Shown: in pieces, positions 1 to 64,000 of the stretch
Layout: the number at the start of each line of letters is the position of its first letter
Numbering within the stretch: the first letter of the stretch is position 1
NCBI RefSeq assembly: GCF_031759225.1
Contig: NZ_CP134494.1
Span: 201,001-265,000, forward strand
Length of the DNA stretch: 64,000 nucleotides
DNA from: Mesobacillus jeotgali
GTDB lineage: Bacteria; Bacillota; Bacilli; Bacillales; Cytobacillaceae
Direction of reading: 5' to 3'
Translations under genes and position numbers: made by a program
The notes under the pieces: generated by a model
Databases searched by the model: none
What the model was told of the DNA's origin: nothing
Seen by the model: the letters and a program-made list of their open reading frames with translations, nothing else

Positions 1-2
1 CA

Positions 3-749
3 ATTCAAGATGTACCTAGTGAAGGCAGGTCCCATCGCCCTAAAGGATGGAAAACAAATAGAAAGCATGAACTTCTTTCTGATTTAGAACTTTCCTTTTT
101 TTATTATTTAGAGTGGAGCAATAAAGTAATTGATATAAAAGAGCAGTATCCTCTAGACAGAGATGACACCATTGCAATCGCCTCAGAGAAAAATATCCCA
201 CATCCATTTGAGAATAGTACTCAAACTCCCATAGTAATGACCACTGATTTTTTAGTAACAACTCGTATTGGTAAAGACATTATTCATATAGCTCGATCAA
301 TTAAACCAAGTGAAAAGCAAGAAGACCCAAAAGTTTTAGGAAGGCTCGAAATAGAAAGGCAATTTTGGCAGGATAAAGGAGTTGAGTGGATAGTAGTTGA
401 CGAGAAAGTAATGTCAAAGCAATTTTTCAAAAATATGAAATATATTCACGAATATTATTACCTAACAAATAGTGTTGAGGAAGAAATGGCAACTCATTTT
501 TTAGGTTTCTTAGCCAGTATAGCTATGAAAAAACCAGAAAAAAAGTTAATTGACTGTTGTAATGAATTTGATACGCTTTATAACTTGGATAATGGTTCAG
601 CAATATATTATTGTAGGCACTTATATGCTCGTCAATATCTAGTGACTAACGATATGGAAAAGGCAATACAACCTCACAAAATCTCTTTGGCTGATCTTGA
701 TATTAGAAATGGAGGCTTTGAAAGAAATTATGGAGACTTTATCAGTTAA
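3..749 (+). CDS. tnsA: TnsA-family endonuclease subunit, 5' truncated by the window
   Basis: TnsA makes the 5'-strand cuts at the transposon ends and works with TnsB as a heteromeric transposase. The frame is open from base 3, so 248 residues are visible and the N terminus is missing. The restriction-like catalytic triad can be read: Glu29 in DLELSFFYYLEW, Asp82 in MTTDFLV and Lys101 in ARSIKP (visible numbering), matching Glu63, Asp114 and Lys132 of Escherichia coli TnsA. A second half typical of the TnsA C-terminal TnsC-binding domain follows. The gene overlaps tnsB by about 20 bases, so the two are translationally coupled. The ATG at 237 is internal to the conserved catalytic domain and is not the start. 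Confidence 0.9.
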   Translation: MQDVPSEGRSHRPKGWKTNRKHELLSDLELSFFYYLEWSNKVIDIKEQYPLDRDDTIAIASEKNIPHPFENSTQTPIVMTTDFLVTTRIGKDIIHIARSIKPSEKQEDPKVLGRLEIERQFWQDKGVEWIVVDEKVMSKQFFKNMKYIHEYYYLTNSVEEEMATHFLGFLASIAMKKPEKKLIDCCNEFDTLYNLDNGSAIYYCRHLYARQYLVTNDMEKAIQPHKISLADLDIRNGGFERNYGDFIS

Positions 750-2898
750 TGAGTTAATCGTCGATCTTGATTTAGAAAGGAATTATAGAGTCTTATGGGT
801 GGATTCTGGCAATATAATCGCTTATGTAATAGATATAGAAAAAGATAAAGCACTCCCTTTTATCATGACCATTAAACATATTGAAGAAAAAATATACTTA
901 GGTGAATATACAATTAAAGTAGATCGAGGGTTCATATTAAACAGGAAGCCCACAAAAAAAGATTTGGAGCATAGAGATAAAACCTGGATTTATATAAAGG
1001 ACCTTGTAGACCATAAACCAGGAATTTTTAAGAAAGACCAAAGAAATAAAATTATTGATAAAGTGATGTCTTCCCATACAATTGGTTCTCGTAATACAGT
1101 TTTAAAGAACTTAAGAAAATATTGGCAAAGAGGAATGGACAAAGACAGCCTGTTCCCTAATCATGCTCTCAAAAGGTCAGAAAATAACTATAAGACGAAG
1201 ACTGGAAGACCAAAAAAGAATGGAAAAACAGGCATTGTAATTACACAGGATATCAAAAATCAGTTTAAAAAATCCATTGAAAAATACTACTTAGATAGGA
1301 AAAAGCCTTCACTCAGATTTGCCTTTAACAACATGACATCGGATTATTATTCAAAATATAAGTATTTTGATAAAGAAGGTAATGAAAAAATCAAGCTAGT
1401 AGAAGAAGAAAAAAGACCGACATTTCGGCAATTTCAATATTGGTTTAGAAAAGAGTATTTTAGTGATGATGTTACCAAAGCACGCGAAGGTAAACATATT
1501 TTTGAACAAAATTATAGAGCTATTACTGGTTCATCGACAGCTGAAACGGATGGACCCGGTGATATTTTTCAGATAGATGCAACGCCAAGTAATGCTTATT
1601 TAGTAAGTCGTTTTAATCCCAATTGGATAGTAGGTAGACCGACCACATATTTTATCGTAGATGTAAATACTCACTTAATTACTGGACTGTATGTAGGGTT
1701 AGAAAATGCTTCTTGGAAAGCCATGATGAATGCTATTTTAAATGCTTGTTCAGATAAGGTGGAGTTTTGTAAAAAATATGATATTGATATCACTTCAGAT
1801 ATGTGGCCATCGATGCATTTGCCAAGCAACATTATCGGTGATAGAGGTGAACTGGCAAGTCATGGTGTGGATCATTTGGTTGAGGGTTTAGGCCCTCTTA
1901 TTAGCAACACACCACCCTATCGTCCCGACTGGAAAGGAATCGTAGAGAAGTTATTCGATACTTCTCAAGAGAAAATAAAACCCTTTATACCAGGTTACGT
2001 ACATAAGGATCATGGAGAAAGAGGAGTTAAAGATTATCGTCTAGAAGCAACGTTAACTATAGAAGATTACACGAAAGTATTAATCCATTTTATACTTTTT
2101 TATAACCAAAATTTCTATATGGATGATTATATAAGAACTGAGGAACAGATAGGAGATAATGTCCAGCCTATTCCAATAAAATTATGGGAATGGGGAATAA
2201 AAAATGCTGCTGGTAAATTGCATAAACATAATATCGAAAAAATTAAATTTTATTTATTACCACGAGCTACAGCAACAGTTACAGAAAAAGGTATCAAGTA
2301 TAAAAAAATGCTATATACAACTCCGGTGGCAATAAAAGAGGGTTGGTTTTCAAGGGCAAGGTTAAAAGGAAGTTGGAAAGTGGAGTTTTCTTTCGATCCA
2401 AGAAATATGGACACAATTTATATACACTCAAATGACAAGGACCTATTCATTCCATGTAATTTTGTTGATCATCATAGCAGATACAAAAATAAAACAATTG
2501 AGGAAATTGAACAACTAATAGAATTTGAATCTGATGATAAGAAGAATTTTGAGCATACCCAACTGGAAAATGAAATTAACTTCTATTCAGATATTCAAGG
2601 CATTGTCAAAGCTGCAGAAAAGAATAAAAAAGAACATCTAGACAAATCTCTAAGCAAAGCTGCTAGAACTAAAAATATTAAAGGATACAGAAAGCAGGAG
2701 CAACTGGAGAGAAGCTTTGAAGAGTCTATAAAACCGTCTACCGAAGAGGAGATAGTTAGTTCTACCACCGATAAAGATAATGTAGTTGAGTCTTTCGTTA
2801 ATCAACCTATGGATAATCAAGAATCCGATGGTACTCTTCATTCAAAAGTATCGATAAAGCAATTATTTGCCAAAAGAGGTCGGAAAGAAAATGGATAA
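730..2898 (+). CDS. tnsB: TnsB-family DDE transposase
   Basis: TnsB binds the transposon ends and does 3'-strand cleavage and joining. The protein has about 722 residues, close to the family's 700. The RNase H-fold triad is readable as Asp283 in FQIDATP, Asp371 in IIGDRGE and Glu406 in GIVEKLF, with the Asp and Glu 35 residues apart. A basic DNA-binding part precedes it (for example TKTGRPKKNGKTG), and a charged tail that should contact TnsC follows. The start is uncertain: ATG 730 lies 14 bases after a GGAGG, while TTG 697 and ATG 709 are in frame upstream without a good ribosome site. The last 8 bases overlap tnsC. Confidence 0.92.
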   Translation: METLSVNELIVDLDLERNYRVLWVDSGNIIAYVIDIEKDKALPFIMTIKHIEEKIYLGEYTIKVDRGFILNRKPTKKDLEHRDKTWIYIKDLVDHKPGIFKKDQRNKIIDKVMSSHTIGSRNTVLKNLRKYWQRGMDKDSLFPNHALKRSENNYKTKTGRPKKNGKTGIVITQDIKNQFKKSIEKYYLDRKKPSLRFAFNNMTSDYYSKYKYFDKEGNEKIKLVEEEKRPTFRQFQYWFRKEYFSDDVTKAREGKHIFEQNYRAITGSSTAETDGPGDIFQIDATPSNAYLVSRFNPNWIVGRPTTYFIVDVNTHLITGLYVGLENASWKAMMNAILNACSDKVEFCKKYDIDITSDMWPSMHLPSNIIGDRGELASHGVDHLVEGLGPLISNTPPYRPDWKGIVEKLFDTSQEKIKPFIPGYVHKDHGERGVKDYRLEATLTIEDYTKVLIHFILFYNQNFYMDDYIRTEEQIGDNVQPIPIKLWEWGIKNAAGKLHKHNIEKIKFYLLPRATATVTEKGIKYKKMLYTTPVAIKEGWFSRARLKGSWKVEFSFDPRNMDTIYIHSNDKDLFIPCNFVDHHSRYKNKTIEEIEQLIEFESDDKKNFEHTQLENEINFYSDIQGIVKAAEKNKKEHLDKSLSKAARTKNIKGYRKQEQLERSFEESIKPSTEEEIVSSTTDKDNVVESFVNQPMDNQESDGTLHSKVSIKQLFAKRGRKENG

Positions 2899-4528
2899 AT
2901 TAATTAAGTTGGATAATGGGGACTATGCTTTTACAGCTCAATATAGAGACCAAGAAGTTGTTGATTACAAGGGTAATCCATTAATTGAGGCACTGCCACC
3001 TATTCTGTCTTATGAAGATGCGTTTGACCAACTCAGTTATATTCCTGAATATGAAGATAAAGAAAGAAACCTCTCTGCACATCACAGATATCATTCACTT
3101 CTAAGGCTTACCCGGTTTTATCAACCTATTGAAAAAACTCTTGAAGTGGAAGCAAAGTTTTCAAGACTGATTAGAGGCGGATATGTTTATCGAAATCCTA
3201 ACAGTAGATCCCATGCGGAAACCTTGATGGAGCTACACCGGAGATTAGAGAATAATGAACCTTTAGGTTTGCCCCCTGAGATAAGAAAATCTGCATCCAG
3301 TTTGTGTGTCATTGGCTTCTCGGGCATTGGCAAAACATCTACTATTGAAAGAGTGCTATCACTCTATCCAAAGGTTATTGTACATCAGTATCCTTTAAAC
3401 ATTGTACAGATTCCATGGTTAAAACTTAATTGTCCTAATGATGGCTCACCAAAAACGTTATGCTTAGACTTCTTTTTGAAGTTAGATGAGTTGCTAGGTA
3501 CTAACTATCTCAAACAGTATGGAAACAAACGAGATTCTTTGAGCTTTTTGATTATACGTCTAGGTCAATTAGCAAGAGCACATTGTTTAGGAGTATTAAT
3601 AATTGATGAAATCCAGCATTTATTGACTGCCAAAGATGAGGTATCCTCTAGTATGATGAATTTTTTAGTAACCCTTGTTAACGAAATTGGGATACCACTT
3701 ATGTTGATTGGCACCACTAAGGCTAAAGAGTTGCTTCAGGTTACTTTCAGGCAAGCCAGAAGAGCTGGGGGGCACGGTGAAGTATTATGGGGGCAAATGG
3801 AGAAAGATGATAATTGGGAAGTTTTATTGACCAGCATGTGGGAATATCAATGGACTAAACAGAAAGAGGTGCTTACACAGGAGTGGATTGATGTGTTGCA
3901 TTATGAGAGTCAGGGTATTGTAGATATTGCAGTAAAACTATTTCTACTTGCACAATCGCATGCGATTGAAACAGGAGAGGAAAAAATCACACCTAAGTTA
4001 ATAAACAAGATAAGCAAGAAATATCTATTAATGGTTCAAGATATGCTAACTGCATTAAAAAAGGGTATTCCTGAAGAAATTGCTAAATATGATGATATCA
4101 CACCTTTTGATATTGAAGAATTCATTTTGAGCAGAAAACCTGTAGTAAATATGAGGGAGAGGATAATCACCCAGAAAGAAAAGCAAGCTGAAAAAAGACA
4201 GCAAAAAGAGTTGTCAATTCTTGAAAAAGTTATCTTAACTTTAATTAATTTAGATATTAATGAGAAGTTAGCAGAATCTACGGCGAAAAGGATCATTTTA
4301 GAAAATAAGAACATAAGCCTTCAGGAAGCAGTCCAAAAGTCATTACTAACAATTAATCAACTTACGGAAGCTAAAAAGTCGGCAGAATCTGAAAAGAAAA
4401 ATAAAAGATCAGTGAATATTCTACTCGAGATAGTTGATAATGGTAGAAAAAACAGGAAATCAGCACACGATTCCCTGCTTGAAAGAGGTTTGATATTAGC
4501 ACCTTTTTCAGATACTAAACTATTTTAG
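2891..4528 (+). CDS. tnsC: TnsC-family AAA+ ATPase, transposition regulator
   Basis: TnsC is the ATP-dependent matchmaker that links the target selector (TniQ/TnsD) to the TnsAB transposase. The protein has 545 residues. Walker A reads GFSGIGKT at residues 142-149, and Walker B ends in LIIDE with Asp239-Glu240. ATG 2891 follows an AGGT-containing site inside the end of tnsB and overlaps its stop (ATGGATAA). The C-terminal 100 residues are Lys/Glu-rich and probably helical, where TnsC proteins bind TnsA. tniQ begins 3 bases after the stop, so the four genes form one operon. Confidence 0.92.
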   Translation: MDKLIKLDNGDYAFTAQYRDQEVVDYKGNPLIEALPPILSYEDAFDQLSYIPEYEDKERNLSAHHRYHSLLRLTRFYQPIEKTLEVEAKFSRLIRGGYVYRNPNSRSHAETLMELHRRLENNEPLGLPPEIRKSASSLCVIGFSGIGKTSTIERVLSLYPKVIVHQYPLNIVQIPWLKLNCPNDGSPKTLCLDFFLKLDELLGTNYLKQYGNKRDSLSFLIIRLGQLARAHCLGVLIIDEIQHLLTAKDEVSSSMMNFLVTLVNEIGIPLMLIGTTKAKELLQVTFRQARRAGGHGEVLWGQMEKDDNWEVLLTSMWEYQWTKQKEVLTQEWIDVLHYESQGIVDIAVKLFLLAQSHAIETGEEKITPKLINKISKKYLLMVQDMLTALKKGIPEEIAKYDDITPFDIEEFILSRKPVVNMRERIITQKEKQAEKRQQKELSILEKVILTLINLDINEKLAESTAKRIILENKNISLQEAVQKSLLTINQLTEAKKSAESEKKNKRSVNILLEIVDNGRKNRKSAHDSLLERGLILAPFSDTKLF

Positions 4529-4531
4529 GTG

Positions 4532-6277
4532 ATGAATTTGCTTCGCTGGTTTCCTAGGATTCATGAAGACGAATCGCTTTATAGTATTTTTGCAAGGTAT
4601 TTCATTCAGAGCCCACACCTTAGTATAAGAGAAGCTCTACATGAATTATTTAATGACTCTAGGGCAGTTCTCACACCTGACTTTCCTTCTAACTTAGGTG
4701 TTCTATTTAATCAGTTTTCTTTGTTTAGTAACATAAATTTAGACGAGTTTATATGTAAACATACTCCATTAAATTATTTTACAACATTTATTGGTGAAGA
4801 GCAGTTTGAAAAAGTTTTTAATGAAATTAGAAACCCAAAGAGGAAAAATGTTCAAATGTTAACAGGATTAGTAGCAAGTACAGTAAAAGAAACAAGATTT
4901 TTCAAGTATTGTCCCTTATGCTTTGAACATGATCAAAAGACTTATGGTGAATCTTTTTGGAGGGTTTCTCACCAGCTTCCAGGAGTGCTGATTTGCCAAA
5001 TGCATCACTCAGTATTACATTATAGTTCTGTAAAATATAGATATAGAAATGCGGAGTTACATACTCCTAATGTACATAATTGTAAACCTTCAGAGAAAAG
5101 TATGTGTATTATGAATGAAGATTTTACAAAAGATGAGTTAACTTTACTAATAAAAGTAGCAATTTACAGTAAGCAACTACTTTTGAATAGGGAGAAATAT
5201 AATGATAGTCAGCTTACAAAAAAATATAAGGAGTTCCTGAGAGAAAAGGGATACTTAACTTCTGGTGGAAATGTTAAACAGAGCCACTTATACTCCGCCT
5301 TTGTTTCCTTTTATGGATTGAAAATCTTAAGTGCACTTCAATCAATTCCAACTTCCGAAGAGAATACTTGTTGGCTGAAAAGTATTGCACGAAAACACAA
5401 AAAATCTTTTCATCCTTTGAGACATATCCTTTTTTTAATGTTTTTAGGAAAAACAGTTACAGACCTGTCTACACCTGATGATAATAGTCCATTTGGAAAT
5501 GGTCCTTATCCTTGTCTTAATCCTGCTGCAGTTCACCATAAAGAATTAGTCGTCTCTCAACTGAGTATAAAAAGGTGTACAGATACTGGCTATCCAATTG
5601 GTACTTTTACCTGTAAATGTGGCTTTCAATATACAAGGCTAGGACCAGATAAAAAAGCGGAAGATAAGTACAATTATAGGTATGTTCGTTGTTATGGGGA
5701 AGTCTGGCAAGATAAACTAATTGATTATGTGGATAACAAAAAATATAGCTTTCGAAAGATAGCAAAAATTCTAGAGGTAGATGTTGGCACGGTCATAAAA
5801 TATTACAAAACACCTAAGAAACAAAGTAGTGAGCAAGGAGTAAATGAGATCTCAAAGGAATTATATCGATCAGTTTGGATTAAAACAATGGGTGAAAATC
5901 CTACATGGACTAAAACCCAAATACGAAAATCAAATCCAAAAGAATATGCGTGGCTTTATAGGAATGATAAGGAGTGGCTTAATTGTAACTCTCCAAAGAA
6001 ATTTATAAATCAAAGCCCGAAAAATGCAAGAGTAGATTGGGGTAGTAGAGACTTGGATACTTTATTACTTCTTAAGAAGTTTTTATTAACAATTAATCAT
6101 AAGAGCAGACCGAAAAGAATTACTAAAAGGTATTTAGCACTGGCGATCGATAAGCTTAGTCTAATTGAAAAACATTTAATTAAACTTCCCTTGTCTAAGT
6201 TGTTTATTGAATCTCTTGTTGAGTCCCCTATTGAATATCGTGAAAGGTTGGAAGCGTGGAAAAAAGAAAAAATTTAA
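4532..6277 (+). CDS. tniQ: TniQ/TnsD-family target-site selector (first copy)
   Basis: TniQ/TnsD proteins read a fixed chromosomal attachment site and recruit TnsC. The 581-residue protein opens with a TniQ N terminus (LLRWFPRIHEDESLYSIFAR) and has the family zinc site YCPLC ... LICQMHH near residues 125-165. A long C-terminal part follows, as in TnsD proteins that recognise a specific site. A second cysteine pair (FTCKCGFQY) and a helix-turn-helix-like stretch (YSFRKIAKILEVDVGTVIKY) suggest direct DNA reading. It starts 3 bases after tnsC; GTG 4529 is an alternative start. This is the only intact selector in the element, so it is presumably the one that chose the present site. Confidence 0.88.
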   Translation: MNLLRWFPRIHEDESLYSIFARYFIQSPHLSIREALHELFNDSRAVLTPDFPSNLGVLFNQFSLFSNINLDEFICKHTPLNYFTTFIGEEQFEKVFNEIRNPKRKNVQMLTGLVASTVKETRFFKYCPLCFEHDQKTYGESFWRVSHQLPGVLICQMHHSVLHYSSVKYRYRNAELHTPNVHNCKPSEKSMCIMNEDFTKDELTLLIKVAIYSKQLLLNREKYNDSQLTKKYKEFLREKGYLTSGGNVKQSHLYSAFVSFYGLKILSALQSIPTSEENTCWLKSIARKHKKSFHPLRHILFLMFLGKTVTDLSTPDDNSPFGNGPYPCLNPAAVHHKELVVSQLSIKRCTDTGYPIGTFTCKCGFQYTRLGPDKKAEDKYNYRYVRCYGEVWQDKLIDYVDNKKYSFRKIAKILEVDVGTVIKYYKTPKKQSSEQGVNEISKELYRSVWIKTMGENPTWTKTQIRKSNPKEYAWLYRNDKEWLNCNSPKKFINQSPKNARVDWGSRDLDTLLLLKKFLLTINHKSRPKRITKRYLALAIDKLSLIEKHLIKLPLSKLFIESLVESPIEYRERLEAWKKEKI

Positions 6278-6289
6278 AGTGGTGATAAT

Positions 6290-6460
6290 GTGTTTGCCCA
6301 ATTACCAAAGATTTATAAAGATGAATTGCTATTTAGTATAGTATCAAGATACCATAATTATAGTTTAAATATTAGCTCGAAAAAAACTTTAATGGAACTA
6401 GGTATATTAAAAGCAACCCCCTTAATTCCATACAATTTAAAAAAATTCTTAAAGTGTTAA
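6290..6460 (+). pseudogene. second TniQ gene, 5' fragment cut by the nested element
   Basis: From GTG 6290 the frame reads FAQLPKIYKDELLFSIVSRY, a clear TniQ N terminus, for 55 codons up to Lys in the direct repeat CTTAAAG. It then runs into TGT-TAA, the first bases of the inserted element. The start lies 12 bases after the first tniQ stop, next to GGTGAT. The remainder of the gene resumes at 9740 in the same frame. Joined, the two parts give a 551-residue protein. As it stands only a short peptide can be made. Confidence 0.88.
6448..6454 (+). repeat. left 7-bp direct repeat flanking the nested element
   Basis: CTTAAAG stands immediately before the element's first base and again at 9733-9739 immediately after its last base. 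This is the expected target-site duplication. It is 7 bp as read; the neighbouring bases differ. Confidence 0.85.
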
Positions 6461-6525
6461 TGACGTTCTACAATGTCCAGAACTTGACGATGTTAATTGT
6501 CCTAAAACTGACGGAACTACTGTCC
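6455..6525 (+). repeat. left-end iterated transposase-binding boxes
   Basis: TGACG occurs at 6461, 6485 and 6509, and TGTCC at 6474, 6498 and 6521. This makes three tandem units of about 24 bp. The first unit is the terminal inverted repeat. The spacing is what a multi-site DDE transposase of the Mu/TniA class needs. The binding role is inferred. Confidence 0.75.
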
Positions 6526-6566
6526 AAAATTGAAAGGGAAGCAGTTCACATGCTTCCCAAAAGTTT

Positions 6567-6803
6567 TTACAAATCAACTTGATAGGTCTCATTTTTCTTA
6601 AGATAGAATCTAACGTCATTTCGGCCGGTAAGAATATACCAATCTCTGCCCAGCTCCAGGCGGCAGGAAAGGGTCCGACCATTTCCTAGATGTAAATCAA
6701 ACCATTCACCACATCGCATCTTATAGCCGGAGTTCTCTCCCCAAAACACAACCCAACAATCCAATTCTTCATTATAATTCATCTCTTTCCAGCGGGTTTT
6801 CAT
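6567..6803 (-). CDS. DUF5348-like small protein of the nested element
   Basis: A 78-residue acidic protein rich in Trp and Tyr (for example LDCWVVFWGENSGYKMRCGE, RDWYILTGRNDVRFYLKKN). It resembles what I recall as DUF5348, a small beta-rich family found beside ExeA-type transposition ATPases. Its ATG overlaps the ATPase stop (ATGA) after a GGGGGAA ribosome site, so it is translated with the ATPase. Its role in transposition is unknown. The family assignment comes from memory and was not searched. Confidence 0.7.
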   Translation of the reverse strand: MKTRWKEMNYNEELDCWVVFWGENSGYKMRCGEWFDLHLGNGRTLSCRLELGRDWYILTGRNDVRFYLKKNETYQVDL

Positions 6804-7600
6804 GAAAGTTCCCCCTGGATGACTTGCTTGATCATATGATCATCAATGATCCTTCGGCCATTTTGTGAACCATAGAGAAGACTATGTGTACAGAGCTTAT
6901 TAATGAGCCTTGCGGCACCACCAGAGAAGCGATGAATCTCGTCAAGTGCTCCATCAGAGAATATTGGTTGATCAACACCGGCATATCGAAGGTGCCTAGA
7001 AACATATTCTTCAACCTGGGCACGGTCGAGATGTCCTAGCTGAAACTGGATATCGATTCTTTGGCGTATGGCTGCGTATGATTGGAGTCGAAGCCGATCC
7101 CATAATTCACTTTGACCGACCAGGATAAGCGCCATCGGGCTTTGCGAATCCATTTTGAAGTTCAGTAGGAAACGAACCTCTTCAAGCATTTCCCGGTCCA
7201 GAAGATGAGCTTCATCCACTACCACTACAGGTTGTAGCCCTCGTATGCCTTTCATTAATTCAATCTCACGATGAAGCTGCCGTTTTGCATCTCCTCGATA
7301 AAACTTCGCTTCAGAGCCTAACTGTTCCAAAAGACCTTTGTAAAAATGACGAGGCGTTAACTTAGAGTCGGACAGGTAAAGGATATGGAATTTCCCTTTA
7401 TCCAATTTGTCCACAAACTTACGGATGGTTGTGGTCTTTCCAGTACCACTATCCCCACTCAGAACGGCAAAAAGCTGTCTTTCAGCTGTGTACTTCAGCC
7501 TACCAAGGATTTCTTGCACCATGGAGGAATCATACAATTGATCAGTCGGAAGATCTCTGGCGAAAGGAGTGTTGTCCATTTCATAGAATGCTTCAAACAC
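6800..7600 (-). CDS. ExeA-type AAA ATPase of the nested element
   Basis: A 266-residue AAA ATPase of the TniB/MuB/ExeA group, which should help the transposase capture its target in an ATP-dependent way. Walker A is GDSGTGKT (residues 49-56) and Walker B is VVVVDE (125-130). The arginine-rich sensor region RIDIQFQLGHLDRAQVEEYV follows. GTG 7600 is chosen because AAGGAGG stands 9 bases upstream; the longer frame to 7627 would begin before this site. It overlaps the transposase stop by 8 bases and the DUF5348-like gene by 4. Confidence 0.85.
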   Translation of the reverse strand: MFEAFYEMDNTPFARDLPTDQLYDSSMVQEILGRLKYTAERQLFAVLSGDSGTGKTTTIRKFVDKLDKGKFHILYLSDSKLTPRHFYKGLLEQLGSEAKFYRGDAKRQLHREIELMKGIRGLQPVVVVDEAHLLDREMLEEVRFLLNFKMDSQSPMALILVGQSELWDRLRLQSYAAIRQRIDIQFQLGHLDRAQVEEYVSRHLRYAGVDQPIFSDGALDEIHRFSGGAARLINKLCTHSLLYGSQNGRRIIDDHMIKQVIQGELS

Positions 7601-8948
7601 GGGAATCTTCCTCCTTCCAAACGGCACGGAAGGTCACGGCAGGTTTCTGTTCGGTTAGGCGTTCCTGGTTCTTTCGTTCAGCTGCCTTTAATAGTCTTGA
7701 AGATTCTACACCCTGCACCTGCAGGTGCTCAGGTAATGCAGGACGCTTCCCAGCTCTTTCCCCAATGACAAGTTTCTTGGCTTTCCAAGGAGTATGATCC
7801 TCGAACTCAATGGTAAGCTCCTCGATATTCGCAGGATCATAAACCACCTCAACCTGTCGTCCAATGAAAGCCAGGCCGACCTCATATTTTTGATCCATGA
7901 AACTTATGCATCCTGATTTATCGACTTTCCTTGTTTCACAATGGAGGAATGCATTACTCAAGGTATCAGGATCGATGAACCTAATCGCTTTTTTATCTGA
8001 ACGAAATGCCGTTTCCGGGCTGATTTTCTCCCCAAGTGCAGAATGAGGCTTATTCTGATAACACTCTGTGAGCCACACTTGGAAAAGCTCATTCAGACGA
8101 TCAAGTGTATTGGGCTTTTCGATGACAGCCTCACTAATGAATGAATCTATGATTCTATTGAAGCGTTCAATTTTCCCTTTTGATTCAGCTGAGTACGGCC
8201 GTGTGTAAGTAAGGCGGGTGCCTATTTTTGAGCAGGTACGCGACATCCATTTGGTTCGATATTGCTTTCCATTATCAAAATAAACAGCCTCTGGAACACC
8301 ATACTTCTGGATAGCCTGGCGGAAGGCATCCTCGATGATCCTTGAATCCAAGGTAGGATAGAAAGCTGCGTGAAGCACAAACCTGGTGGCGTCATCGATA
8401 AAGGCGACAAGATACACTTGTTTCTTTATTCCATTCGGACCAATCGGCAAGTAGGGACCATACTTGATATCTGACTGCCAGAGTTGGTTGCGATGTCGCT
8501 TCTGAAATCTTCTGGCAGCTACTCCTGTCTGGGAATAGAGTCGCATATGCCGGGTGCTGTAACCTTTTTCAGCGAGCTTTTCCTGGAGCGTTGATCTTTT
8601 GATCTGCCCTGGTTCAGCCAACCCTTCCCATTCGAGTATCTGTATGATTTGAGCCACGCTCCGGCTCGGCACTTCCTTACGCAGAAGGATTGCCTGTTCC
8701 AATAAATGAGGAGGGATAGCCTCAGACTTTCGAGCACCTTTTCTTCCTTGTGGCTTTAGTCCCCCAAACCCATCTTCCTGAAATTGAGCCAAATATCGCC
8801 TGATGGTTCTTTCTGAAAGACCGCTGGCCTTCGCTATCTGGTCTCTTAATTCCTTTACTTTCCCAGCGTCAAGCCCCTCTGCTAATAAAGGGGATATTAG
8901 CTGAAAACGATGCACTGCCAATTCTTCTGATTTCTTATGATCACTCAT
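7593..8948 (-). CDS. DDE transposase with N-terminal HTH (Mu/IS481-like integrase core)
   Basis: A 451-residue transposase. The N terminus (residues 25-60) is a helix-turn-helix of the kind ASGLSERTIRRYLAQF. A second winged-helix-like part follows to about 140. The integrase core has Asp160 in LWQSDIKYG, Asp225 in VYFDNGKQY and Glu261 in KGKIERFNR, giving the D-35-E spacing. The C-terminal domain (from about 350) resembles the Mu transposase C-terminal beta domain (GRQVEVVYDP). No frameshift or stop is seen, so it looks active. Confidence 0.9.
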   Translation of the reverse strand: MSDHKKSEELAVHRFQLISPLLAEGLDAGKVKELRDQIAKASGLSERTIRRYLAQFQEDGFGGLKPQGRKGARKSEAIPPHLLEQAILLRKEVPSRSVAQIIQILEWEGLAEPGQIKRSTLQEKLAEKGYSTRHMRLYSQTGVAARRFQKRHRNQLWQSDIKYGPYLPIGPNGIKKQVYLVAFIDDATRFVLHAAFYPTLDSRIIEDAFRQAIQKYGVPEAVYFDNGKQYRTKWMSRTCSKIGTRLTYTRPYSAESKGKIERFNRIIDSFISEAVIEKPNTLDRLNELFQVWLTECYQNKPHSALGEKISPETAFRSDKKAIRFIDPDTLSNAFLHCETRKVDKSGCISFMDQKYEVGLAFIGRQVEVVYDPANIEELTIEFEDHTPWKAKKLVIGERAGKRPALPEHLQVQGVESSRLLKAAERKNQERLTEQKPAVTFRAVWKEEDSRV

Positions 8949-8992
8949 GATACACTCTCCTCTCTGTGTCTATCACGAGTGTAAATCAGGTG

Positions 8993-9523
8993 CTATTGGA
9001 CAATGAATGCGGAACGGGTATGTATCCATAAATTAATATTTACGATGGGCCGGACAATTCTTGTCAGCCATCCATTGGCATCTCCTGCCAAGCGTCCTAT
9101 CCTTTGAAGTGCGGTCCCTGAACATTTGGACGTGACATCCTGGGGGATATTTCCCTGGTTGGTCCTGATCATGATGGAATTCAAACAGCCAATCCAATAA
9201 TCCACAAATTGATGAAACCAGCCGTGCCATCTCGAAAGAGTGGAATCATCGGCAGCAACAATATGGGCGGACGGGTTCGTAAGAACGTCTTCGATACATT
9301 CAGCCTCATAGCGTTTATAAGGAATCAATAAATCTGGAAGTTCATGATGGATGGTCTGACAATTGGTGCACTGCAATCTTCGGATGTTATATGTTTTACT
9401 CTGACCTGTATGATCCTTGGCTTTTCGATTCTTTGTACCTCTAACCAACATGTCTTTACCACAGCATGGGGAAGGAATCCTCCCCGCACCCCTAACTAAA
9501 AACTCCAGTATGAGTGTTTTCAA
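8993..9523 (-). CDS. DUF6431-like zinc-finger protein of the nested element
   Basis: A 176-residue protein with a four-cysteine zinc site (SPCCGKD near residue 20, LQCTNCQ near 52). A helical part follows with SAHIVAADDSTLSRWHGWFH, which looks like a helix-turn-helix. This pattern fits DUF6431, which I recall beside DDE transposase/ExeA pairs in Firmicutes. The start is TTG 9523 without a strong ribosome site, so it may be misplaced. Its stop lies 45 bases before the transposase start on the same strand. It may be a DNA-binding cofactor or regulator; no function is established from sequence. Confidence 0.7.
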   Translation of the reverse strand: MKTLILEFLVRGAGRIPSPCCGKDMLVRGTKNRKAKDHTGQSKTYNIRRLQCTNCQTIHHELPDLLIPYKRYEAECIEDVLTNPSAHIVAADDSTLSRWHGWFHQFVDYWIGCLNSIMIRTNQGNIPQDVTSKCSGTALQRIGRLAGDANGWLTRIVRPIVNINLWIHTRSAFIVQ

Positions 9524-9564
9524 TCAGCTGATAATCTGATACAATAACCATATACTTTTTGGTG

Positions 9565-9620
9565 GGACGTCTCCTGTATAACTGTTGGCGCAGTTATACA
9601 TTTATGGGGGACGTCTTTTC
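9565..9620. promoter_or_regulatory. perfect 10-bp hairpin between two GGGACGTCT copies
   Basis: TGTATAACTG at 9575-9584 pairs perfectly with CAGTTATACA at 9591-9600 across a 6-base loop. Copies of GGGACGTCT, each with the palindrome GACGTC, lie on both sides. It sits upstream of the DUF6431-like gene inside the element's right end. It could be an operator, or a terminator that insulates the element from outside transcription. I cannot decide between these. Confidence 0.5.
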
Positions 9621-9661
9621 CTTTCTCCAGAATAAATGTCGAAATGTTTCGAATTATATAC

Positions 9662-9732
9662 GGACATTATAATCGACTAATTCTGGACAGGCAATACCGT
9701 CAACTTTCGGATAATTAATGGCGTCAAAAACA
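9662..9732 (-). repeat. right-end iterated transposase-binding boxes
   Basis: CGTCA occurs at 9722 and 9698, with a degenerate CGACT at 9674. GGACA occurs at 9685 and 9662, with GGATA at 9709. Read on the minus strand this is the same TGACG/TGTCC series at about 24-bp spacing as the left end, in inverted orientation. It ends in ACA at 9732. Confidence 0.75.
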
Positions 9733-9739
9733 CTTAAAG
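9733..9739 (+). repeat. right 7-bp direct repeat flanking the nested element
   Basis: Second copy of CTTAAAG. It joins directly to GATATAAATAC of the interrupted tniQ. Confidence 0.85.
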
Positions 9740-11230
9740 GATATAAATACATACAATCCGCCAATTTATGAAGACTTTTTGAGAGCTCACACTTTATACT
9801 TTTTCTATTCTAATTTCATTTTAGATGAGGAGAAAGTTGAATTAAATAATTTATTGGAGGGAAATAGAGCTAAAGTAAATCGAAATCTTAATGAGAAGAT
9901 TTGGTCAAAACACCCTGTAAAAAGGCTAAGGTATTGTCCGGAGTGTTTGATAGAAAATACATCTAAATTTGGAGAAGATTATTGGCATTTAAGCCATCAG
10001 ATACCTACGGTCTTTATGTGTCCACAACACCAAACACTTCTAAATGAAAGTTCAATAAGTATAAGTGAATCGGATCTCCAAGTTAATAAATTAAAAGGTA
10101 ATTTCCAAGAAGAAAGTAATCCTAGATTACAAAAGAAAACTATATTCCATTTGAAGAATCTAACTGATGCGAGCTTGTTTCTTAATGAATCAGATTGGAA
10201 TTTGAAATATAACATAAACTTTAAACTGTACTTCCTCTTAATAAATAAAGGGTATGTAACAACTGCTGGGGAAATAAATATTTTAAAATTGGAAAAGGCA
10301 ATTATTAATCATTATGGCATTGAATTTTTAAAGTTGGTTGGATTCAATTTGTTTATAATTAAGAAAATGCAAATTAACCCCCTATTATTTCATATGGAGT
10401 TAAATCCAATAGAGACTCTTTCATTAATACTATTCCTTTCAGGTTCACTAGAAAGGTTTATTGCATATCAGTACAGATTTCCATCATCTAACGAGTCACC
10501 CTTCGAATGTACCAACCCCCATTGTAATGAAACCCAATCATTTACCTTTAATAGAAATTCACGTATTATTAATGGGAAAATTCAGACTTATTATGAATGT
10601 AAAAAATGCAACTTTCTATATTGTACCTTTTTTGAAACAATTAAATGGAGAAGATTAGAAACCAGGATATTGGAATCTAAAGCTTTAACAGTGATTCTGA
10701 GCAGATACAACTATAACAATGATAGCAATTTAGAGCTTGTAGCTAATAAGCTTAATTTCTTTAGCAGTCTTAACCTAGAAAGGTATTTGTTGAACAAGAA
10801 AATTACACCTGTGTCCGACGAAATAAAAAAAGAGAGGAGGATGGAGTGGTTAGAAATAGTAAATTTAAATCTAGGGTTATCTCCAATTGAGTTAAAGCAC
10901 TTATACTTCAGCCTATATTCCTTTTTATATTGCTATGATTTAGAATGGCTGAATCAACAAATTTGTAAATTAAATAAGGTTACCCCATGTGATAATTACA
11001 CTTCTAAAGTCTTAATTAAAAGAGATAGAAAAGTGTTACTCTACCTTAAAGATATTGTTAAAAAAGGTATTCTTTGGGGAAGTACGGATGTTTTCCTCTG
11101 GATAAATCGAGAGATTGAAATACTTGATTTACATGACGAACTTCCGTATTTAAAGAAAACATTTAATTATATTGAAAAACACAGACAATTTTATAGCCAA
11201 ACCCAAAAAGCGTTAACAAAGGTAACTTAA
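9740..11230 (+). pseudogene. second TniQ gene, 3' fragment
   Basis: The frame resumes exactly after the direct repeat as DINTYNPPIYEDFLRAHTLY and runs 496 codons to the stop at 11230. The TniQ zinc site is present (RYCPECLIENTS, then VFMCPQHQTLL), and a second cysteine cluster follows (FECTNPHCNE ... YYECKKCNFLYC). Together with 6290-6454 it codes for 551 residues without any other defect, so the interruption is probably recent. A second selector in a Tn7-like element usually serves another target pathway, such as mobile plasmids; here it should be off. Confidence 0.88.
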
Positions 11231-11342
11231 GTACTTTTAAGCTTACCTAGTGATAATATTCTTTGGGATTTAGTGTGGGAAAATTTTCATATTGTGAAAC
11301 ATTACCTTCTTCATTTCGTATTAAACTAGGGAGGTGATATTA

Positions 11343-11558
11343 GTGTTAGGTTCAAGTGAGGAAATTTTAAATGCCTTTTTAGAAGCTTTCATACCTATTA
11401 TTAATTTGATAATTGTTCCTGTTTTCATTTGGATCATACTTCCTGGAATAGTAACAAGGATTCTCTTTAAGAAAAAGGAGGCTTATGCAATTGGTGCCTT
11501 CTTAGGAATGATAGGTTTGTTTACTGTTGGGCCATTATCCAATTCGAGTTTTTTATAA
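11343..11558 (+). CDS. small membrane protein, first gene of the cargo operon
   Basis: A 71-residue protein with two hydrophobic segments (about residues 15-37 and 48-65) joined by a basic loop, TRILFKKKEAYA. This suggests a helical hairpin with the loop inside the cell. GTG 11343 is chosen because GGAGG stands 8 bases upstream. It is separated by 33 bases from the next gene on the same strand. I do not recognise a family. In transposon cargo, such a protein next to a putative nuclease could be a membrane effector or anchor, but that is inference only. Confidence 0.65.
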   Translation: MLGSSEEILNAFLEAFIPIINLIIVPVFIWIILPGIVTRILFKKKEAYAIGAFLGMIGLFTVGPLSNSSFL

Positions 11559-11591
11559 GAGTTTACGTGTACTTTAAAAGGAGGATGGAGA

Positions 11592-12119
11592 ATGATGAAA
11601 CAGTTTTTTCATTTAGATAGAAGAGGTATGTTGGCTGAAGGACAAACTCTAAACCTAAAGCCAATAGAAATTACTACAGATTATCATGATATTAAGGAGC
11701 ATGCACATATTCTCTTTCCCGAGGGAGTTAGCATGCATGGTGATTTTTATCTTAATAAAGTTATTCCACAAGATTCTCATTCTGAGTGGTTTTATGAATA
11801 TGTAAGAAGAGCAGGATTTAATCAACGACCGTCGAGATTTCAATCTGTCTTTGCATTCGAAACCTTAGAAGACCTTGAGAAATTTAAAATTGAAAGAGAA
11901 ATAGAAGAATCAATCCCTGTTTTTCTTGTTGAATGTGATAAGTTCTTTCGGGCTGACATGAATTTAATCAGTTACAATCCCTCACCGCTGAGTATGTCCT
12001 GTTTAGCATATAATTATTGGTCAGGAGAGACCAACGAAGATATAAACAAAAGGTTCGGTATAGAACCATTATGGGAAAACTTACTAGTGGGACCAGTACA
12101 CGTATTAGCAAGAATTTGA
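11592..12119 (+). CDS. uncharacterised 175-aa cargo protein, possibly DUF2441/ART-like
   Basis: A 175-residue soluble protein. The opening FFHLDRRGMLAEGQTLNL resembles the start of DUF2441-type proteins and, more loosely, ADP-ribosyltransferase-like folds that begin with a His/Arg strand and a G-x-L turn. Further parts are MHGDFYLNKVIP, SEWFYEYVRRAGF and SRFQSVFAFETLEDLEKF. The last has the Ser-x-Phe-x-Ser-x-Phe-x-Phe look of an ART second strand and may be followed by a Glu-containing third motif. AGGAGG precedes ATG 11592. The fold assignment is weak. No function should be assigned without structure prediction. Confidence 0.6.
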   Translation: MMKQFFHLDRRGMLAEGQTLNLKPIEITTDYHDIKEHAHILFPEGVSMHGDFYLNKVIPQDSHSEWFYEYVRRAGFNQRPSRFQSVFAFETLEDLEKFKIEREIEESIPVFLVECDKFFRADMNLISYNPSPLSMSCLAYNYWSGETNEDINKRFGIEPLWENLLVGPVHVLARI

Positions 12120-12153
12120 ATAAACCGCCAAATAAGTTCTAGGGGGAGTACTA

Positions 12154-13269
12154 ATGATTAAGCAGTCTATTCATGCTGCAGCCAAGAAAATGCAAATTGA
12201 CTTTCAAGAATTAACAGGAAATATTAATCATATGGGAGAAAGAGGAAGTAGTAGAGAAGAAATTTTACTCCGTTATCTAAGAAAGTATATTCCCAATAAA
12301 TATCAGATGAATAATGGAATAATAATTGATGGAACTGGAGAACAAAGCAGACAACAGGATATTATTATTTATGATTCATTTAATAGCCCCGTTTTATTAA
12401 ATATGGAGTCTACAAGAATTGTTCCAATAGAAAGTGTATATTCTGTAATTGAGGTAAAATCCACATTAAATAAAACTGAAATTAGTAAATGTGTTAATAA
12501 TATTACCAGTGTAAGATCCTTAATTAAGAATAGTTTAGGTTCAATAAATTCTCCAACAGCTGGGTTTGTATTTGCTTTTACATCATCTACAACATTGGAA
12601 ACTTTATTAGATAATCTTGTTGAAGCAAATAATCAAGTAGATAAGCATAAACAAATTAGTGCAATATGTGTTTTAGATAAAGGAGTTATTGTTAATATAT
12701 CCAAAAAAGGCTTAAACGACATTATACTATTGCCAAATGAAGATTCCACTCCTGGAATAATTAAAAATACAGCAGAAAACAACTTAATGTTATTTTATCT
12801 CTTACTAATGCAGTATTTAAATCAATCAATAGTCTCTGTACCGGATTTATTGAAGTATGCAAATGCAGGGGAGTTATTAAATATTGACTATATTATACCT
12901 AAAAAGCATCTTCCGTTAGATGGCTATTATCGATTTAACCAAGGAAGAATTGAAATAGATACTGCCTATTCAATAATGAAGGGATCTGATTTACTTGAAA
13001 AAATACAAAGTGGTAAAGCTCGCTCAGAAGAAATAATGTTATATTTTAGTAAACATTTTAAGGAGATTATTTCACTTACTGAAAGTGCATATGGTTCGAG
13101 GCCTGATAATATAAAATTTTATGGGAAAGATTACAACATATCTGATATTGAGCGAGCAATCATTATATTTGATAAATTGAGTATTGGAGAAGAGCTAAAT
13201 AAACAGGATTTAGACTATTATAATTCATTGAGCAAAGATATGTTTGCCCAATATAAGCTTGATAAATAA
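12154..13269 (+). CDS. DUF6602-like protein with a possible PD-(D/E)XK nuclease core
   Basis: A 371-residue protein. Residues 25-110 contain GERGSSREEILLRYLRKYIP, then QQDIIIYD and, after a loop, VYSVIEVKSTLNK. The order Glu, Asp, Glu-x-Lys matches the catalytic core of PD-(D/E)XK nucleases, and the whole front half resembles DUF6602 as I recall it. The C-terminal 200 residues are helical and unassigned. ATG 12154 follows AGGGGGAG. It is the last gene of the three-gene cargo operon and lies just before the transposon end. A defence role is plausible for Tn7-like cargo but not shown. Confidence 0.72.
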   Translation: MIKQSIHAAAKKMQIDFQELTGNINHMGERGSSREEILLRYLRKYIPNKYQMNNGIIIDGTGEQSRQQDIIIYDSFNSPVLLNMESTRIVPIESVYSVIEVKSTLNKTEISKCVNNITSVRSLIKNSLGSINSPTAGFVFAFTSSTTLETLLDNLVEANNQVDKHKQISAICVLDKGVIVNISKKGLNDIILLPNEDSTPGIIKNTAENNLMLFYLLLMQYLNQSIVSVPDLLKYANAGELLNIDYIIPKKHLPLDGYYRFNQGRIEIDTAYSIMKGSDLLEKIQSGKARSEEIMLYFSKHFKEIISLTESAYGSRPDNIKFYGKDYNISDIERAIIIFDKLSIGEELNKQDLDYYNSLSKDMFAQYKLDK

Positions 13270-13287
13270 TAGCCCAAAATTTAATCT

Positions 13288-13507
13288 TTATTTAAGTGTA
13301 TTGACATGGTAGAAAAACAAGAATTAAGTAATCGCATAATGTAGTATCTGGTGTTTTGACTTATTTGTTTACGTCATATTAAGTTGTCGCTATTTATGAC
13401 TATCCAAAAAAGTTAAGTCAGCTTTAAGTTGCACCTGGAACTATTTTTAATTAGGTATATTAAGGATTTAAGAAAGATTTTCTTCACTATTAAGTTGTCT
13501 GTAAACA
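13288..13507 (+). repeat. transposon end with dispersed TnsB-type boxes
   Basis: TTAAGTTG occurs at 13379, 13424 and 13490. Weaker TTAAGT variants occur at about 13292, 13323 and 13413. The last box leads into GTCTGTAAACA, whose reverse complement begins TGTTTACAGACAACTTAA, in the style of Tn7 ends. There is no coding frame in the interval. The outer border at 13507 is inferred from the terminal ACA. Confidence 0.7.
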
Positions 13508-13542
13508 CCAGTCAGCATTGATTTGCTGGCTGGGTTTTTATT
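13508..13542 (+). terminator. terminator immediately outside the transposon end
   Basis: CCAGTCAGCA pairs with TGCTGGCTGG across a short loop and is followed by GTTTTTATTT. No plus-strand chromosomal gene precedes it in the window. The simplest reading is that it belonged to the gene downstream of which the transposon inserted. Confidence 0.75.
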
Positions 13543-13569
13543 TAGTATCATTCCAAGATGAGTAAAATG

Positions 13570-13875
13570 TTCTATAAGCCCAATAAGGGATGAGAATTGC
13601 AAAAAGGTCACATAGAAAAATTCTATAAGCCCAAAACGAGGTAGGAGTCCTCAAAAGGTCACATAGAAAAATTCTATAAGCCCAAAACGAGTTGAGAGTC
13701 TCCAAAAGGTCGCATAGAAAAGTTCTATAAGCCCAAAACGAGGTAGGAGTCCTCAAAAGGTCATATAGAAAAGTTCTATAAGCCCAAAACGAGGTAGGAG
13801 TTCTCAAAAGGTCACATAGAAAAATTTTATAAGCCCAAAACGAGGCAGGAGTCCTCAAAAGGTCATATAGAAAAA
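13570..13875. repeat. tandem array, six 51-bp units
   Basis: Six contiguous units begin at 13570, 13621, 13672, 13723, 13774 and 13825, with no spacers. Each unit has an outer inverted pair (TTCTAT ... ATAGAA), and most have an inner pair (GAGG ... CCTC), so each can fold as a nested hairpin. As 51 is divisible by 3, a minus-strand frame stays open as a 17-residue repeat. No start signal or typical composition supports a protein. Confidence 0.85.
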
Positions 13876-13884
13876 TTCTAAAAA

Positions 13885-14805
13885 TTACTTATTACTATAA
13901 TCGAAATACTGATGTCTTTTTGTACCGATTACTTTTAAATTATCAGTCAAAATATGCCTTATAACCTTTCTGGATAATGTACCATTGCTCCATTCATAAA
14001 TCAAAGTTGTGGTGATCTTCTTATCAGGAAATAGTAAATTAATTTCTTCAATATTCCGCAGTACATTTGTCTCGATCTTTTCTCGTGTGCCACAATAGCT
14101 GCACACAAATTCCCTTTTCACAATCCGATCCACAAACGAATGACACTCTCCACACACAATCCCTTTCTTCAACTGTTCATACTTATACTTTGGCACTCGT
14201 TTATAGGGGTTATCCACTGTATGCAACACAAGCAGCTTGTCGGCAATCTTCTGATGGAGATTATTCAGTGTGGATTGTCTTTTATTCAATTTTTTCATAA
14301 AGCGGTTGAGTTGGCTGGGTAAGATGATAGGTGCATTCTTGGGGGCGGCCTGGTACAGGGTGAACTCGGGGTTGATGAATATGACATAGGATTCAATCTC
14401 AAGGTGAAAGCCCAGGCTGGAAAGTAGTTGGCGAAACAGAGAGGTGCTACGCTTTAGTTGGAGCAGGGGGTCTTTGATTTCTTCGCCATGGATTAATTTG
14501 AGCCGTTCGTTTTCATAGTAGTAATCACCTTCGTAATCTTTAACTTCGAATAGAAAAAGTTTATTCTGCGTAATGACACTGGAATCAATCTGAAACGTGG
14601 TGCTGCTTGACTCTAGGAGAAGGTCGTTCAACGTCAGGTTTTGGATCTCAAGGCTTTTCATCCAAATGTCGTATTGGACTTCGCCTTTGTAGCCTTTCCT
14701 CAGGCTATAGTGTCTTTGTTTTTCCTTTTCCGTAAAAATCATTCGTGGTTCCAGGAGGTTCATAATTTTTAATTCGTCTGGTTCGCTGCGTTGTTTTAGT
14801 ATCAT
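13885..14805 (-). CDS. NERD domain protein with C-terminal zinc ribbon
   Basis: A 306-residue protein. The NERD (nuclease-related) domain lies at about residues 35-150, with KGYKGEVQYD, DSSVITQNKLFLFEVKDYEGD (Asp then Glu-x-Lys, the restriction-like core) and later LLQLKRSTSLFRQLL. A zinc ribbon follows (VCGECHSF ... CSYCGTREK), then a helix-turn-helix-like tail. ATG 14805 is preferred because AAAGGA stands 8 bases upstream. Such proteins are common in Bacillaceae chromosomes and have no proven role. It is a single gene ending next to the 51-bp array. Confidence 0.8.
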   Translation of the reverse strand: MILKQRSEPDELKIMNLLEPRMIFTEKEKQRHYSLRKGYKGEVQYDIWMKSLEIQNLTLNDLLLESSSTTFQIDSSVITQNKLFLFEVKDYEGDYYYENERLKLIHGEEIKDPLLQLKRSTSLFRQLLSSLGFHLEIESYVIFINPEFTLYQAAPKNAPIILPSQLNRFMKKLNKRQSTLNNLHQKIADKLLVLHTVDNPYKRVPKYKYEQLKKGIVCGECHSFVDRIVKREFVCSYCGTREKIETNVLRNIEEINLLFPDKKITTTLIYEWSNGTLSRKVIRHILTDNLKVIGTKRHQYFDYSNK

Positions 14806-14875
14806 AGTCCACATCCTTTCAACTTATATTCTGATGATAAAAAAGCCAAATATCCAGTGAACATTTTAAGGCAAA

Positions 14876-14903
14876 ATAGCCTGCCGACAACTCGGCAGGC
14901 TAG
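14876..14903 (-). terminator. terminator of the S15 hydrolase gene
   Basis: On the minus strand GCCTGCCG pairs with CGGCAGGC and is followed by TATTTT. Confidence 0.8.
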
Positions 14904-14911
14904 ATTCTGTA

Positions 14912-16702
14912 CTAATTCTCCACCAACGGCAATACAATCGATGACGGGTATTTCGAATTATTTAAAATTGTAGCGATACCTCCGAGTTGGTTCAAAAGCT
15001 GTGGTGCCGGCGACATCGAATGCGGGAAGTCGCTTGGCCCGATGGCGACACGGAGTCTGTGGCCTTCTTTAATGACGAAGTTACTAGGGAAAATCTCGAC
15101 GTCGAGCTCCATGACTTCAAATGGTTTGACTTCCTGGACCGCAGCCCTTGTAAAAGGGTGCCATGGCTGGATCATCTCACCATCCAGGAAGCGGCTCTTG
15201 CTTTCGTCGACTGCCCGGTGTGAGGCGGCCAGCCAGCCTGCAGTTATTTCGCGGGAAGTTCCGTCTGGCGCGACATCCGTAACACGTACAGACAGAACCA
15301 GTTCACGAGCGGTCGTTTTAGCGAAAATTTTAGCGGCAATCGGCCCGGAAACACGCAAGTCTGAATTAACAGGTGCAGTCGTATAGGTGAGCTCACCCAG
15401 TTCAGTTAGGCGATTATCCTTCGTACATGGGAGGGCATCCGGAATTCCGGCCATCCACTGGTTCGTGCTGCCTGAACAAATGCCGTTCAGCGGCTGCTGG
15501 AGCATGGTGCGCGACGGCTCTAAAGAGGAAGGGGTCTCCTTCGTCAACTGCTTGCCGCTGCGCAGGTAAAACTTCTCGGCCTTCACATTCTTATGAGGCC
15601 AGCCTGGCTGAACCTTGAAACGGTCCTCTCCCAATACAAACTGGGTGACATCAGGAATTTTACTGATGTTCGTTTTGATTCCCATCAAATACTGGTCGAA
15701 CCATCGTAATGCAAGCTGGTCAAGGGCAGGGACATTGTCATCAGGCAGGCCGCTGCCATAATTTCCGTGCGTCCAGTTTCCCATAAGCAGCTTTGTCTGT
15801 ACGCCGTTTGCTTTTAATTTTTCATAAAGGAGCGGGGTGCCGCGCTGGAACAGGTCGTGAAGCCCGCCGGTGAAAAATGTGGGAACTTCAATCTGGTCGG
15901 CAACAGCGAGTGGGGAGCGCAGCTGTGCGGCTGGTCCATCATATGCGAAGTCGCCGCCTGTAATCGCAGAGCTCAGGGTGCTGACTGGAAAGCCGAGCAA
16001 TTGTCCTGTATGGTTTAACAAAACCGTCGTGCCCATGATGGGGTCTGAAAGTGTGTAGGAAGGCGGGAGCAATCCGCTGCCAGTCACAAGGCCAAGCCAG
16101 AGCGGAATGAATCCTGTGTTCACCATTCCGCCGGACATAAGAATGTCGCGGTACATGTCACCCATTGGGACGATCGGAAAAATCGCTTCCAGTCCTTCAG
16201 GCTGCTGGGCTGCGGTCAATAGCTGATTGATGGCACGGTAGGAGGAGCCATACAAACCAACCTTTCCATTGCTCCACGGCTGACTTGCAGCCCATTCTAC
16301 AAGTTCCTTGCCATCGTGCTGTTCTGCTTCGCCGAATGAATCCCAAGCTCCCTGTGATGCACCGGTTCCGCGGACATCGACTGCAACATGCGCATAGCCG
16401 CGCTTAATAAAATACTCATTGAGGTTCTCTGTGCTTGGTACGTTCTTGTTATAAGGAGTTTGTGTAAGGATGACAGGGAACGGTCCCTTGCCATCAGGCA
16501 GATGCACATCGGCCGCTAAAATAACGCCATCCCTCATTGTGATGAAAACATCTTTTTTCGTAGTATAGCTTGAATGCTGTTCCGGACGATCGTATATCGT
16601 CTCTTCCCATTCGTTACTTGAGGCAGAAGCCTGGGAAGAACCAAGCCCGGGGGATAGACTGAAGATGAGGGTAAAAGTTAGTGCAAAATGGAATAATCTC
16701 AT
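14912..16702 (-). CDS. secreted CocE/NonD (peptidase S15) hydrolase
   Basis: A 596-residue alpha/beta hydrolase of the CocE/X-Pro dipeptidyl peptidase group, which cleaves esters or Xaa-Pro peptides; the actual substrate is unknown. Residues 1-27 are a signal peptide (MRLFHFALTFTLIFSLSPGL, then an Ala-Ser rich cleavage region). The core has TMRDGVILAADVHLP, VDVRGTGASQG and the nucleophile motif GLYGSSY (Ser154). The C-terminal jelly-roll X-Pro domain runs from about 370 to the end (SGPIAAKIFAKTT, GHRLRVAIGPSDFP). The start is ATG 16702, 8 bases after AGGAGG; an upstream in-frame ATG at 16738 lacks a site. The next minus-strand gene upstream also codes for a secreted hydrolase but has its own terminator. 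Confidence 0.88.
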   Translation of the reverse strand: MRLFHFALTFTLIFSLSPGLGSSQASASSNEWEETIYDRPEQHSSYTTKKDVFITMRDGVILAADVHLPDGKGPFPVILTQTPYNKNVPSTENLNEYFIKRGYAHVAVDVRGTGASQGAWDSFGEAEQHDGKELVEWAASQPWSNGKVGLYGSSYRAINQLLTAAQQPEGLEAIFPIVPMGDMYRDILMSGGMVNTGFIPLWLGLVTGSGLLPPSYTLSDPIMGTTVLLNHTGQLLGFPVSTLSSAITGGDFAYDGPAAQLRSPLAVADQIEVPTFFTGGLHDLFQRGTPLLYEKLKANGVQTKLLMGNWTHGNYGSGLPDDNVPALDQLALRWFDQYLMGIKTNISKIPDVTQFVLGEDRFKVQPGWPHKNVKAEKFYLRSGKQLTKETPSSLEPSRTMLQQPLNGICSGSTNQWMAGIPDALPCTKDNRLTELGELTYTTAPVNSDLRVSGPIAAKIFAKTTARELVLSVRVTDVAPDGTSREITAGWLAASHRAVDESKSRFLDGEMIQPWHPFTRAAVQEVKPFEVMELDVEIFPSNFVIKEGHRLRVAIGPSDFPHSMSPAPQLLNQLGGIATILNNSKYPSSIVLPLVEN

Positions 16703-16795
16703 GGGCAAGCCTCCTGTAAGGGTTTTCAATTCAATCATAAGAAAAATAGATAGGAACTCATATACGATATATGTCGGGTCCTTAGAATCAGCGTA

Positions 16796-16830
16796 AATAA
16801 AACAGTGTGATCCACGACGGAATCACACTG
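16796..16830 (-). terminator. terminator of the M14 peptidase gene
   Basis: CAGTGTGAT and ATCACACTG form a 9-bp stem with a 10-base loop. On the minus strand it is followed by TTTTATTTA. Confidence 0.85.
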
Positions 16831-16840
16831 CAGAAAAACC

Positions 16841-17905
16841 TTATTCGTCAGCTTCCTCGCTCTGCCTGTTTTTTTGTTCAGGCAGTGTGTCCCAGAAGCT
16901 GGTGTCCATTGTTTCGATTGAGTCATTGGCAATGGCTCTGACGGCCGCATCCAAAGTAGTAATTGTCTGCTTGATCAGGTAACCGTTGCTCTTCTGTCCG
17001 AGTGCATAAGGCTCATAATAATGATCGGACATGCCGCGCATTTCGAATAATAGCGTCGAGATGTCATAGCGGACAGCCGCTCCGTTTCGCCCAATGTTTT
17101 CGCCCGTGCCGCCGACATATTTTCCAATATGGCCCCAGCCAGTATCCTCAAGTGCATTATAAACGACTGCACCAAGCTTCTTTGAGCCCTCAAGCACCTC
17201 TGGCTTTACATTTTCATTTGTAGGGTAAAGAATCGATCCAGAAACAAGCTCGCCTTCTGTTTCACTGAGGGTGCCCTGGTGATGAAGGTCGATCATGTAA
17301 TCGATATCATATTTGGCAAAAACATTTTCATGAAGTGCTCGTGCTTCTGGCTCCATCTCGCTCGTTTTCTTAGCATGCTCACGGTTGAGGTCAACCTCGT
17401 TCGCATTGTAACGAGTCAGGTGACGGTCGCCATCAGCAAGATAGTCTTCAAGTGAGAAGTTGACATCGCCCATCGCTCCGTCAGCGTTCAGCATTGGAAT
17501 TACAAGGATGTTGACATTATCGAGAACTCCACTTGTTTTACTAGTGCCTAAGTGTTTGATGAATTCAAGTGCGCCCTCTGTTGTCAGCTGCTCGTTCCCG
17601 TGCTGCTGCGTTAAAAACAGGATGGTTGGATTATCGGGATTGGAAATATACTTAGCCATGTGAATATCACGGCCTTTGACAGTCTGGCCGATCACTTCCA
17701 GCTCCATTGCCTCCTGCTTGGCATCTTGAGTCTTAAGGTAATCTACTAAACTTTCATATGTATGCAAAATCGATGTCTGGATGGATCCATTGCCGGTACT
17801 CGGGCCATTTCCTACTGCACCTGCCGGCAAGGCTACCGCAGTCACCGCCCCAAGTGCCATCATGCTTGATAAAGAAACAGATAGAACCTTCTTTTTCAAA
17901 GTCAT
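16841..17905 (-). CDS. secreted M14-family zinc carboxypeptidase
   Basis: A 354-residue metallopeptidase. The signal peptide covers residues 1-30 (KKKVLSVSLSSMMALGAVTA, ending ALPAGA). The zinc ligands are His102 and Glu105 in QQHGNEQ and His208 in MIDLHHQG. DLNREH carries the substrate-carboxylate Asn-Arg pair, and Glu288 in LLFEMRG is the expected catalytic glutamate. The start is the second of two close ATGs, 7 bases after AGGAGGA. It should trim peptides outside the cell. It has its own terminator and is a single-gene unit. Confidence 0.88.
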   Translation of the reverse strand: MTLKKKVLSVSLSSMMALGAVTAVALPAGAVGNGPSTGNGSIQTSILHTYESLVDYLKTQDAKQEAMELEVIGQTVKGRDIHMAKYISNPDNPTILFLTQQHGNEQLTTEGALEFIKHLGTSKTSGVLDNVNILVIPMLNADGAMGDVNFSLEDYLADGDRHLTRYNANEVDLNREHAKKTSEMEPEARALHENVFAKYDIDYMIDLHHQGTLSETEGELVSGSILYPTNENVKPEVLEGSKKLGAVVYNALEDTGWGHIGKYVGGTGENIGRNGAAVRYDISTLLFEMRGMSDHYYEPYALGQKSNGYLIKQTITTLDAAVRAIANDSIETMDTSFWDTLPEQKNRQSEEADE

Positions 17906-18092
17906 TGTCATTCCTCCTATTAAACTAGATTCAATTCTATTTTACGGAATATTTCAAAAACAATTAATAGAGTAAGATGCCTATTTTGCAGACAAATTTC
18001 GAGATGCTAAATAAGTAGTTTGGATAGAGTTTAATCTTCAGGAAATTGGGTTTTGTAGGAAAAAAGTAGTTAATAATCAAGAAGGGCAAATG

Positions 18093-18118
18093 AAAAAAGC
18101 GTGCTATGCGAAGCACGC
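18093..18118 (-). terminator. terminator of the 57-aa gene
   Basis: GCGTGCT pairs with AGCACGC across ATGCGA. On the minus strand the stem is followed by TTTTTTC. Confidence 0.7.
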
Positions 18119-18180
18119 GGTGGGATTATACAGTTTGAGGCTGGAGCGGAAAAAAATAAAAAAGCCAGGAAGCCCAGCTT

Positions 18181-18354
18181 CTAGATCTTTGTAAGTTCTT
18201 CCTCAAAATAAAAAGTACTAGGATACTCTTTTACAGTGTATGAATATCTTTTCATGTTTTTCACGTATTGGGATTTCATAATAGTCACTGTTTCACCGGT
18301 TTCCTTAATATTGACACTTTGACCTGTTTTATAAAGGTTGCTTGCGCTTTTCAA
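18181..18354 (-). CDS. small conserved-looking protein of 57 residues, unknown
   Basis: From TTG 18354 the frame reads KSASNLYKTGQSVNIKETGE and ends ...FYFEEELTKI. The pattern of short strands (GQSVNIKETGETVTI, KRYSYTVKEYP) looks like a small beta-barrel. The ribosome site is weak (GGGCGTGG). It is the only open frame here, and a hairpin terminator follows 60 bases downstream on the same strand, which supports a real gene. I do not recognise the family. Confidence 0.55.
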   Translation of the reverse strand: MKSASNLYKTGQSVNIKETGETVTIMKSQYVKNMKRYSYTVKEYPSTFYFEEELTKI

Positions 18355-18475
18355 TTAGCCACGCCCTTTCATGTTCTCTTCATTATACCACGTTTCTGGC
18401 TCGCTATTGTTAAATTCCATTATGGTCTATAGAAACTTTATTTATAAAGCCTTTTTTTGGAAAATTCCTTTAAGC

Positions 18476-18504
18476 TTGCACTATCCTTTCAATTCTGTTA
18501 TTCT
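18476..18504 (+). promoter_or_regulatory. SigA-type promoter of the cold-shock gene
   Basis: TTGCAC, 17 bases, TATTCT. Transcription would start near 18511 and leave an untranslated leader of about 115 bases, as is usual for csp genes whose leaders refold in the cold. The motif GGATATCAC occurs twice in this leader. Confidence 0.55.
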
Positions 18505-18625
18505 TAGGAAGAATTATTTTTGTTCGGTATGCAAGGAAAGAACATGCACTGCTTGATTCGCCTGGATATCACTGAGACAAGAATAGTAACAAATTGTGTG
18601 GATATCACACTAGGAGGCAACAAAA

Positions 18626-18826
18626 ATGGAAAACGGTAAAGTAAAATGGTTTAACGCAGAAAAAGGTTTCGGATTCATCGAGCGCGAAGGTGGAGAAGAC
18701 GTATTCGTACACTTCTCAGCTATCCAAGGCGAAGGCTTCAAGACTCTTGAAGAAGGCCAAGAAGTTTCTTTCGACGTTGAGCAAGGTGCTCGTGGACCAC
18801 AAGCAGCTAACGTTACAAAACTATAA
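18626..18826 (+). CDS. cspD: cold-shock protein, CspD/CspB type
   Basis: A 66-residue single cold-shock domain that binds single-stranded RNA and DNA and melts RNA structure in the cold. RNP1 is KGFGFIE and RNP2 is VFVHF; the aromatic binding face is complete. The opening ENGKVKWFN is closer to Bacillus subtilis CspD than to CspB, so the symbol is tentative. AGGAGG precedes ATG 18626. It stands alone between its own promoter and terminator. Confidence 0.9.
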
Positions 18827-18844
18827 TAACGGATTAGCCCATAC

Positions 18845-18878
18845 AAACAAGCTCTGAGTGATCAGAGCTTGTTTTTTT
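18845..18878 (+). terminator. terminator of the cold-shock gene
   Basis: AACAAGCTCTGA pairs with TCAGAGCTTGTT across GTGA, followed by a T run. Confidence 0.9.
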
Positions 18879-18903
18879 ATGCCTGAAAAATAAAAATTAA
18901 CAT

Positions 18904-18933
18904 AAAAAAACCCCGCTCATTAGAGTGGGGTTT
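18904..18933. terminator. second, bidirectional terminator-like hairpin
   Basis: AAACCCCGCTC and GAGTGGGGTTT form a stem with one G-T pair. An A run lies before it and a short T run after it. Confidence 0.6.
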
Positions 18934-19206
18934 AATGCGGTAAAGCAATGGTTGTTTTTATTATAGCATAAGTTTTACAGCCACTGTAAAAAAGTTTTTT
19001 AAAGTTTGTTGATTGCAGGCAGACGGGTTCCCTTCATAACCTCAGTATACGGATGGCCCAGAAAATACGACATGAGTAGGGATTAATAGACAAATTCATC
19101 TAGTTTTTCTCGAAAAATCTGAATTTTCCATTGAAGAATCCATTCGAGGAGTAGATAATAACCATATAGGTATAAATTCATAAAATGGAGATTCCCGGGG
19201 GATACA

Positions 19207-20442
19207 ATGATAGAGTTTGTAAAAGATCTGATTCTGCACTTTTCAATTATATTATCACTCGGTTTCATGTATAACTTTCTATGGATGCAAAAGCGTTCGG
19301 TGTATAAAAAGCAAGTTTTTAAAATGGCGATTTTAGCCACCTTGTTGATGACCATGGCGTTGCCTGTAAGGTTTCATGGCGGCATGGAATTCGACTTGAA
19401 GCTGGTCCCTGTCTTCATTGCCTTCTTTTATTTAAGCAGGACTGACAGCTTTTTGCTTGTAGCGGTCCTTTTGTTATTGCAGGGTTTTGTTGAAATTGAC
19501 AAAATGGCCGTCACGTCCATCAATTATATCGTCATATTAATCTTGTTTTTTTCGATTGAAAAGGTATATAAGGAGACAACTGTTAACAGAAAAATTGCTC
19601 TCGGCCTTTTTGTCTATGGGCTGATTACAGTAACCCGGCTTGCGGCTATGATCAACTCCGGCGATGCGGGGGACTATCTGTACTTGCTTGTGTTTTCACT
19701 GGTCTCTTTTATTGCGCTATCGGTCACTATTTATATTATTGAAATGACTAACCTGCAATTGAAAATGATGCATGAGCTTCACAAGGCTGAGAAATTTTCA
19801 GCAATCAGCCAGCTCGCGGCATCGGTTGCCCATGAGATCCGCAACCCCATGACCACGATCAGAGGATTCATGCAAGTCCTTCAGGGAGAAAGGAATCTGA
19901 ATGACAATCAGAACCTCTTCATCTCGATTTCCCTTCAGGAACTGGATCGTACCCAAACAATCATTGACAACTTCTTATCTTTGGCAAAGCCGAATACAGG
20001 CAGCATGGCAAAAATAAATTTAAGCGAACTCTTAAAACAAACGATTGATTTCATGAGATCCTATTCGCATCTCGCCAATACAGAATTGGTGGAGGCGATT
20101 GACAAGGAACTTTGCATCAAAGGCGATGCCCATGAAATCAGGCAGGTTTTTATCAATATCCTGAAAAATGGAATTGAAGCAATGCCCACAGGCGGAAGCA
20201 TCTACATCATCGCTAAAATCGAGAGGGATCATGTAAGGATCCAGTTCCGGGATGAGGGCGTGGGTATGAATAAAGAGCAGCTCAACAGGCTCGGACATCC
20301 TTACTACTCTACAAAGGAAAAAGGCACAGGCCTTGGCATGATGATTTCCTTTGATATCGTCCAGAGGATGAGAGGAAGAATCAATGTTGAAAGCGAAGAA
20401 GGGAAAGGCACCACCTTTACCATCCTGCTGCCATGCGAGTAA
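19207..20442 (+). CDS. membrane sensor histidine kinase, KinB-like
   Basis: A 411-residue kinase. The first 180 residues hold five or six membrane helices of the 5TM/LYT sensor type. A HisKA domain follows with the phospho-acceptor His209 in SVAHEIRNPMTTIRGFMQ. The HATPase_c domain has its N box in NILKNGIEAM, and G boxes in DEGVGM and GTGLGM. The arrangement and H-box sequence resemble the sporulation kinases KinB and KinD, which feed phosphate to Spo0F. No response regulator lies next to it, in keeping with a phosphorelay kinase. GGGGGAT precedes ATG 19207. Confidence 0.85.
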   Translation: MIEFVKDLILHFSIILSLGFMYNFLWMQKRSVYKKQVFKMAILATLLMTMALPVRFHGGMEFDLKLVPVFIAFFYLSRTDSFLLVAVLLLLQGFVEIDKMAVTSINYIVILILFFSIEKVYKETTVNRKIALGLFVYGLITVTRLAAMINSGDAGDYLYLLVFSLVSFIALSVTIYIIEMTNLQLKMMHELHKAEKFSAISQLAASVAHEIRNPMTTIRGFMQVLQGERNLNDNQNLFISISLQELDRTQTIIDNFLSLAKPNTGSMAKINLSELLKQTIDFMRSYSHLANTELVEAIDKELCIKGDAHEIRQVFINILKNGIEAMPTGGSIYIIAKIERDHVRIQFRDEGVGMNKEQLNRLGHPYYSTKEKGTGLGMMISFDIVQRMRGRINVESEEGKGTTFTILLPCE

Positions 20443-20509
20443 CTTAGAATTTTATCAGTAAATAAGAGCTCTATCGGCCAGGGGGGGATCCAGAATACTA
20501 ATTATATTG

Positions 20510-20536
20510 AAAAGAAGGCGAGTAGCCTTTTTCCTT
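20510..20536 (+). terminator. terminator of the histidine kinase gene
   Basis: AAGGC pairs with GCCTT across GAGTA, followed by TTTCCTTT. The stem is short. Confidence 0.55.
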
Positions 20537-20673
20537 TATATTAGGCTCTGTGAAGTGGGCAGTCGCCTCCGCTTTTCTATGTTGGAAGTTTTTTTAGTGC
20601 GTCGAAATACATTATTAAGCTATAATAATTTTTAAAAGATTTTCATAATTGTTTTACGGGAAGGGGTAGGACT

Positions 20674-21894
20674 GTGGCTGATTTTAATACTTATTTTTTG
20701 ATGAAGGCGGATGAGGTCATTTCATATGTGAAGGAAAAGACCGATTTTTTTGATAGAAATGCTGATTTGAGCTGTACGGAAATTGGGGATGGCAATTTGA
20801 ATTATGTTTTCCGGGTTATTGATGGGAAATCTGGCAAATCGCAGATTGTGAAACAGGCGGGTGATACAGCGAGGATTTCTGATGAGTTCAAGCTTTCTAC
20901 TAACCGGATCAGGATTGAGTCCAATGTGCTTAAGCTTGAGGGCGAGCTGGCACCCGGTTTGGTCCCTGATGTATACCTGTTTGATGAGGTAATGAACTGC
21001 TGTGTGATGGAGGATCTCTCAGATCATACAATTCTACGAACTGCGCTTAATGAAGGCCGGATTTTTCCAAAGCTTGCGGATGACCTGACGACTTTCATGG
21101 TCAATACGCTTTTGCTGACTTCTGATGTGGTCATGGAGCATAAAGCGAAGAAGGCTTTGGTCCAGGATTATATCAACCCTGAATTGTGTGAAATTTCCGA
21201 GGACCTTGTATACTCTGAACCTTTTACAGACCATAACAACCGGAATGATCTGTTCCCGGCCAATAAGGAATGGATAGAGGAGAATATATACGGCGATGAT
21301 AAATTGCGCTTTGAAGCTGCGAAGCTGAAATTCGCATTCATGACTAATGCCCAGGCGCTTGTCCATGGTGATTTGCATTCAGGATCTGTTTTTGTAAAAG
21401 AAGATTCTACAAAAGTAATCGACCCTGAATTCGCGTTTTACGGTCCGATGGGCTATGACGTTGGAAACGTAGTGGCAAACCTGATTTTTGCGTGGTCGAG
21501 GGCTTATGTAACAAATGCTGATGAAAAATATGTTTCCTGGCTTGAGGATACAATCAAAGATACGGTTGACCTTTTTGCGAAAAAATTCCTGGCAAGCTGG
21601 CAGGAAAATGTCACTGATATCATGGCGAAGGAGCAGGGCTTCGACCGCTGGTACCTGGATTCTGTCCTTCAGGATACAGCTTCGGTGACCGGCATGGAGA
21701 TGATCCGCCGTATTGCTGGCCTGGCGAAGGTTAAGGATATGACGACAATCGCAGATGAGGCGCAGCGCGTCGCAGCGGAAAGAATCTGCCTGTCATCAGC
21801 AAAGCAATTCATTCTGGAATCAGCCAGCTACAAAACTGGCGAACAATTTTTAACTGTAGTAAAGGATGCAGCTTCACGCCATAATATGCGATAA
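20674..21894 (+). CDS. mtnK: methylthioribose kinase
   Basis: MtnK phosphorylates 5-methylthioribose to its 1-phosphate, using ATP, in methionine salvage. The 406-residue length fits. It has an aminoglycoside-phosphotransferase-like fold: the Gly-rich loop region [11 protein letters not shown] near residue 38, the catalytic loop HGDLHSGS and the metal-binding [16 protein letters not shown] 20674 follows GAAGGGGTAGG. The next gene, 45 bases on, is a class II aldolase and shares its terminator. No SAM riboswitch is visible upstream, and the isomerase gene mtnA is absent from the window. Confidence 0.9.
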
Positions 21895-21939
21895 TAGGAC
21901 GTTCCCTATCTGATTTTTAGAGAAAGAGAGGCGCATCAT

Positions 21940-22581
21940 ATGTTGCTTCTGGAAGAACGGATGAAAGTCGTAGAATACGGCAAGAAAATCATTTCAAACG
22001 GCCTGACGAAAGGGACGGGTGGAAACATCAGCATTTTCAATCGGGAAAAGAAGCTGGTTGCCATCAGTCCGAGCGGGATTGACTATTTTGAAACGAAGCC
22101 TGAAGATGTGGTGATCATAAATTTGGATGGAGAAATCGTCGATGGCAGCAAAAAGCCTTCGAGCGAGCTGGACATGCATTTGATTTTTTATCAGCGCCGG
22201 GAAGATTTGAATGCGCTTGTCCACACCCACTCGCCATATGCAAAAACGATTGCGACCCTTGGATGGGACATTCCGCCGATCACTTATTTGGTGGCGTTTG
22301 CCGGACCGAATGTAAGGTGCGCTCCATATGCAACATTTGGAACGAAGGAGCTGGCGGAAAAGGCTTTTGAAGGCATGGTGGATAGAAGAGCCGTGTTGTT
22401 GGCCAACCACGGCATGATCGCCGGCGCCCATAATATCGAAACAGCTTTTACGGTCGCTGAGGAAATCGAGTTCAGCGCCCAGGTATATTACCAGGCAAAA
22501 GCGATTGGTGAGCCTATAGAGCTTTCTGATGAAGAAATGTCCCGCCTGTCAAAGAAATTCGAGACATACGGCCAGAGATGA
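21940..22581 (+). CDS. class II aldolase, FucA/DrdA-like
   Basis: A 213-residue zinc aldolase of the L-fuculose-phosphate aldolase family. Readable residues are GTGGNIS, the catalytic Glu76 in SSELDMH, zinc ligands His95 and His97 in VHTHSPY and His157 in ANHGM, and CAPYATFGTKEL, which is very close to E. coli FucA. Next to mtnK, the more likely role is cleavage of 5-deoxyribulose- or methylthioribulose-1-phosphate to DHAP and an aldehyde, the shunt that salvages methylthioribose and 5-deoxyribose. Fuculose use is not supported by any neighbour. Start ATG 21940 follows AAGAGAGG. Confidence 0.85.
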   Translation: MLLLEERMKVVEYGKKIISNGLTKGTGGNISIFNREKKLVAISPSGIDYFETKPEDVVIINLDGEIVDGSKKPSSELDMHLIFYQRREDLNALVHTHSPYAKTIATLGWDIPPITYLVAFAGPNVRCAPYATFGTKELAEKAFEGMVDRRAVLLANHGMIAGAHNIETAFTVAEEIEFSAQVYYQAKAIGEPIELSDEEMSRLSKKFETYGQR

Positions 22582-22604
22582 CCCTCTTTTTAGAGGGTTT
22601 TTTC
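22580..22604 (+). terminator. terminator of mtnK-aldolase
   Basis: ACCCTCT pairs with AGAGGGT, followed by TTTTTTC. It begins at the aldolase stop codon. Confidence 0.88.
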
Positions 22605-22724
22605 TATGCTATCAGGCTCGGCGATGAAAATAGAGGGGCACAAAATCAATAGATTATGCTATGATAATTTAAAAGAAAAAAGTGGACTTACTGGATAGTT
22701 TTACTAGAGGGGGACAGGCTGGCT

Positions 22725-22862
22725 ATGAGAGCAAGGACTAGGAAGAGTGAACCTTTTTCATTTGACAAACTGAAGGAATTTTTCACTACTGTGCTGCTGC
22801 ATCTTAGTTTTTATGCCTTCATTGTGTTTCTCGTTATTTTTTTCATAGATAATTTCAGTTAA
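22725..22862 (+). CDS. 45-residue single-span membrane protein, unknown
   Basis: From ATG 22725 the frame reads MRARTRKSEPFSFDKLKEFF and then one hydrophobic helix, LLHLSFYAFIVFLVIFFI, ending NFS. The positive N terminus and single span suggest a small membrane protein with the N terminus inside. AGAGGGGG stands 14 bases upstream. It ends just before a bidirectional terminator, which supports expression. The family is not recognised. Confidence 0.55.
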   Translation: MRARTRKSEPFSFDKLKEFFTTVLLHLSFYAFIVFLVIFFIDNFS

Positions 22863-22870
22863 GTACATAA

Positions 22871-22905
22871 AAAACACAGCTGCCGTGATTGGCAGCTGTG
22901 TTTTG
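22871..22905. terminator. bidirectional terminator between convergent genes
   Basis: ACACAGCTGCC pairs with GGCAGCTGTGT across GTGATT. A run of A lies before it and T after it. It serves the small plus-strand gene and the minus-strand channel gene. Confidence 0.9.
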
Positions 22906-22910
22906 TTCTA

Positions 22911-24641
22911 TTATGGATTCAACGGATTGTCGCCGTTGTGAGGATCCATAGGGTTATTGTTTCTGTTCTGGTTCGGGTTGTTCAAGTTTGGCGGCGTGCC
23001 AGGGTTATGATTCTGGTTCGGATTGTTTAAGTTTGGCGGTGTGCCAGGATTTTGGTTCAGATTGTTCAAGTTTGGCGGTGTAGCAGGGTTCTGGTTGACC
23101 GGGTTGTTCTTTTTCATTTTCTGCTGCTGGACCGCTGCTTGGTCAATGCTGGTTTTTTCGATTTTCTCGTCGAACTTGGTCAGGTATTTTGAAGCGAAAT
23201 TTTTGCCTCCAAGTCCAAATGCAAGTCCGAATGCGAGCGCCAATCCACCAAGGGTAAGGATGAAGGCTGCGTTCACGATGGCAGGTGCGACACCAAGCTG
23301 GTCAAGTGCCATGAAGACAGCGATGGTAATGATCGCATATTTTGCGACAGTTGCCAGCACATTTGATGAATCACCCTGCAGGATGCTGCTGAGTACTTTC
23401 TTCGCAAGACCGCCGAGCCATAGGCCGACACCAAGGATGACAATCGCGGCAATGACATGTGGAAGATATGCGATTACACCACGTGCAAGGTCGACGAAGA
23501 AATCAAGTTTTACGACATTCAGTGCTTCGGCTACAAACAAGAGGACAACGATGACCTGGACGATATAGCCGACGATTTCTGATAAGCTTAATGAGTTTGG
23601 ACGGTTAGCATTGCTGCCTAGTCCCACTCCTTTAAAATAAGAATCGAAACCAATTCTTTTTAACAAATCAGCTGTGAATTTCTTCAGCCATTTTCCCAGC
23701 CACAGGCCAATCATGACAAGAATGATGGCAACGACGATATTCGGAATCATCGTCAGGATATCATTCAGCATCGCGATAGCGGGCTCGGAAATTCCTTCGA
23801 CATCAAGGCGTTCAAGTGCAGCGATGACTGTTGGAATCAAAATCAATACGAAAGCAATCGTGCCAATCACTCGTGAAAGGCTTGTGCCTTCAAATAGTCG
23901 GGATAAGCCGAAACGCTGTACTAGTTTTTCCGTGCCAATGCTTTGCAAAAAGTTCGTCAGGATATCGCGGACGATTTTAGCGACAAAGTAGCCTATTAAA
24001 AGAATCAGTGCAGCACCGAATAGTTTAGGAATGAAGGAAAGGATTCCTGCAATCATGCTTTCAAATGGCTCTGAAACGCCGCGCAGATTAAGGGCTGACA
24101 GTACGGCCGGCAATGCCATCAGCAATACGAGATAGAAGACGATATTCGCAACCGTGTCTACCGCATTTGTTGTCTGCTGGTTGTCGACCGTAAGCTTGTA
24201 CTTGCTTAGTTTTTCATGGACACCGAGCGTCTTGCCGCCTTTTTGGATCAGGAACTTCAGGCCTGATGCAATCAGCCAGGCAAATAACAGGATCAATCCG
24301 GCTTTCAGGATGTTAGGGATCGCTGCGGCAATCGTTGAGAACATTCCGATCAGCGGCTCAGTCAAAACATATAAATCTAAGATATTCAGGAACATGATGA
24401 AGACAAATACTAGAATTAAAATATAGACTATCTTACTGATGATTTTCTCCGCTGAATACTTCTTATTGTTCATGTTAGAAAAAAGCTTGTTATCGAGGCT
24501 GGTTTTCTGAAGCCCCTTGTACACAGCTTTTTCAATCAATTTTGCGACAAGCCATCCCACAAGCAGGACCGCAAGTGCAATCAGCACATTTGGCAGTTTG
24601 CCAAGAATGCTGTCCCAGCCATTGTAAAAATTATTGTTCAA
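22911..24641 (-). CDS. multi-repeat conserved-TM-helix channel protein (MscS-related)
   Basis: A 576-residue membrane protein. It has repeated helical pairs of the form IPNVVVAIILVMIGLWLGKW (near residues 20, 110, 205, 300 and 395), each with G-x-x-x-A/G packing, as in proteins with tandem conserved TM-helix repeats related to MscS channels. The last TM pair, LGGLALAFGLAFGLGGKNFA, resembles the MscS pore helix. There is no MscS beta domain; instead a soluble Asn/Pro-rich tail repeats PGTPPNLNNPNQN. TTG 24641 is chosen because AAGGAG stands 8 bases upstream; a GTG at 24650 is too close to it. Ion conduction is inferred. Confidence 0.75.
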   Translation of the reverse strand: MNNNFYNGWDSILGKLPNVLIALAVLLVGWLVAKLIEKAVYKGLQKTSLDNKLFSNMNNKKYSAEKIISKIVYILILVFVFIMFLNILDLYVLTEPLIGMFSTIAAAIPNILKAGLILLFAWLIASGLKFLIQKGGKTLGVHEKLSKYKLTVDNQQTTNAVDTVANIVFYLVLLMALPAVLSALNLRGVSEPFESMIAGILSFIPKLFGAALILLIGYFVAKIVRDILTNFLQSIGTEKLVQRFGLSRLFEGTSLSRVIGTIAFVLILIPTVIAALERLDVEGISEPAIAMLNDILTMIPNIVVAIILVMIGLWLGKWLKKFTADLLKRIGFDSYFKGVGLGSNANRPNSLSLSEIVGYIVQVIVVLLFVAEALNVVKLDFFVDLARGVIAYLPHVIAAIVILGVGLWLGGLAKKVLSSILQGDSSNVLATVAKYAIITIAVFMALDQLGVAPAIVNAAFILTLGGLALAFGLAFGLGGKNFASKYLTKFDEKIEKTSIDQAAVQQQKMKKNNPVNQNPATPPNLNNLNQNPGTPPNLNNPNQNHNPGTPPNLNNPNQNRNNNPMDPHNGDNPLNP

Positions 24642-24934
24642 ACTTCTCACTCCTTATTTTAATTGGACCTTCATGGTGTTCTGCGAATGTTCAGGATAAG
24701 ACCAAGAAGAGTTGCAGCTATACTTGTAAAAAGGTCCTAGTTAGCTAGCAAGCATACTTTAATCTACCCATTTGTTGCTGTTATAAACAAAGGGGAGTGT
24801 TGTTCCAATAGCAATATTATTGTTGAGTGAGTGAGAGAGGGTTTAGGTAGAATATGGATGTGAATTGATAGAAGGAGGGTTGTTTTAGAGGCAGACAGGT
24901 TAGTAGTTTGATCAGTGTGCAGCATGGAAAAAAA
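24642..24934. other. intergenic stretch, nothing recognised
   Basis: About 290 bases between two minus-strand genes. It should contain the promoter of the channel gene. I see no open frame with a ribosome site and no repeat. Confidence 0.5.
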
Positions 24935-24957
24935 AAAACGGGCGCTGGGCCCGTTTT
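24935..24957 (-). terminator. terminator of the DedA-like gene
   Basis: ACGGGC pairs with GCCCGT across GCTGG. On the minus strand it is followed by a run of T. It lies 10 bases after the stop. Confidence 0.85.
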
Positions 24958-24965
24958 CTTCTATA

Positions 24966-25544
24966 CTAAGCTTTCTTGGATCTCTTCAAATACATGTAAA
25001 CCAAATATCCGGCAATCATGACGACACCAAGGACGATTGTCAGCATCGCGAAGTTTTCCTCGATGAATGGCATGGCCTTGTCGCCTAGTGCGACGATGAT
25101 GGCTGCTTCAAGAAAGAAACGTGCACCGCGGCCGATGATTGACCAGATAATGAGTGTCGGAATCCTAACGTTGGAGATTCCTGAAAAAATCGTGAAGACT
25201 TTGTATGGGATAGGTGTAAAGCCAGCAATGAGGATGGCCATTGCACCGTATTTTTCAAAATAGCGTTCGACCAGGACAATTTTCTCTTCTTTTATAAAAT
25301 ATCGCAGGATTGGACGGCCGACTTTTTTACCGATATACCAGCCAAGCAGGGCGCCGAGTACGGAACCTGCCGTTGTGATGAAGGCGTACCAGAGGGCCTT
25401 GTCAGGATTGGCAATACCCATTGGAATCATCAAAACATCGGGAGGAATCGGGAAAAAGGAAGATTCCAGGAAAGACACGAAGAATAATCCCCATGAACCA
25501 AATTCAAGCAGCCATTCTTCAATCGCGTGGATCCATTCAGACAT
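24966..25544 (-). CDS. DedA/YqaA-family membrane protein
   Basis: A 192-residue membrane protein with about five helices. It keeps the family features: an N-terminal LESSFFPIPPDVLMIP re-entrant motif, LGWYIGKKVGRP, and the Pro-containing FTPIPYKVFTIFSG followed by GRGARFFLEA. DedA-superfamily proteins act in lipid scrambling and proton-dependent envelope homeostasis; YqaA-type members are less understood. AAGGAGAT precedes ATG 25544. It is a single-gene unit. Confidence 0.85.
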   Translation of the reverse strand: MSEWIHAIEEWLLEFGSWGLFFVSFLESSFFPIPPDVLMIPMGIANPDKALWYAFITTAGSVLGALLGWYIGKKVGRPILRYFIKEEKIVLVERYFEKYGAMAILIAGFTPIPYKVFTIFSGISNVRIPTLIIWSIIGRGARFFLEAAIIVALGDKAMPFIEENFAMLTIVLGVVMIAGYLVYMYLKRSKKA

Positions 25545-25778
25545 GAAACAGTATCTCCTTTGAGTTGTTATAGTATGTCTTGCAAAATAAACCTAGTTAG
25601 AAGTATACCATTTTTACTTCTGTTAGAGCCAACTATTTCAGCAAAGAGAGATTAACTGTGGCTTCATGTTTTATTTCATCAGGCAGGTTTGTTTATATGG
25701 AATTAAGGCACCCATTCTTTAATTTGAGGTTGAAAGTGGTAATCTATAAAAGGAATGTATTAAAAGAGGGAGTTGTTT

Positions 25779-26642
25779 ATGGAATACATACTGTATTTGC
25801 TCCTGGGCGGATTGATCAGTGTCCTTTCAGGATTTTTCGGAGTAGGCGGAGGCTTTATCCTGACGCCGATTTTACTGTTGTTAGGCTTTTCGCCGCTTGA
25901 GGCAATCACAACCAGCTTATTTTTCACGGTGGGTACTTCGATTTCTGGGATTACCGCGCATATTCGCATGAAAAATATCCTCTGGAAAGAGGGGCTGACC
26001 ATGGGGCTGAGCGGAATTGCCGCGACACAGCTGGCACGGCCGCTGGTTTATGCCCTGGAGGCGCGGGGCTGGGATGATATTGTCATTCCGTTCCTCTATA
26101 TTGTGCTGCTTGCTTATTTTGCGATAAAGATGATTCGCCAGGGAAGGAAGAAGGATGAGGAAATCGCTGCACCAGCCGATTTTTCGCTGCCAAAGCTGTT
26201 GGCTGTTGGCTTCCTCGGAGGCTTCGTCTCGGCAACGCTCGGAGTGGGAGGAGGCTTCATCATCGTTCCGCTGATCATTACATCGCTCGGCTTCAATCCG
26301 AAAAAGGCAGTCGGAACGAGTCTGTTTGCGGTGCTGCTCATTGTCTCAGTAGGGTTCATATCCTATGCGGTCGATACGGATATCAATTACTTCATTGGTC
26401 TAATGCTGATTGCCGGTGCACTAGTCGGCTCCCAGTTCGGCGCAAGAATGACTTCCTATTTTGAAAACAAGGAAATGAACGCGATGCTTGGGATCCTTTA
26501 TCTTGTCACGCTGGCAGGAGCGGTCCTGAAGCTTTTTGACCTGAATAAAACAGGCCTGGTGATCATGGGGATGTTCATACTGTACTTTTTTACAATGTCC
26601 ATTCGTAAAATAAAGACAGAAAAGGCAAAGAAAAAAGGCTGA
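25779..26642 (+). CDS. TauE/SafE-family anion exporter
   Basis: A 287-residue membrane protein with about eight helices in two related halves, each opening with a glycine-rich motif (GFFGVGGGFILTPIL near residue 22 and ATLGVGGGFIIVPLI near 150). The family moves sulfite, sulfoacetate or other small anions. The substrate cannot be read here, and no sulfur gene is adjacent. ATG 25779 follows GAGGGAG at good spacing; an in-frame TTG lies 6 bases earlier. Confidence 0.85.
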   Translation: MEYILYLLLGGLISVLSGFFGVGGGFILTPILLLLGFSPLEAITTSLFFTVGTSISGITAHIRMKNILWKEGLTMGLSGIAATQLARPLVYALEARGWDDIVIPFLYIVLLAYFAIKMIRQGRKKDEEIAAPADFSLPKLLAVGFLGGFVSATLGVGGGFIIVPLIITSLGFNPKKAVGTSLFAVLLIVSVGFISYAVDTDINYFIGLMLIAGALVGSQFGARMTSYFENKEMNAMLGILYLVTLAGAVLKLFDLNKTGLVIMGMFILYFFTMSIRKIKTEKAKKKG

Positions 26643-26656
26643 CTCAGCCTTTTTTC
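26632..26656. terminator. bidirectional terminator between convergent genes
   Basis: AAAAAAGGCTGA pairs with TCAGCCTTTTTT. It overlaps the exporter stop codon and ends just before the acetyltransferase stop. Confidence 0.88.
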
Positions 26657-26659
26657 TAT

Positions 26660-27517
26660 TTATGCCTCAGAGGTGACTGGGTGCTTGATGAAAGGAGGAA
26701 TCTCGAGTCCGGGACTCTTTCTGACAAAAAATGCACCATTTCTTTTAAATGGCTCCTGTTGATATGGGATATCACCTTGATCCGGTGTAAAGTGGAATTG
26801 AATGGTATCTGTATCTCCAAAGGAAGAAATAATGTCGTTCATGTTTACAGGGGCGGTGCAGATCACGTCATACAGTTGGACGGTCCTGTATTCTCTTATG
26901 AAAATTAAAATAGCGTCTGCTTCTGCAAGGTAGTATAGGTGGTCGTTATATACATTAAGGATATGGTACATTGTGATCCCGGCAGAATTGGCAGTCGCAA
27001 AGGCATTGGAAACTGGGACTCTGGTATAGATAAATTTTTCAATCATCTCAAGGTCCTCAGGAATTCTTAATTTCCTTAATGGCAGCGGATCAGTCCCCGT
27101 CAAAGTTTTCGTCGAGTATTGATGTTCCTCAACTTGTTCAAATCCAAATTTCGGATAAAAATTCAGCGCGCTGTCGTTGGCGAACAAGTACATTAAGTCA
27201 TACTTTCCTTCGTATTCATCCAGAACATGGTTCATCAAGCAGGCTGACAGGCCTTTGTTCCGATACCGCGGATGGGTCATGACGGTGCCGATTTGCAGGG
27301 CTTTATGGCTTTTTCCCTCGATAACCAAATCAAGCTCGTTGACCGATACATTGGCGATAATTTGGTCGCCGTCTGCATAGGAATACGGGATGTACCTTTC
27401 TCCCCAATATCCGCGCTCATGCCAGCTCGTGAAATCAAGGCCGAAAATGTCGGCGGCAAGCTGGATAAAACTTTTTCTCAAAACTTCATTCTCACGGTAA
27501 TGGCTTACTAGCATCAT
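26660..27517 (-). CDS. GNAT-family N-acetyltransferase
   Basis: A 285-residue protein with an N-terminal GNAT fold. The acetyl-CoA loop is TVMTHPRYRNKGLSACLMNHV (consensus Q/R-x-x-G-x-G/A, here RNKGLS), followed by LFANDSALNFYPKFGF. The C-terminal 130 residues have a second GNAT-like character and may bind the acceptor. Its start overlaps the rodA stop (ATGA), so it is translated with rodA. The acceptor is unknown. Confidence 0.82.
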   Translation of the reverse strand: MMLVSHYRENEVLRKSFIQLAADIFGLDFTSWHERGYWGERYIPYSYADGDQIIANVSVNELDLVIEGKSHKALQIGTVMTHPRYRNKGLSACLMNHVLDEYEGKYDLMYLFANDSALNFYPKFGFEQVEEHQYSTKTLTGTDPLPLRKLRIPEDLEMIEKFIYTRVPVSNAFATANSAGITMYHILNVYNDHLYYLAEADAILIFIREYRTVQLYDVICTAPVNMNDIISSFGDTDTIQFHFTPDQGDIPYQQEPFKRNGAFFVRKSPGLEIPPFIKHPVTSEA

Positions 27518-28701
27518 ATATCAAAACTCCTGTCTCTCGAGGCAAACATATAGGTTTTATGATGGAATCGGATGCCATATATCAGCCCCATCGCGAGCAT
27601 ATTGCCCATAAGCGAGCTTCCGCCATAACTGATGAATGGCAGCGGGATGCCGGTAATCGGCAGCAGCTGGATCGTCATCCCGACATTCTGGAAAACATGG
27701 AAGGTGACCATGCTGATGACTCCCGCGCTGATGTAGGTATTGAATGGGTCATTTGTATCCAGGGCAGTCTTGGTCAGATGGTAGATTAGCAGGAAGTACA
27801 GGCTGATGACAAAACTGCCGCCCACAAAGCCGAATTCCTCGCCAATCACACTGAAAATAAAGTCTGTATGGCTTTCGGGAATATAGACCTCACTGCCATT
27901 GATCCCTTTTCCAGTCAACATGCCTGATCCAATTGCACTGAGGGATTTTAATAGATGATAACCGTATTCCGGGTAGCTATCAGGATCAAGCCAGGCATAA
28001 ATGCGCCCAAACTGGTACGTTTTTACCCCTAAATATTTTTTCAGGAGCTCAGGCTTCCAGATGACGAGATACAGAATGCCGGCTCCAAATGCAGCCCCGC
28101 CGCCATAGAGCGGAAGGATGATTTTCCATGTGATGCCTGAAACAAGGATGATCCCGGTGAAAATGGCAAGCACGACGAGAGAGGTGCCCAGGTCAGGCTG
28201 GAGCATGATCATTCCAAGTGGCAAGGCGGTTATGAAACCAAGCTTGATGAAAAGCAGGAAATCTGTTTGAAGCGTCTTTACCGAATGTTTTTTATGATGG
28301 GCATAGATCGTGCTGCTAAGGGCAAGAATCAAGAAGACCTTCATGAATTCTGAGGGCTGGATCGAACCGAATGGCTCGATGAAGAACCAGCTTTTGGCCC
28401 CGTTTCGTTCTTCGGCGATACTGGCTGGAGCGAAAAACAGGAAGACAAGCAGGAACACCCCGAACCCGTACAAATACCATGAAAGTTTGCGGTATTGTTC
28501 ACTGTCGAACATCATCACAACAGCGATGATCCCAGATCCGACGACATACCAGAATATTTGCTTGTATAAAAAATTCTGACCGACATACTGCCCTGTCTTT
28601 TGTGCGCTGTATATGGCGACGCAGCTGGTCAGAAAAAACAGCATTAAGAGGAGCGTCAACGTCCAATCAAATCTATCGAATTTTTTAATCGATTTCTCCA
28701 T
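27514..28701 (-). CDS. rodA: SEDS-family glycosyltransferase, RodA-like
   Basis: A 395-residue protein with ten membrane helices. SEDS proteins polymerise lipid II into glycan strands with a class B PBP; RodA serves the cylinder wall, FtsW division and SpoVE the spore cortex. Visible hallmarks are FIEPFGSIQPSEFMKV, MLQPDLGTSLV, SHTDFIFSVIGEEFGF and LPITGIPLPFISYGGSSL. The catalytic Asp is expected in the large extracellular loop region around HTDF. RodA is chosen over FtsW/SpoVE by general similarity only. It is followed by the coupled acetyltransferase gene. Confidence 0.82.
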   Translation of the reverse strand: MEKSIKKFDRFDWTLTLLLMLFFLTSCVAIYSAQKTGQYVGQNFLYKQIFWYVVGSGIIAVVMMFDSEQYRKLSWYLYGFGVFLLVFLFFAPASIAEERNGAKSWFFIEPFGSIQPSEFMKVFLILALSSTIYAHHKKHSVKTLQTDFLLFIKLGFITALPLGMIMLQPDLGTSLVVLAIFTGIILVSGITWKIILPLYGGGAAFGAGILYLVIWKPELLKKYLGVKTYQFGRIYAWLDPDSYPEYGYHLLKSLSAIGSGMLTGKGINGSEVYIPESHTDFIFSVIGEEFGFVGGSFVISLYFLLIYHLTKTALDTNDPFNTYISAGVISMVTFHVFQNVGMTIQLLPITGIPLPFISYGGSSLMGNMLAMGLIYGIRFHHKTYMFASRDRSFDI

Positions 28702-29042
28702 TTGCTACACCCTGTCCCATTCATTATTCCGGTGAATTTTGCTGCTTGCAGTTAGTTCTCGGGCTCACTGATCGGCAGTCTTACCATTTTATGCTAACGT
28801 AAAAGGATGATTCTTACAATCCCTGCCAAGGTAAGATATTCCTGTACCTATTAGACGATTTAATAGGCGGGTTAGTTTCTGATCAAAGCTGGATTCTTTT
28901 CGCGGAAAAGGTCGATAATAATTATGTTTTTGAAGAGTCAGAATAAGATATTTTCTGCCGTTTTTGTTAGAATGGAAGAAGTGTTATTTGTACGGAGCCG
29001 CTGGCAGTTTGCAGCTGAGAATTTTTCCGGGAGGTTTTGCCT
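28702..29042. other. intergenic region between divergent genes
   Basis: About 340 bases holding the divergent promoters of rodA and the 258-aa gene. No promoter is clear enough to call, and there is no coding frame or repeat. Confidence 0.5.
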
Positions 29043-29819
29043 TTGAAAAAGAACCATCCTTATAGCAGGGATATACTATACGTCCATTTGAACGAACGGG
29101 ACCAGTACGTGCTCTCGCATGGGATCGAATTCCATGAATTCGCACGGGTCTTGTCTGATTCACTCAACCATTTGCTGCTGTTGAAGCATCGCTATGAGGA
29201 TGGTGAGTTCAACAGACATACTTTATTTGAGTATGTACCTGAGGACAGCGTTGAAAAATTGGTCGGAGCGAATGTACATGCATACGGTGATTTTTGCTGG
29301 ATCGATTTTGAGGAAGTGGAGGCATTGAATGTGCTGTCGGCCCATGAAATTGCTGAGCTTCTGTATCTCGGGCATATCAAGCATCATTTGAAACTGCCTT
29401 TTTATAATCAGCTTAATAATCGATTCGTGTTCCTCTCCACTGAAGATGGCTGGTTCAATAAAACCTATTACCGCAATCTCAATGACTTTTTCCGCATGCT
29501 TGGCCATGTCCTTTCAGGCAAGCTGGGGGAGATGAAGCCGGAAAAAACGCTGCTTGGGATCCGGAAAAAGAAATCCTATCCTTCCGTCAGCAAGGAAATC
29601 CTGAAATCATTGACGCCAGCCCTGAAGGAAGGGGCGGTGTTTTCGTTGAAAAACATCCAGCAAAGCCGCAACAGAATTGAAATCCCAATCTGGATCATTG
29701 GTGATTTTGCCAACATGGATGATATGCATGATGAATATAAAGAAGCCAGCCGAAGCACTCCGGATGGCAGGATTGTCTTCGATAAAAAAGCGAAAGAATG
29801 GAGCTTGCTTGCTCAATAA
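29043..29819 (+). CDS. conserved hypothetical protein of Bacillaceae type, 258 aa
   Basis: A soluble 258-residue protein without signal peptide or membrane helix. It has an N-terminal half rich in His and acidic residues (HEFARVLSDSLNHLLLLKHR, SAHEIAELLYLGHIKHHLKL) and a second half ending in a small alpha/beta part (VFSLKNIQQSRNRIEIPIWI). TTG 29043 is chosen because GGGAGG stands 8 bases upstream. I do not recognise a function. The next plus-strand unit starts with a riboswitch, so it is monocistronic. Confidence 0.7.
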   Translation: MKKNHPYSRDILYVHLNERDQYVLSHGIEFHEFARVLSDSLNHLLLLKHRYEDGEFNRHTLFEYVPEDSVEKLVGANVHAYGDFCWIDFEEVEALNVLSAHEIAELLYLGHIKHHLKLPFYNQLNNRFVFLSTEDGWFNKTYYRNLNDFFRMLGHVLSGKLGEMKPEKTLLGIRKKKSYPSVSKEILKSLTPALKEGAVFSLKNIQQSRNRIEIPIWIIGDFANMDDMHDEYKEASRSTPDGRIVFDKKAKEWSLLAQ

Positions 29820-29900
29820 CGTCGAAAAAACAAAATTTTTGGAGCAATTTTTGGCAAATCGTGTATAATTGGATTTAGCGGAAAATTACATAACAAATGA

Positions 29901-30090
29901 ACAGGTGTCTTTTATAACAAGACTTAATAGGGAAGTTGGTGAAAATCCAACGCGGTCCCGCCACTGTAAATGGGAGCAAGCTGCAAATGCCACTGTACAA
30001 ATGTATGGGAAGGCGCAGCGAGCATTGACCATGAGCCAGGAGACCTGCCTGTCCATTGCACCAGCAAACCTACGAGGATAGGGAGGTGCC
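29901..30090 (+). promoter_or_regulatory. cobalamin riboswitch (AdoCbl class)
   Basis: The conserved blocks are in order: GGTGTC at the 5' stem, AATAGGGAAGTTGGTGAAAA, CGCGGTCCCGCCACTGTAA, TGGGAAGGCGC, and the B12 box GAGCCAGGAGACCTGCC. It ends in GGAGGTGCC, which can close the first stem. A terminator hairpin follows 48 bases later, so control by premature termination is likely: with enough cobalamin, transcription of the uptake genes stops. Confidence 0.95.
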
Positions 30091-30137
30091 GACAGGCTCT
30101 ATGTCTTTTATGACGATAAAAACATTTGCTTACTCGG

Positions 30138-30169
30138 ACATCTCCCCTTCAGGTGGAGATGTTTTTTTA
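30138..30169 (+). terminator. riboswitch-controlled terminator
   Basis: ACATCTCC pairs with GGAGATGT across CCTTCAGGT, followed by TTTTTTT. It stands between the riboswitch and btuF. Confidence 0.9.
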
Positions 30170-30210
30170 TTTATTGGCTCTGTTAAAGCCAAATGTTGTT
30201 TTTAAGCCCT

Positions 30211-30253
30211 GTTGATTGTAGTGGAAGGCGAAGCGCCTGGAACGAAAATCAAC
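30211..30253. repeat. short palindromic intergenic repeat
   Basis: GTTGATT (30211) pairs with AATCAAC (30247), and inside it AGGCG pairs with CGCCT. It looks like a shortened member of a palindromic repeat common between genes in Bacillaceae, recalled from memory. It lies in the btuF leader after the terminator. Confidence 0.55.
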
Positions 30254-30289
30254 CAAGCAAAGCTTATTAGGAAATTGGAGGAGAAGCGA

Positions 30290-31246
30290 ATGAAGAAGTT
30301 ATTGATGTTGATCATGGCTGCAGTTATGATCCTGGCAGGATGCGGCACGGAAGCACAGCCAGAAAAGAAGGAAAGCGAAAAAACCGCGCAGGAGCAGAAG
30401 ACGGGATTCCCTGTCACGGTAAAAGATGCGCTTGATCAAGAAGTCGTTATTGAAGAAAAACCTGAAAAGATCATTTCCTTGATCCCAAGCAACACGGAAA
30501 TCGTTTATGCACTTGATAGCGGAGACGCGATTGTCGGTGTCACCGATTTCGATAATTATCCAGAAGATGTTATGGCAAAAGAAAAAGTCGGCGGCATGGA
30601 GTTTAATATCGAAAAAATGATTTTCCTTAAGCCAGACCTTGTCCTGGCACCTGGATCAACAGCGGACACTGCGAAAGAGGGTCTTCAGCAGTTGAAGGAT
30701 GCGGGAATAGCTGTTGTTGTCGTGAATGATGCGCAGTCATTTGAAGAGGTATATCGATCCATCGAGATGATTGGCCAGGCCATTGGCGAGACAGATAAGG
30801 CAGATGAACTTATTGAGAATATGAAAAACAGTTTTGCGGAACTGAAGAAGAAAGCAGAAGCAATCAAACCGGAAGAGCAGAAAACGGTATTTGTCGAGGT
30901 TTCACCAGCGCCGGAAATCTACACTGCCGGCAAGAGTACTTTCATCAATGAAATGCTTGAGTTGATCGGCGCTAAGAATGCTGCTGGCGATATGGATGGC
31001 TGGGCGAAGGTTGACCCGGAAGCCATTGTTGAGCGTAATCCGGATGTCATTGTGACAACCTATGGATATTATACTGAAAACGCAGCTGATCAGGTTCTTG
31101 CGCGGCAGGGCTGGAATAATGTAAAAGCGGTCAAGGACCAGCGGGTATATGATGTCCATTCCGATCTCGTTACCCGTTCAGGTCCAAGGCTCGCTGAAGG
31201 AGCAGAGGAGCTTGCGAAAGCCATTTACCCGGACGTTTTTAAATAA
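30290..31246 (+). CDS. btuF: cobalamin/corrinoid-binding lipoprotein of an ABC importer
   Basis: A 318-residue class III solute-binding protein that should catch cobalamin or cobinamide outside the membrane. Residues 1-18 are a lipoprotein signal with lipobox LAGC (Cys18), followed by a charged linker. The two BtuF/TroA-type lobes read IISLIPSNTEIVYALDSGDA and, after a rigid helix near 165-195, TVFVEVSPAPEIYTAGKSTF. ATG 30290 follows GGAGGAG; longer frames lack both the site and the signal. It is the first gene under the riboswitch. Confidence 0.9.
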   Translation: MKKLLMLIMAAVMILAGCGTEAQPEKKESEKTAQEQKTGFPVTVKDALDQEVVIEEKPEKIISLIPSNTEIVYALDSGDAIVGVTDFDNYPEDVMAKEKVGGMEFNIEKMIFLKPDLVLAPGSTADTAKEGLQQLKDAGIAVVVVNDAQSFEEVYRSIEMIGQAIGETDKADELIENMKNSFAELKKKAEAIKPEEQKTVFVEVSPAPEIYTAGKSTFINEMLELIGAKNAAGDMDGWAKVDPEAIVERNPDVIVTTYGYYTENAADQVLARQGWNNVKAVKDQRVYDVHSDLVTRSGPRLAEGAEELAKAIYPDVFK

Positions 31247-32273
31247 AATAGGAATTGCCTATCTATTTGCGGCAGCATTCTTGGTCATCTCGATGCTGCT
31301 GGGCATCTCCATCGGAACTGTTTCCATCCCTGTACCCGCTATTATTGAGATTATTGGTGCTGAGATTTTCCGCTTTCAGGGACAGGGAATCGATCCGATG
31401 TATGCAAGTATCGTCATGGAAATCAGGCTGCCGCGTGTATTGCTGGCAGGGCTTGTCGGCGCATCGCTGGCAATTGCCGGTGCTGCCTTCCAGGGCCTGC
31501 TGCGCAATCCGCTGGCAGACCCTTACACGCTTGGGATTTCATCAGGTGCCTCCATCGGGGCAGTTATCACGCTGTTCTTTGGCATTTCATTGCCGCTGAT
31601 CGGTGCCTTCACCTTGCCGGTGTTGACCATTTTATTTGCCTTTGCCACCGTCTTGTTTGTGTTGTTTTTTGCCCGGAAAGTCGACAGGCTGCTCAGGGTG
31701 GAGACAATCATTTTGACCGGAATTATCTTAAGTTCATTTCTAGGTTCTTTCATTTCTTTGATGATCGCCCTCTCCGGAGAAGAACTGAGGCAAATCATCG
31801 GCTGGCTGCTGGGCAGCGTGTCAATGCGCGGCTGGGAATACATTAAAATTATTTTTCCTTTCTTTATAATCGGATTGGTGATATTGCTTGCCAATACAAG
31901 GGAATTGAATGCCATGTCTTTTGGTGAGGAGCGCGCCCAGCACCTGGGTGTCAATGTCGAGCGCCGCAAGCTTCTGATTTTGCTGTCCGGTTCACTTTTA
32001 ACAGGTTCAGCGGTTGCGGTTTCAGGGACGATCGGCTTTGTCGGTCTCGTCATCCCGCATCTGACAAGGACAGTCTGGGGACCGGACCATCGCCACTTGC
32101 TGCCGCTTTCTGTCCTGATCGGCAGCGGCTTCCTGATTCTCGCAGACCTGATATCAAGAACGATCATCGCCCCTTCTGAATTGCCGATCGGCGTGATCAC
32201 AGCATTAATCGGTGCTCCGGTTTTTGCGTTTATTTTAATGAAAAATCGCAGGGAAAGAAGTGCTGGCCGATGA
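31212..32273 (+). CDS. btuC: cobalamin ABC importer permease
   Basis: A 353-residue FecCD-type permease with about ten helices. Hallmarks are LPRVLLAGLVGASLAIAGAA, FQGLLRNPLADPYTLGISSG, LSGEELRQIIGWLLGS and IGFVGLVIPHLTRTVWG. The start is set at TTG 31212, 9 bases after AAGGAG and inside the last codons of btuF, so the two genes overlap by 35 bases. This gives a natural cytoplasmic N terminus (RKPFTRTFLNKIG) before helix 1. It forms the channel with btuF and btuD. Confidence 0.9.
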   Translation: MRKPFTRTFLNKIGIAYLFAAAFLVISMLLGISIGTVSIPVPAIIEIIGAEIFRFQGQGIDPMYASIVMEIRLPRVLLAGLVGASLAIAGAAFQGLLRNPLADPYTLGISSGASIGAVITLFFGISLPLIGAFTLPVLTILFAFATVLFVLFFARKVDRLLRVETIILTGIILSSFLGSFISLMIALSGEELRQIIGWLLGSVSMRGWEYIKIIFPFFIIGLVILLANTRELNAMSFGEERAQHLGVNVERRKLLILLSGSLLTGSAVAVSGTIGFVGLVIPHLTRTVWGPDHRHLLPLSVLIGSGFLILADLISRTIIAPSELPIGVITALIGAPVFAFILMKNRRERSAGR

Positions 32274-33715
32274 TCACAGTGAAGAATTTGACAGGCGGAT
32301 ATGCAGGCGGCGAGGTGCTGAAAGGAATCTCCTTTGAGGTTGGCAAGGGTGAGTTATTCGGAATCCTTGGTCCAAACGGAAGTGGGAAAACCACGCTGTT
32401 AAAAATGATCAGCGGCGCTTTGGATTTCAGTGCAGGTGCCATTGAGCTGGACGGCCGGCCATTGACCCAGTATTCACCGAAGCAGCTTGCCAGGATGATG
32501 GCTGTCCTGCCGCAGCATTCCGACCAGGCCTTCCCTTATAGTGTAAAAGAAACTGTTTCGCTCGGGCGCTATGCCCACCAAAAGGGCTGGTTCCACAGCT
32601 GGAGTGAGGAAGATGAGCAGATTGTCCTGAAGGTGATGGACCAGACAGGAATCACCCAACTCCAGGAAAAATCAATCGTAGAACTATCCGGCGGCGAAAA
32701 ACAACGAGTCTATCTCGCCCAGGCACTGGCCCAGCAGCCGAGGATCCTGCTGCTCGATGAACCTACGAATCATCTTGACCTAAGTTTTCAAAAAGAGCTG
32801 CTGGACCTTTTGAAAAAATGGGCATCCGAAGAGGAGCTTACGGTCGTATCCATTTTCCATGACTTGAATCTGGCATCTTTATATTGTGACAGGCTGCTGT
32901 TAATGAAAAACGGAGAGGTGTTGATTGTCGACTCTCCTGTTGAAGTGTTAAAAGAAGAACGGATTAAGAGTGTTTATAAAACGCAAATCAAAAACCATCC
33001 GCATCCGGAAATCGCCAAGCCTCAATTGCTGCTCGTGCCGGAAACCGAGAGCGATCATGACGGTGTTTTTAAAATAGACGACAGATTTCTTGATGTGGGG
33101 CACGACCGTATCATCCTGCAGTCACCAGTAAAGTTGAGGACGATGTCTTCGGGAATTACCGGTGCCGGGATTGGATGGCACAGTTCGTTCGTGCATCGTG
33201 TTGTCCCGATGGAGTATGACTGCAGCGACCATAAGGCGGAGATGGCTCAGTACTTGCAGGACAAGAGATTCCTTCCAAGCGAAACGGTGGGGATGATGAC
33301 GGCTGTTCCTGTTGAAACAGCATCATATCGCTCTTTTGAGACTGAGGGAATGTCGATTTTTATTATTGTCTCCGCAGGCAGCACCCATCGGGACAGCCCC
33401 CGGAATATCAATACCTGGCTGTTCATTAACGGCAGGATTTCTGAGGAGGCGTTTATCCAGAGCGCAATGACGGCGGCAGAAGCAAAAATAAGCGTCCTGC
33501 AGGAACTGGAAGGGAGCGGACCTGGATTTGCCGGCCAGCCAGCAGGCATTTCCACGGACAGTATCTGCATTGCCGCAACACAGCAAGGTGAAGAAATTTC
33601 CTATGCAGGCACTGCAACGCCTCTCGGCAAGCTAATCAGCGAGGGGATTTACACCTGCACAAAGGAAGCAATCCTAAACTATAGAAACAGCAAAAGCGCA
33701 TTTAAGCTTCAATGA
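32270..33715 (+). CDS. btuD: BtuD ATPase fused to CbiZ adenosylcobinamide amidohydrolase
   Basis: A 481-residue fusion. Residues 1-255 are the ABC ATPase: Walker A GPNGSGKTT, Q loop VLPQHS, signature LSGGEKQRV, Walker B ILLLDEPTNHLDL and the H-loop IFHD. Residues 270-480 are a CbiZ domain (GITGAGIGWHSSFVHRVVP, MTAVPVETASYRS, GTATPLGKLISEGIYT). CbiZ cuts the amide link of corrinoids with a foreign lower ligand, giving cobyric acid for remodelling. It starts in the btuC stop (ATGA). Fusing import and salvage suggests that incoming corrinoids are processed at the membrane. Confidence 0.9.
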   Translation: MITVKNLTGGYAGGEVLKGISFEVGKGELFGILGPNGSGKTTLLKMISGALDFSAGAIELDGRPLTQYSPKQLARMMAVLPQHSDQAFPYSVKETVSLGRYAHQKGWFHSWSEEDEQIVLKVMDQTGITQLQEKSIVELSGGEKQRVYLAQALAQQPRILLLDEPTNHLDLSFQKELLDLLKKWASEEELTVVSIFHDLNLASLYCDRLLLMKNGEVLIVDSPVEVLKEERIKSVYKTQIKNHPHPEIAKPQLLLVPETESDHDGVFKIDDRFLDVGHDRIILQSPVKLRTMSSGITGAGIGWHSSFVHRVVPMEYDCSDHKAEMAQYLQDKRFLPSETVGMMTAVPVETASYRSFETEGMSIFIIVSAGSTHRDSPRNINTWLFINGRISEEAFIQSAMTAAEAKISVLQELEGSGPGFAGQPAGISTDSICIAATQQGEEISYAGTATPLGKLISEGIYTCTKEAILNYRNSKSAFKLQ

Positions 33716-33762
33716 AGGAAACCGTTCACTTCGTCTCGAATTTATTCACAGAGGTGATGAGA

Positions 33763-34146
33763 ATGGAAATGAAAATGGGCTATGTCATTCTATATGTTTC
33801 CAATCTGGAAAAAACAAAGCATTTTTACGGTGAGCTGCTAGGGCTTAAACTTCGAAATGAATTTGGGACCTACATCGAATATGAAACGGGTAACACCGTG
33901 CTGTCGATGAACACGAGAGAAAGCGGCCGTGAGATCACGACGCTGCCAATCCCGGATGGAATAAGGAAGGAACAAACCTTCGAGCTCGGATTCGTAACAG
34001 AGGACGTGAAGGACGCAGTAGAAAAACTGCGGGCCGCCGGAGTCCCAATCCTGCTCGAGCCAACCGAAAAACCATGGGGCCAGGTCGTCGCCTATGCAGC
34101 CGACCCGGATGGGCACTATATTGAAATATGCACTCCGATTGGTTGA
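33763..34146 (+). CDS. VOC-family (glyoxalase-like) protein
   Basis: A 127-residue protein with two beta-alpha-beta-beta-beta units of the vicinal oxygen chelate fold (MGYVILYVSNLEKTKHFYGE, and FELGFVTEDVKDAVEKLRAA). The final DPDGHYIEICTP carries a likely metal-binding Glu. The substrate is unknown; the family includes glyoxalases, dioxygenases and resistance proteins. ATG 33763 is 6 bases after GAGGTG. A frame overlapping the btuD stop also exists but has no ribosome site. It may be cotranscribed with the btu operon, since the first terminator after btuF lies behind it. Confidence 0.82.
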   Translation: MEMKMGYVILYVSNLEKTKHFYGELLGLKLRNEFGTYIEYETGNTVLSMNTRESGREITTLPIPDGIRKEQTFELGFVTEDVKDAVEKLRAAGVPILLEPTEKPWGQVVAYAADPDGHYIEICTPIG

Positions 34147-34148
34147 TA

Positions 34149-34186
34149 AAATCCCTGCAGCTCTAGAGCTGCAGGGATTTTTTTAA
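34149..34186 (+). terminator. terminator closing the btu-VOC unit
   Basis: AAATCCCTGCAGCTCT pairs with AGAGCTGCAGGGATTT, a very strong stem, followed by TTTT. Confidence 0.92.
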
Positions 34187-34395
34187 GCTCGGATTCGGGG
34201 AGAAATGTTACATAGAAAAGTATACAAATCAAAGCCTCCTAAATCCCCATAACAAATATTCCTTTTAAAAACCTTCAAGAAGCAGAACATGAATTGCGAT
34301 TTTACATTTTAAGGTTTTTATCTTACCTGTATGAAAAATGAAGAATACCGTCGAATCTGTAAGAAAAGGAAACATTATAGCGCTTACATTATAAG

Positions 34396-34423
34396 TTGCG
34401 ACTTCGGGGAGATGTGTTATGAT
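34396..34423 (+). promoter_or_regulatory. SigA-type promoter of the SulP gene
   Basis: TTGCGA, 16 bases, TATGAT. It lies 70 bases before the TTG start of the transporter. The rest of the 34187-34494 gap holds no coding frame. Confidence 0.5.
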
Positions 34424-34494
34424 AATTCCTGTTTGTAACGGACCCGGCTTGCTTGAGAGTAGGAAGCCACAAAATAATATTAAGGGGTGTTTAC

Positions 34495-35967
34495 TTGAAT
34501 ACTAATACAATTAAAGAACAATGGTTTGGCAATGTGAAAGGAGATATCCTTGCGGGGATCGTCGTTGCGCTTGCTTTGATTCCTGAAGCGATCGCCTTTT
34601 CGATTATTGCTGGTGTTGACCCGATGGTAGGACTTTACGCCTCATTCGCTATTGCTGTGACAATCGCGATTGTCGGCGGCCGTCCTGGTATGATTTCAGC
34701 TGCGACCGGTGCGATGGCGCTGTTGATGGTGACACTTGTTGCTGACCATGGTTTACAATATTTAATGGCTGCTACGATTTTGACAGGTCTCCTGCAGATT
34801 CTGTTTGGTGTGTTTAAATTGGCAAGGTTCATGAAGTTCATTCCGCGTTCCGTCATGATTGGCTTCGTTAACGCACTTGCGATTTTGATTTTCATGGCGC
34901 AGCTTGAGCAATTTGTAGACGCCACATGGGTGATGTATGCGATGGTAGCCGGTGCGCTGGCGATCATTTATCTTTTTCCGCGCATTACAAAGGCAGTTCC
35001 ATCACCACTTGTCGCAATCATCGTGATTACTGTAATTGCCTTGATGACCAAGAGTGATGTGAGGACTGTGGGCGATATGGGTACACTTACTTCTACTCTT
35101 CCATCATTCCTGATTCCTGATGTACCATTCAACCTGGAAACGTTAAAAATCATCTTCCCATATTCAATCGCTCTGGCGATTGTCGGCTTGCTTGAATCGT
35201 TGCTGACAGCATCGATCGTTGATGATATGACGGATACTTCTAGTGATAAAAATAAAGAAAGCCGCGGCCAGGGGATCGCGAACATTGTTGCCGGATTATT
35301 CGGCGGCATGGCAGGCTGCGCAATGATCGGCCAATCCGTAATAAATGTTAAATCTGGCGGCCGAGGCAGATTGTCTGCCTTCGTTGCTGGTACTTTCTTG
35401 ATGTTCCTGATTATTGTTTTAGGAAACATTGTTGTTCAAATTCCGATGGCTGCCCTTGTTGGCGTCATGATCATGGTATCAATCGGAACATTCGACTGGT
35501 CATCCATCAAAGGCATAGCAAAGACGCCTGTTACCGATTCAATCGTCATGGTCGTCACAACGGTTACGACTGTGTTCACTCATGACCTTTCAAAAGGTGT
35601 ATTTGCCGGAATCATCTTGAGCGCGATCTTCTTCGTAGCGAAGATCTCTAAGGTGAAAGTTACATCAACATTTGATGTGGCTGCAGACCGCCGCACGTAT
35701 TTTGTAACAGGACAAGTATTCTTTGCATCTGTTACGGATTTAATTGAATCATTCGATTTGAAAGAAGTTGCAAAGGAAGTCGTGATCGACTTGACTCATG
35801 CCCATGTTTGGGACGATTCAGCGGTTGCGGCCATCGATAAAATCGTCATCAAACTAAGGGAAAGTGGAACCTTAGTCCGCCTGCATGGACTGAATGAACC
35901 GAGCTCCCACTTGATTGACAAACTAGCCGTTCACAAACAGGAAGGCGCCAAGCTTTCCGGACATTAA
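34495..35967 (+). CDS. SulP-family anion transporter with STAS domain
   Basis: A 490-residue transporter. The membrane part (about residues 15-385) opens with [20 protein letters not shown], the SulP motif, followed by [20 protein letters not shown] and [10 protein letters not shown]. The soluble STAS domain is at about 395-490 ([20 protein letters not shown]). SulP proteins move sulfate, bicarbonate or related anions, usually with sodium or protons. The substrate is not readable, but the universal stress protein next door is a frequent partner of bicarbonate-type SulP genes. TTG 34495 follows AAGGGGTG; an earlier in-frame ATG lacks a site. Confidence 0.87.
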
Positions 35968-35982
35968 TTAATAATTTTTCAG

Positions 35983-36013
35983 GAAGCACGTTGACGAATC
36001 AGCGTGCTTTCTT
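35983..36013 (+). terminator. terminator of the SulP gene
   Basis: AAGCACG pairs with CGTGCTT across TTGACGAATCAG, followed by TCTTTAT. Confidence 0.8.
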
Positions 36014-36052
36014 TATATATTAGATAATGGAAATTAATGTAGGAGGAATGGC

Positions 36053-36472
36053 ATGTTTAAAAGAATCTTGCTGGCATCAGATGGTTCTGACCATTCAGTG
36101 CGCGCGGCAAAAAAAGCAGTGGAATTAGCAAAGCTTAGCGGCGATAGTGAAATCACTGTTGTGTATGTTGTCGATGGGCAGACTTCCAAGGAAGATGTCC
36201 TGCACAATCCTGACCGAACTGTCGTTGAAGAAAAAAGAAAAATCAGGCTCCAGCCGGTAACAAACATGCTTGAAGAGGAACAATTGAATTTCAGGTATGA
36301 AAAATTGCTCGGTGAACCAGGACCGGCCATTGTCGACTATGCCAACAAGAATTCATTCGATGTCGTCGTCGTCGGCAGCCGCGGTTTGAACGGCCTGCAG
36401 GAAATGGTCCTTGGCAGCGTCAGCCACAAAGTCGCAAAACGAGTAAAAGCACCAGTATTGATCGTAAAATAA
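36053..36472 (+). CDS. universal stress protein, UspA family
   Basis: A 139-residue single UspA domain. It starts KRILLASDGSDHSVRAAKKA and ends with the ATP-binding signature GSRGLNGLQEMVLGSVS (G-2x-G-9x-G-S). The complete nucleotide motif suggests an ATP-binding type. Such proteins often regulate a neighbouring transporter, here SulP. AGGAGG precedes ATG 36053. It has its own start and terminator. Confidence 0.88.
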   Translation: MFKRILLASDGSDHSVRAAKKAVELAKLSGDSEITVVYVVDGQTSKEDVLHNPDRTVVEEKRKIRLQPVTNMLEEEQLNFRYEKLLGEPGPAIVDYANKNSFDVVVVGSRGLNGLQEMVLGSVSHKVAKRVKAPVLIVK

Positions 36473-36473
36473 C

Positions 36474-36504
36474 CAGCGTTCAGGGCAACCTGAGCGTTTT
36501 TCTT
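36474..36504 (+). terminator. terminator of the usp gene
   Basis: GCGTTCAGG pairs with CCTGAGCGT with one mismatch, followed by TTTTCTTTTTT. Confidence 0.65.
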
Positions 36505-37043
36505 TTTTATAGAGTAATAGGGCGGTATTTTACATTTTCTAGTTGAGGTCTCATTAATATAGCGAAAATCCAATTAATATAGCTAATTGGAAATTTTACC
36601 CGATTTTTTCCAGCTGAATTATGAAATGTTGTTAAGAGATTTAATCACTCACAGAATTATTAAGTAATTCATATGGTAAATTAGGCGCTGAAATTGGGTT
36701 AGTTTCCTAATAGTAGTGATTAATAAGGTAACTTATTCACTGAATGCTAACTTTTAAGTCCAAGGCAGGTTTCATGCTGAAAAAACAGGAAATAGTATAG
36801 CTTGAAGGCTTTTTCGCATTGATTGTTGCTTTTCGTACAGAAACATTTATTCGCATTCAGATCGGATATGCGGTGATATTTGTGTTAACCCAAAACCCGG
36901 TTTTTACTTTGGGTGAGAAAGCAATAAAGTTTTGCATAAAGAGCTTTATTAAAAATTGATAACAATTCCGTAATTTAAAAATAAAGTGGTAAAATAGGAA
37001 GCGGAAAGTGGAGCCAGATTGAATTTATTGGAGGTCTATTTTT
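36505..37043. other. 540-bp intergenic region upstream of ddl
   Basis: AT-rich. ATTAATATAGC occurs twice, and CCAATTA at 36570 pairs with TAATTGG at 36584, a small hairpin of the intergenic-repeat kind. No coding frame is supported. The ddl promoter must lie in the last 100 bases, but no hexamer pair is good enough to call. GGAGG stands 7 bases before ddl. Confidence 0.5.
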
Positions 37044-38126
37044 ATGAAGACAAGAATCGGGCTGCTGTACGGCGGCAAATCGGCTGAACATAAAGTATCG
37101 ATGCAGACAGCATTGGCTGTGACGAAAGCATTGGATTTTGAAAAATTCGAGATTTATCCTATATACATAACGGAGGAAGGAGAATGGGTCAAGGGTCCTC
37201 AGCTCGGCGCTCCTGCAGAGAATGTCAAGGCGCTTGAGTTTAACGATCACTCAAATCTGCCGACTCCTTCATTCACACCAGCATTGTTCCAGGCAGGCGG
37301 TGAAGAATCCAACCAGACTCTTGATGTCATTTTCCCATTGTTGCATGGACCGAACGGTGAAGATGGTACGGTTCAAGGCTTGCTGGAATTATTGAACCTG
37401 CCATATGTTGGCAATGGCGTCCTTGCCTCAGCAGCAGGCATGGATAAAATCGTCATGAAAAATGTATTTGCACAGGCGGGACTTCCTCAGGTGGACTATG
37501 TGGCCGCTCTGCGAAGCGAATGGGAAAAAGACAGCGAAAAGGTATACGGCCTTGTTGAAGAAAGACTTGGCTATCCTTGCTTTGTAAAGCCTGCAAACCT
37601 TGGATCCAGCGTGGGAATCAGCAAGGCATCCAATAAACAGGAGCTTGAGGAAGCCTTCAAAGAGGCGTTCCAATTCGACCGTAAAATCATTATTGAACAG
37701 GGTGTCGTCGCCCGTGAAATCGAAATTGGTGTGCTTGGGAACGATGAACCAGAGTGCTCAGTCGTTGGTGAAATCGTCCCCAAAAAAGATTTCTATGATT
37801 ACAAAGCAAAATATGAAGATGGCGATACAGCGATGATCATCCCTGCTGAAATCACAGAACAGCAATATGCTGATCTAAAAGAAATGGCCATTACTGCGTT
37901 CAAAGCACTAGACTGCTCAGGTCTCGTCCGGGCTGACTTTTTCCTTACCAAGGATGGCCAGCTGCTGATTAACGAGGTTAACACAATGCCTGGCTTCACA
38001 CCATTCAGCATGTTCCCGCTCTTGTGGAAGCATACAGGTGTCGAATATCCGCAGCTGATTGAAAAGCTAGTGAACCTTGGAATGGAACGCCACGCTGAAA
38101 AGCAGAAGATAAAATATACATTTTAA
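37044..38126 (+). CDS. ddl: D-alanine--D-alanine ligase
   Basis: Ddl joins two D-Ala using ATP, giving the dipeptide that MurF adds to the wall precursor. It is a 360-residue ATP-grasp enzyme: [17 protein letters not shown] (N-terminal loop with the Glu that binds the first D-Ala), [35 protein letters not shown] (Gly/Ser-rich loop) and [18 protein letters not shown] (magnesium-binding Glu/Asn). The length fits the DdlA group. It is followed by murF as in B. subtilis, here with a 217-base insert. Alanine racemase, which supplies the substrate, lies at 48361. Confidence 0.95.
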
Positions 38127-38206
38127 CCGATAAATCAACCAGGGAGACACGGCGGCGGCGGTGTTCTCTTTTCGAATAAGAAAGCATAAAATTCAATTCA
38201 AGAATT

Positions 38207-38325
38207 GTCCAGCTCCAGCGCCTAGCCCCTCGAGTCGCTTCGGTCCGCCCGATGAAGTCAAAGGACGACTTCACCGGTCAGCCCTCCAGCGCTTGTCGGT
38301 GCTGACCAAGGCGCTTGCGCTTTTC
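38207..38325. repeat. multi-hairpin intergenic repeat between ddl and murF
   Basis: About 120 bases of GC-rich, non-coding sequence. AGCGCCT near 38216 pairs with AGGCGCT near 38309. Inside it GAAGTC pairs with GACTTC, and GGTCAGC (38276) pairs with GCTGACC (38301). It begins TTGTCCAGCTCCAGCGCCTA and ends GCGCTTGCGCTTTTC. I recall this pattern as a dispersed intergenic repeat in Bacillus-related genomes. It separates two genes that are adjacent elsewhere. Confidence 0.75.
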
Positions 38326-38343
38326 TATTGGGAGGAAATAAAA

Positions 38344-39723
38344 ATGATCCAAAAACCACTATCAGAAATCGCCCAAATGGCAGGAGCGCTTAATGATGTA
38401 AGTGAATTTGCTGATGTAGAGGTGAAGGGTGTTTCGATCGACACTCGTAAAATCGAGGCAGGAAACCTGTTTGTTCCGTTTAAAGGAGCTAGGACAGATG
38501 GACATAAATTTGTGGCTGACGTCATCAAAAATGGTGGAGCTTCAGCGGCGCTCTGGCAAAAGGATGTGCCGAATCCTCCAGAAGGCCTGCCAATCATCAT
38601 CGTTGAAGACACGACGATTGCCTTGCAGGAGTTATCAAGAAGCTACCGTAATTCACTCGACATCAAGGTTGTCGGGATTACCGGCAGCAATGGGAAAACG
38701 ACGACCAAGGACATGACAGCGAATCTGCTTGCCCAGAAATACAAGGTCCAAAAAACAGAAGGAAACTTCAATAACCACCTTGGCCTGCCGTTGACTCTTC
38801 TTCGTTTGCGTGAAGATACAGAGGTTGCTGTGCTTGAAATGGGCATGAGCAGCAAGGGCGAAATTGAGTTTTTAACAAAATTGGGCCGACCTGATGCGGT
38901 GATCATCACGAATATCGGAGAATCTCACTTGCTTGACCTTGGTTCAAGAGAAGCGATTGCGGATGCAAAACTGGAGATCATCGATGGCCTCCAGGAGAAC
39001 GGGCTGATCATTTTCCATGGAGACGAGCCGCTTCTTCAGGAAAGGCTGAAGGATTACAAAGGGAATGGGGAACTGAAAACGTTTGGTGCGAGCCCTGATA
39101 ACTACCTTTATCCGCTCAGCATCGAGCCGATGGAAAATGGCAATAAGTTCAAGACAAACCTTGTTGATGAAACTTTTTATCTGCCGGTACTCGGAAACCA
39201 TAATATCCTGAATGCGCTGGCAGCTATGCTTGCGGCAGAATTCCTGGGCGTTCCTTTTGAAAAAATGAATGATGGTTTTGCAGGCTTGAAGCTGACAAAT
39301 ATGAGGATGGAACTTTCCGAAGGCGCTCATGGCGAAAAAATCATCAATGATGCCTACAATGCAAGCCCGACATCCATGAATGCAGCAATAGACCTTGTTG
39401 CCAATTTGTCAGGATATAGCCGTAAAATCCTTGTGCTTGGTGACATGCTCGAGCTTGGGCCTCTTGAGGAGGAATATCATTACAAGGTTGGGACATCGCT
39501 TGAACCAGGAAAAATCGATTACGTTTTCACCTTTGGCAAACTGAGCGAATCCATTGCCAAAGGCGCAAAAGAAGTACTTGGCGATGACAGGGCATTTGCT
39601 TTCCAGGATAAGCAGCAGTTAAGCAATGAACTGAAGAAGTACGTAACAGACGAAACCATTGTCCTCGTAAAAGCATCACGCGGCATGGCGCTCGAAGAAG
39701 TCGTCCATGCATTGCAGAAGTAA
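38344..39723 (+). CDS. murF: UDP-MurNAc-tripeptide D-Ala-D-Ala ligase
   Basis: MurF adds D-Ala-D-Ala to UDP-MurNAc-tripeptide, the last cytoplasmic step before lipid I. It has 459 residues in three domains: N-terminal UMP-binding (GVSIDTRKIEAGNLFVPFKG), central ATPase with P-loop GITGSNGKTTTKDM and AVLEMGMSSKGEI, and C-terminal (INDAYNASPTSMNAAID, ILVLGDMLELG). The true start is ATG 38344 after GGGAGG; the frame is open further upstream only because it runs through the repeat. Its terminator follows. Confidence 0.95.
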   Translation: MIQKPLSEIAQMAGALNDVSEFADVEVKGVSIDTRKIEAGNLFVPFKGARTDGHKFVADVIKNGGASAALWQKDVPNPPEGLPIIIVEDTTIALQELSRSYRNSLDIKVVGITGSNGKTTTKDMTANLLAQKYKVQKTEGNFNNHLGLPLTLLRLREDTEVAVLEMGMSSKGEIEFLTKLGRPDAVIITNIGESHLLDLGSREAIADAKLEIIDGLQENGLIIFHGDEPLLQERLKDYKGNGELKTFGASPDNYLYPLSIEPMENGNKFKTNLVDETFYLPVLGNHNILNALAAMLAAEFLGVPFEKMNDGFAGLKLTNMRMELSEGAHGEKIINDAYNASPTSMNAAIDLVANLSGYSRKILVLGDMLELGPLEEEYHYKVGTSLEPGKIDYVFTFGKLSESIAKGAKEVLGDDRAFAFQDKQQLSNELKKYVTDETIVLVKASRGMALEEVVHALQK

Positions 39724-39734
39724 TCTACAACATG

Positions 39735-39764
39735 AAGATGTCCGTTCAGCTGGGCATCTTTTTG
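39735..39764 (+). terminator. terminator of murF
   Basis: AGATGTCC pairs with GGGCATCT across GTTCAGCT, followed by TTTTGTTCTTTTT. Confidence 0.8.
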
Positions 39765-39858
39765 TTCTTTTTAAAAAGGCATTTTCGAGGAAAATCTGGG
39801 TTAAATGATTTAAAATGGGGAAAGATTAAATACGAGAAAAACTAATGGGTGATTGGTT

Positions 39859-40569
39859 ATGATAGGTTGTCTGTTAATCCATGGTTTTACGGGGTCTCCG
39901 TTTGAAGTGGAGCCACTTGCCCAGTCGCTGAAAGAGAGAACCGATTGGAAAATAGTTGTTCCTACCCTGCCTGGCCATGGCAATGAGCTCAATTTAAAGG
40001 GAATCAAGCATAATGAGTGGATTGACCATGCCGAAAACGAGCTGAAGGCGTTATTGAAAGAATGTGACACCGTCTATGTTGTCGGTTTTTCAATGGGTGG
40101 CCTGATTGCCAGCTATCTCGCCTCGAATTATCCGGTTGATAAACTCGTCCTGCTCAGTGCGGCTGCTTATTATGTGAACCCTAAACAGCTTGCGTTCGAT
40201 ATCAAGGAAATGATGAAAGACACGTTAAAAGGGAATCTTAAAGAAAACGAGTTATTCAGGCGTTATACACGAAAAATCAAAGAAACACCCATGACCGCTA
40301 CCTTGCAGTTTCGCAGGCTTGTAACTAAAATCAAGCCTATTCTCAACGATGTTAAGGTGCCAACCCTGATCGCACAAGGCGAGAGTGACGGCATTGTTCC
40401 CCCGAAAAGCGCCCATTACTTATATGAAAATATTGGCGCTGATGATAAAAGGCTGATTTTTTATAAGAACTCCAAACATCTGATCTGTCATTGTGATGAA
40501 AAAGAACACCTATTTGACGAGGTATACGATTTTTTGACCTCCGATGCAAAAGCAGGAATCAATAGTTAA
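39859..40569 (+). CDS. alpha/beta hydrolase, carboxylesterase type
   Basis: A 236-residue serine hydrolase resembling the Geobacillus thermostable carboxylesterase Est30 family. It opens IGCLLIHGFTGSPFEVEPLA, the nucleophile is in VGFSMGGL, the acid in GESDGIVPP and the His in SKHLICH. Physiological esters are unknown. ATG 39859 is chosen because GGGTGAT stands 7 bases upstream; TTG 39853 is the alternative. It is inserted between murF and cshA, which are neighbours in B. subtilis. Confidence 0.85.
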   Translation: MIGCLLIHGFTGSPFEVEPLAQSLKERTDWKIVVPTLPGHGNELNLKGIKHNEWIDHAENELKALLKECDTVYVVGFSMGGLIASYLASNYPVDKLVLLSAAAYYVNPKQLAFDIKEMMKDTLKGNLKENELFRRYTRKIKETPMTATLQFRRLVTKIKPILNDVKVPTLIAQGESDGIVPPKSAHYLYENIGADDKRLIFYKNSKHLICHCDEKEHLFDEVYDFLTSDAKAGINS

Positions 40570-40585
40570 GGCGATTCCACAAAAA

Positions 40586-40614
40586 TTGCTTTTCCTTCCT
40601 AAAGATGGTATCAT
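40586..40614 (+). promoter_or_regulatory. putative promoter upstream of cshA
   Basis: TTGCTT, 17 bases, TATCAT. Transcription would begin near 40621, and a terminator hairpin follows at once (40651-40678). The remaining 200 bases up to cshA contain no clear frame, so they would be a long leader. Confidence 0.45.
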
Positions 40615-40650
40615 GAATATTGAGTGTCTAACTGAGAAAATCCTTTAAGC

Positions 40651-40686
40651 GGACATACTCCCGTGCTGGAGAATGTCTTTTTTTGC
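40651..40686 (+). terminator. terminator/attenuator between the esterase gene and cshA
   Basis: GACATACTCC pairs with GGAGAATGTC across CGTGCT, followed by TTTTTTT. It may end the esterase transcript, or act as an attenuator for cshA if the promoter at 40586 is real. Confidence 0.75.
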
Positions 40687-40896
40687 TAATATTTCAGGTT
40701 CTGTGCTTCAGCGTATTGTAATTGCTGATTCAGCCCTGTTTAAAACACAAGGTGCAAACACCTATTTTGCCGCATAGGTACGATAAAATTGACCAGAATC
40801 AGAAATGGTTTGGATCCTTAAACAGCCACTTAAAATAACGATGCATCGGAAGAACCGGTGCGGGATAAATGTGAACAAAAAGGAGAATGAGCAAAG

Positions 40897-42378
40897 TTGA
40901 CAATGTTTCAAGACATGGGCATTAGCCCCGCAACATTAAAAGCTGTAAAGAATATGGGTTTTGAGGAAGCAACTCCAATTCAGGCAGAGACGATTCCAAT
41001 CAGCCTTCAGAATAAAGACGTGATTGGCCAGGCGCAGACAGGTACTGGTAAGACTGCTGCTTTCGGTATTCCTCTAGTGGAAAAAATCAAGAAAGAAAAC
41101 CATAATATCCAGGGAATCATCATCGCGCCAACTCGTGAATTGGCCATCCAGGTTTCCGAGGAATTATATAAAATCGGTGCTGGCAAGAGAGTGGGCGTTC
41201 TTGCAATCTACGGCGGCCAGGATATCAACCGCCAGATCCGCGCATTGAAAAAAGGGCCTCACATCATCGTGGGTACGCCAGGACGACTTCTTGACCACAT
41301 CAACAGAAAGACAATCCGTCTTGATAATGTGGAAACTGTGATCCTTGACGAAGCAGATGAAATGCTGAACATGGGCTTCATCGAAGATATCGAATCTATC
41401 CTTGCGAAAATCCCTAGCGAACGCCAGACATTATTGTTCTCGGCAACTATGCCAGGACCAATCCGCAAGATCGCTGAGCGCTTCATGAAGGACCCAGAGG
41501 TTGTTCGTGTCAAAGCGAAGGAAATGACAGTTCCATTGATTGAGCAATTCTATGTAGAAGTTCAGGAGAAGAACAAGTTCGATGTTCTTACACGACTTCT
41601 TGATATCCAATCTCCAGAATTAGCAATCATCTTCGGACGCACGAAGCGCCGTGTTGATGAGCTTGCTGAAGCGTTGAACCTGCGCGGCTATACTGCTGAA
41701 GGAATCCACGGTGACCTTACGCAGGCGAAGCGTATGTCTGTTTTAAGAAAGTTCAAGGAAGGTTCAATCGATGTGCTTGTTGCGACAGACGTGGCAGCTC
41801 GTGGACTTGATATTTCTGGAGTAACACATGTATACAACTTCGATATCCCTCAGGATCCTGAAAGCTATGTACACCGTATCGGACGTACTGGCCGTGCAGG
41901 TAAAGAGGGTATGGCGATCACATTCGTTACACACAGAGAGACTTCTTACCTTCATGTAGTCGAAAAGACAACTAAACGCCGCATGGAAAAAATGACTGCT
42001 CCAACCTTGGACCAAGCGCTTGAAGGCCAGCAAAGAGCAGTTGTTGACAAGATTACACAAACAATCGAGTCAAACAACCTTCAATACTACCGCCAGGCTG
42101 CAGATGAGCTATTGAAAAATCATGATGCTCAAACAGTCGTTGCTTCCGTATTGAAAATGCTGACTAAAGAGCCTGATACAACTCCTGTTAAGCTTACTGA
42201 GGAAAAACCTCTTCCAAACAGAAGAGACAAAAAGCCTCAAGGAGACCGCAGAAGATACGATAACAGAGGCGGCGATGGACGCAATAAAAAGCCTTATAAG
42301 CCACGCTCTGGAACAAAACGCACAGGTGGCGGCGGCAGCAGAGAAGGCAGCAGTTACAAATCAAGACCTTCACGTTAA
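40897..42378 (+). CDS. cshA: DEAD-box RNA helicase CshA
   Basis: CshA unwinds RNA with ATP. It acts in ribosome assembly, cold adaptation and the RNA degradosome. The 493-residue protein has all motifs: the Q motif ([13 protein letters not shown]), [20 protein letters not shown], the DEAD box in [13 protein letters not shown] in [17 protein letters not shown] and [10 protein letters not shown]. The C-terminal RNA-binding region ends in an Arg/Gly/Lys-rich tail from about residue 435. TTG 40897 is chosen because AAGGAG stands 11 bases upstream and the MT-start matches B. subtilis CshA; ATG 40903 is the alternative. Confidence 0.94.
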
Positions 42379-42390
42379 TAATGACGAACA

Positions 42391-42426
42391 AATCCCCGAT
42401 TCCAAAAAGAATCGGGGATTTTTTAT
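42391..42426 (+). terminator. terminator of cshA
   Basis: ATCCCCGATTC pairs with GAATCGGGGAT across CAAAAA, followed by TTTTTAT. Confidence 0.92.
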
Positions 42427-42499
42427 GGCCAGAATGCAAAATGGATGAGTTTTTTTGTTAATGGGTGTGAATAAAAGGGGGTAAGACTCTTTTGGAATG

Positions 42500-42612
42500 A
42501 TATCGACCACATTTCGGAATATATCAGCGAATTTTAAAATATATCGACCACATTCCGGAATATATCAGCGGATTTTGAAATATATCGACCATATTCCAAA
42601 ATATATCGACCA
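42500..42612. repeat. tandem array of 41-bp units
   Basis: Units beginning ATATCGACC start at 42500, 42541 and 42582, followed by a shortened one at 42603. The full units contain the palindrome TTCCGGAA, or TTTCGGAA in the first. The array is non-coding and lies between the cshA terminator and uvsE. Confidence 0.8.
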
Positions 42613-42689
42613 ACCGGGAATTTCTCCTCTCCCTAAACTAAAAAATCGATTTTGGACATACTACCAATAAAAATGGGGGGGTGGCTGAA

Positions 42690-43655
42690 ATGACGATTGT
42701 CAGGCTTGGTTATGTGGCGATGAGTGAGGAACTGAAGAATGCTTCGCCTTCACAGACGATGACTTTCAAGCAATTCCAGGGAATCAAGGACAGGGATGCA
42801 GCCATCAATAAGCTGGAGAGAATCGCGATATCCAATCTTGAAAATTGCCTGCGGCTGTTAAGGCATAGCAAGGCAAACGAGATTCACTTTTTCCGGCTGA
42901 GTTCGAGGCTTGTTCCTCTTGCCAATCATGAAGAACTTTCTGATTGGAAATATATGCGCGCGTTAAAGGAGCCTTTAAAGGATATTGCGGACTTTTTACA
43001 AGAAAACCCGATGCGTGTTGATTTTCACCCGGATCATTTTGTCCTTCTGAATACGCTGAAGACAGATACTCTCAATAATTCAATCAAGACACTGGCGCTG
43101 CATCATGCCTTGTTGAAGGGGATGGGAATCGATACTGAGCATCGCTGCGTCCTCCATGTCGGAGGGGTTTATGAAGACCGGGAGAAAGCGCTGGAGCAAT
43201 TCATCCATAATTGGGGACTTGTTTCAACAAGGCTGCAAAATATGATCATCCTTGAAAATGATGATACATCGTTCACGCTGCATGACACGCTTTACCTTTG
43301 TGAAAAGCTTGGGATTCCGCTGGTGTTCGATTATCATCACCACCTTGCCCATCATGAGGACATAAACTGGCAGAAGCAATGGGAGCGAATCGTCGGGACA
43401 TGGGAACACTCGAAGCTGCCGGTGAAAATGCATATTTCCAGTCCTCGTTCTGAAAAAGAATTCCGGGCTCACGCTGAATACGTAGATGGTGATATGTTCA
43501 TGGATTTCCTTAATGGAATAAAGGGGTCTGTCCCGGAAATTCACTGCATGATTGAAGCGAAAAAGAAAGATCTTGCCCTCTTTAAGTTAGCAGAAGACCT
43601 AAAACAAATGCCTGAAGTGGAGAGCGTCGACGGCAGCAGCTTCAAGGTGAAATAA
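42690..43655 (+). CDS. uvsE: UV damage endonuclease UvsE
   Basis: UvsE (UVDE) nicks DNA 5' of UV photoproducts and starts an excision pathway independent of UvrABC. The 321-residue protein is a TIM barrel. It opens RLGYVAMSEEL and carries HFFRLSSRLVPLANH, RVDFHPDHFV, HVGGVYEDREKAL, LENDDTSFTLHD, LVFDYHHHLAH and KMHISSPR, in which His, Asp and Glu bind the metals. GGGGGGG stands 8 bases before ATG 42690; GTG 42681 is in frame but overlaps that site. It is common in spore formers and is an addition to the B. subtilis order. Confidence 0.93.
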   Translation: MTIVRLGYVAMSEELKNASPSQTMTFKQFQGIKDRDAAINKLERIAISNLENCLRLLRHSKANEIHFFRLSSRLVPLANHEELSDWKYMRALKEPLKDIADFLQENPMRVDFHPDHFVLLNTLKTDTLNNSIKTLALHHALLKGMGIDTEHRCVLHVGGVYEDREKALEQFIHNWGLVSTRLQNMIILENDDTSFTLHDTLYLCEKLGIPLVFDYHHHLAHHEDINWQKQWERIVGTWEHSKLPVKMHISSPRSEKEFRAHAEYVDGDMFMDFLNGIKGSVPEIHCMIEAKKKDLALFKLAEDLKQMPEVESVDGSSFKVK

Positions 43656-43765
43656 TTTGATCCAAGGGCTTAGCGCATTTTCCTCCCGATTTAAGTGCCA
43701 TACAGATGTGTTATTGTTGTATACTTAGAAAGGTGCTATTAATTGGAAAAATGGGAGGAAGCCTT

Positions 43766-44248
43766 ATGACGATTTCTGAGCCGCAAAAGCGGATTTCCAA
43801 GCAGGCATTGACCGTCTGGAAAATTGCCGCTGGCCTCCATTCCCTGGTGGTATGGATATTAGCGGGCGGTCTGATCGCCATTACGATAATATTTGATTTT
43901 CCTATCTGGATTATTGGTGCAGCTCTCGCTGTCGCTGCTGTATATAGTTATATATTCATCATCTTATTGCCGGCCTTGCGCTGGAAACGCTGGCGTTACG
44001 AAGTAAGGGAGCAGGAAATAGAGCTTCAATACGGGGTATTCATCATCAAAAGGACACTCATTCCGATGATACGTGTCCAGCATGTTGATACACAGCAAGG
44101 ACCTTTGCTGCGGAAATACCGTTTATCGACGGTGACAGTTTCGACGGCTGCGACAATCCATGAAATCCCTGCGCTCGATATGGAGGAGGCCGAAAATTTG
44201 AGGATCTCCATTTCAAGGTTGGCAAGGGTGGCGGATGAAGATGTCTGA
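43766..44248 (+). CDS. ydbS: YdbS-like PH-domain membrane protein
   Basis: A 160-residue protein with two membrane helices (about residues 25-75) and a bacterial PH domain (bPH_2), EVREQEIELQYGVFIIKRTL then IPMIRVQHVDTQQGPLLRKY. In B. subtilis YdbS and YdbT together protect against some bacteriocins; the mechanism is unknown. GGGAGGA precedes ATG 43766. It overlaps ydbT by 14 bases. Confidence 0.88.
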   Translation: MTISEPQKRISKQALTVWKIAAGLHSLVVWILAGGLIAITIIFDFPIWIIGAALAVAAVYSYIFIILLPALRWKRWRYEVREQEIELQYGVFIIKRTLIPMIRVQHVDTQQGPLLRKYRLSTVTVSTAATIHEIPALDMEEAENLRISISRLARVADEDV

Positions 44249-45689
44249 ACCGAAAAGGCTCCATCCGATTGCTGCTGTCGTTAATGCACTCCGTCAGCTG
44301 AAGGAAATGATCATCCCATTTTTGATCTTCGTTGTATTTGGAAGCAGGGGAACCGACTGGGACCTGTTTTACTTCTTCGGATCGATTGGTGTCGTCGTGC
44401 TGGTATTGGTTTATGGAGTTTTGTCATGGTACAGATTTACATATCGCATCGAGCAAGGCGAATTGCGGATTGAATACGGATTGATCGTCAGGAAAAAACG
44501 CTATATCCCATTCGATCGGATTCAAAGCGTTGATTTGTCGGAAGGAATCTTGCAGAGGCTGTTCGGGCTGGTGAAGGTGAAGGTAGAGACAGCCGGTTCG
44601 GGCGGAATGGGACTCCAGGATGGAGAGGCGATCCTTACGGCGATCACAAAGCAGGATGCACAGGAAATACATGATTATCTCGTTTCCATCAAAAAGTCGG
44701 GGCAAATCCAGCAGGGGGAAGAGGAGCCAGAAACCTCCGATGATCTTCTATATAAAATATCGGTCCCGGAGCTATTGATGCTTGCGACGACATCGGGCGG
44801 CGTCGGAGTCGTCATCTCTGCAGTGCTTGCGTTCGTCTTCCAATTCGAAGAGTTCATTCCTTATGAGCAGATTTTTGATGGAGTCGAGCATTTTGTCCAA
44901 AACGGCGTTGTTTTTATCAGTGTCGTCGTTTTTCTTGGATTCTTGCTGGCATGGATGATCGCACTGTTTGGGACGATGCTGAAATACGCAAATTTTACCG
45001 TGAGAAAAGTGGATAATGACCTGGTTATCACTCGAGGATTATTGGAAAAGCGGCAGTTCACGATCCCGCTCAATCGGATCCAGGCTGTCAGGATCAGCGA
45101 GAATCTCATCAGGCAGCCGCTAGGCTATGCATCGGCATATCTGGAAAGTGCTGGCGGCTCAGCGCTTGACCAGGAAAGCTCCAAGGTCCTCATCCTGCCG
45201 ATCGTGAAAAAAAGAAAAATCCCCGGCCTGCTTGAACCGCATTTGACGGAGTACCACTTCCGTGTCAATATATCGCCTGCGCCTAGGCGGGCATACAGCA
45301 GATATTTACTGAAAGGCTGGCTGTTTGCGCTGCCGATCATCATTGCGGCCATCTGGTTTTTAAAACCATGGGGCTTTGTCACCCTGCTCCTGCTCCCAGT
45401 CTCGGCCATTTGGTCCTACATGAATTATAAGGATGCAGGCTGGAGCCTTGACCAGGGGATGCTGACCTTCCGATACCGCAATATCGTCAAGAACACAGTA
45501 TATATGAAGAAAAATAAAGTCCAATCCTTCAGCATGAAAGAAAGCTTTTTTCAAAGGAAAAAGAATCTCGCTACCGTCGAGGCCATCGTTAAGTCCGGGC
45601 ATGGCGGTGCTGGCGGCAAAGTCATTGACCTTGAGAAAAAACATGTGGATATGATCTATGAATGGTACTCGCATGAAACAGCTGAGTGA
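44235..45689 (+). CDS. ydbT: YdbT-like protein with three PH domains
   Basis: A 484-residue membrane protein. It has three bPH_2 units (EQGELRIEYGLIVRKKRYIP near residue 75, DNDLVITRGLLEKRQFTIP near 260, LDQGMLTFRYRNIVKNTVYM near 410), each preceded by a pair of membrane helices. It is the usual partner of YdbS and should form a complex with it. The start inside ydbS indicates coupling; ATG 44241 is also possible. Confidence 0.88.
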   Translation: MKMSEPKRLHPIAAVVNALRQLKEMIIPFLIFVVFGSRGTDWDLFYFFGSIGVVVLVLVYGVLSWYRFTYRIEQGELRIEYGLIVRKKRYIPFDRIQSVDLSEGILQRLFGLVKVKVETAGSGGMGLQDGEAILTAITKQDAQEIHDYLVSIKKSGQIQQGEEEPETSDDLLYKISVPELLMLATTSGGVGVVISAVLAFVFQFEEFIPYEQIFDGVEHFVQNGVVFISVVVFLGFLLAWMIALFGTMLKYANFTVRKVDNDLVITRGLLEKRQFTIPLNRIQAVRISENLIRQPLGYASAYLESAGGSALDQESSKVLILPIVKKRKIPGLLEPHLTEYHFRVNISPAPRRAYSRYLLKGWLFALPIIIAAIWFLKPWGFVTLLLLPVSAIWSYMNYKDAGWSLDQGMLTFRYRNIVKNTVYMKKNKVQSFSMKESFFQRKKNLATVEAIVKSGHGGAGGKVIDLEKKHVDMIYEWYSHETAE

Positions 45690-45742
45690 GGAAATTGGTC
45701 AGCGAAGCTGGATATTTATCGAAATGAAATTTACTCATACCG

Positions 45743-45771
45743 AAAAAAAGCGCCCTTAAGGCGCTTTTTAA
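45743..45771. terminator. bidirectional terminator between ydbT and the rhomboid gene
   Basis: AAAAAGCGCC pairs with GGCGCTTTTT across TTAA. The genes on both sides converge on it. Confidence 0.92.
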
Positions 45772-45778
45772 AATGCGA

Positions 45779-46363
45779 TTACCTTCTATAAATGGCGGCG
45801 CCGATCAGAAAACCAGCAAGCATGCCGAAAATATGGGCGGTAATATTGATGTTTGACTGGACGAATGTCATGATCACGGCAATGATGGCGATTGTCATGA
45901 TCGTCTGGGAGTTTTCACGTGACAACATGGCTTTCCGGAACATTATGATAGAAATATAGAAACCGAACAGGCCAAAGATAGCACCGCTTGAGCCGACATG
46001 TGTGTATGTCAGCGGTTCGAGGATCAAGGTTGCGATATTCGCTGCGATGCCTGTCACGAGATAGATCAGAATGAATTTCGTTTTGCCAAGCATCTGCTCG
46101 AGTGCTGGGCCGAACAAGACGAGTGAAAAGCTGTTGAACAGCATATGTGCAAAACCGGCATGCATGAAGATCGGTGTGAATAATCGCCAGTACTCTCCAT
46201 TCACAACATACAAGTTCACGCCGGCTAAAAGTCCAAACAGGTATTTGCTTGGGAAGATTGGCAATGCCGTCAGCAAGTATAATAAGATATGGATAGAAAT
46301 GATGATAGAAATAACAGGGTAAAACCTAATGAAGTCGCGCAAGCTTTCTGTTCTTGTAAACAT
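45779..46363 (-). CDS. ydcA: rhomboid family intramembrane serine protease
   Basis: A 194-residue rhomboid with six helices. It has the WRLFTPIFMHAGFAHMLFNS loop-helix region, the catalytic Ser in VGSSGAIFG and the catalytic His in NITAHIFGMLAGF, so the dyad is complete. Substrates are unknown. ATG 46363 follows GAGGAGG; the frame is open for 7 codons before it. The gene runs against its neighbours, as in B. subtilis, where ydcA lies between ydbT and acpS. Confidence 0.9.
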   Translation of the reverse strand: MFTRTESLRDFIRFYPVISIIISIHILLYLLTALPIFPSKYLFGLLAGVNLYVVNGEYWRLFTPIFMHAGFAHMLFNSFSLVLFGPALEQMLGKTKFILIYLVTGIAANIATLILEPLTYTHVGSSGAIFGLFGFYISIIMFRKAMLSRENSQTIMTIAIIAVIMTFVQSNINITAHIFGMLAGFLIGAAIYRR

Positions 46364-46513
46364 GGAAACCTCCTCGGTCCTCATTATCGTGAGGTTGGAT
46401 CAGATTGCTCTGATTTTTAATGATAATCCTAATCTTAAGGATAGCCCTAACCGGCAAAAGTTGTACACTATTTTGTATGCTGCATGAAGCTTTTTTAGAA
46501 GGGAGCTGGAAAA

Positions 46514-46867
46514 ATGATCATCGGAACAGGAATCGATATTGTGGAGATCGGCCGGATCCGCAAGCTGGTAGAATCGCAACCGCGTTTTCCGGAGCGAGTT
46601 TTAACAGAAAAGGAAAGGGAAGTTTACAGCCAGTATAATGAACGGAGAGGAATTGAATTCCTCGCAGGGCGATGGGCGGCGAAGGAGGCTTTTTCAAAAG
46701 CGAAGGGGACTGGCATCGGCAAGGAATTGTCCTTCATGGATATTGAAGTCGAAACAGATCCGCATGGACGGCCAATAGTCACAAAGCCTTATATGGAGGG
46801 AGTCCATCTGTCCATTTCCCACAGTGAGCAATATGCTATCGCGCAGGTGGTTATCGAAAAATTTTAA
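46514..46867 (+). CDS. acpS: holo-ACP synthase
   Basis: AcpS moves the 4'-phosphopantetheine arm from CoA to acyl carrier protein, which fatty acid synthesis needs. The 117-residue length fits. The magnesium-binding motifs are GIDIVEIGRI (Asp8) and FLAGRWAAKEAFSKA (Glu and Lys), and the end is HLSISHSEQYAIAQVV. GGGAGC precedes ATG 46514. Confidence 0.95.
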   Translation: MIIGTGIDIVEIGRIRKLVESQPRFPERVLTEKEREVYSQYNERRGIEFLAGRWAAKEAFSKAKGTGIGKELSFMDIEVETDPHGRPIVTKPYMEGVHLSISHSEQYAIAQVVIEKF

Positions 46868-47059
46868 AATGCTTGTCAATCCCGGGGGCATATTCGCCCA
46901 GGTTGTCTCATATATTCATAATGCAGTAAGGGAGACAAGGCTAGGGCGGCGAGAATCATGGCTGCACGAAGACTACTCAAGCAATTTTGCAGCCAGTGTC
47001 TTATTCCTGTCCTTTCTTTCCCTTTACACGTTTAAATGAGACTAAAAGGGGTTGGAAGA

Positions 47060-48073
47060 ATGAAGAAAAGGTTATTGTTGCTTCTCGCCGGGCTCATGGT
47101 TGTTTTTGCTCTGGCTGCCTGCGGTACGAAATCACAGGAATCTGTGGTTAAGGAGTTGGATGGAACGCTCGAAGACCTGAAGAGTTACAAGGCTAAGGCA
47201 AAGATGACATTGCAGATGGGTACGGAGCCGCAAGTGTACGATGTGGAGATTTGGCATAAAGATCCGTCATTTTACCGTGTGAACCTGAAGAATGCCCAGA
47301 AGGACCAGAGCCAGATGATCCTCAGGAATGAGGAAGGGGTTTTTGTTCTGACACCAGCGTTGAACAAGAGCTTCCGTTTCCAGAGCGACTGGCCGAAGAA
47401 CAGCAGCCAGGCATACCTTTACGAATCTTTAATCATGGATATTCTCGAGGATAAGCAAGCGAAGTTCTCGGCGACCAAGGAACATTATGTGTTCGAAACA
47501 AAAACAAGATACCAGAACAACAAGATGCTTCCGATCCAGGAAATCAAGCTGAACAAAAAGAACCTGGCGCCAGTCAGCGTCAAGGTGATGGACCCTGATC
47601 GCAACTCATTGGTAACAGTTGAATTCTCTGACGTAAAATTCGACGCAAGCTTTGACAAGGATGCGTTTGATATGAAGAAAAACATGACAGGTGCACAGCT
47701 TGAGGTGCCTGTAATGGCAAATGCGGAAGATAACGAATTCACCGTGAAATATCCAGTTGCTGAAATCCCGGGCGTTACTTTGATTGACGAGAAGGAAATC
47801 ACGACCGAGAATGGTAAGCGCGTGGTGCTCACATATGACGGCGAAAAATCATTCACGCTGATCCAGGAAAAAGCGGATGCGATGCCTGCGATGTCCTCTG
47901 CGATCAACGTGACTGGAAAGCCAGTCGACCTCGGATTCACAATCGGAGCGATGAACGAAACCTCGGTTTCCTGGACACACCTCGGAGTCGATTATATGCT
48001 GGCTTCAACAGACCTATCACCAGAAGAAATGGAAATGGTCGCAAAATCAGTTCTGGCTGATATGGAAAAATAA
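47060..48073 (+). CDS. ydcC: LolA-fold lipoprotein YdcC
   Basis: A 337-residue lipoprotein with lipobox ALAAC (Cys21). The first domain is LolA/LppX-like beta (LKSYKAKAKMTLQMGTEPQV). The C-terminal 110 residues form a DUF4367-like domain (VSWTHLGVDYMLASTDLSPE). In B. subtilis ydcC is sporulation-linked. The function, perhaps lipid or envelope handling, is unproven. ATG 47060 follows GGGGTTGGAAG; the open frame upstream lacks a signal peptide. Confidence 0.87.
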   Translation: MKKRLLLLLAGLMVVFALAACGTKSQESVVKELDGTLEDLKSYKAKAKMTLQMGTEPQVYDVEIWHKDPSFYRVNLKNAQKDQSQMILRNEEGVFVLTPALNKSFRFQSDWPKNSSQAYLYESLIMDILEDKQAKFSATKEHYVFETKTRYQNNKMLPIQEIKLNKKNLAPVSVKVMDPDRNSLVTVEFSDVKFDASFDKDAFDMKKNMTGAQLEVPVMANAEDNEFTVKYPVAEIPGVTLIDEKEITTENGKRVVLTYDGEKSFTLIQEKADAMPAMSSAINVTGKPVDLGFTIGAMNETSVSWTHLGVDYMLASTDLSPEEMEMVAKSVLADMEK

Positions 48074-48083
48074 TACCTCAAAG

Positions 48084-48115
48084 GCAGGCTCAGTGTAACC
48101 TGGGCCTGTTTTTTT
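48084..48115 (+). terminator. terminator of ydcC
   Basis: CAGGCTCAG pairs with CTGGGCCTG with one G-T or mismatch, followed by TTTTTTT. Confidence 0.82.
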
Positions 48116-48360
48116 ATGGGGTAAGGAAAAAGACTGGTTTTTTAAGGGATTTAAGGCGAGTTCTAAGGAAAAAAACAAGGTTTTTATATATTTTATCTCT
48201 TTTTTTCGGAATAAATAGCGTTGCAGCTTAATCCGTGTTCCTCTATCACGACCTTTCTGCTCAAATGACCCGTATATATTATCCATTTGACATTGAGTAC
48301 TTTCGGTTTGATAATAAAACAATAAAAAATAATGTTCGGTTTGAAGGAAGTGGAGTTTCG

Positions 48361-49518
48361 GTGGAGGAGCAAGGATTTTTTTACCGTGATACATGGGCAG
48401 AAGTGGACCTGGATCACATCAGGACAAATGTGGAGGGAATTAAGGAACACTTGCCCGAAGACGTTGAATTTATTGCTGTCGTTAAGGCCAATGCTTACGG
48501 GCATGGAGATTCACAGGTGGCAGAGGCGGCTTTGGAGGCAGGAGCATCGATGCTTGCTGTCGCGTTCATGGATGAGGCGCTCGCACTCAGGAAGAAGGGG
48601 ATTGCCGCGCCGATTCTCGTACTGGGTGCCAGCCGGCCTGAGGATGTAAACATCGCGGCCGAAGAAGGAATCATCCTTACAGTTTTTCAGAAGGAGTGGC
48701 TGGGAAAAGCGCGTGAAGTACTTAAAGCAGATTCCAGCTTGTCTCTTCATATAAAAATAGACACAGGAATGGGGCGAATCGGAATTCGTTCCATAGAAGA
48801 ATTGAAGTCTGCGGAAAAATTGATCCATGAGGATGAAAGACTCCAGCTGCATGGCATCTATACGCATTTTGCTACGGCGGATGAATTGGATGACTCATAT
48901 TTTACCAAACAGCTTGCTTTGTTCCGGGAAATGCTTGGTGCAATGGAAACGCAGCCGCCTGTGGTCCACAGCAGCAATAGTGCCGCAGCACTCATGCACA
49001 CGGACGCCCGCTTCAACGCAGTAAGGGTCGGAATTGCGATGTACGGGCTAGCGCCGTCAATGGAGATTGCGCCGGAATTGCCTGTCGAGCTGCATGAGGC
49101 ATTCACGCTGCACTCAAGGCTCGTTCATGTAAAGAAGCTTGAAAAAGGTGAAAAGGTCAGCTACGGTGCGACTTATGAAGCTCCGGAAGAAATTTGGGTA
49201 GGGACGCTCCCAATTGGGTATGCTGATGGATGGATAAGAAGACTGCAGGGACAGGAAGTACTGGTCGATGGCAAAAGGTCTCCCATCATCGGGCGGATCT
49301 GCATGGACCAATGCATGGTAAAGCTTCCGTATGAGGTCCCGGTCGGAACGATTGCCACTTTGATCGGCAGCCAGGGAAAAGAGTCGATCTCCATCAATGA
49401 GATTGCCAGCAAGCTAGAAACGATCAATTATGAGGTCCCGTGTATCATCTCCTCAAGGGTGCCTAGATTGTACAGGCAAAATGGAAAAGTGGTCGATTTG
49501 AATAATTCACTGTTATAA
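48361..49518 (+). CDS. alr: alanine racemase
   Basis: Alr interconverts L- and D-alanine and supplies Ddl. It is a 385-residue fold-type III PLP enzyme. The PLP lysine is in [10 protein letters not shown], the second catalytic base Tyr in [11 protein letters not shown], and other family blocks are [21 protein letters not shown] and [16 protein letters not shown] 48361 ([20 protein letters not shown]) is the expected family start and has GGAAGTGGAG upstream. The frame is open 42 codons further upstream without conservation. Confidence 0.94.
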
Positions 49519-49711
49519 GACACACCCAATAATTAACAAACCTGTGTAATACCGCTAATACCATGCATAAAATACTAATTTTTTGGCGGATAATACAGAA
49601 GAATTGCTGATTTACCTTTGCATCTGGCATAAATAGTGATAATATTAGTAATGGTAGAGAGATAACGAACTTAATATTGGTATGTAGTGATGATGGTGGA
49701 GGTGTATGTTT

Positions 49712-49993
49712 GTGTCTGAATCCAGCGCAACAACTGAGATTTTGGTAAAGTTACCGCAGCATCTTTTAAGTGAACTAGATGGATTTGTTAAGCAAGAGAA
49801 CGTAAACCGCAGCGAATTTATTTATCAGGCAACAAAAATGTTTTTGCGTGAGAAGAAAAAGAGACAAATTCGTGAATCCATGAGACGTGGCTATATGGAA
49901 ATGGCCAAGATTAATCTGACCATTGCATCTGAAGCATTCCAAGCAGAATACGAGGCAGAACACACAGTTGAACGTCTAGTCAGCGGAGGATAA
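49712..49993 (+). CDS. ndoAI: EndoAI antitoxin (MazE type, ribbon-helix-helix)
   Basis: A 93-residue antitoxin. The N-terminal ribbon-helix-helix ([20 protein letters not shown], then [16 protein letters not shown]) binds the operon promoter. The C-terminal [13 protein letters not shown] ... VERLVSGG wraps the toxin and is nearly identical to B. subtilis EndoAI. GTG 49712 is 8 bases after GGAGGT and gives the usual SESSA start; ATG 49706 is too close to the site. The toxin gene starts 4 bases after the stop. Confidence 0.93.
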
Positions 49994-49997
49994 TCCG

Positions 49998-50348
49998 TTG
50001 ATTGTCAAACGTGGTGACGTCTATTTTGCGGACCTATCCCCAGTTGTTGGTTCAGAGCAAGGCGGAGTTCGTCCTGTCCTGGTCATCCAAAACGACATCG
50101 GGAATCGGTTTAGTCCCACAGTCATTATCGCAGCGATCACAGCACAGATCCAAAAAGCCAAGCTTCCCACTCATGTAGAAATTGATGCGAAGCGTTACGG
50201 TTTTGAACGAGACTCGGTTATCTTATTGGAGCAAATACGCACAATTGACAAACAGCGCCTAACCGATAAAATTACCCACCTCGATGACGAAATGATGGAA
50301 AAAGTGGATGAAGCCCTTCAGGTAAGTTTAGGTCTTATCGAATTTTGA
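49998..50348 (+). CDS. ndoA: EndoA toxin, MazF-type endoribonuclease
   Basis: EndoA cuts mRNA, at UACAU in B. subtilis. The 116 residues are almost those of B. subtilis Endo[61 protein letters not shown]. Arg and Thr of the active site are present. TTG 49998 follows GGAGGA and is coupled to ndoAI. In B. subtilis the pair lies upstream of rsbRA; here a 1.2-kb repeat-bearing gap intervenes. Confidence 0.95.
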
Positions 50349-50356
50349 TTTAAAGC

Positions 50357-50382
50357 ACGCTCTTAAAATAGAGCGTTTTTTT
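50357..50382 (+). terminator. terminator of ndoAI-ndoA
   Basis: ACGCTCT pairs with AGAGCGT across TAAAAT, followed by TTTTTT. Confidence 0.88.
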
Positions 50383-50454
50383 GTAACCGAACACCTGGCC
50401 TGCCAGCAGGCCTTATACATAACCAAAAAATAAAATCGGATGTTTTCCTGTGTG

Positions 50455-50486
50455 AGAGGCAAGCTTAGCGGCTTGTCTCTTTTTTG
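50455..50486 (+). terminator. second terminator-like hairpin after ndoA
   Basis: GAGGCAAGC pairs with GCTTGTCTC with one G-T pair, followed by TTTTTT. No gene ends here, so it may be a relic or serve read-through. Confidence 0.6.
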
Positions 50487-50527
50487 TTGGGGAGAAGAAT
50501 GGAAAGTTCTCTTGAAATAGACTAGCG

Positions 50528-51290
50528 GTATGACGGGTTTGGGGAGAATAGCGGAAAAGCTGTCAGAAGTAAGCCTGAATTCAGACAGGTTTGATTGGAA
50601 AACAGGAAAAGCTGTAAAAAGTAGCTACAACTTCAGACAGGTTTGGGCGGAAAACAGGAAAAGCTGTCAAAAGAAGCTCCAACTTCAGACAGGTTTGATT
50701 GGAAAACAGGGAAAGCTGTCAAAAGAAGCTCCAACTTCAGACAGGTTTGAGGAGAAAACAAGAAAAGCTGTCAAAAGAGGCCCCAACTTCAGACAGGTTT
50801 GGGTGGAAAACAGGGAAAGCTGTCAAAAGAAGCTCCAACTTCAGACAGGTTTGATTGGAAAACAGGAAAAGCTGTCAAAAGAAGCTCCAACTTCAGACAG
50901 GTTTGATTGGAAAACAAGAAAAGCTGTCAAAAGAAGCTCCAACTTCAGACAGGTTTGATTGGAAAACAAGAAAAGCTGTCAAAAGAAGCCCCAACTTCAG
51001 ACAGGTTTGATTGGAAAACAAGAAAAGCTGTCAAAAGAAGCCCCAACTTCAGACAGGTTTGATTGGAAAACAGGAAAAGCTGTCAAAAGAAGTCCCAACT
51101 TCAGACAGGTTTGGGGGGAAAACAAGAAAAGCTGTCAAAAGAAGCCCCAACTTCAGACAGGTTTGGGTGGAAAACAGGAAAAGCTGCCAAAAGAAGCTCC
51201 AACTTCAGACAGGTTTGGGTGGAAAATAGGAAGAGCTGTCAGAAGCTTGCCCACGACCGGACAGGTTTCAGAGGAGAACCAGAAAAGTTG
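50528..51290. repeat. tandem array of about 14 units of 52 bp
   Basis: TTCAGACAGG recurs every 52 bases from 50580 to 51204 (13 regular copies), with degenerate units at both edges. Most units can fold as CTGTC-AAAA-GAAG-CTCCAA-CTTC-A-GACAG, a nested hairpin. Small differences such as GATTGG, GGGTGG or GAGGAG sit at one variable place after AGGTTT. As 52 is not divisible by 3, all three frames are open by chance of composition, not by coding. Confidence 0.9.
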
Positions 51291-51582
51291 TCAGCCCTAA
51301 CCCTCAATCAACCTAGTATCAATCAGATCCGGCTAATCTTCATAAGAATTTTATCTCACAGAAAAATTGAATTCAGCAAATTAAGGAATAATAAATGCAA
51401 TGCGATAATCGCAGAATCCTGTCGACAAGTTGATTTTATTTGACGAAAGAAAACTGTTATCATTAAATGGAGATATATCATCAGAAAATATATGAATATT
51501 TATTTACAGTTTTAAAATTGGTTTACATTTGTTCGTATGAGGGTAATGTAAAATTTTGTTGTGATAGAATGGGGAGGATGGA
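51291..51582 (+). promoter_or_regulatory. upstream region of rsbRA
   Basis: AT-rich, no coding frame. It must contain the housekeeping promoter of the rsb operon; TTTACA near 51503 and TTTACATTTGTTCG near 51530 are -35-like, but I cannot fix a pair. GGGGAGGA stands before rsbRA. Confidence 0.4.
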
Positions 51583-52416
51583 ATGAACAAAATTATATCG
51601 AATTATATTCAGGCTCATAAACAGGATATCCTGGATCAATGGATAGATAGGACCAAACAAGAAGCGGATGACCGGGTGGTTCGCGTTGTATCGGATCGGG
51701 TTTTTCAATCGGCGAGCAAGGAATTCATTGATCTGATCATCTCGAATTTCAAGGGCACGAGCGAAGAGTACAATGAAAGGCTGACGGATTTTGCCGAAAA
51801 GGTTGTCAGGCTTGGCTGGCCATTGACATTTGTCACAAAAGGACTTCACACCTTTAATATGATTGTTTTTGAAGGTATGCAAAAGGAAGGGATAGTAACG
51901 ACGGAGAATCAGATGGAAATTGTTTATGAGTTTGACCGCTGGGCAACGCCGATGAACAATGAAATCGTCAGCGTGTATTCATCGACATGGGAAAGAACAG
52001 TTTCCCTCCAGAAAATTGCCTTGCAGGAGCTTTCGGCACCGCTCATTCCTGTATTTGAAGGAATTACAGTAATGCCGCTAGTTGGTACAATCGATACCGA
52101 GCGGGCAAAGCAAATCATGGAAAACCTGCTGAAGGGCGCGGTAAAACACCGTTCTGAGGTAGTTTTGATAGATATTACAGGTGTACCTGTCGTAGATACA
52201 ATGGTCGCTCATCATATTATCCAGGCAGCGGATGCTGTTAGGCTAATCGGTGCCAAGTGCATGCTTGTAGGAATCCGTCCTGAAATTGCACAGACCATCG
52301 TAAACCTAGGCATTGACCTGAACCAGTTTACAACTAAGAATAACTTGAAAAAAGGAATCGAAGCAGCTCTTGAGCTGACAAATAAAAAAATCGTTTCATT
52401 GGAGGGAGCAAAGTGA
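51583..52416 (+). CDS. rsbRA: stressosome protein RsbRA
   Basis: RsbRA and its paralogues form the 1.8-MDa stressosome with RsbS and hold RsbT until stress. The 277-residue protein has an N-terminal haem-less globin-like sensor domain (1-140) and a C-terminal STAS domain (155-270). The phosphorylated threonines correspond to Thr172 in TIDTERAKQ and Thr206 in VVDTMVAHH. It opens the eight-gene module in the same order as B. subtilis. Its last 4 bases overlap rsbS. Confidence 0.93.
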
Positions 52417-52769
52417 GAATACCTATCCTAAAACTGGATGATTGTCTGTTAGTCTCCATTCAATGGGAGCTTGATGACCAGACCGCTCTTCAATTTCAAG
52501 AGGATTTGCTCCACAAGATACATGAGACTAGTGCCAATGGGGTCGTCATCGATCTAACCTCAATCGATTTCATCGACTCTTTTATCGCCAAGGTCCTTGG
52601 GGATGTCATCAATATGTCCAAGCTCATGGGTGCGATTGTAGTCATTACCGGAATCCAGCCTGCTGTTGCCATAACGCTAATTGAATTAGGGATCGGCCTT
52701 GATGATGTCCTAACTGCATTAGATTTAGAAAAAGGTTTGGAGAAATTACAACAGGAATTGGGGGAATAG
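52413..52769 (+). CDS. rsbS: stressosome scaffold RsbS
   Basis: A 118-residue single STAS domain and the direct antagonist of RsbT. The phosphorylation site of RsbS is Ser56 in [12 protein letters not shown] 52413 overlaps the rsbRA stop and follows GGAGGGAG. rsbT starts 4 bases after its stop. Confidence 0.93.
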
Positions 52770-52773
52770 GTGA

Positions 52774-53175
52774 ATGGACATCCAATCCTGCGTTACGATT
52801 ATCAATGAATGGGACATCGTGGCAGCTCGCCAGCTTGGCCGAAATGTTGCGAAAGAGCTTGGGTTCGGCACTGTTGACCAAGCAAGAATCACCACTGCCA
52901 TCAGTGAATTGGCCAGGAATATTTACTTGTACGCCGGAAAAGGACAGATCTGCATAGACAAGCTGTATGACGGCGGAAAAGCGGGATTGCGAATCAATGC
53001 AGTAGATAGCGGCCCAGGTATAAAAGAAATACGCCAGGTCATGGAAGATGGTTTTTCAACATCAGGAGGACTTGGAGCCGGCCTTCCCGGGGTAAAGCGT
53101 CTTATGGATGAATTTGACATAGACTCTGCTCCCGGACAAGGAACACAGATCAAAGCGACTAAATGGCTCCGTTAG
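52774..53175 (+). CDS. rsbT: RsbT serine kinase and RsbU activator
   Basis: A 133-residue GHKL-type kinase. Under stress it phosphorylates RsbRA and RsbS, leaves the stressosome and switches on RsbU. The N box is ISELARNIYLYA and the G boxes are VDSGPGI and GGLGAGLPGVKRLMD. Confidence 0.94.
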   Translation: MDIQSCVTIINEWDIVAARQLGRNVAKELGFGTVDQARITTAISELARNIYLYAGKGQICIDKLYDGGKAGLRINAVDSGPGIKEIRQVMEDGFSTSGGLGAGLPGVKRLMDEFDIDSAPGQGTQIKATKWLR

Positions 53176-53186
53176 GGGGAGAAAGT

Positions 53187-54197
53187 ATGGATTTCCGAGA
53201 AATGATGGAATCAAAGTATCGGGATATTCTTGACAATTATATAAAAGAGCAATCTGAGCAAGCTTTATATGCAGGGCAGAAGTTCAGCCGAAAATCGATT
53301 GAGCATAAAATCGCACCGGAAGAAATCGTCAGCCTCCATAAAAGCATACTGCTTGAGATGTATCCTGAACTTCCAGAAGATATCATGCATTCCTTTGATA
53401 TCCTCCTTGAGGTGATGATCGCCTACGGTATCGCTTACCGAGAGCATCAAAGCCTGAGACACCAGCAGGAGGAATTAAGATCCGAAATGGAGATTGCCGC
53501 CAATGTTCAGCAAACCTTGCTCGGGACGAAAATTCCGGCTGTTCCTGGTATTGATATCGGGGCAATCAGTGTTCCGGCAAAGCATATGAACGGCGACTAC
53601 TTCCATTTTGTACAGGATGAGAACAATAACATCAGTGTTGCGATCGCTGATGTCATCGGGAAAGGGATTCCGGCAGCTCTCTGTATGTCCATGATTAAGT
53701 ATGCGATGGACAGCCTGCCAGAAAACCGTCTTGATCCGAGCAGCATCCTGGAAAATCTGAACAGGGTCGTTGAACAGAACGTTGACCCAAGCATGTTCAT
53801 TACAATGTTCTACGGAATGTTTAATCCTTCAAATAACACCTTCTATTATGCTTCTGCAGGGCATGAGCCAGGCTTTTACTATGATTCCAAAAAGAAGGAA
53901 TTCTCAGAGCTGGTCGCAAGAGGCTTACTGTTAGGAGTGGACAAGCGGACGAAGTATACCCAGTATGAAAAAGAAATACTGCCTGGGGATATGGTGATCT
54001 TGATGTCTGACGGAGTGACCGAGTGCAGGACGGAAGAAGGCTTCATCGAAAAGGAAACATTAATCGGATATATAAATAAATATATTCACTTAAATGCTCA
54101 GGAAATTGTCAATAATATCTTTAGGGAACTTGAAAAACTTCAGCATTTCCAATTGCGTGATGATTTTACATTAATCATTTTGAAAAGAGATGTTTAA
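53187..54197 (+). CDS. rsbU: RsbU PP2C phosphatase
   Basis: A 336-residue phosphatase that dephosphorylates RsbV on environmental stress. The N-terminal helical domain (1-85) binds RsbT; the PPM domain follows a coiled segment (EELRSEMEIAANVQQTLLG). Metal-binding acids are in MNGDYFHF, AIADVIGKGIPAAL and LMSDGVTECRT. ATG 53187 follows GGGGGAG. Its stop codon overlaps the -35 of the SigB promoter. Confidence 0.93.
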   Translation: MDFREMMESKYRDILDNYIKEQSEQALYAGQKFSRKSIEHKIAPEEIVSLHKSILLEMYPELPEDIMHSFDILLEVMIAYGIAYREHQSLRHQQEELRSEMEIAANVQQTLLGTKIPAVPGIDIGAISVPAKHMNGDYFHFVQDENNNISVAIADVIGKGIPAALCMSMIKYAMDSLPENRLDPSSILENLNRVVEQNVDPSMFITMFYGMFNPSNNTFYYASAGHEPGFYYDSKKKEFSELVARGLLLGVDKRTKYTQYEKEILPGDMVILMSDGVTECRTEEGFIEKETLIGYINKYIHLNAQEIVNNIFRELEKLQHFQLRDDFTLIILKRDV

Positions 54198-54216
54198 TTA
54201 GATTTCAAACGGGTAA
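54192..54216 (+). promoter_or_regulatory. SigB-dependent promoter before rsbV
   Basis: GTTTAA, 13 bases, GGGTAA. This matches the SigB consensus GTTTAA/GGGTAT. It stands in the place of the autoregulated promoter of B. subtilis and should amplify rsbV-rsbW-sigB-rsbX under stress. The start would be near 54225. Confidence 0.88.
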
Positions 54217-54254
54217 ATCATAAGAGCAATTGAATTGTAAAGGGTGGGTCATTT

Positions 54255-54587
54255 ATGAATATTTCGATAGATGTAAAAGAAAAAGAATCAACGCTAGCAG
54301 TAAAAGTAAGTGGCGAAATAGATGCATATACAGCTCCACAGCTTCGTGAAAAGCTTTTTCCTTTGTCCGAAAAAGAGGGCGTAAAGATGGTTGTTGACCT
54401 TTCGGAGGTCAATTATATGGATAGTACCGGGCTTGGAGTGTTTGTGGGAGTATTCAAAAACGTGCGTGCACATGACGGCGAGTTCAAGATCGTCGGGTTG
54501 TCCGAGCGTTTGCAGAGACTTTTCGAAATCACTGGCTTGGCCGATATTATTGATATAAACAGCCAGATTGAGGGTGGAGTGCAATGA
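54255..54587 (+). CDS. rsbV: anti-anti-sigma factor RsbV
   Basis: A 110-residue STAS protein that, when not phosphorylated, pulls RsbW off SigB. The phosphorylated residue is Ser57 in YMDSTGLGVFVG. It overlaps rsbW by ATGA. Confidence 0.94.
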   Translation: MNISIDVKEKESTLAVKVSGEIDAYTAPQLREKLFPLSEKEGVKMVVDLSEVNYMDSTGLGVFVGVFKNVRAHDGEFKIVGLSERLQRLFEITGLADIIDINSQIEGGVQ

Positions 54588-55057
54588 ACCAGTCATTTGA
54601 CTATATTGAAATGAAAATCCCGGCTAAACCGGAATTCGTGGGTGTCATTCGTTTGACCCTATCTGGTATTGCAAGCCGAATGGGTTTTACCTACGACGAA
54701 ATTGAAGATTTGAAAATTGCTACCAGCGAAGCTTGTACGAACGCTGTTCAGCATGCATATAAAAATAATGAGAACGGCGAAGTCATCATCGGTTTCGGAT
54801 TGTATGAAGACAAGCTTGAAGTGATGGTTGCAGATAACGGCCAGAGCTTTGATTTCCACTCAGCGCGCCAAGGGCTTGGTCCTTATGACCAGAATAGTTC
54901 TGTGGAATTCCTTCGCGAAGGAGGCTTGGGACTGTATCTGATCGAAACCTTGATGGACGAGGTTCGAATCCATCACAAAGAGGGCGTCACGGTCTTTATG
55001 ACCAAGTACCGAGAAGGAGAGCAGGTGGAGAGAGATGCAGAGACAATCTCAACCTAA
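54584..55057 (+). CDS. rsbW: anti-sigma factor and kinase RsbW
   Basis: A 157-residue GHKL kinase that binds SigB or phosphorylates RsbV. The N box is ATSEACTNAVQHAY and the G boxes are VADNGQSF and GGLGLYLIETLMDEV. Its 3' end overlaps sigB by 23 bases, as in B. subtilis. Confidence 0.95.
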   Translation: MNQSFDYIEMKIPAKPEFVGVIRLTLSGIASRMGFTYDEIEDLKIATSEACTNAVQHAYKNNENGEVIIGFGLYEDKLEVMVADNGQSFDFHSARQGLGPYDQNSSVEFLREGGLGLYLIETLMDEVRIHHKEGVTVFMTKYREGEQVERDAETIST

Positions 55058-55829
55058 GCAGAGGCCAAAAGAAGAGATTAATGAGTTAATCAAAGCCTAC
55101 CAGCTGCATGAGGATGCAGACGCCCAGAATGAGCTGGTTCTTCACTATCAAAACCTTGTCGAAACAATCGCGAGAAAGTACTCAAAAGGAAGGTCGTTCC
55201 ATGAGGATATTTTCCAGGTTGGGATGATTGGTCTTTTAGGCGCAATCCGCCGTTACGATGAAACATTCGGTAAAAGCTTTGAAGCATTTGCCGTACCAAC
55301 CATAATTGGTGAAATCAAAAGATTTTTAAGAGATAAAACATGGAGCGTCCATGTACCACGCAGGATTAAGGAGCTTGGTCCGAAAATCAAGACGACAGTC
55401 GAAGATTTGACCACCCAGCTGCACCGCTCACCGCGTGTGGATGAAATTGCGGAGGCGCTCCAGGTTTCCGAAGAAGAAGTATTGGAAGCTATGGAGATGG
55501 GTAAAAGCTACCAGGCATTATCTGTTGACCATTCTATTGAAGCCGATTCTGACGGTGGAACAGTCACATTGTTGGATATCGTTGGAAACATTGATGAGGG
55601 CTATGAAAAAATCAATCAAAGAATGGTGCTCGAAAAAGTACTCCATGTACTGAGCGAACGCGAAAAGTTAATTATCCAATATACCTATCTTGACAACCTG
55701 AGCCAGAAAGAGGCAGGCGACAAGCTTGGTATTTCACAGATGCATGTATCAAGACTTCAAAGAAGAGCGATCAAAAAACTTCAAGAAGCAATTCATGCGG
55801 AAAACAACAACTCGGAGTACATTACATGA
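55035..55829 (+). CDS. sigB: general stress sigma factor SigB
   Basis: A 264-residue group 3 sigma factor. Region 2 is in KYSKGRSFHEDIFQVGMIGL and FEAFAVPTIIGEIKRFLRDK. Region 3 opens WSVHVPRRIKELGPKIK. Region 4 has the helix-turn-helix SQKEAGDKLGISQMHVSRLQ. Together with the promoter at 54192 the loop is complete. It overlaps rsbX by ATGA. Confidence 0.95.
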   Translation: MQRQSQPKQRPKEEINELIKAYQLHEDADAQNELVLHYQNLVETIARKYSKGRSFHEDIFQVGMIGLLGAIRRYDETFGKSFEAFAVPTIIGEIKRFLRDKTWSVHVPRRIKELGPKIKTTVEDLTTQLHRSPRVDEIAEALQVSEEEVLEAMEMGKSYQALSVDHSIEADSDGGTVTLLDIVGNIDEGYEKINQRMVLEKVLHVLSEREKLIIQYTYLDNLSQKEAGDKLGISQMHVSRLQRRAIKKLQEAIHAENNNSEYIT

Positions 55830-56425
55830 TCCAACAGTTCAAAGACAAAATAGAACTTTATGCTTACCAGACAATCAAAGAAGGTAAAATAGAGTGCGGT
55901 GACAGCTATTATTATACAGCTACTGATGATTATTTTGTCTGTGTACTTGCTGATGGTTTAGGTTCTGGGCAATACGCCCATGAAGCCTCTGCGGCCGTTG
56001 TTTCAGTAGTAGAGCAACACCATCATGAAGATGTAGATACACTCATGAAGTACTGCAACAATGTCTTAGTGCAAAAACGAGGAGCCGCAGTCTCTATCTT
56101 CAAGGTTTACTTCGAAACCCGCGAGTTTGTATACAGCTGCGTCGGAAACATTCGCTTCTTCCTCTATACCTCGAATGGCAAGCTGACATATCCATTGCCA
56201 GTCACAGGTTATTTATCAGGCAAGCCGCAGGTGTTCCATACCCAGAGATTCGTTTATGAGCCAGAATCAAAGTTCCTGATTTACTCAGACGGTTTTGATA
56301 ATATCCACGGCGCTAAAACGATTTTGAAAGGGTACCGCTCGGTTGGTGCGATTGCAGAACAAATCAAGAGTGAATATGCTAATTCAATGGATGATGCAAC
56401 TTTTATTGTAGGAAGTCTACTTTAG
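55826..56425 (+). CDS. rsbX: RsbX PP2C phosphatase
   Basis: A 199-residue phosphatase that resets the stressosome by removing phosphates from RsbS and RsbR. Metal-binding motifs are CVLADGLGSGQYAHEA and FLIYSDGFDNIHGA, and the end is MDDATFIVGSLL. It is the last gene of the operon. Confidence 0.93.
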   Translation: MIQQFKDKIELYAYQTIKEGKIECGDSYYYTATDDYFVCVLADGLGSGQYAHEASAAVVSVVEQHHHEDVDTLMKYCNNVLVQKRGAAVSIFKVYFETREFVYSCVGNIRFFLYTSNGKLTYPLPVTGYLSGKPQVFHTQRFVYEPESKFLIYSDGFDNIHGAKTILKGYRSVGAIAEQIKSEYANSMDDATFIVGSLL

Positions 56426-56445
56426 CCGGTGGGCTTCTTTTTGTT
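56411..56445 (+). terminator. terminator of the sigB operon
   Basis: GAAGTCTAC can pair with GGTGGGCTTC, imperfectly, followed by TTTTTGTTTTTT. It overlaps the rsbX stop. Confidence 0.65.
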
Positions 56446-56616
56446 TTTTAGAGCTGGGGAACAGCTGCTAAAACTCAGGCTATAATAAAAGCTGAATAGA
56501 CTAACGGAAAGATTACATCCCCATTACAACTTAACCGGAACTGTAAACCTCCCTTCGGTTTTGGTACACTATTAAAGTGATAAGTAATAACAATAATGAT
56601 TATGGAGGATTGTCTC

Positions 56617-58797
56617 TTGACTCAAACAATGGATAAGCAAGATCAATATGTAAAAATCATTGCCAAAGAGCAATCGTTAACTGCTAAACAAGTGCAAAGT
56701 GTCATTTCATTAATTGATGAAGGAAACACTGTACCGTTCATAGCCCGTTACCGAAAGGAAATGACTGGTGCACTTGATGAAGTGCAAATCCGCGACATCG
56801 TTGACCGATGGCAATACATACAGAACTTAGAACAGCGCAAAGAGGAAGTCATCAGGCTAATTGAAGAACAAGGGAAACTGACGGACGAGTTGAAGGTGAG
56901 CATAGAAAAAGCAATCAAGCTACAAGAAGTAGAAGACCTGTATCGTCCCTACAAGCAAAAAAGAAGAACGAAAGCGACTGTCGCAAAAGAAAAGGGTCTA
57001 GAACCTTTTGCACAGTGGATGCTGGAGTTCCCTGTAAACGGGAGCCTCGAAGACAAAGCGCGCGAGTTTTTATCAGAAGAAAAAGGTGTTGAATCTATCG
57101 AAGATGCAATTTCGGGTGCAAAGGACATCATTGCAGAAATTGTTTCTGATGATGCAGACAGCCGCAAGTGGATTCGAAATGAAACCTTTAAAACTGGCGC
57201 CATTGAATCTTCAGTGAAAAATGAAGAGCAGGATGAGAAAAATGTATACGAAATGTATTATGAGTATTCTGAGCCAGTCAATAAAGTGGTACCGCACCGG
57301 ATCCTCGCGCTCAACCGCGGTGAAAAAGAAGACCTGTTGAGGGTGTCAATAAAGCCAAAAACAGATATCATCATGAGCTATTTGCAGCGCAAGTGGGTTC
57401 CTAAAAATCACTCGGTCACAGCTGCTGCAGTAACAGAAGCAATCGAGGATGCATATAAGCGACTGATTCAGCCGTCGATCGAACGTGAAATCAGGAACGA
57501 ACTGACAGAAAAAGCCGAAGAACAAGCGATTCATATTTTCTCGGAAAACCTCCGGAAACTGCTCTTGCAGCCACCGTTAAAAGGAAAGGTCGTCCTGGGT
57601 GTTGACCCTGCATTCAGAACAGGCTGCAAGTTGGCTGCTGTAGATGAAACGGGAAAAGTTCTTTCAATCGGCGTGATTTACCCGCACACATCCGGCTCGA
57701 AAAATACAGAGGCTAAGGATAAATTCATTAAGGTCCTGAAAGAGTATGATGTAGAAATGGTTGCAATCGGGAACGGTACTGCATCCAGGGAAACAGAACA
57801 GTTCGTGTCGGACATCCTGAAGGAAATGGATAAAGAGATTTACTATCTCATTGTCAACGAAGCAGGTGCGAGTGTCTATTCCGCATCAGACCTTGCCCGC
57901 GAAGAATTCCCTAATTATCAGGTAGAAGAACGAAGTGCGGTTTCAATCGCCCGCAGATTGCAGGATCCTCTGGCTGAACTTGTTAAGATTGATCCAAAAT
58001 CCGTGGGTGTTGGCCAGTATCAGCATGATGTCAGCCAGAAAAAGCTCTCCGAATCACTGACATTCGTTGTTGAGACCGCAGTTAACCAGGTGGGGGTCAA
58101 TGTGAATACAGCGTCATCTTCTTTATTGCAGTATGTATCTGGCCTTTCCAAGACAGTAGCCAATAATATCGTGAAGAAACGCGAAGAGGAAGGGAAGTTC
58201 ACCAGCAGGACGCAGCTGAAAAAAATTCCGCGCCTTGGAGCCAAAACCTATGAACAGGCAATTGGATTCCTGCGTGTGATTGATGGGAAGGAACCTCTAG
58301 ACCGTACTGGTATCCACCCGGAAAGTTACGGTGAGGTAAAACAATTGCTTGAGCGCCTCGGTTTTAAATCTAAGGATTTAGGAACTCCAGCATTAAAGGA
58401 AGCACTCGGGAAACTCAACATCGACCAAACAGCAGATGAATTAGGAATCGGCAAACTTACACTGAAAGATATTATAGATGCACTTGTAAGGCCTGAACGG
58501 GATCCGCGCGATGAGCTTCCAGCACCACTTTTGAAAAAGGACGTATTGAAACTTGAAGATTTGAAAACAGGTATGGAACTTCAAGGGACTGTACGAAACG
58601 TGGTGGATTTCGGCGCTTTCGTTGATATAGGTGTAAAGCAAGATGGGCTTGTCCATATCTCCAAGCTAAGCAATCGTTTCGTAAAGCACCCGCTTGATAT
58701 TGTATCAGTCGGGGATGTTGTTACTGTATGGGTGGATAGCGTCGACCAGAAGAAAGGTCGAGTCGCCTTGACGATGCTTAAGCCTGACCAGGCATAA
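56617..58797 (+). CDS. tex: Tex-family RNA-binding transcription accessory protein
   Basis: A 726-residue Tex/Spt6-like protein that binds nucleic acid and acts with the transcription machinery. Domains in order: N-terminal helix-turn-helix (VQSVISLIDEGNTVPFIARY), a YqgF-like RNase H fold (VVLGVDPAFRTGCKLAAVDE), helix-hairpin-helix (VNVNTASSSLLQYVSGL, FTSRTQLKKIPRLGAKTYEQ), and a C-terminal S1 domain (LQGTVRNVVDFGAFVDIGVK). TTG 56617 is 8 bases after GGAGG; the ATG at 56596 is upstream of that site. It is B. subtilis ydcI by position. Confidence 0.93.
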   Translation: MTQTMDKQDQYVKIIAKEQSLTAKQVQSVISLIDEGNTVPFIARYRKEMTGALDEVQIRDIVDRWQYIQNLEQRKEEVIRLIEEQGKLTDELKVSIEKAIKLQEVEDLYRPYKQKRRTKATVAKEKGLEPFAQWMLEFPVNGSLEDKAREFLSEEKGVESIEDAISGAKDIIAEIVSDDADSRKWIRNETFKTGAIESSVKNEEQDEKNVYEMYYEYSEPVNKVVPHRILALNRGEKEDLLRVSIKPKTDIIMSYLQRKWVPKNHSVTAAAVTEAIEDAYKRLIQPSIEREIRNELTEKAEEQAIHIFSENLRKLLLQPPLKGKVVLGVDPAFRTGCKLAAVDETGKVLSIGVIYPHTSGSKNTEAKDKFIKVLKEYDVEMVAIGNGTASRETEQFVSDILKEMDKEIYYLIVNEAGASVYSASDLAREEFPNYQVEERSAVSIARRLQDPLAELVKIDPKSVGVGQYQHDVSQKKLSESLTFVVETAVNQVGVNVNTASSSLLQYVSGLSKTVANNIVKKREEEGKFTSRTQLKKIPRLGAKTYEQAIGFLRVIDGKEPLDRTGIHPESYGEVKQLLERLGFKSKDLGTPALKEALGKLNIDQTADELGIGKLTLKDIIDALVRPERDPRDELPAPLLKKDVLKLEDLKTGMELQGTVRNVVDFGAFVDIGVKQDGLVHISKLSNRFVKHPLDIVSVGDVVTVWVDSVDQKKGRVALTMLKPDQA

Positions 58798-58800
58798 TAC

Positions 58801-58831
58801 AAAAGACTGCAGGTTTGCCTGCAGTCTTTTA
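58801..58831. terminator. bidirectional terminator shared by tex and cmpA
   Basis: AAAAGACTGCAGG pairs with CCTGCAGTCTTTT across TTTG. It ends tex on the plus strand. On the minus strand the cmpA stop codon overlaps its edge. Confidence 0.9.
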
Positions 58832-58948
58832 ATCATTTAACCCCTGTTTATTTCTATAAAAGTACCAACACTGGTTTAGAAGTTTGATTTGATATCTGTT
58901 TTTCTCATAGAAGGCTCGTTTCATTTGATTTTGAAACCAGACAGGCAT
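58829..58948 (-). CDS. cmpA: CmpA, small cortex-morphogenesis regulator
   Basis: A 39-residue peptide reading MPVWFQNQMKRAFYEKNRYQ and on through IKLLNQCWYFYRNK to GLND. It matches my memory of B. subtilis CmpA (37 residues, MPNWLKKQMQKAFLEKDHYQ...) in sequence, length, strand and place, between tex and sprT on the opposite strand. CmpA delays cortex assembly until coat formation is right and is an adaptor for ClpXP. AAGGAGG stands 8 bases before ATG 58948. Confidence 0.88.
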   Translation of the reverse strand: MPVWFQNQMKRAFYEKNRYQIKLLNQCWYFYRNKQGLND

Positions 58949-59043
58949 AGAGCAATACCTCCTTAAGATAATACGTTAAAAGGTAACATTAATATATGCT
59001 ATAATAGGTTGTCATGTTTCTTTAAAAGGCAGGCGTTTTGCAG

Positions 59044-59517
59044 ATGACTGATCAAGAATTACACAATCTTGTCGTGGTGATTTCCAAAGAATACTTCCAT
59101 AAGCCATTCAGGCATAAAGCTTTCTTCAATCCCAGACTCCGGACAACCGGCGGACGCTATATGCTAAACAGCCACAATATCGAAATCAATAAAAAGTATT
59201 TTGAGCAGCTGGGTGAAACAGAACTCGTTGGGATCATCAAACATGAGCTATGCCATTACCACCTTCATATAGAAGGAAAAGGATACAAGCATCGCGATAA
59301 AGACTTTAGAGAATTATTAAAGAAGGTAGATGCCCCGAGATTTTGTTCAGTACTTCCGGAAGAGAAAAAAAGAAGAGAGAAACAGAAATTCATTTATTAT
59401 CAGTGCAGCGAATGTAAGTTAACCTATCGCCGCAAAAGATCTATAAACACCTCAAAATATGTGTGCGGAAAATGCCGAGGAAAGCTGATAAAAGTGAAAG
59501 AAATGACTGTAGAATAA
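59044..59517 (+). CDS. ydcK: SprT-like zinc protein
   Basis: A 157-residue SprT-family protein. The metallopeptidase-like motif is [20 protein letters not shown] (HExxH with a third His), and a C-terminal zinc ribbon reads [10 protein letters not shown] ... [10 protein letters not shown]. Eukaryotic relatives (Spartan) cut DNA-protein crosslinks; the bacterial role is unproven. ATG 59044 is used; TTG 59038 in the same frame is equally near the AGG site. It precedes the tRNA cluster, as in B. subtilis. Confidence 0.88.
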
Positions 59518-59565
59518 GGCTTTGCAAGCTTTTAAAAAGAAATGAAAAACTTATTAAAAACACCC

Positions 59566-59594
59566 TTGACTTTTAGTGGGCATCTCCCTATAAT
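59566..59594 (+). promoter_or_regulatory. strong promoter of the tRNA cluster
   Basis: TTGACT, 17 bases, TATAAT. It is the best SigA promoter in the window and lies 43 bases before the first tRNA-like sequence. Confidence 0.85.
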
Positions 59595-59636
59595 AGTAAG
59601 AGTCGATAAGACAACAGCACGAAAAAATAAAGTTAT

Positions 59637-59661
59637 TCCGCAGTAGCTCAGTGGTAGAGCA
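59637..59661 (+). pseudogene. 5' partial copy of tRNA-Asn
   Basis: 25 bases identical to the start of the full tRNA-Asn at 59783 (acceptor 5' strand and most of the D arm), then unrelated sequence. The 121 bases up to the full gene can form hairpins, among them GCTT...AAGC near 59711. Confidence 0.8.
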
Positions 59662-59782
59662 ACGAGCGATTTCATCTCTGGATTAACTGCGAGTTGTACT
59701 CATCGAGCCGCTTCTTGAATAAGCGTCCTGAGATGAGGACAGTCGGCGACGGATAACTATTGAAAAGAACAAATACTATTAT

Positions 59783-59857
59783 TCCGCAGTAGCTCAGTGG
59801 TAGAGCACTCGGCTGTTAACCGAGCGGTCGTAGGTTCGAATCCTACCTGCGGAGCCA
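59783..59857 (+). tRNA. trnS-Asn: tRNA-Asn (GTT)
   Basis: Complete cloverleaf with encoded CCA. The acceptor TCCGCAG pairs with CTGCGGA, and the anticodon GTT sits in GGCTGTTAACC. First full gene of the cluster. Confidence 0.95.
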
Positions 59858-59873
59858 TTAATTTTAAAGGTAT

Positions 59874-59964
59874 GGGGAAGTACTCAAGAGGCTGAAGAGG
59901 CGCCCCTGCTAAGGGTGTAGGTCGGGTAACCGGCGCGAGGGTTCAAATCCCTCCTTCTCCGCCA
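59874..59964 (+). tRNA. trnS-Ser: tRNA-Ser (GCT)
   Basis: 91 bases with a long variable arm and encoded CCA. The anticodon is in CCCTGCTAAGG. GGGGAAG pairs with CTTCTCC. Confidence 0.93.
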
Positions 59965-59978
59965 GAACCTTTTAATAT

Positions 59979-60053
59979 GGCCCCTTGGTCAAGCGGTTAA
60001 GACACCGCCCTTTCACGGCGGTAACACGGGTTCGAATCCCGTAGGGGTCACCA
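59979..60053 (+). tRNA. trnS-Glu: tRNA-Glu (TTC)
   Basis: 75 bases, encoded CCA, anticodon in CCCTTTCACGG, T loop TTCGAAT. Confidence 0.94.
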
Positions 60054-60079
60054 TTTTCAAAACAAAAGAATATTCATAT

Positions 60080-60155
60080 GGTCCCGTGGTGTAGCGGTTA
60101 ACATGCCTGCCTGTCACGCAGGAGATCGCCGGTTCGATCCCGGTCGGGACCGCCA
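60080..60155 (+). tRNA. tRNA-Asp (GTC)
   Basis: 76 bases, encoded CCA, anticodon in CCTGTCACGCAGG. GGTCCCG pairs with CGGGACC. From memory this gene is not in the B. subtilis trnS set. Confidence 0.94.
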
Positions 60156-60161
60156 TTTTAT

Positions 60162-60236
60162 TGGGCTATAGCCAAGCGGTAAGGCAACGGACTTTGACTC
60201 CGTCATGCGTTGGTTCGAATCCAGCTAGCCCAGCCA
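60162..60236 (+). tRNA. trnS-Gln: tRNA-Gln (TTG)
   Basis: 75 bases, encoded CCA, anticodon in GACTTTGACTCC. TGGGCTA pairs with TAGCCCA. Confidence 0.94.
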
Positions 60237-60241
60237 TTTTT

Positions 60242-60262
60242 GAGCCATTAGCTCAGTCAGTT
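60242..60262 (+). pseudogene. 5' partial copy of tRNA-Lys
   Basis: GAGCCATTAGCTCAGTC matches the first 17 bases of the full tRNA-Lys at 60366; similarity fades within 5 more bases. The 100-base insert before the full gene holds AGTTGC...GCAACT and the perfect hairpin AAAGACC-GGA-GGTCTTT. Confidence 0.75.
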
Positions 60263-60365
60263 GCTTGTTTCGGTGGATAAACATCAGCGGCAACTTGCGA
60301 GAAAGACCGGAGGTCTTTTGAGCACATGTTTCAAACGGAACTTGTTTAGGGTTCTGTTCGAATAC

Positions 60366-60441
60366 GAGCCATTAGCTCAGTCGGTAGAGCATCTGACTTT
60401 TAATCAGAGGGTCGAAGGTTCGAGTCCTTCATGGCTCACCA
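60366..60441 (+). tRNA. trnS-Lys: tRNA-Lys (TTT)
   Basis: 76 bases, encoded CCA, anticodon in GACTTTTAATC, T loop TTCGAGT. Confidence 0.95.
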
Positions 60442-60479
60442 TGTTTTTTTCGCACCAGCGAAAAAGGACAATATAATAT

Positions 60480-60564
60480 GCGGGTGTGGCGGAATTGGCA
60501 GACGCACCAGACTTAGGATCTGGCGCCGCAAGGCGTGGGGGTTCGACTCCCTTCACCCGCACCA
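60480..60564 (+). tRNA. trnS-Leu1: tRNA-Leu (TAG)
   Basis: 85 bases with a class II variable arm and encoded CCA. The anticodon is in GACTTAGGATC. GCGGGTG pairs with CACCCGC. Confidence 0.93.
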
Positions 60565-60623
60565 TTAATTACCTGTTGATTAATGCGCTTGAATCAGTTA
60601 AGCTTTAAACCTGTCATGTTAAT

Positions 60624-60709
<86 letters not shown>

Positions 60710-60718
60710 AAAAAGTTA

Positions 60719-60747
60719 TTGACATCCCTTAACGGGTGTGATAATAT
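60719..60747 (+). promoter_or_regulatory. internal promoter before tRNA-Arg
   Basis: TTGACA, 17 bases, TAATAT. Transcription would start near 60754 and cover tRNA-Arg, -Pro and -Gly and probably the rRNA genes. Confidence 0.82.
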
Positions 60748-60771
60748 ATAAAAGTTGCTATTAAAACAAAT

Positions 60772-60848
<77 letters not shown>

Positions 60849-60865
60849 TTATTTTTCTTCAATAA

Positions 60866-60942
60866 CGGGGAGTAGCTCAGCTTGGTAGAGCACTTGGTTT
60901 GGGACCAAGGGGTCGCAGGTTCGAATCCTGTCTTCCCGACCA
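60866..60942 (+). tRNA. tRNA-Pro (TGG)
   Basis: 77 bases, encoded CCA, anticodon in GGTTTGGGACC. CGGGGAG pairs with CTTCCCG. Confidence 0.93.
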
Positions 60943-60968
60943 TTCAGCAACTAACTTTAACTTTATAT

Positions 60969-61042
60969 GCGGGTGTAGTTTAGTGGTAAAACCTCAGCCT
61001 TCCAAGCTGATGATGAGAGTTCGATTCTCTTCACCCGCTCCA
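60969..61042 (+). tRNA. tRNA-Gly (TCC)
   Basis: 74 bases, encoded CCA, anticodon in GCCTTCCAAGC. GCGGGTG pairs with CACCCGC. Confidence 0.94.
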
Positions 61043-61159
61043 ATTACATTGCTCTTTGAAAACTAAACAAACAAGCGTCAACAAACAATAAATTTTCATG
61101 GCTTCTATTATAGAAGATCATGAGCCAACGTTTTAACTTTATGAGCTAACTCATAACTC
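61043..61159 (+). promoter_or_regulatory. rrn leader with boxA antiterminator
   Basis: TGCTCTTTGAAAAC at 61050 is a boxA/Nus-type antitermination site. The following bases can pair with the 16S-23S spacer for RNase III processing. I see no separate promoter, so the rRNA is probably read from the tRNA promoters. Confidence 0.7.

Positions 61160-64000
<2,841 letters not shown>

Follow-up and report, generated by a model that had tools for sequence, protein, structure and literature searches.

NucC is a well-known effector of CBASS and of type III CRISPR and is switched by cyclic triadenylate (cA3); upon ligand binding, the cA3-dependent nuclease passes from trimer to hexamer and makes double-strand cuts. 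A standalone nucC gene located next to a nucC-cas10 gene is mentioned for Virgibacillus in one report (PMC11229360). Two domain families touch the present locus: DUF6602 (Pfam PF20247), which is uncharacterised and of which no mention by name was found in the literature searched, and DUF2441 (PF10386), which belongs to the ADP-ribosyltransferase clan and is represented by the solved protein BC2332 (PDB 2aua).

The DNA analyzed here (the window; 64,000 nucleotides, G000:C1:201001-265000) comes from the single-contig, 4.63-Mb genome of Mesobacillus jeotgali. A first-pass annotation had described a three-gene operon within it, and an ORF check confirmed three plus-strand reading frames of 71, 175 and 371 aa, separated by 33 and 34 bases. 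Gene 1 (11343–11558), which starts with GTG after the ribosome-binding site GGAGGTGA, encodes a 71-aa membrane protein; gene 2 (11592–12119) encodes a 175-aa DUF2441-type protein; and gene 3 (12154–13269) encodes a 371-aa NucC-type (DUF6602) PD-(D/E)xK nuclease with a C-terminal extension. No plus-strand terminator-like site was found between genes 1, 2 and 3. The trio is more than a product of chance, because homologues are known for all three genes and gene 3 is under purifying selection.

Gene 3 is a member of DUF6602, with a match far over the Pfam cut-off (E = 3.2e-31), although the domain spans residues 22–123 only. The protein was also matched strongly by the PADLOC NucC models, and its predicted fold is that of NucC, which places the model within the NucC nuclease superfamily. 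Its residues D69, E100 and K102 align in register with the catalytic residues of NucC, and in a 48-sequence alignment the catalytic Asp and Lys were present in all 48 proteins and the Glu in 47. Sequence, catalytic motif and predicted fold thus uphold the nuclease-like Asp...Glu-x-Lys core noticed at the outset, and comparison with defense models, together with a fold search, identified gene 3 as NucC-type; homology to NucC is almost certain. Fold and family assignments led to the rejection of a housekeeping role. The locus, first put forward as a candidate undescribed system, is therefore not wholly undescribed. Long relatives at 70–81% occur in Bacillus, Priestia and Sutcliffiella, and relatives of about 370 aa were found in these genera as well as in Paenibacillus and clostridia. 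At one locus (L034; G006:C486) only a decayed remnant of the long form is left, its matched NucC-type segment being interrupted by eight in-frame stops.

The solved NucC proteins (PDB 6p7o/6p7p, 6q1h, 6uxf and 7zgv) are about 240 aa long, whereas gene 3 encodes 371 aa. The NucC-like core, containing the three catalytic residues, comprises residues 1–243 (12154–12882), and the structural match stops near residue 241, leaving 126 additional residues (246–371; 12889–13266) past the part that aligns with solved NucC; the list of gene 3 matches (VIA) covers mainly residues 1–236. This extension evolves faster than the core. In the nine nearest aligned proteins, both halves of the core are 79–92% identical to the window protein, compared with 48–63% for the extension. 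Codon-based substitution rates, calculated separately for residues 1–125, 126–243 and 246–371, gave dN values of 0.058, 0.066 and 0.291 (dS 1.13, 0.83 and 0.77) between the window gene and L031, of 0.084, 0.072 and 0.344 (dS 1.19, 0.95 and 0.97) between the window gene and L022, and of 0.027, 0.072 and 0.174 between L031 and L022. The core is thus under purifying selection relative to the two nearest relatives fetched (dN 0.06–0.08, dS 0.8–1.2). Between two Paenibacillus copies (L004 and L003), the dN values were 0.019, 0.065 and 0.070, and the extension contrasts only with residues 1–125. The fast change of the extension can be relaxed constraint, given that dN is below dS throughout and that the L004/L003 contrast is small (0.070 versus 0.065).

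A second difference from cA3-dependent NucC concerns the ligand pocket. The cA3-contact residues of the Escherichia coli protein are reported to be R53, Y81 and T226 (2020 NucC work), and at the places so assigned the window protein carries K49 and N77 instead of Arg and Tyr and has no GTVP. The pocket was compared across an alignment of 32 proteins, comprising five CD-NTase-linked proteins, one Cas10-linked protein and 26 others including that of the window. All five CD-NTase-linked proteins (L109, L115, L116, L111 and L112) have Arg, QY[ST]P and GTVP at these assigned places; the Cas10-linked protein (L037) keeps QYTP, has Lys for Arg and is devoid of GTVP; and among the 26 others, Arg occurs in three, Tyr in one and GTVP in none. 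Arg and Tyr are present together in L114, which has no cyclase alongside and is missing the catalytic Glu in this alignment. Across the 48 aligned sequences, Lys occupies position 49 in 43 proteins and Arg in five, and none has Tyr at position 77. The joint presence of Arg and Tyr in five of five CD-NTase-linked proteins versus one of 26 others (Fisher p = 3.5e-5) is not taken as proof, since the five form one clade and the sample is not random. In a midpoint-rooted tree of 223 core columns, these five proteins group with a support of 0.999, and the pocket contrast therefore counts as one evolutionary event; their clade adjoins L108, which has no cyclase alongside (support 0.89), and the window protein falls in a separate clade with nine other long relatives (support 0.914). 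The contrast may represent a gain of signaling in the CBASS branch or a loss elsewhere, both of which are compatible with the midpoint-rooted tree.

Cyclases were sought among ORFs of at least 100 aa by unfiltered phmmer searches that started from CD-NTases, Cas10-type proteins and other proteins of SMODS loci. All six cyclase loci were recovered, and no cyclase was found in 34 NucC-type loci and L002, the window included; distant clades could escape such a search, as SMODS queries from L079, L098 and L099 missed the NucC-linked cyclases, the NucC-linked cyclase of L112 scores below the SMODS cut-off, and several NucC-type loci end close to the gene at contig ends. GGDEF and MASE1 genes are located nearby in L107 and L113, respectively. 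In L111 (3143–4648) and L112 (3204–4681), a short nucleotidyltransferase gene (about 250 aa) and a NucC-type nuclease gene adjoin each other without an intervening gene, and Cap6/Cap7 is not annotated within the 4-kb flanks; these pairs are possibly a minimal CBASS.

These data bear on whether gene 3 encodes an ordinary second-messenger effector with a remodeled pocket, served by a cyclic oligonucleotide from a cyclase elsewhere in the host. Such an arrangement would be in keeping with the conservation of core residues 126–243, C-terminal to the catalytic motif, which among near relatives equals that of the catalytic half, and with L037, which adjoins a Cas10-type gene and keeps QYTP. Some host genomes do have cyclases elsewhere: SMODS matches at E ≤ 0.001 were obtained in three of 13 whole genomes with long relatives (those of L003–L016 without L012), two of them over the cut-off, and Cas10 palm matches in four of 14 genomes, the two over the cut-off being a Cas10-type protein of Ruminococcus albus 8 and a GGDEF-EAL protein; many of the genomes searched are MAGs. 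None of these matches, however, lies within a fetched NucC locus. Among the genomes of the family, one of eight gave a SMODS match; the genome of the window gave none, even at E ≤ 1, and was matched by the Cas10 palm model only below its threshold. With no cyclase found in the 34 loci and the pocket residues replaced, we regard a second messenger from elsewhere as unlikely.

Gene 3 is most likely not driven by cA3, because no cyclase was found nearby and the ligand-holding residues, at the positions assigned here, are replaced. We hold it somewhat probable that gene 3 encodes a one-gene, cyclase-independent NucC nuclease, perhaps triggered through its C-terminal domain. The nuclease core would be kept off until the faster-evolving C-terminal domain, or a partner met by it, detects infection; once unlocked, the core would cut DNA as NucC does, and gene 3 would act alone, as a single-gene anti-phage effector, independently of the cyclic triadenylate through which CBASS and type III CRISPR signal. 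Single-gene action, sensing by the extension and DNA destruction as the outcome are all inferred. The division between a conserved core and a faster C-terminal part makes the question of the trigger a testable one.

The genes surrounding the relatives of gene 3 were tallied at 18 loci, with 25 of 249 families shown. The tally covered 76 proteins: of a preselection of 88, 75 were kept and 13 dropped (three of the latter being near-copies in L014), and one enzyme of L032 was added. A defense or defense-like neighbor could be named in nine of the 18 loci, a raw count that carries no background rate. In L031 (5352–10456), the nuclease relative (77%) follows a DRT UG31 gene (1.7e-119) and an OLD/Gabija-like AAA/TOPRIM gene; other such neighbors are PD-Lambda-3_A (1e-28) in L004, Abi_2 in L011, a YhcG-type nuclease in L009 and a HEPN protein in L003. 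On plasmids, a copy from Acinetobacter is flanked by an Abi-family gene and a SEC-C gene, and one from Acetobacter lies directly 3′ of a type I R-subunit gene. The upstream genes of L003 and L004 were considered as a shared NucC partner and rejected, as they show no mutual similarity.

Restriction genes recur among these neighbors. Type III genes neighbor the relative in L013, L014 and L016 (in L014 as judged from the near-copy layout), with the relative lying 32 bases directly 3′ of the type III res gene in L013 and L014; a type I/IIG enzyme is encoded near the relative in L032; and the relative in L114 lies 44 bases directly 3′ of a type I R-subunit gene. This could mean that gene 3 is the companion of a restriction system and that its product is a reserve suicide nuclease, set free upon the failure of restriction. 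However, no restriction gene was recognized among the adjacent ORFs inspected in the window, L022 and L031, L114 is the protein devoid of the catalytic Glu, and the counts of restriction neighbors, like the tally as a whole, have no background rate; we therefore consider a restriction companion very unlikely and retain the self-contained nuclease as the preferred reading of gene 3.

Gene 2 had been thought to begin like a DUF2441 protein and to be a possible modifying enzyme. The family fits, but the Pfam match itself (E = 0.0023) is sub-threshold, its score of 18.4 bits lying below the cut-off of 25. DUF2441 is given as a precomputed domain in all 23 database rows listed, that is, the window protein and 22 relatives. 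The predicted structure (pLDDT 93.6) matches 2aua and then, weakly, ADP-ribosyltransferases, and on this model gene 2 shares the fold of the solved DUF2441 protein and hence membership, with a Pfam score under the cut-off. D9, R10, H49, Y53, E69, R72 and PSRFQS (80–85) are invariant or near-invariant in the 23 rows. The second protein is probably ADP-ribosyltransferase-like. Gene 2 also matches the phage family phrog_5663 (3.1e-37), and several of its loci, as judged by eye, have prophage- or phage-like surroundings; it may be a phage-borne modifier or toxin-like protein.

Gene 1 encodes hydrophobic stretches at about residues 7–43 and 47–65. Among 193 genomes of the family, clear relatives beyond the window were found only in two congeners (59% and 56%), in each case directly after a gene of 75 or 73 aa that, judged by eye, would encode an XRE-type regulator. 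At E ≤ 0.05, gene 1 gave 26 matches in 24 of the 193 genomes, 16 of which lie inside ORFs of 444–484 aa; two of these (L063 and L069) presumably encode branched-chain amino-acid carriers. Derivation of gene 1 from a large transporter was rejected, the similarity probably reflecting shared membrane composition. A match in G013 (E = 1.6e-9, 32%) contains two internal stops and has no gene-1 ORF. Gene 1 encodes a separately distributed small membrane protein.

The first-pass annotation had joined the three genes into one system, in which the membrane protein would anchor or sense, and the nuclease, or some other target, would be modified by the ADP-ribosyltransferase-like protein. Their shared strand, the 33- and 34-base gaps and the terminator-free junctions agree with this, as does a prophage-like region of the one other family genome with gene 2 (G009), where only 2 bases likewise separate the DUF2441 gene from a membrane-protein gene ahead of it. 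That membrane protein, however, is unlike gene 1 (best BLASTP E = 0.17) and was rejected as its relative. No relative of gene 1 or 2 was found in 28 loci with gene 3 relatives (558 ORFs), and none of gene 1 or 3 in 13 loci with gene 2 relatives (14 were searched, of which L050 has no gene-2 ORF; flanks vary and some loci end at contig ends). In the 193 family genomes, gene 3 was matched in nine (several matches partial and one decayed), gene 2 in two and gene 1 clearly in three, and clear relatives of two or more of them occur together only in the genome of the window; G066 combines a gene-3 match with a weak gene-1 match (E = 9.9e-4) inside a 453-aa ORF. Gene 1, moreover, occurs in its two congeners where neither gene 2 nor gene 3 was found. 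The trio was therefore never found outside this transposon in the loci and genomes surveyed, and a conserved three-gene defense system was rejected on co-occurrence. The three genes very probably do not form one system, and joint action of the kind proposed is highly improbable; they look like separately acquired mobile-element cargo, at most sharing a transcript. Of the original interpretation, the Tn7-like cargo, its defense content, the nuclease and the ADP-ribosyltransferase-like protein stand, but the single system does not.

The transposon itself was delimited at G000:C1:193188 to 214507 (21,320 bp), with ends TGTTTAC...GTAAACA and the 5-bp target duplication CCAGT on both sides. Its left end (G000:C1:193188) is upstream of the window and its right end (13486–13507, with ...GTAAACA finishing at 13507 and an arbitrary inner limit) is 238 bases past the gene 3 stop; the trio does lie exactly between the transposition genes and the transposon end. 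The insertion is in the glmS terminator hairpin, since joining the two flanks gives the hairpin CCAGTCAGCA-TTGATT-TGCTGGCTGG followed by T's, which is read as the glmS terminator. The CCAGT duplication (13508–13512) and the remaining hairpin (together 13508–13533, plus strand) are directly 3′ of gene 3; parted from glmS by the insertion, the terminator could now end the transcript of the nuclease gene. A direct repeat with a 51-bp period (13514–13921) follows the glmS terminator just outside the transposon, as does a gene for a NERD-domain nuclease-related protein (13885–14814, minus strand).

Pfam models identified, on the plus strand, tnsA (237–749 in the window; the full ORF begins before it at L002:15811), a tnsB-type transposase gene (697–2898), a tnsC-type AAA ATPase gene (2867–4528) and the tnsD (TniQ) target selector gene (4529–6277), which fits insertion at the glmS site. 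The element is thus a Tn7-like transposon that shares TnsA/B/C/D, the 5-bp duplication downstream of glmS and the glmS terminator target with those at attTn7; it differs in a second TniQ/TnsD-type gene (3′ part at 9779–11230, plus strand), a target-selector gene broken by an inserted element (about 6460–9720) with TniA-, TniB- and DUF6431-type genes. The expectation of defense-type cargo proved correct: on the glmS side, before the window, the same element bears a Lamassu-type set, LmuA-LmuC-LmuB (L002:8823-13371, G000:C1:193823-198371; E = 4.2e-34, 5.1e-17 and 1.4e-73, respectively), which is separate from the trio, together with an MFS transporter gene and an ArsR-type gene. The closest relative found (G032; TnsB about 70–72%) is likewise near glmS and has different genes between glmS and tnsA; from this comparison and the more distant G017, the cargo slots would appear interchangeable. 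In the literature searched, no work was found on defense systems carried by Tn7-like elements at glmS in Bacillus.

Compared with cA3-dependent NucC, whose cyclase gene lies in the same locus, gene 3 has no cyclase found beside it and departs from the reported cA3-contact residues of the CBASS/CRISPR type. The name is a trap, in that PADLOC NucC models strongly match a DUF6602 protein, yet nothing else of CBASS was found around it. CD-NTase-linked NucC looks like one specialized branch of a broader family whose members, in this sample, mostly have no cyclase alongside. More tentatively, and with rather less confidence than for gene 3 itself, most NucC/DUF6602 members might be cyclase-independent one-gene immune nucleases whose variable C-terminal domain detects infection directly and unlocks the conserved core, with cA3-switched CBASS NucC as a specialized second-messenger branch. 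If this is true, the same nuclease would have a second mode of control, its catalytic core being kept without a nearby cyclase or the ligand-contact residues.
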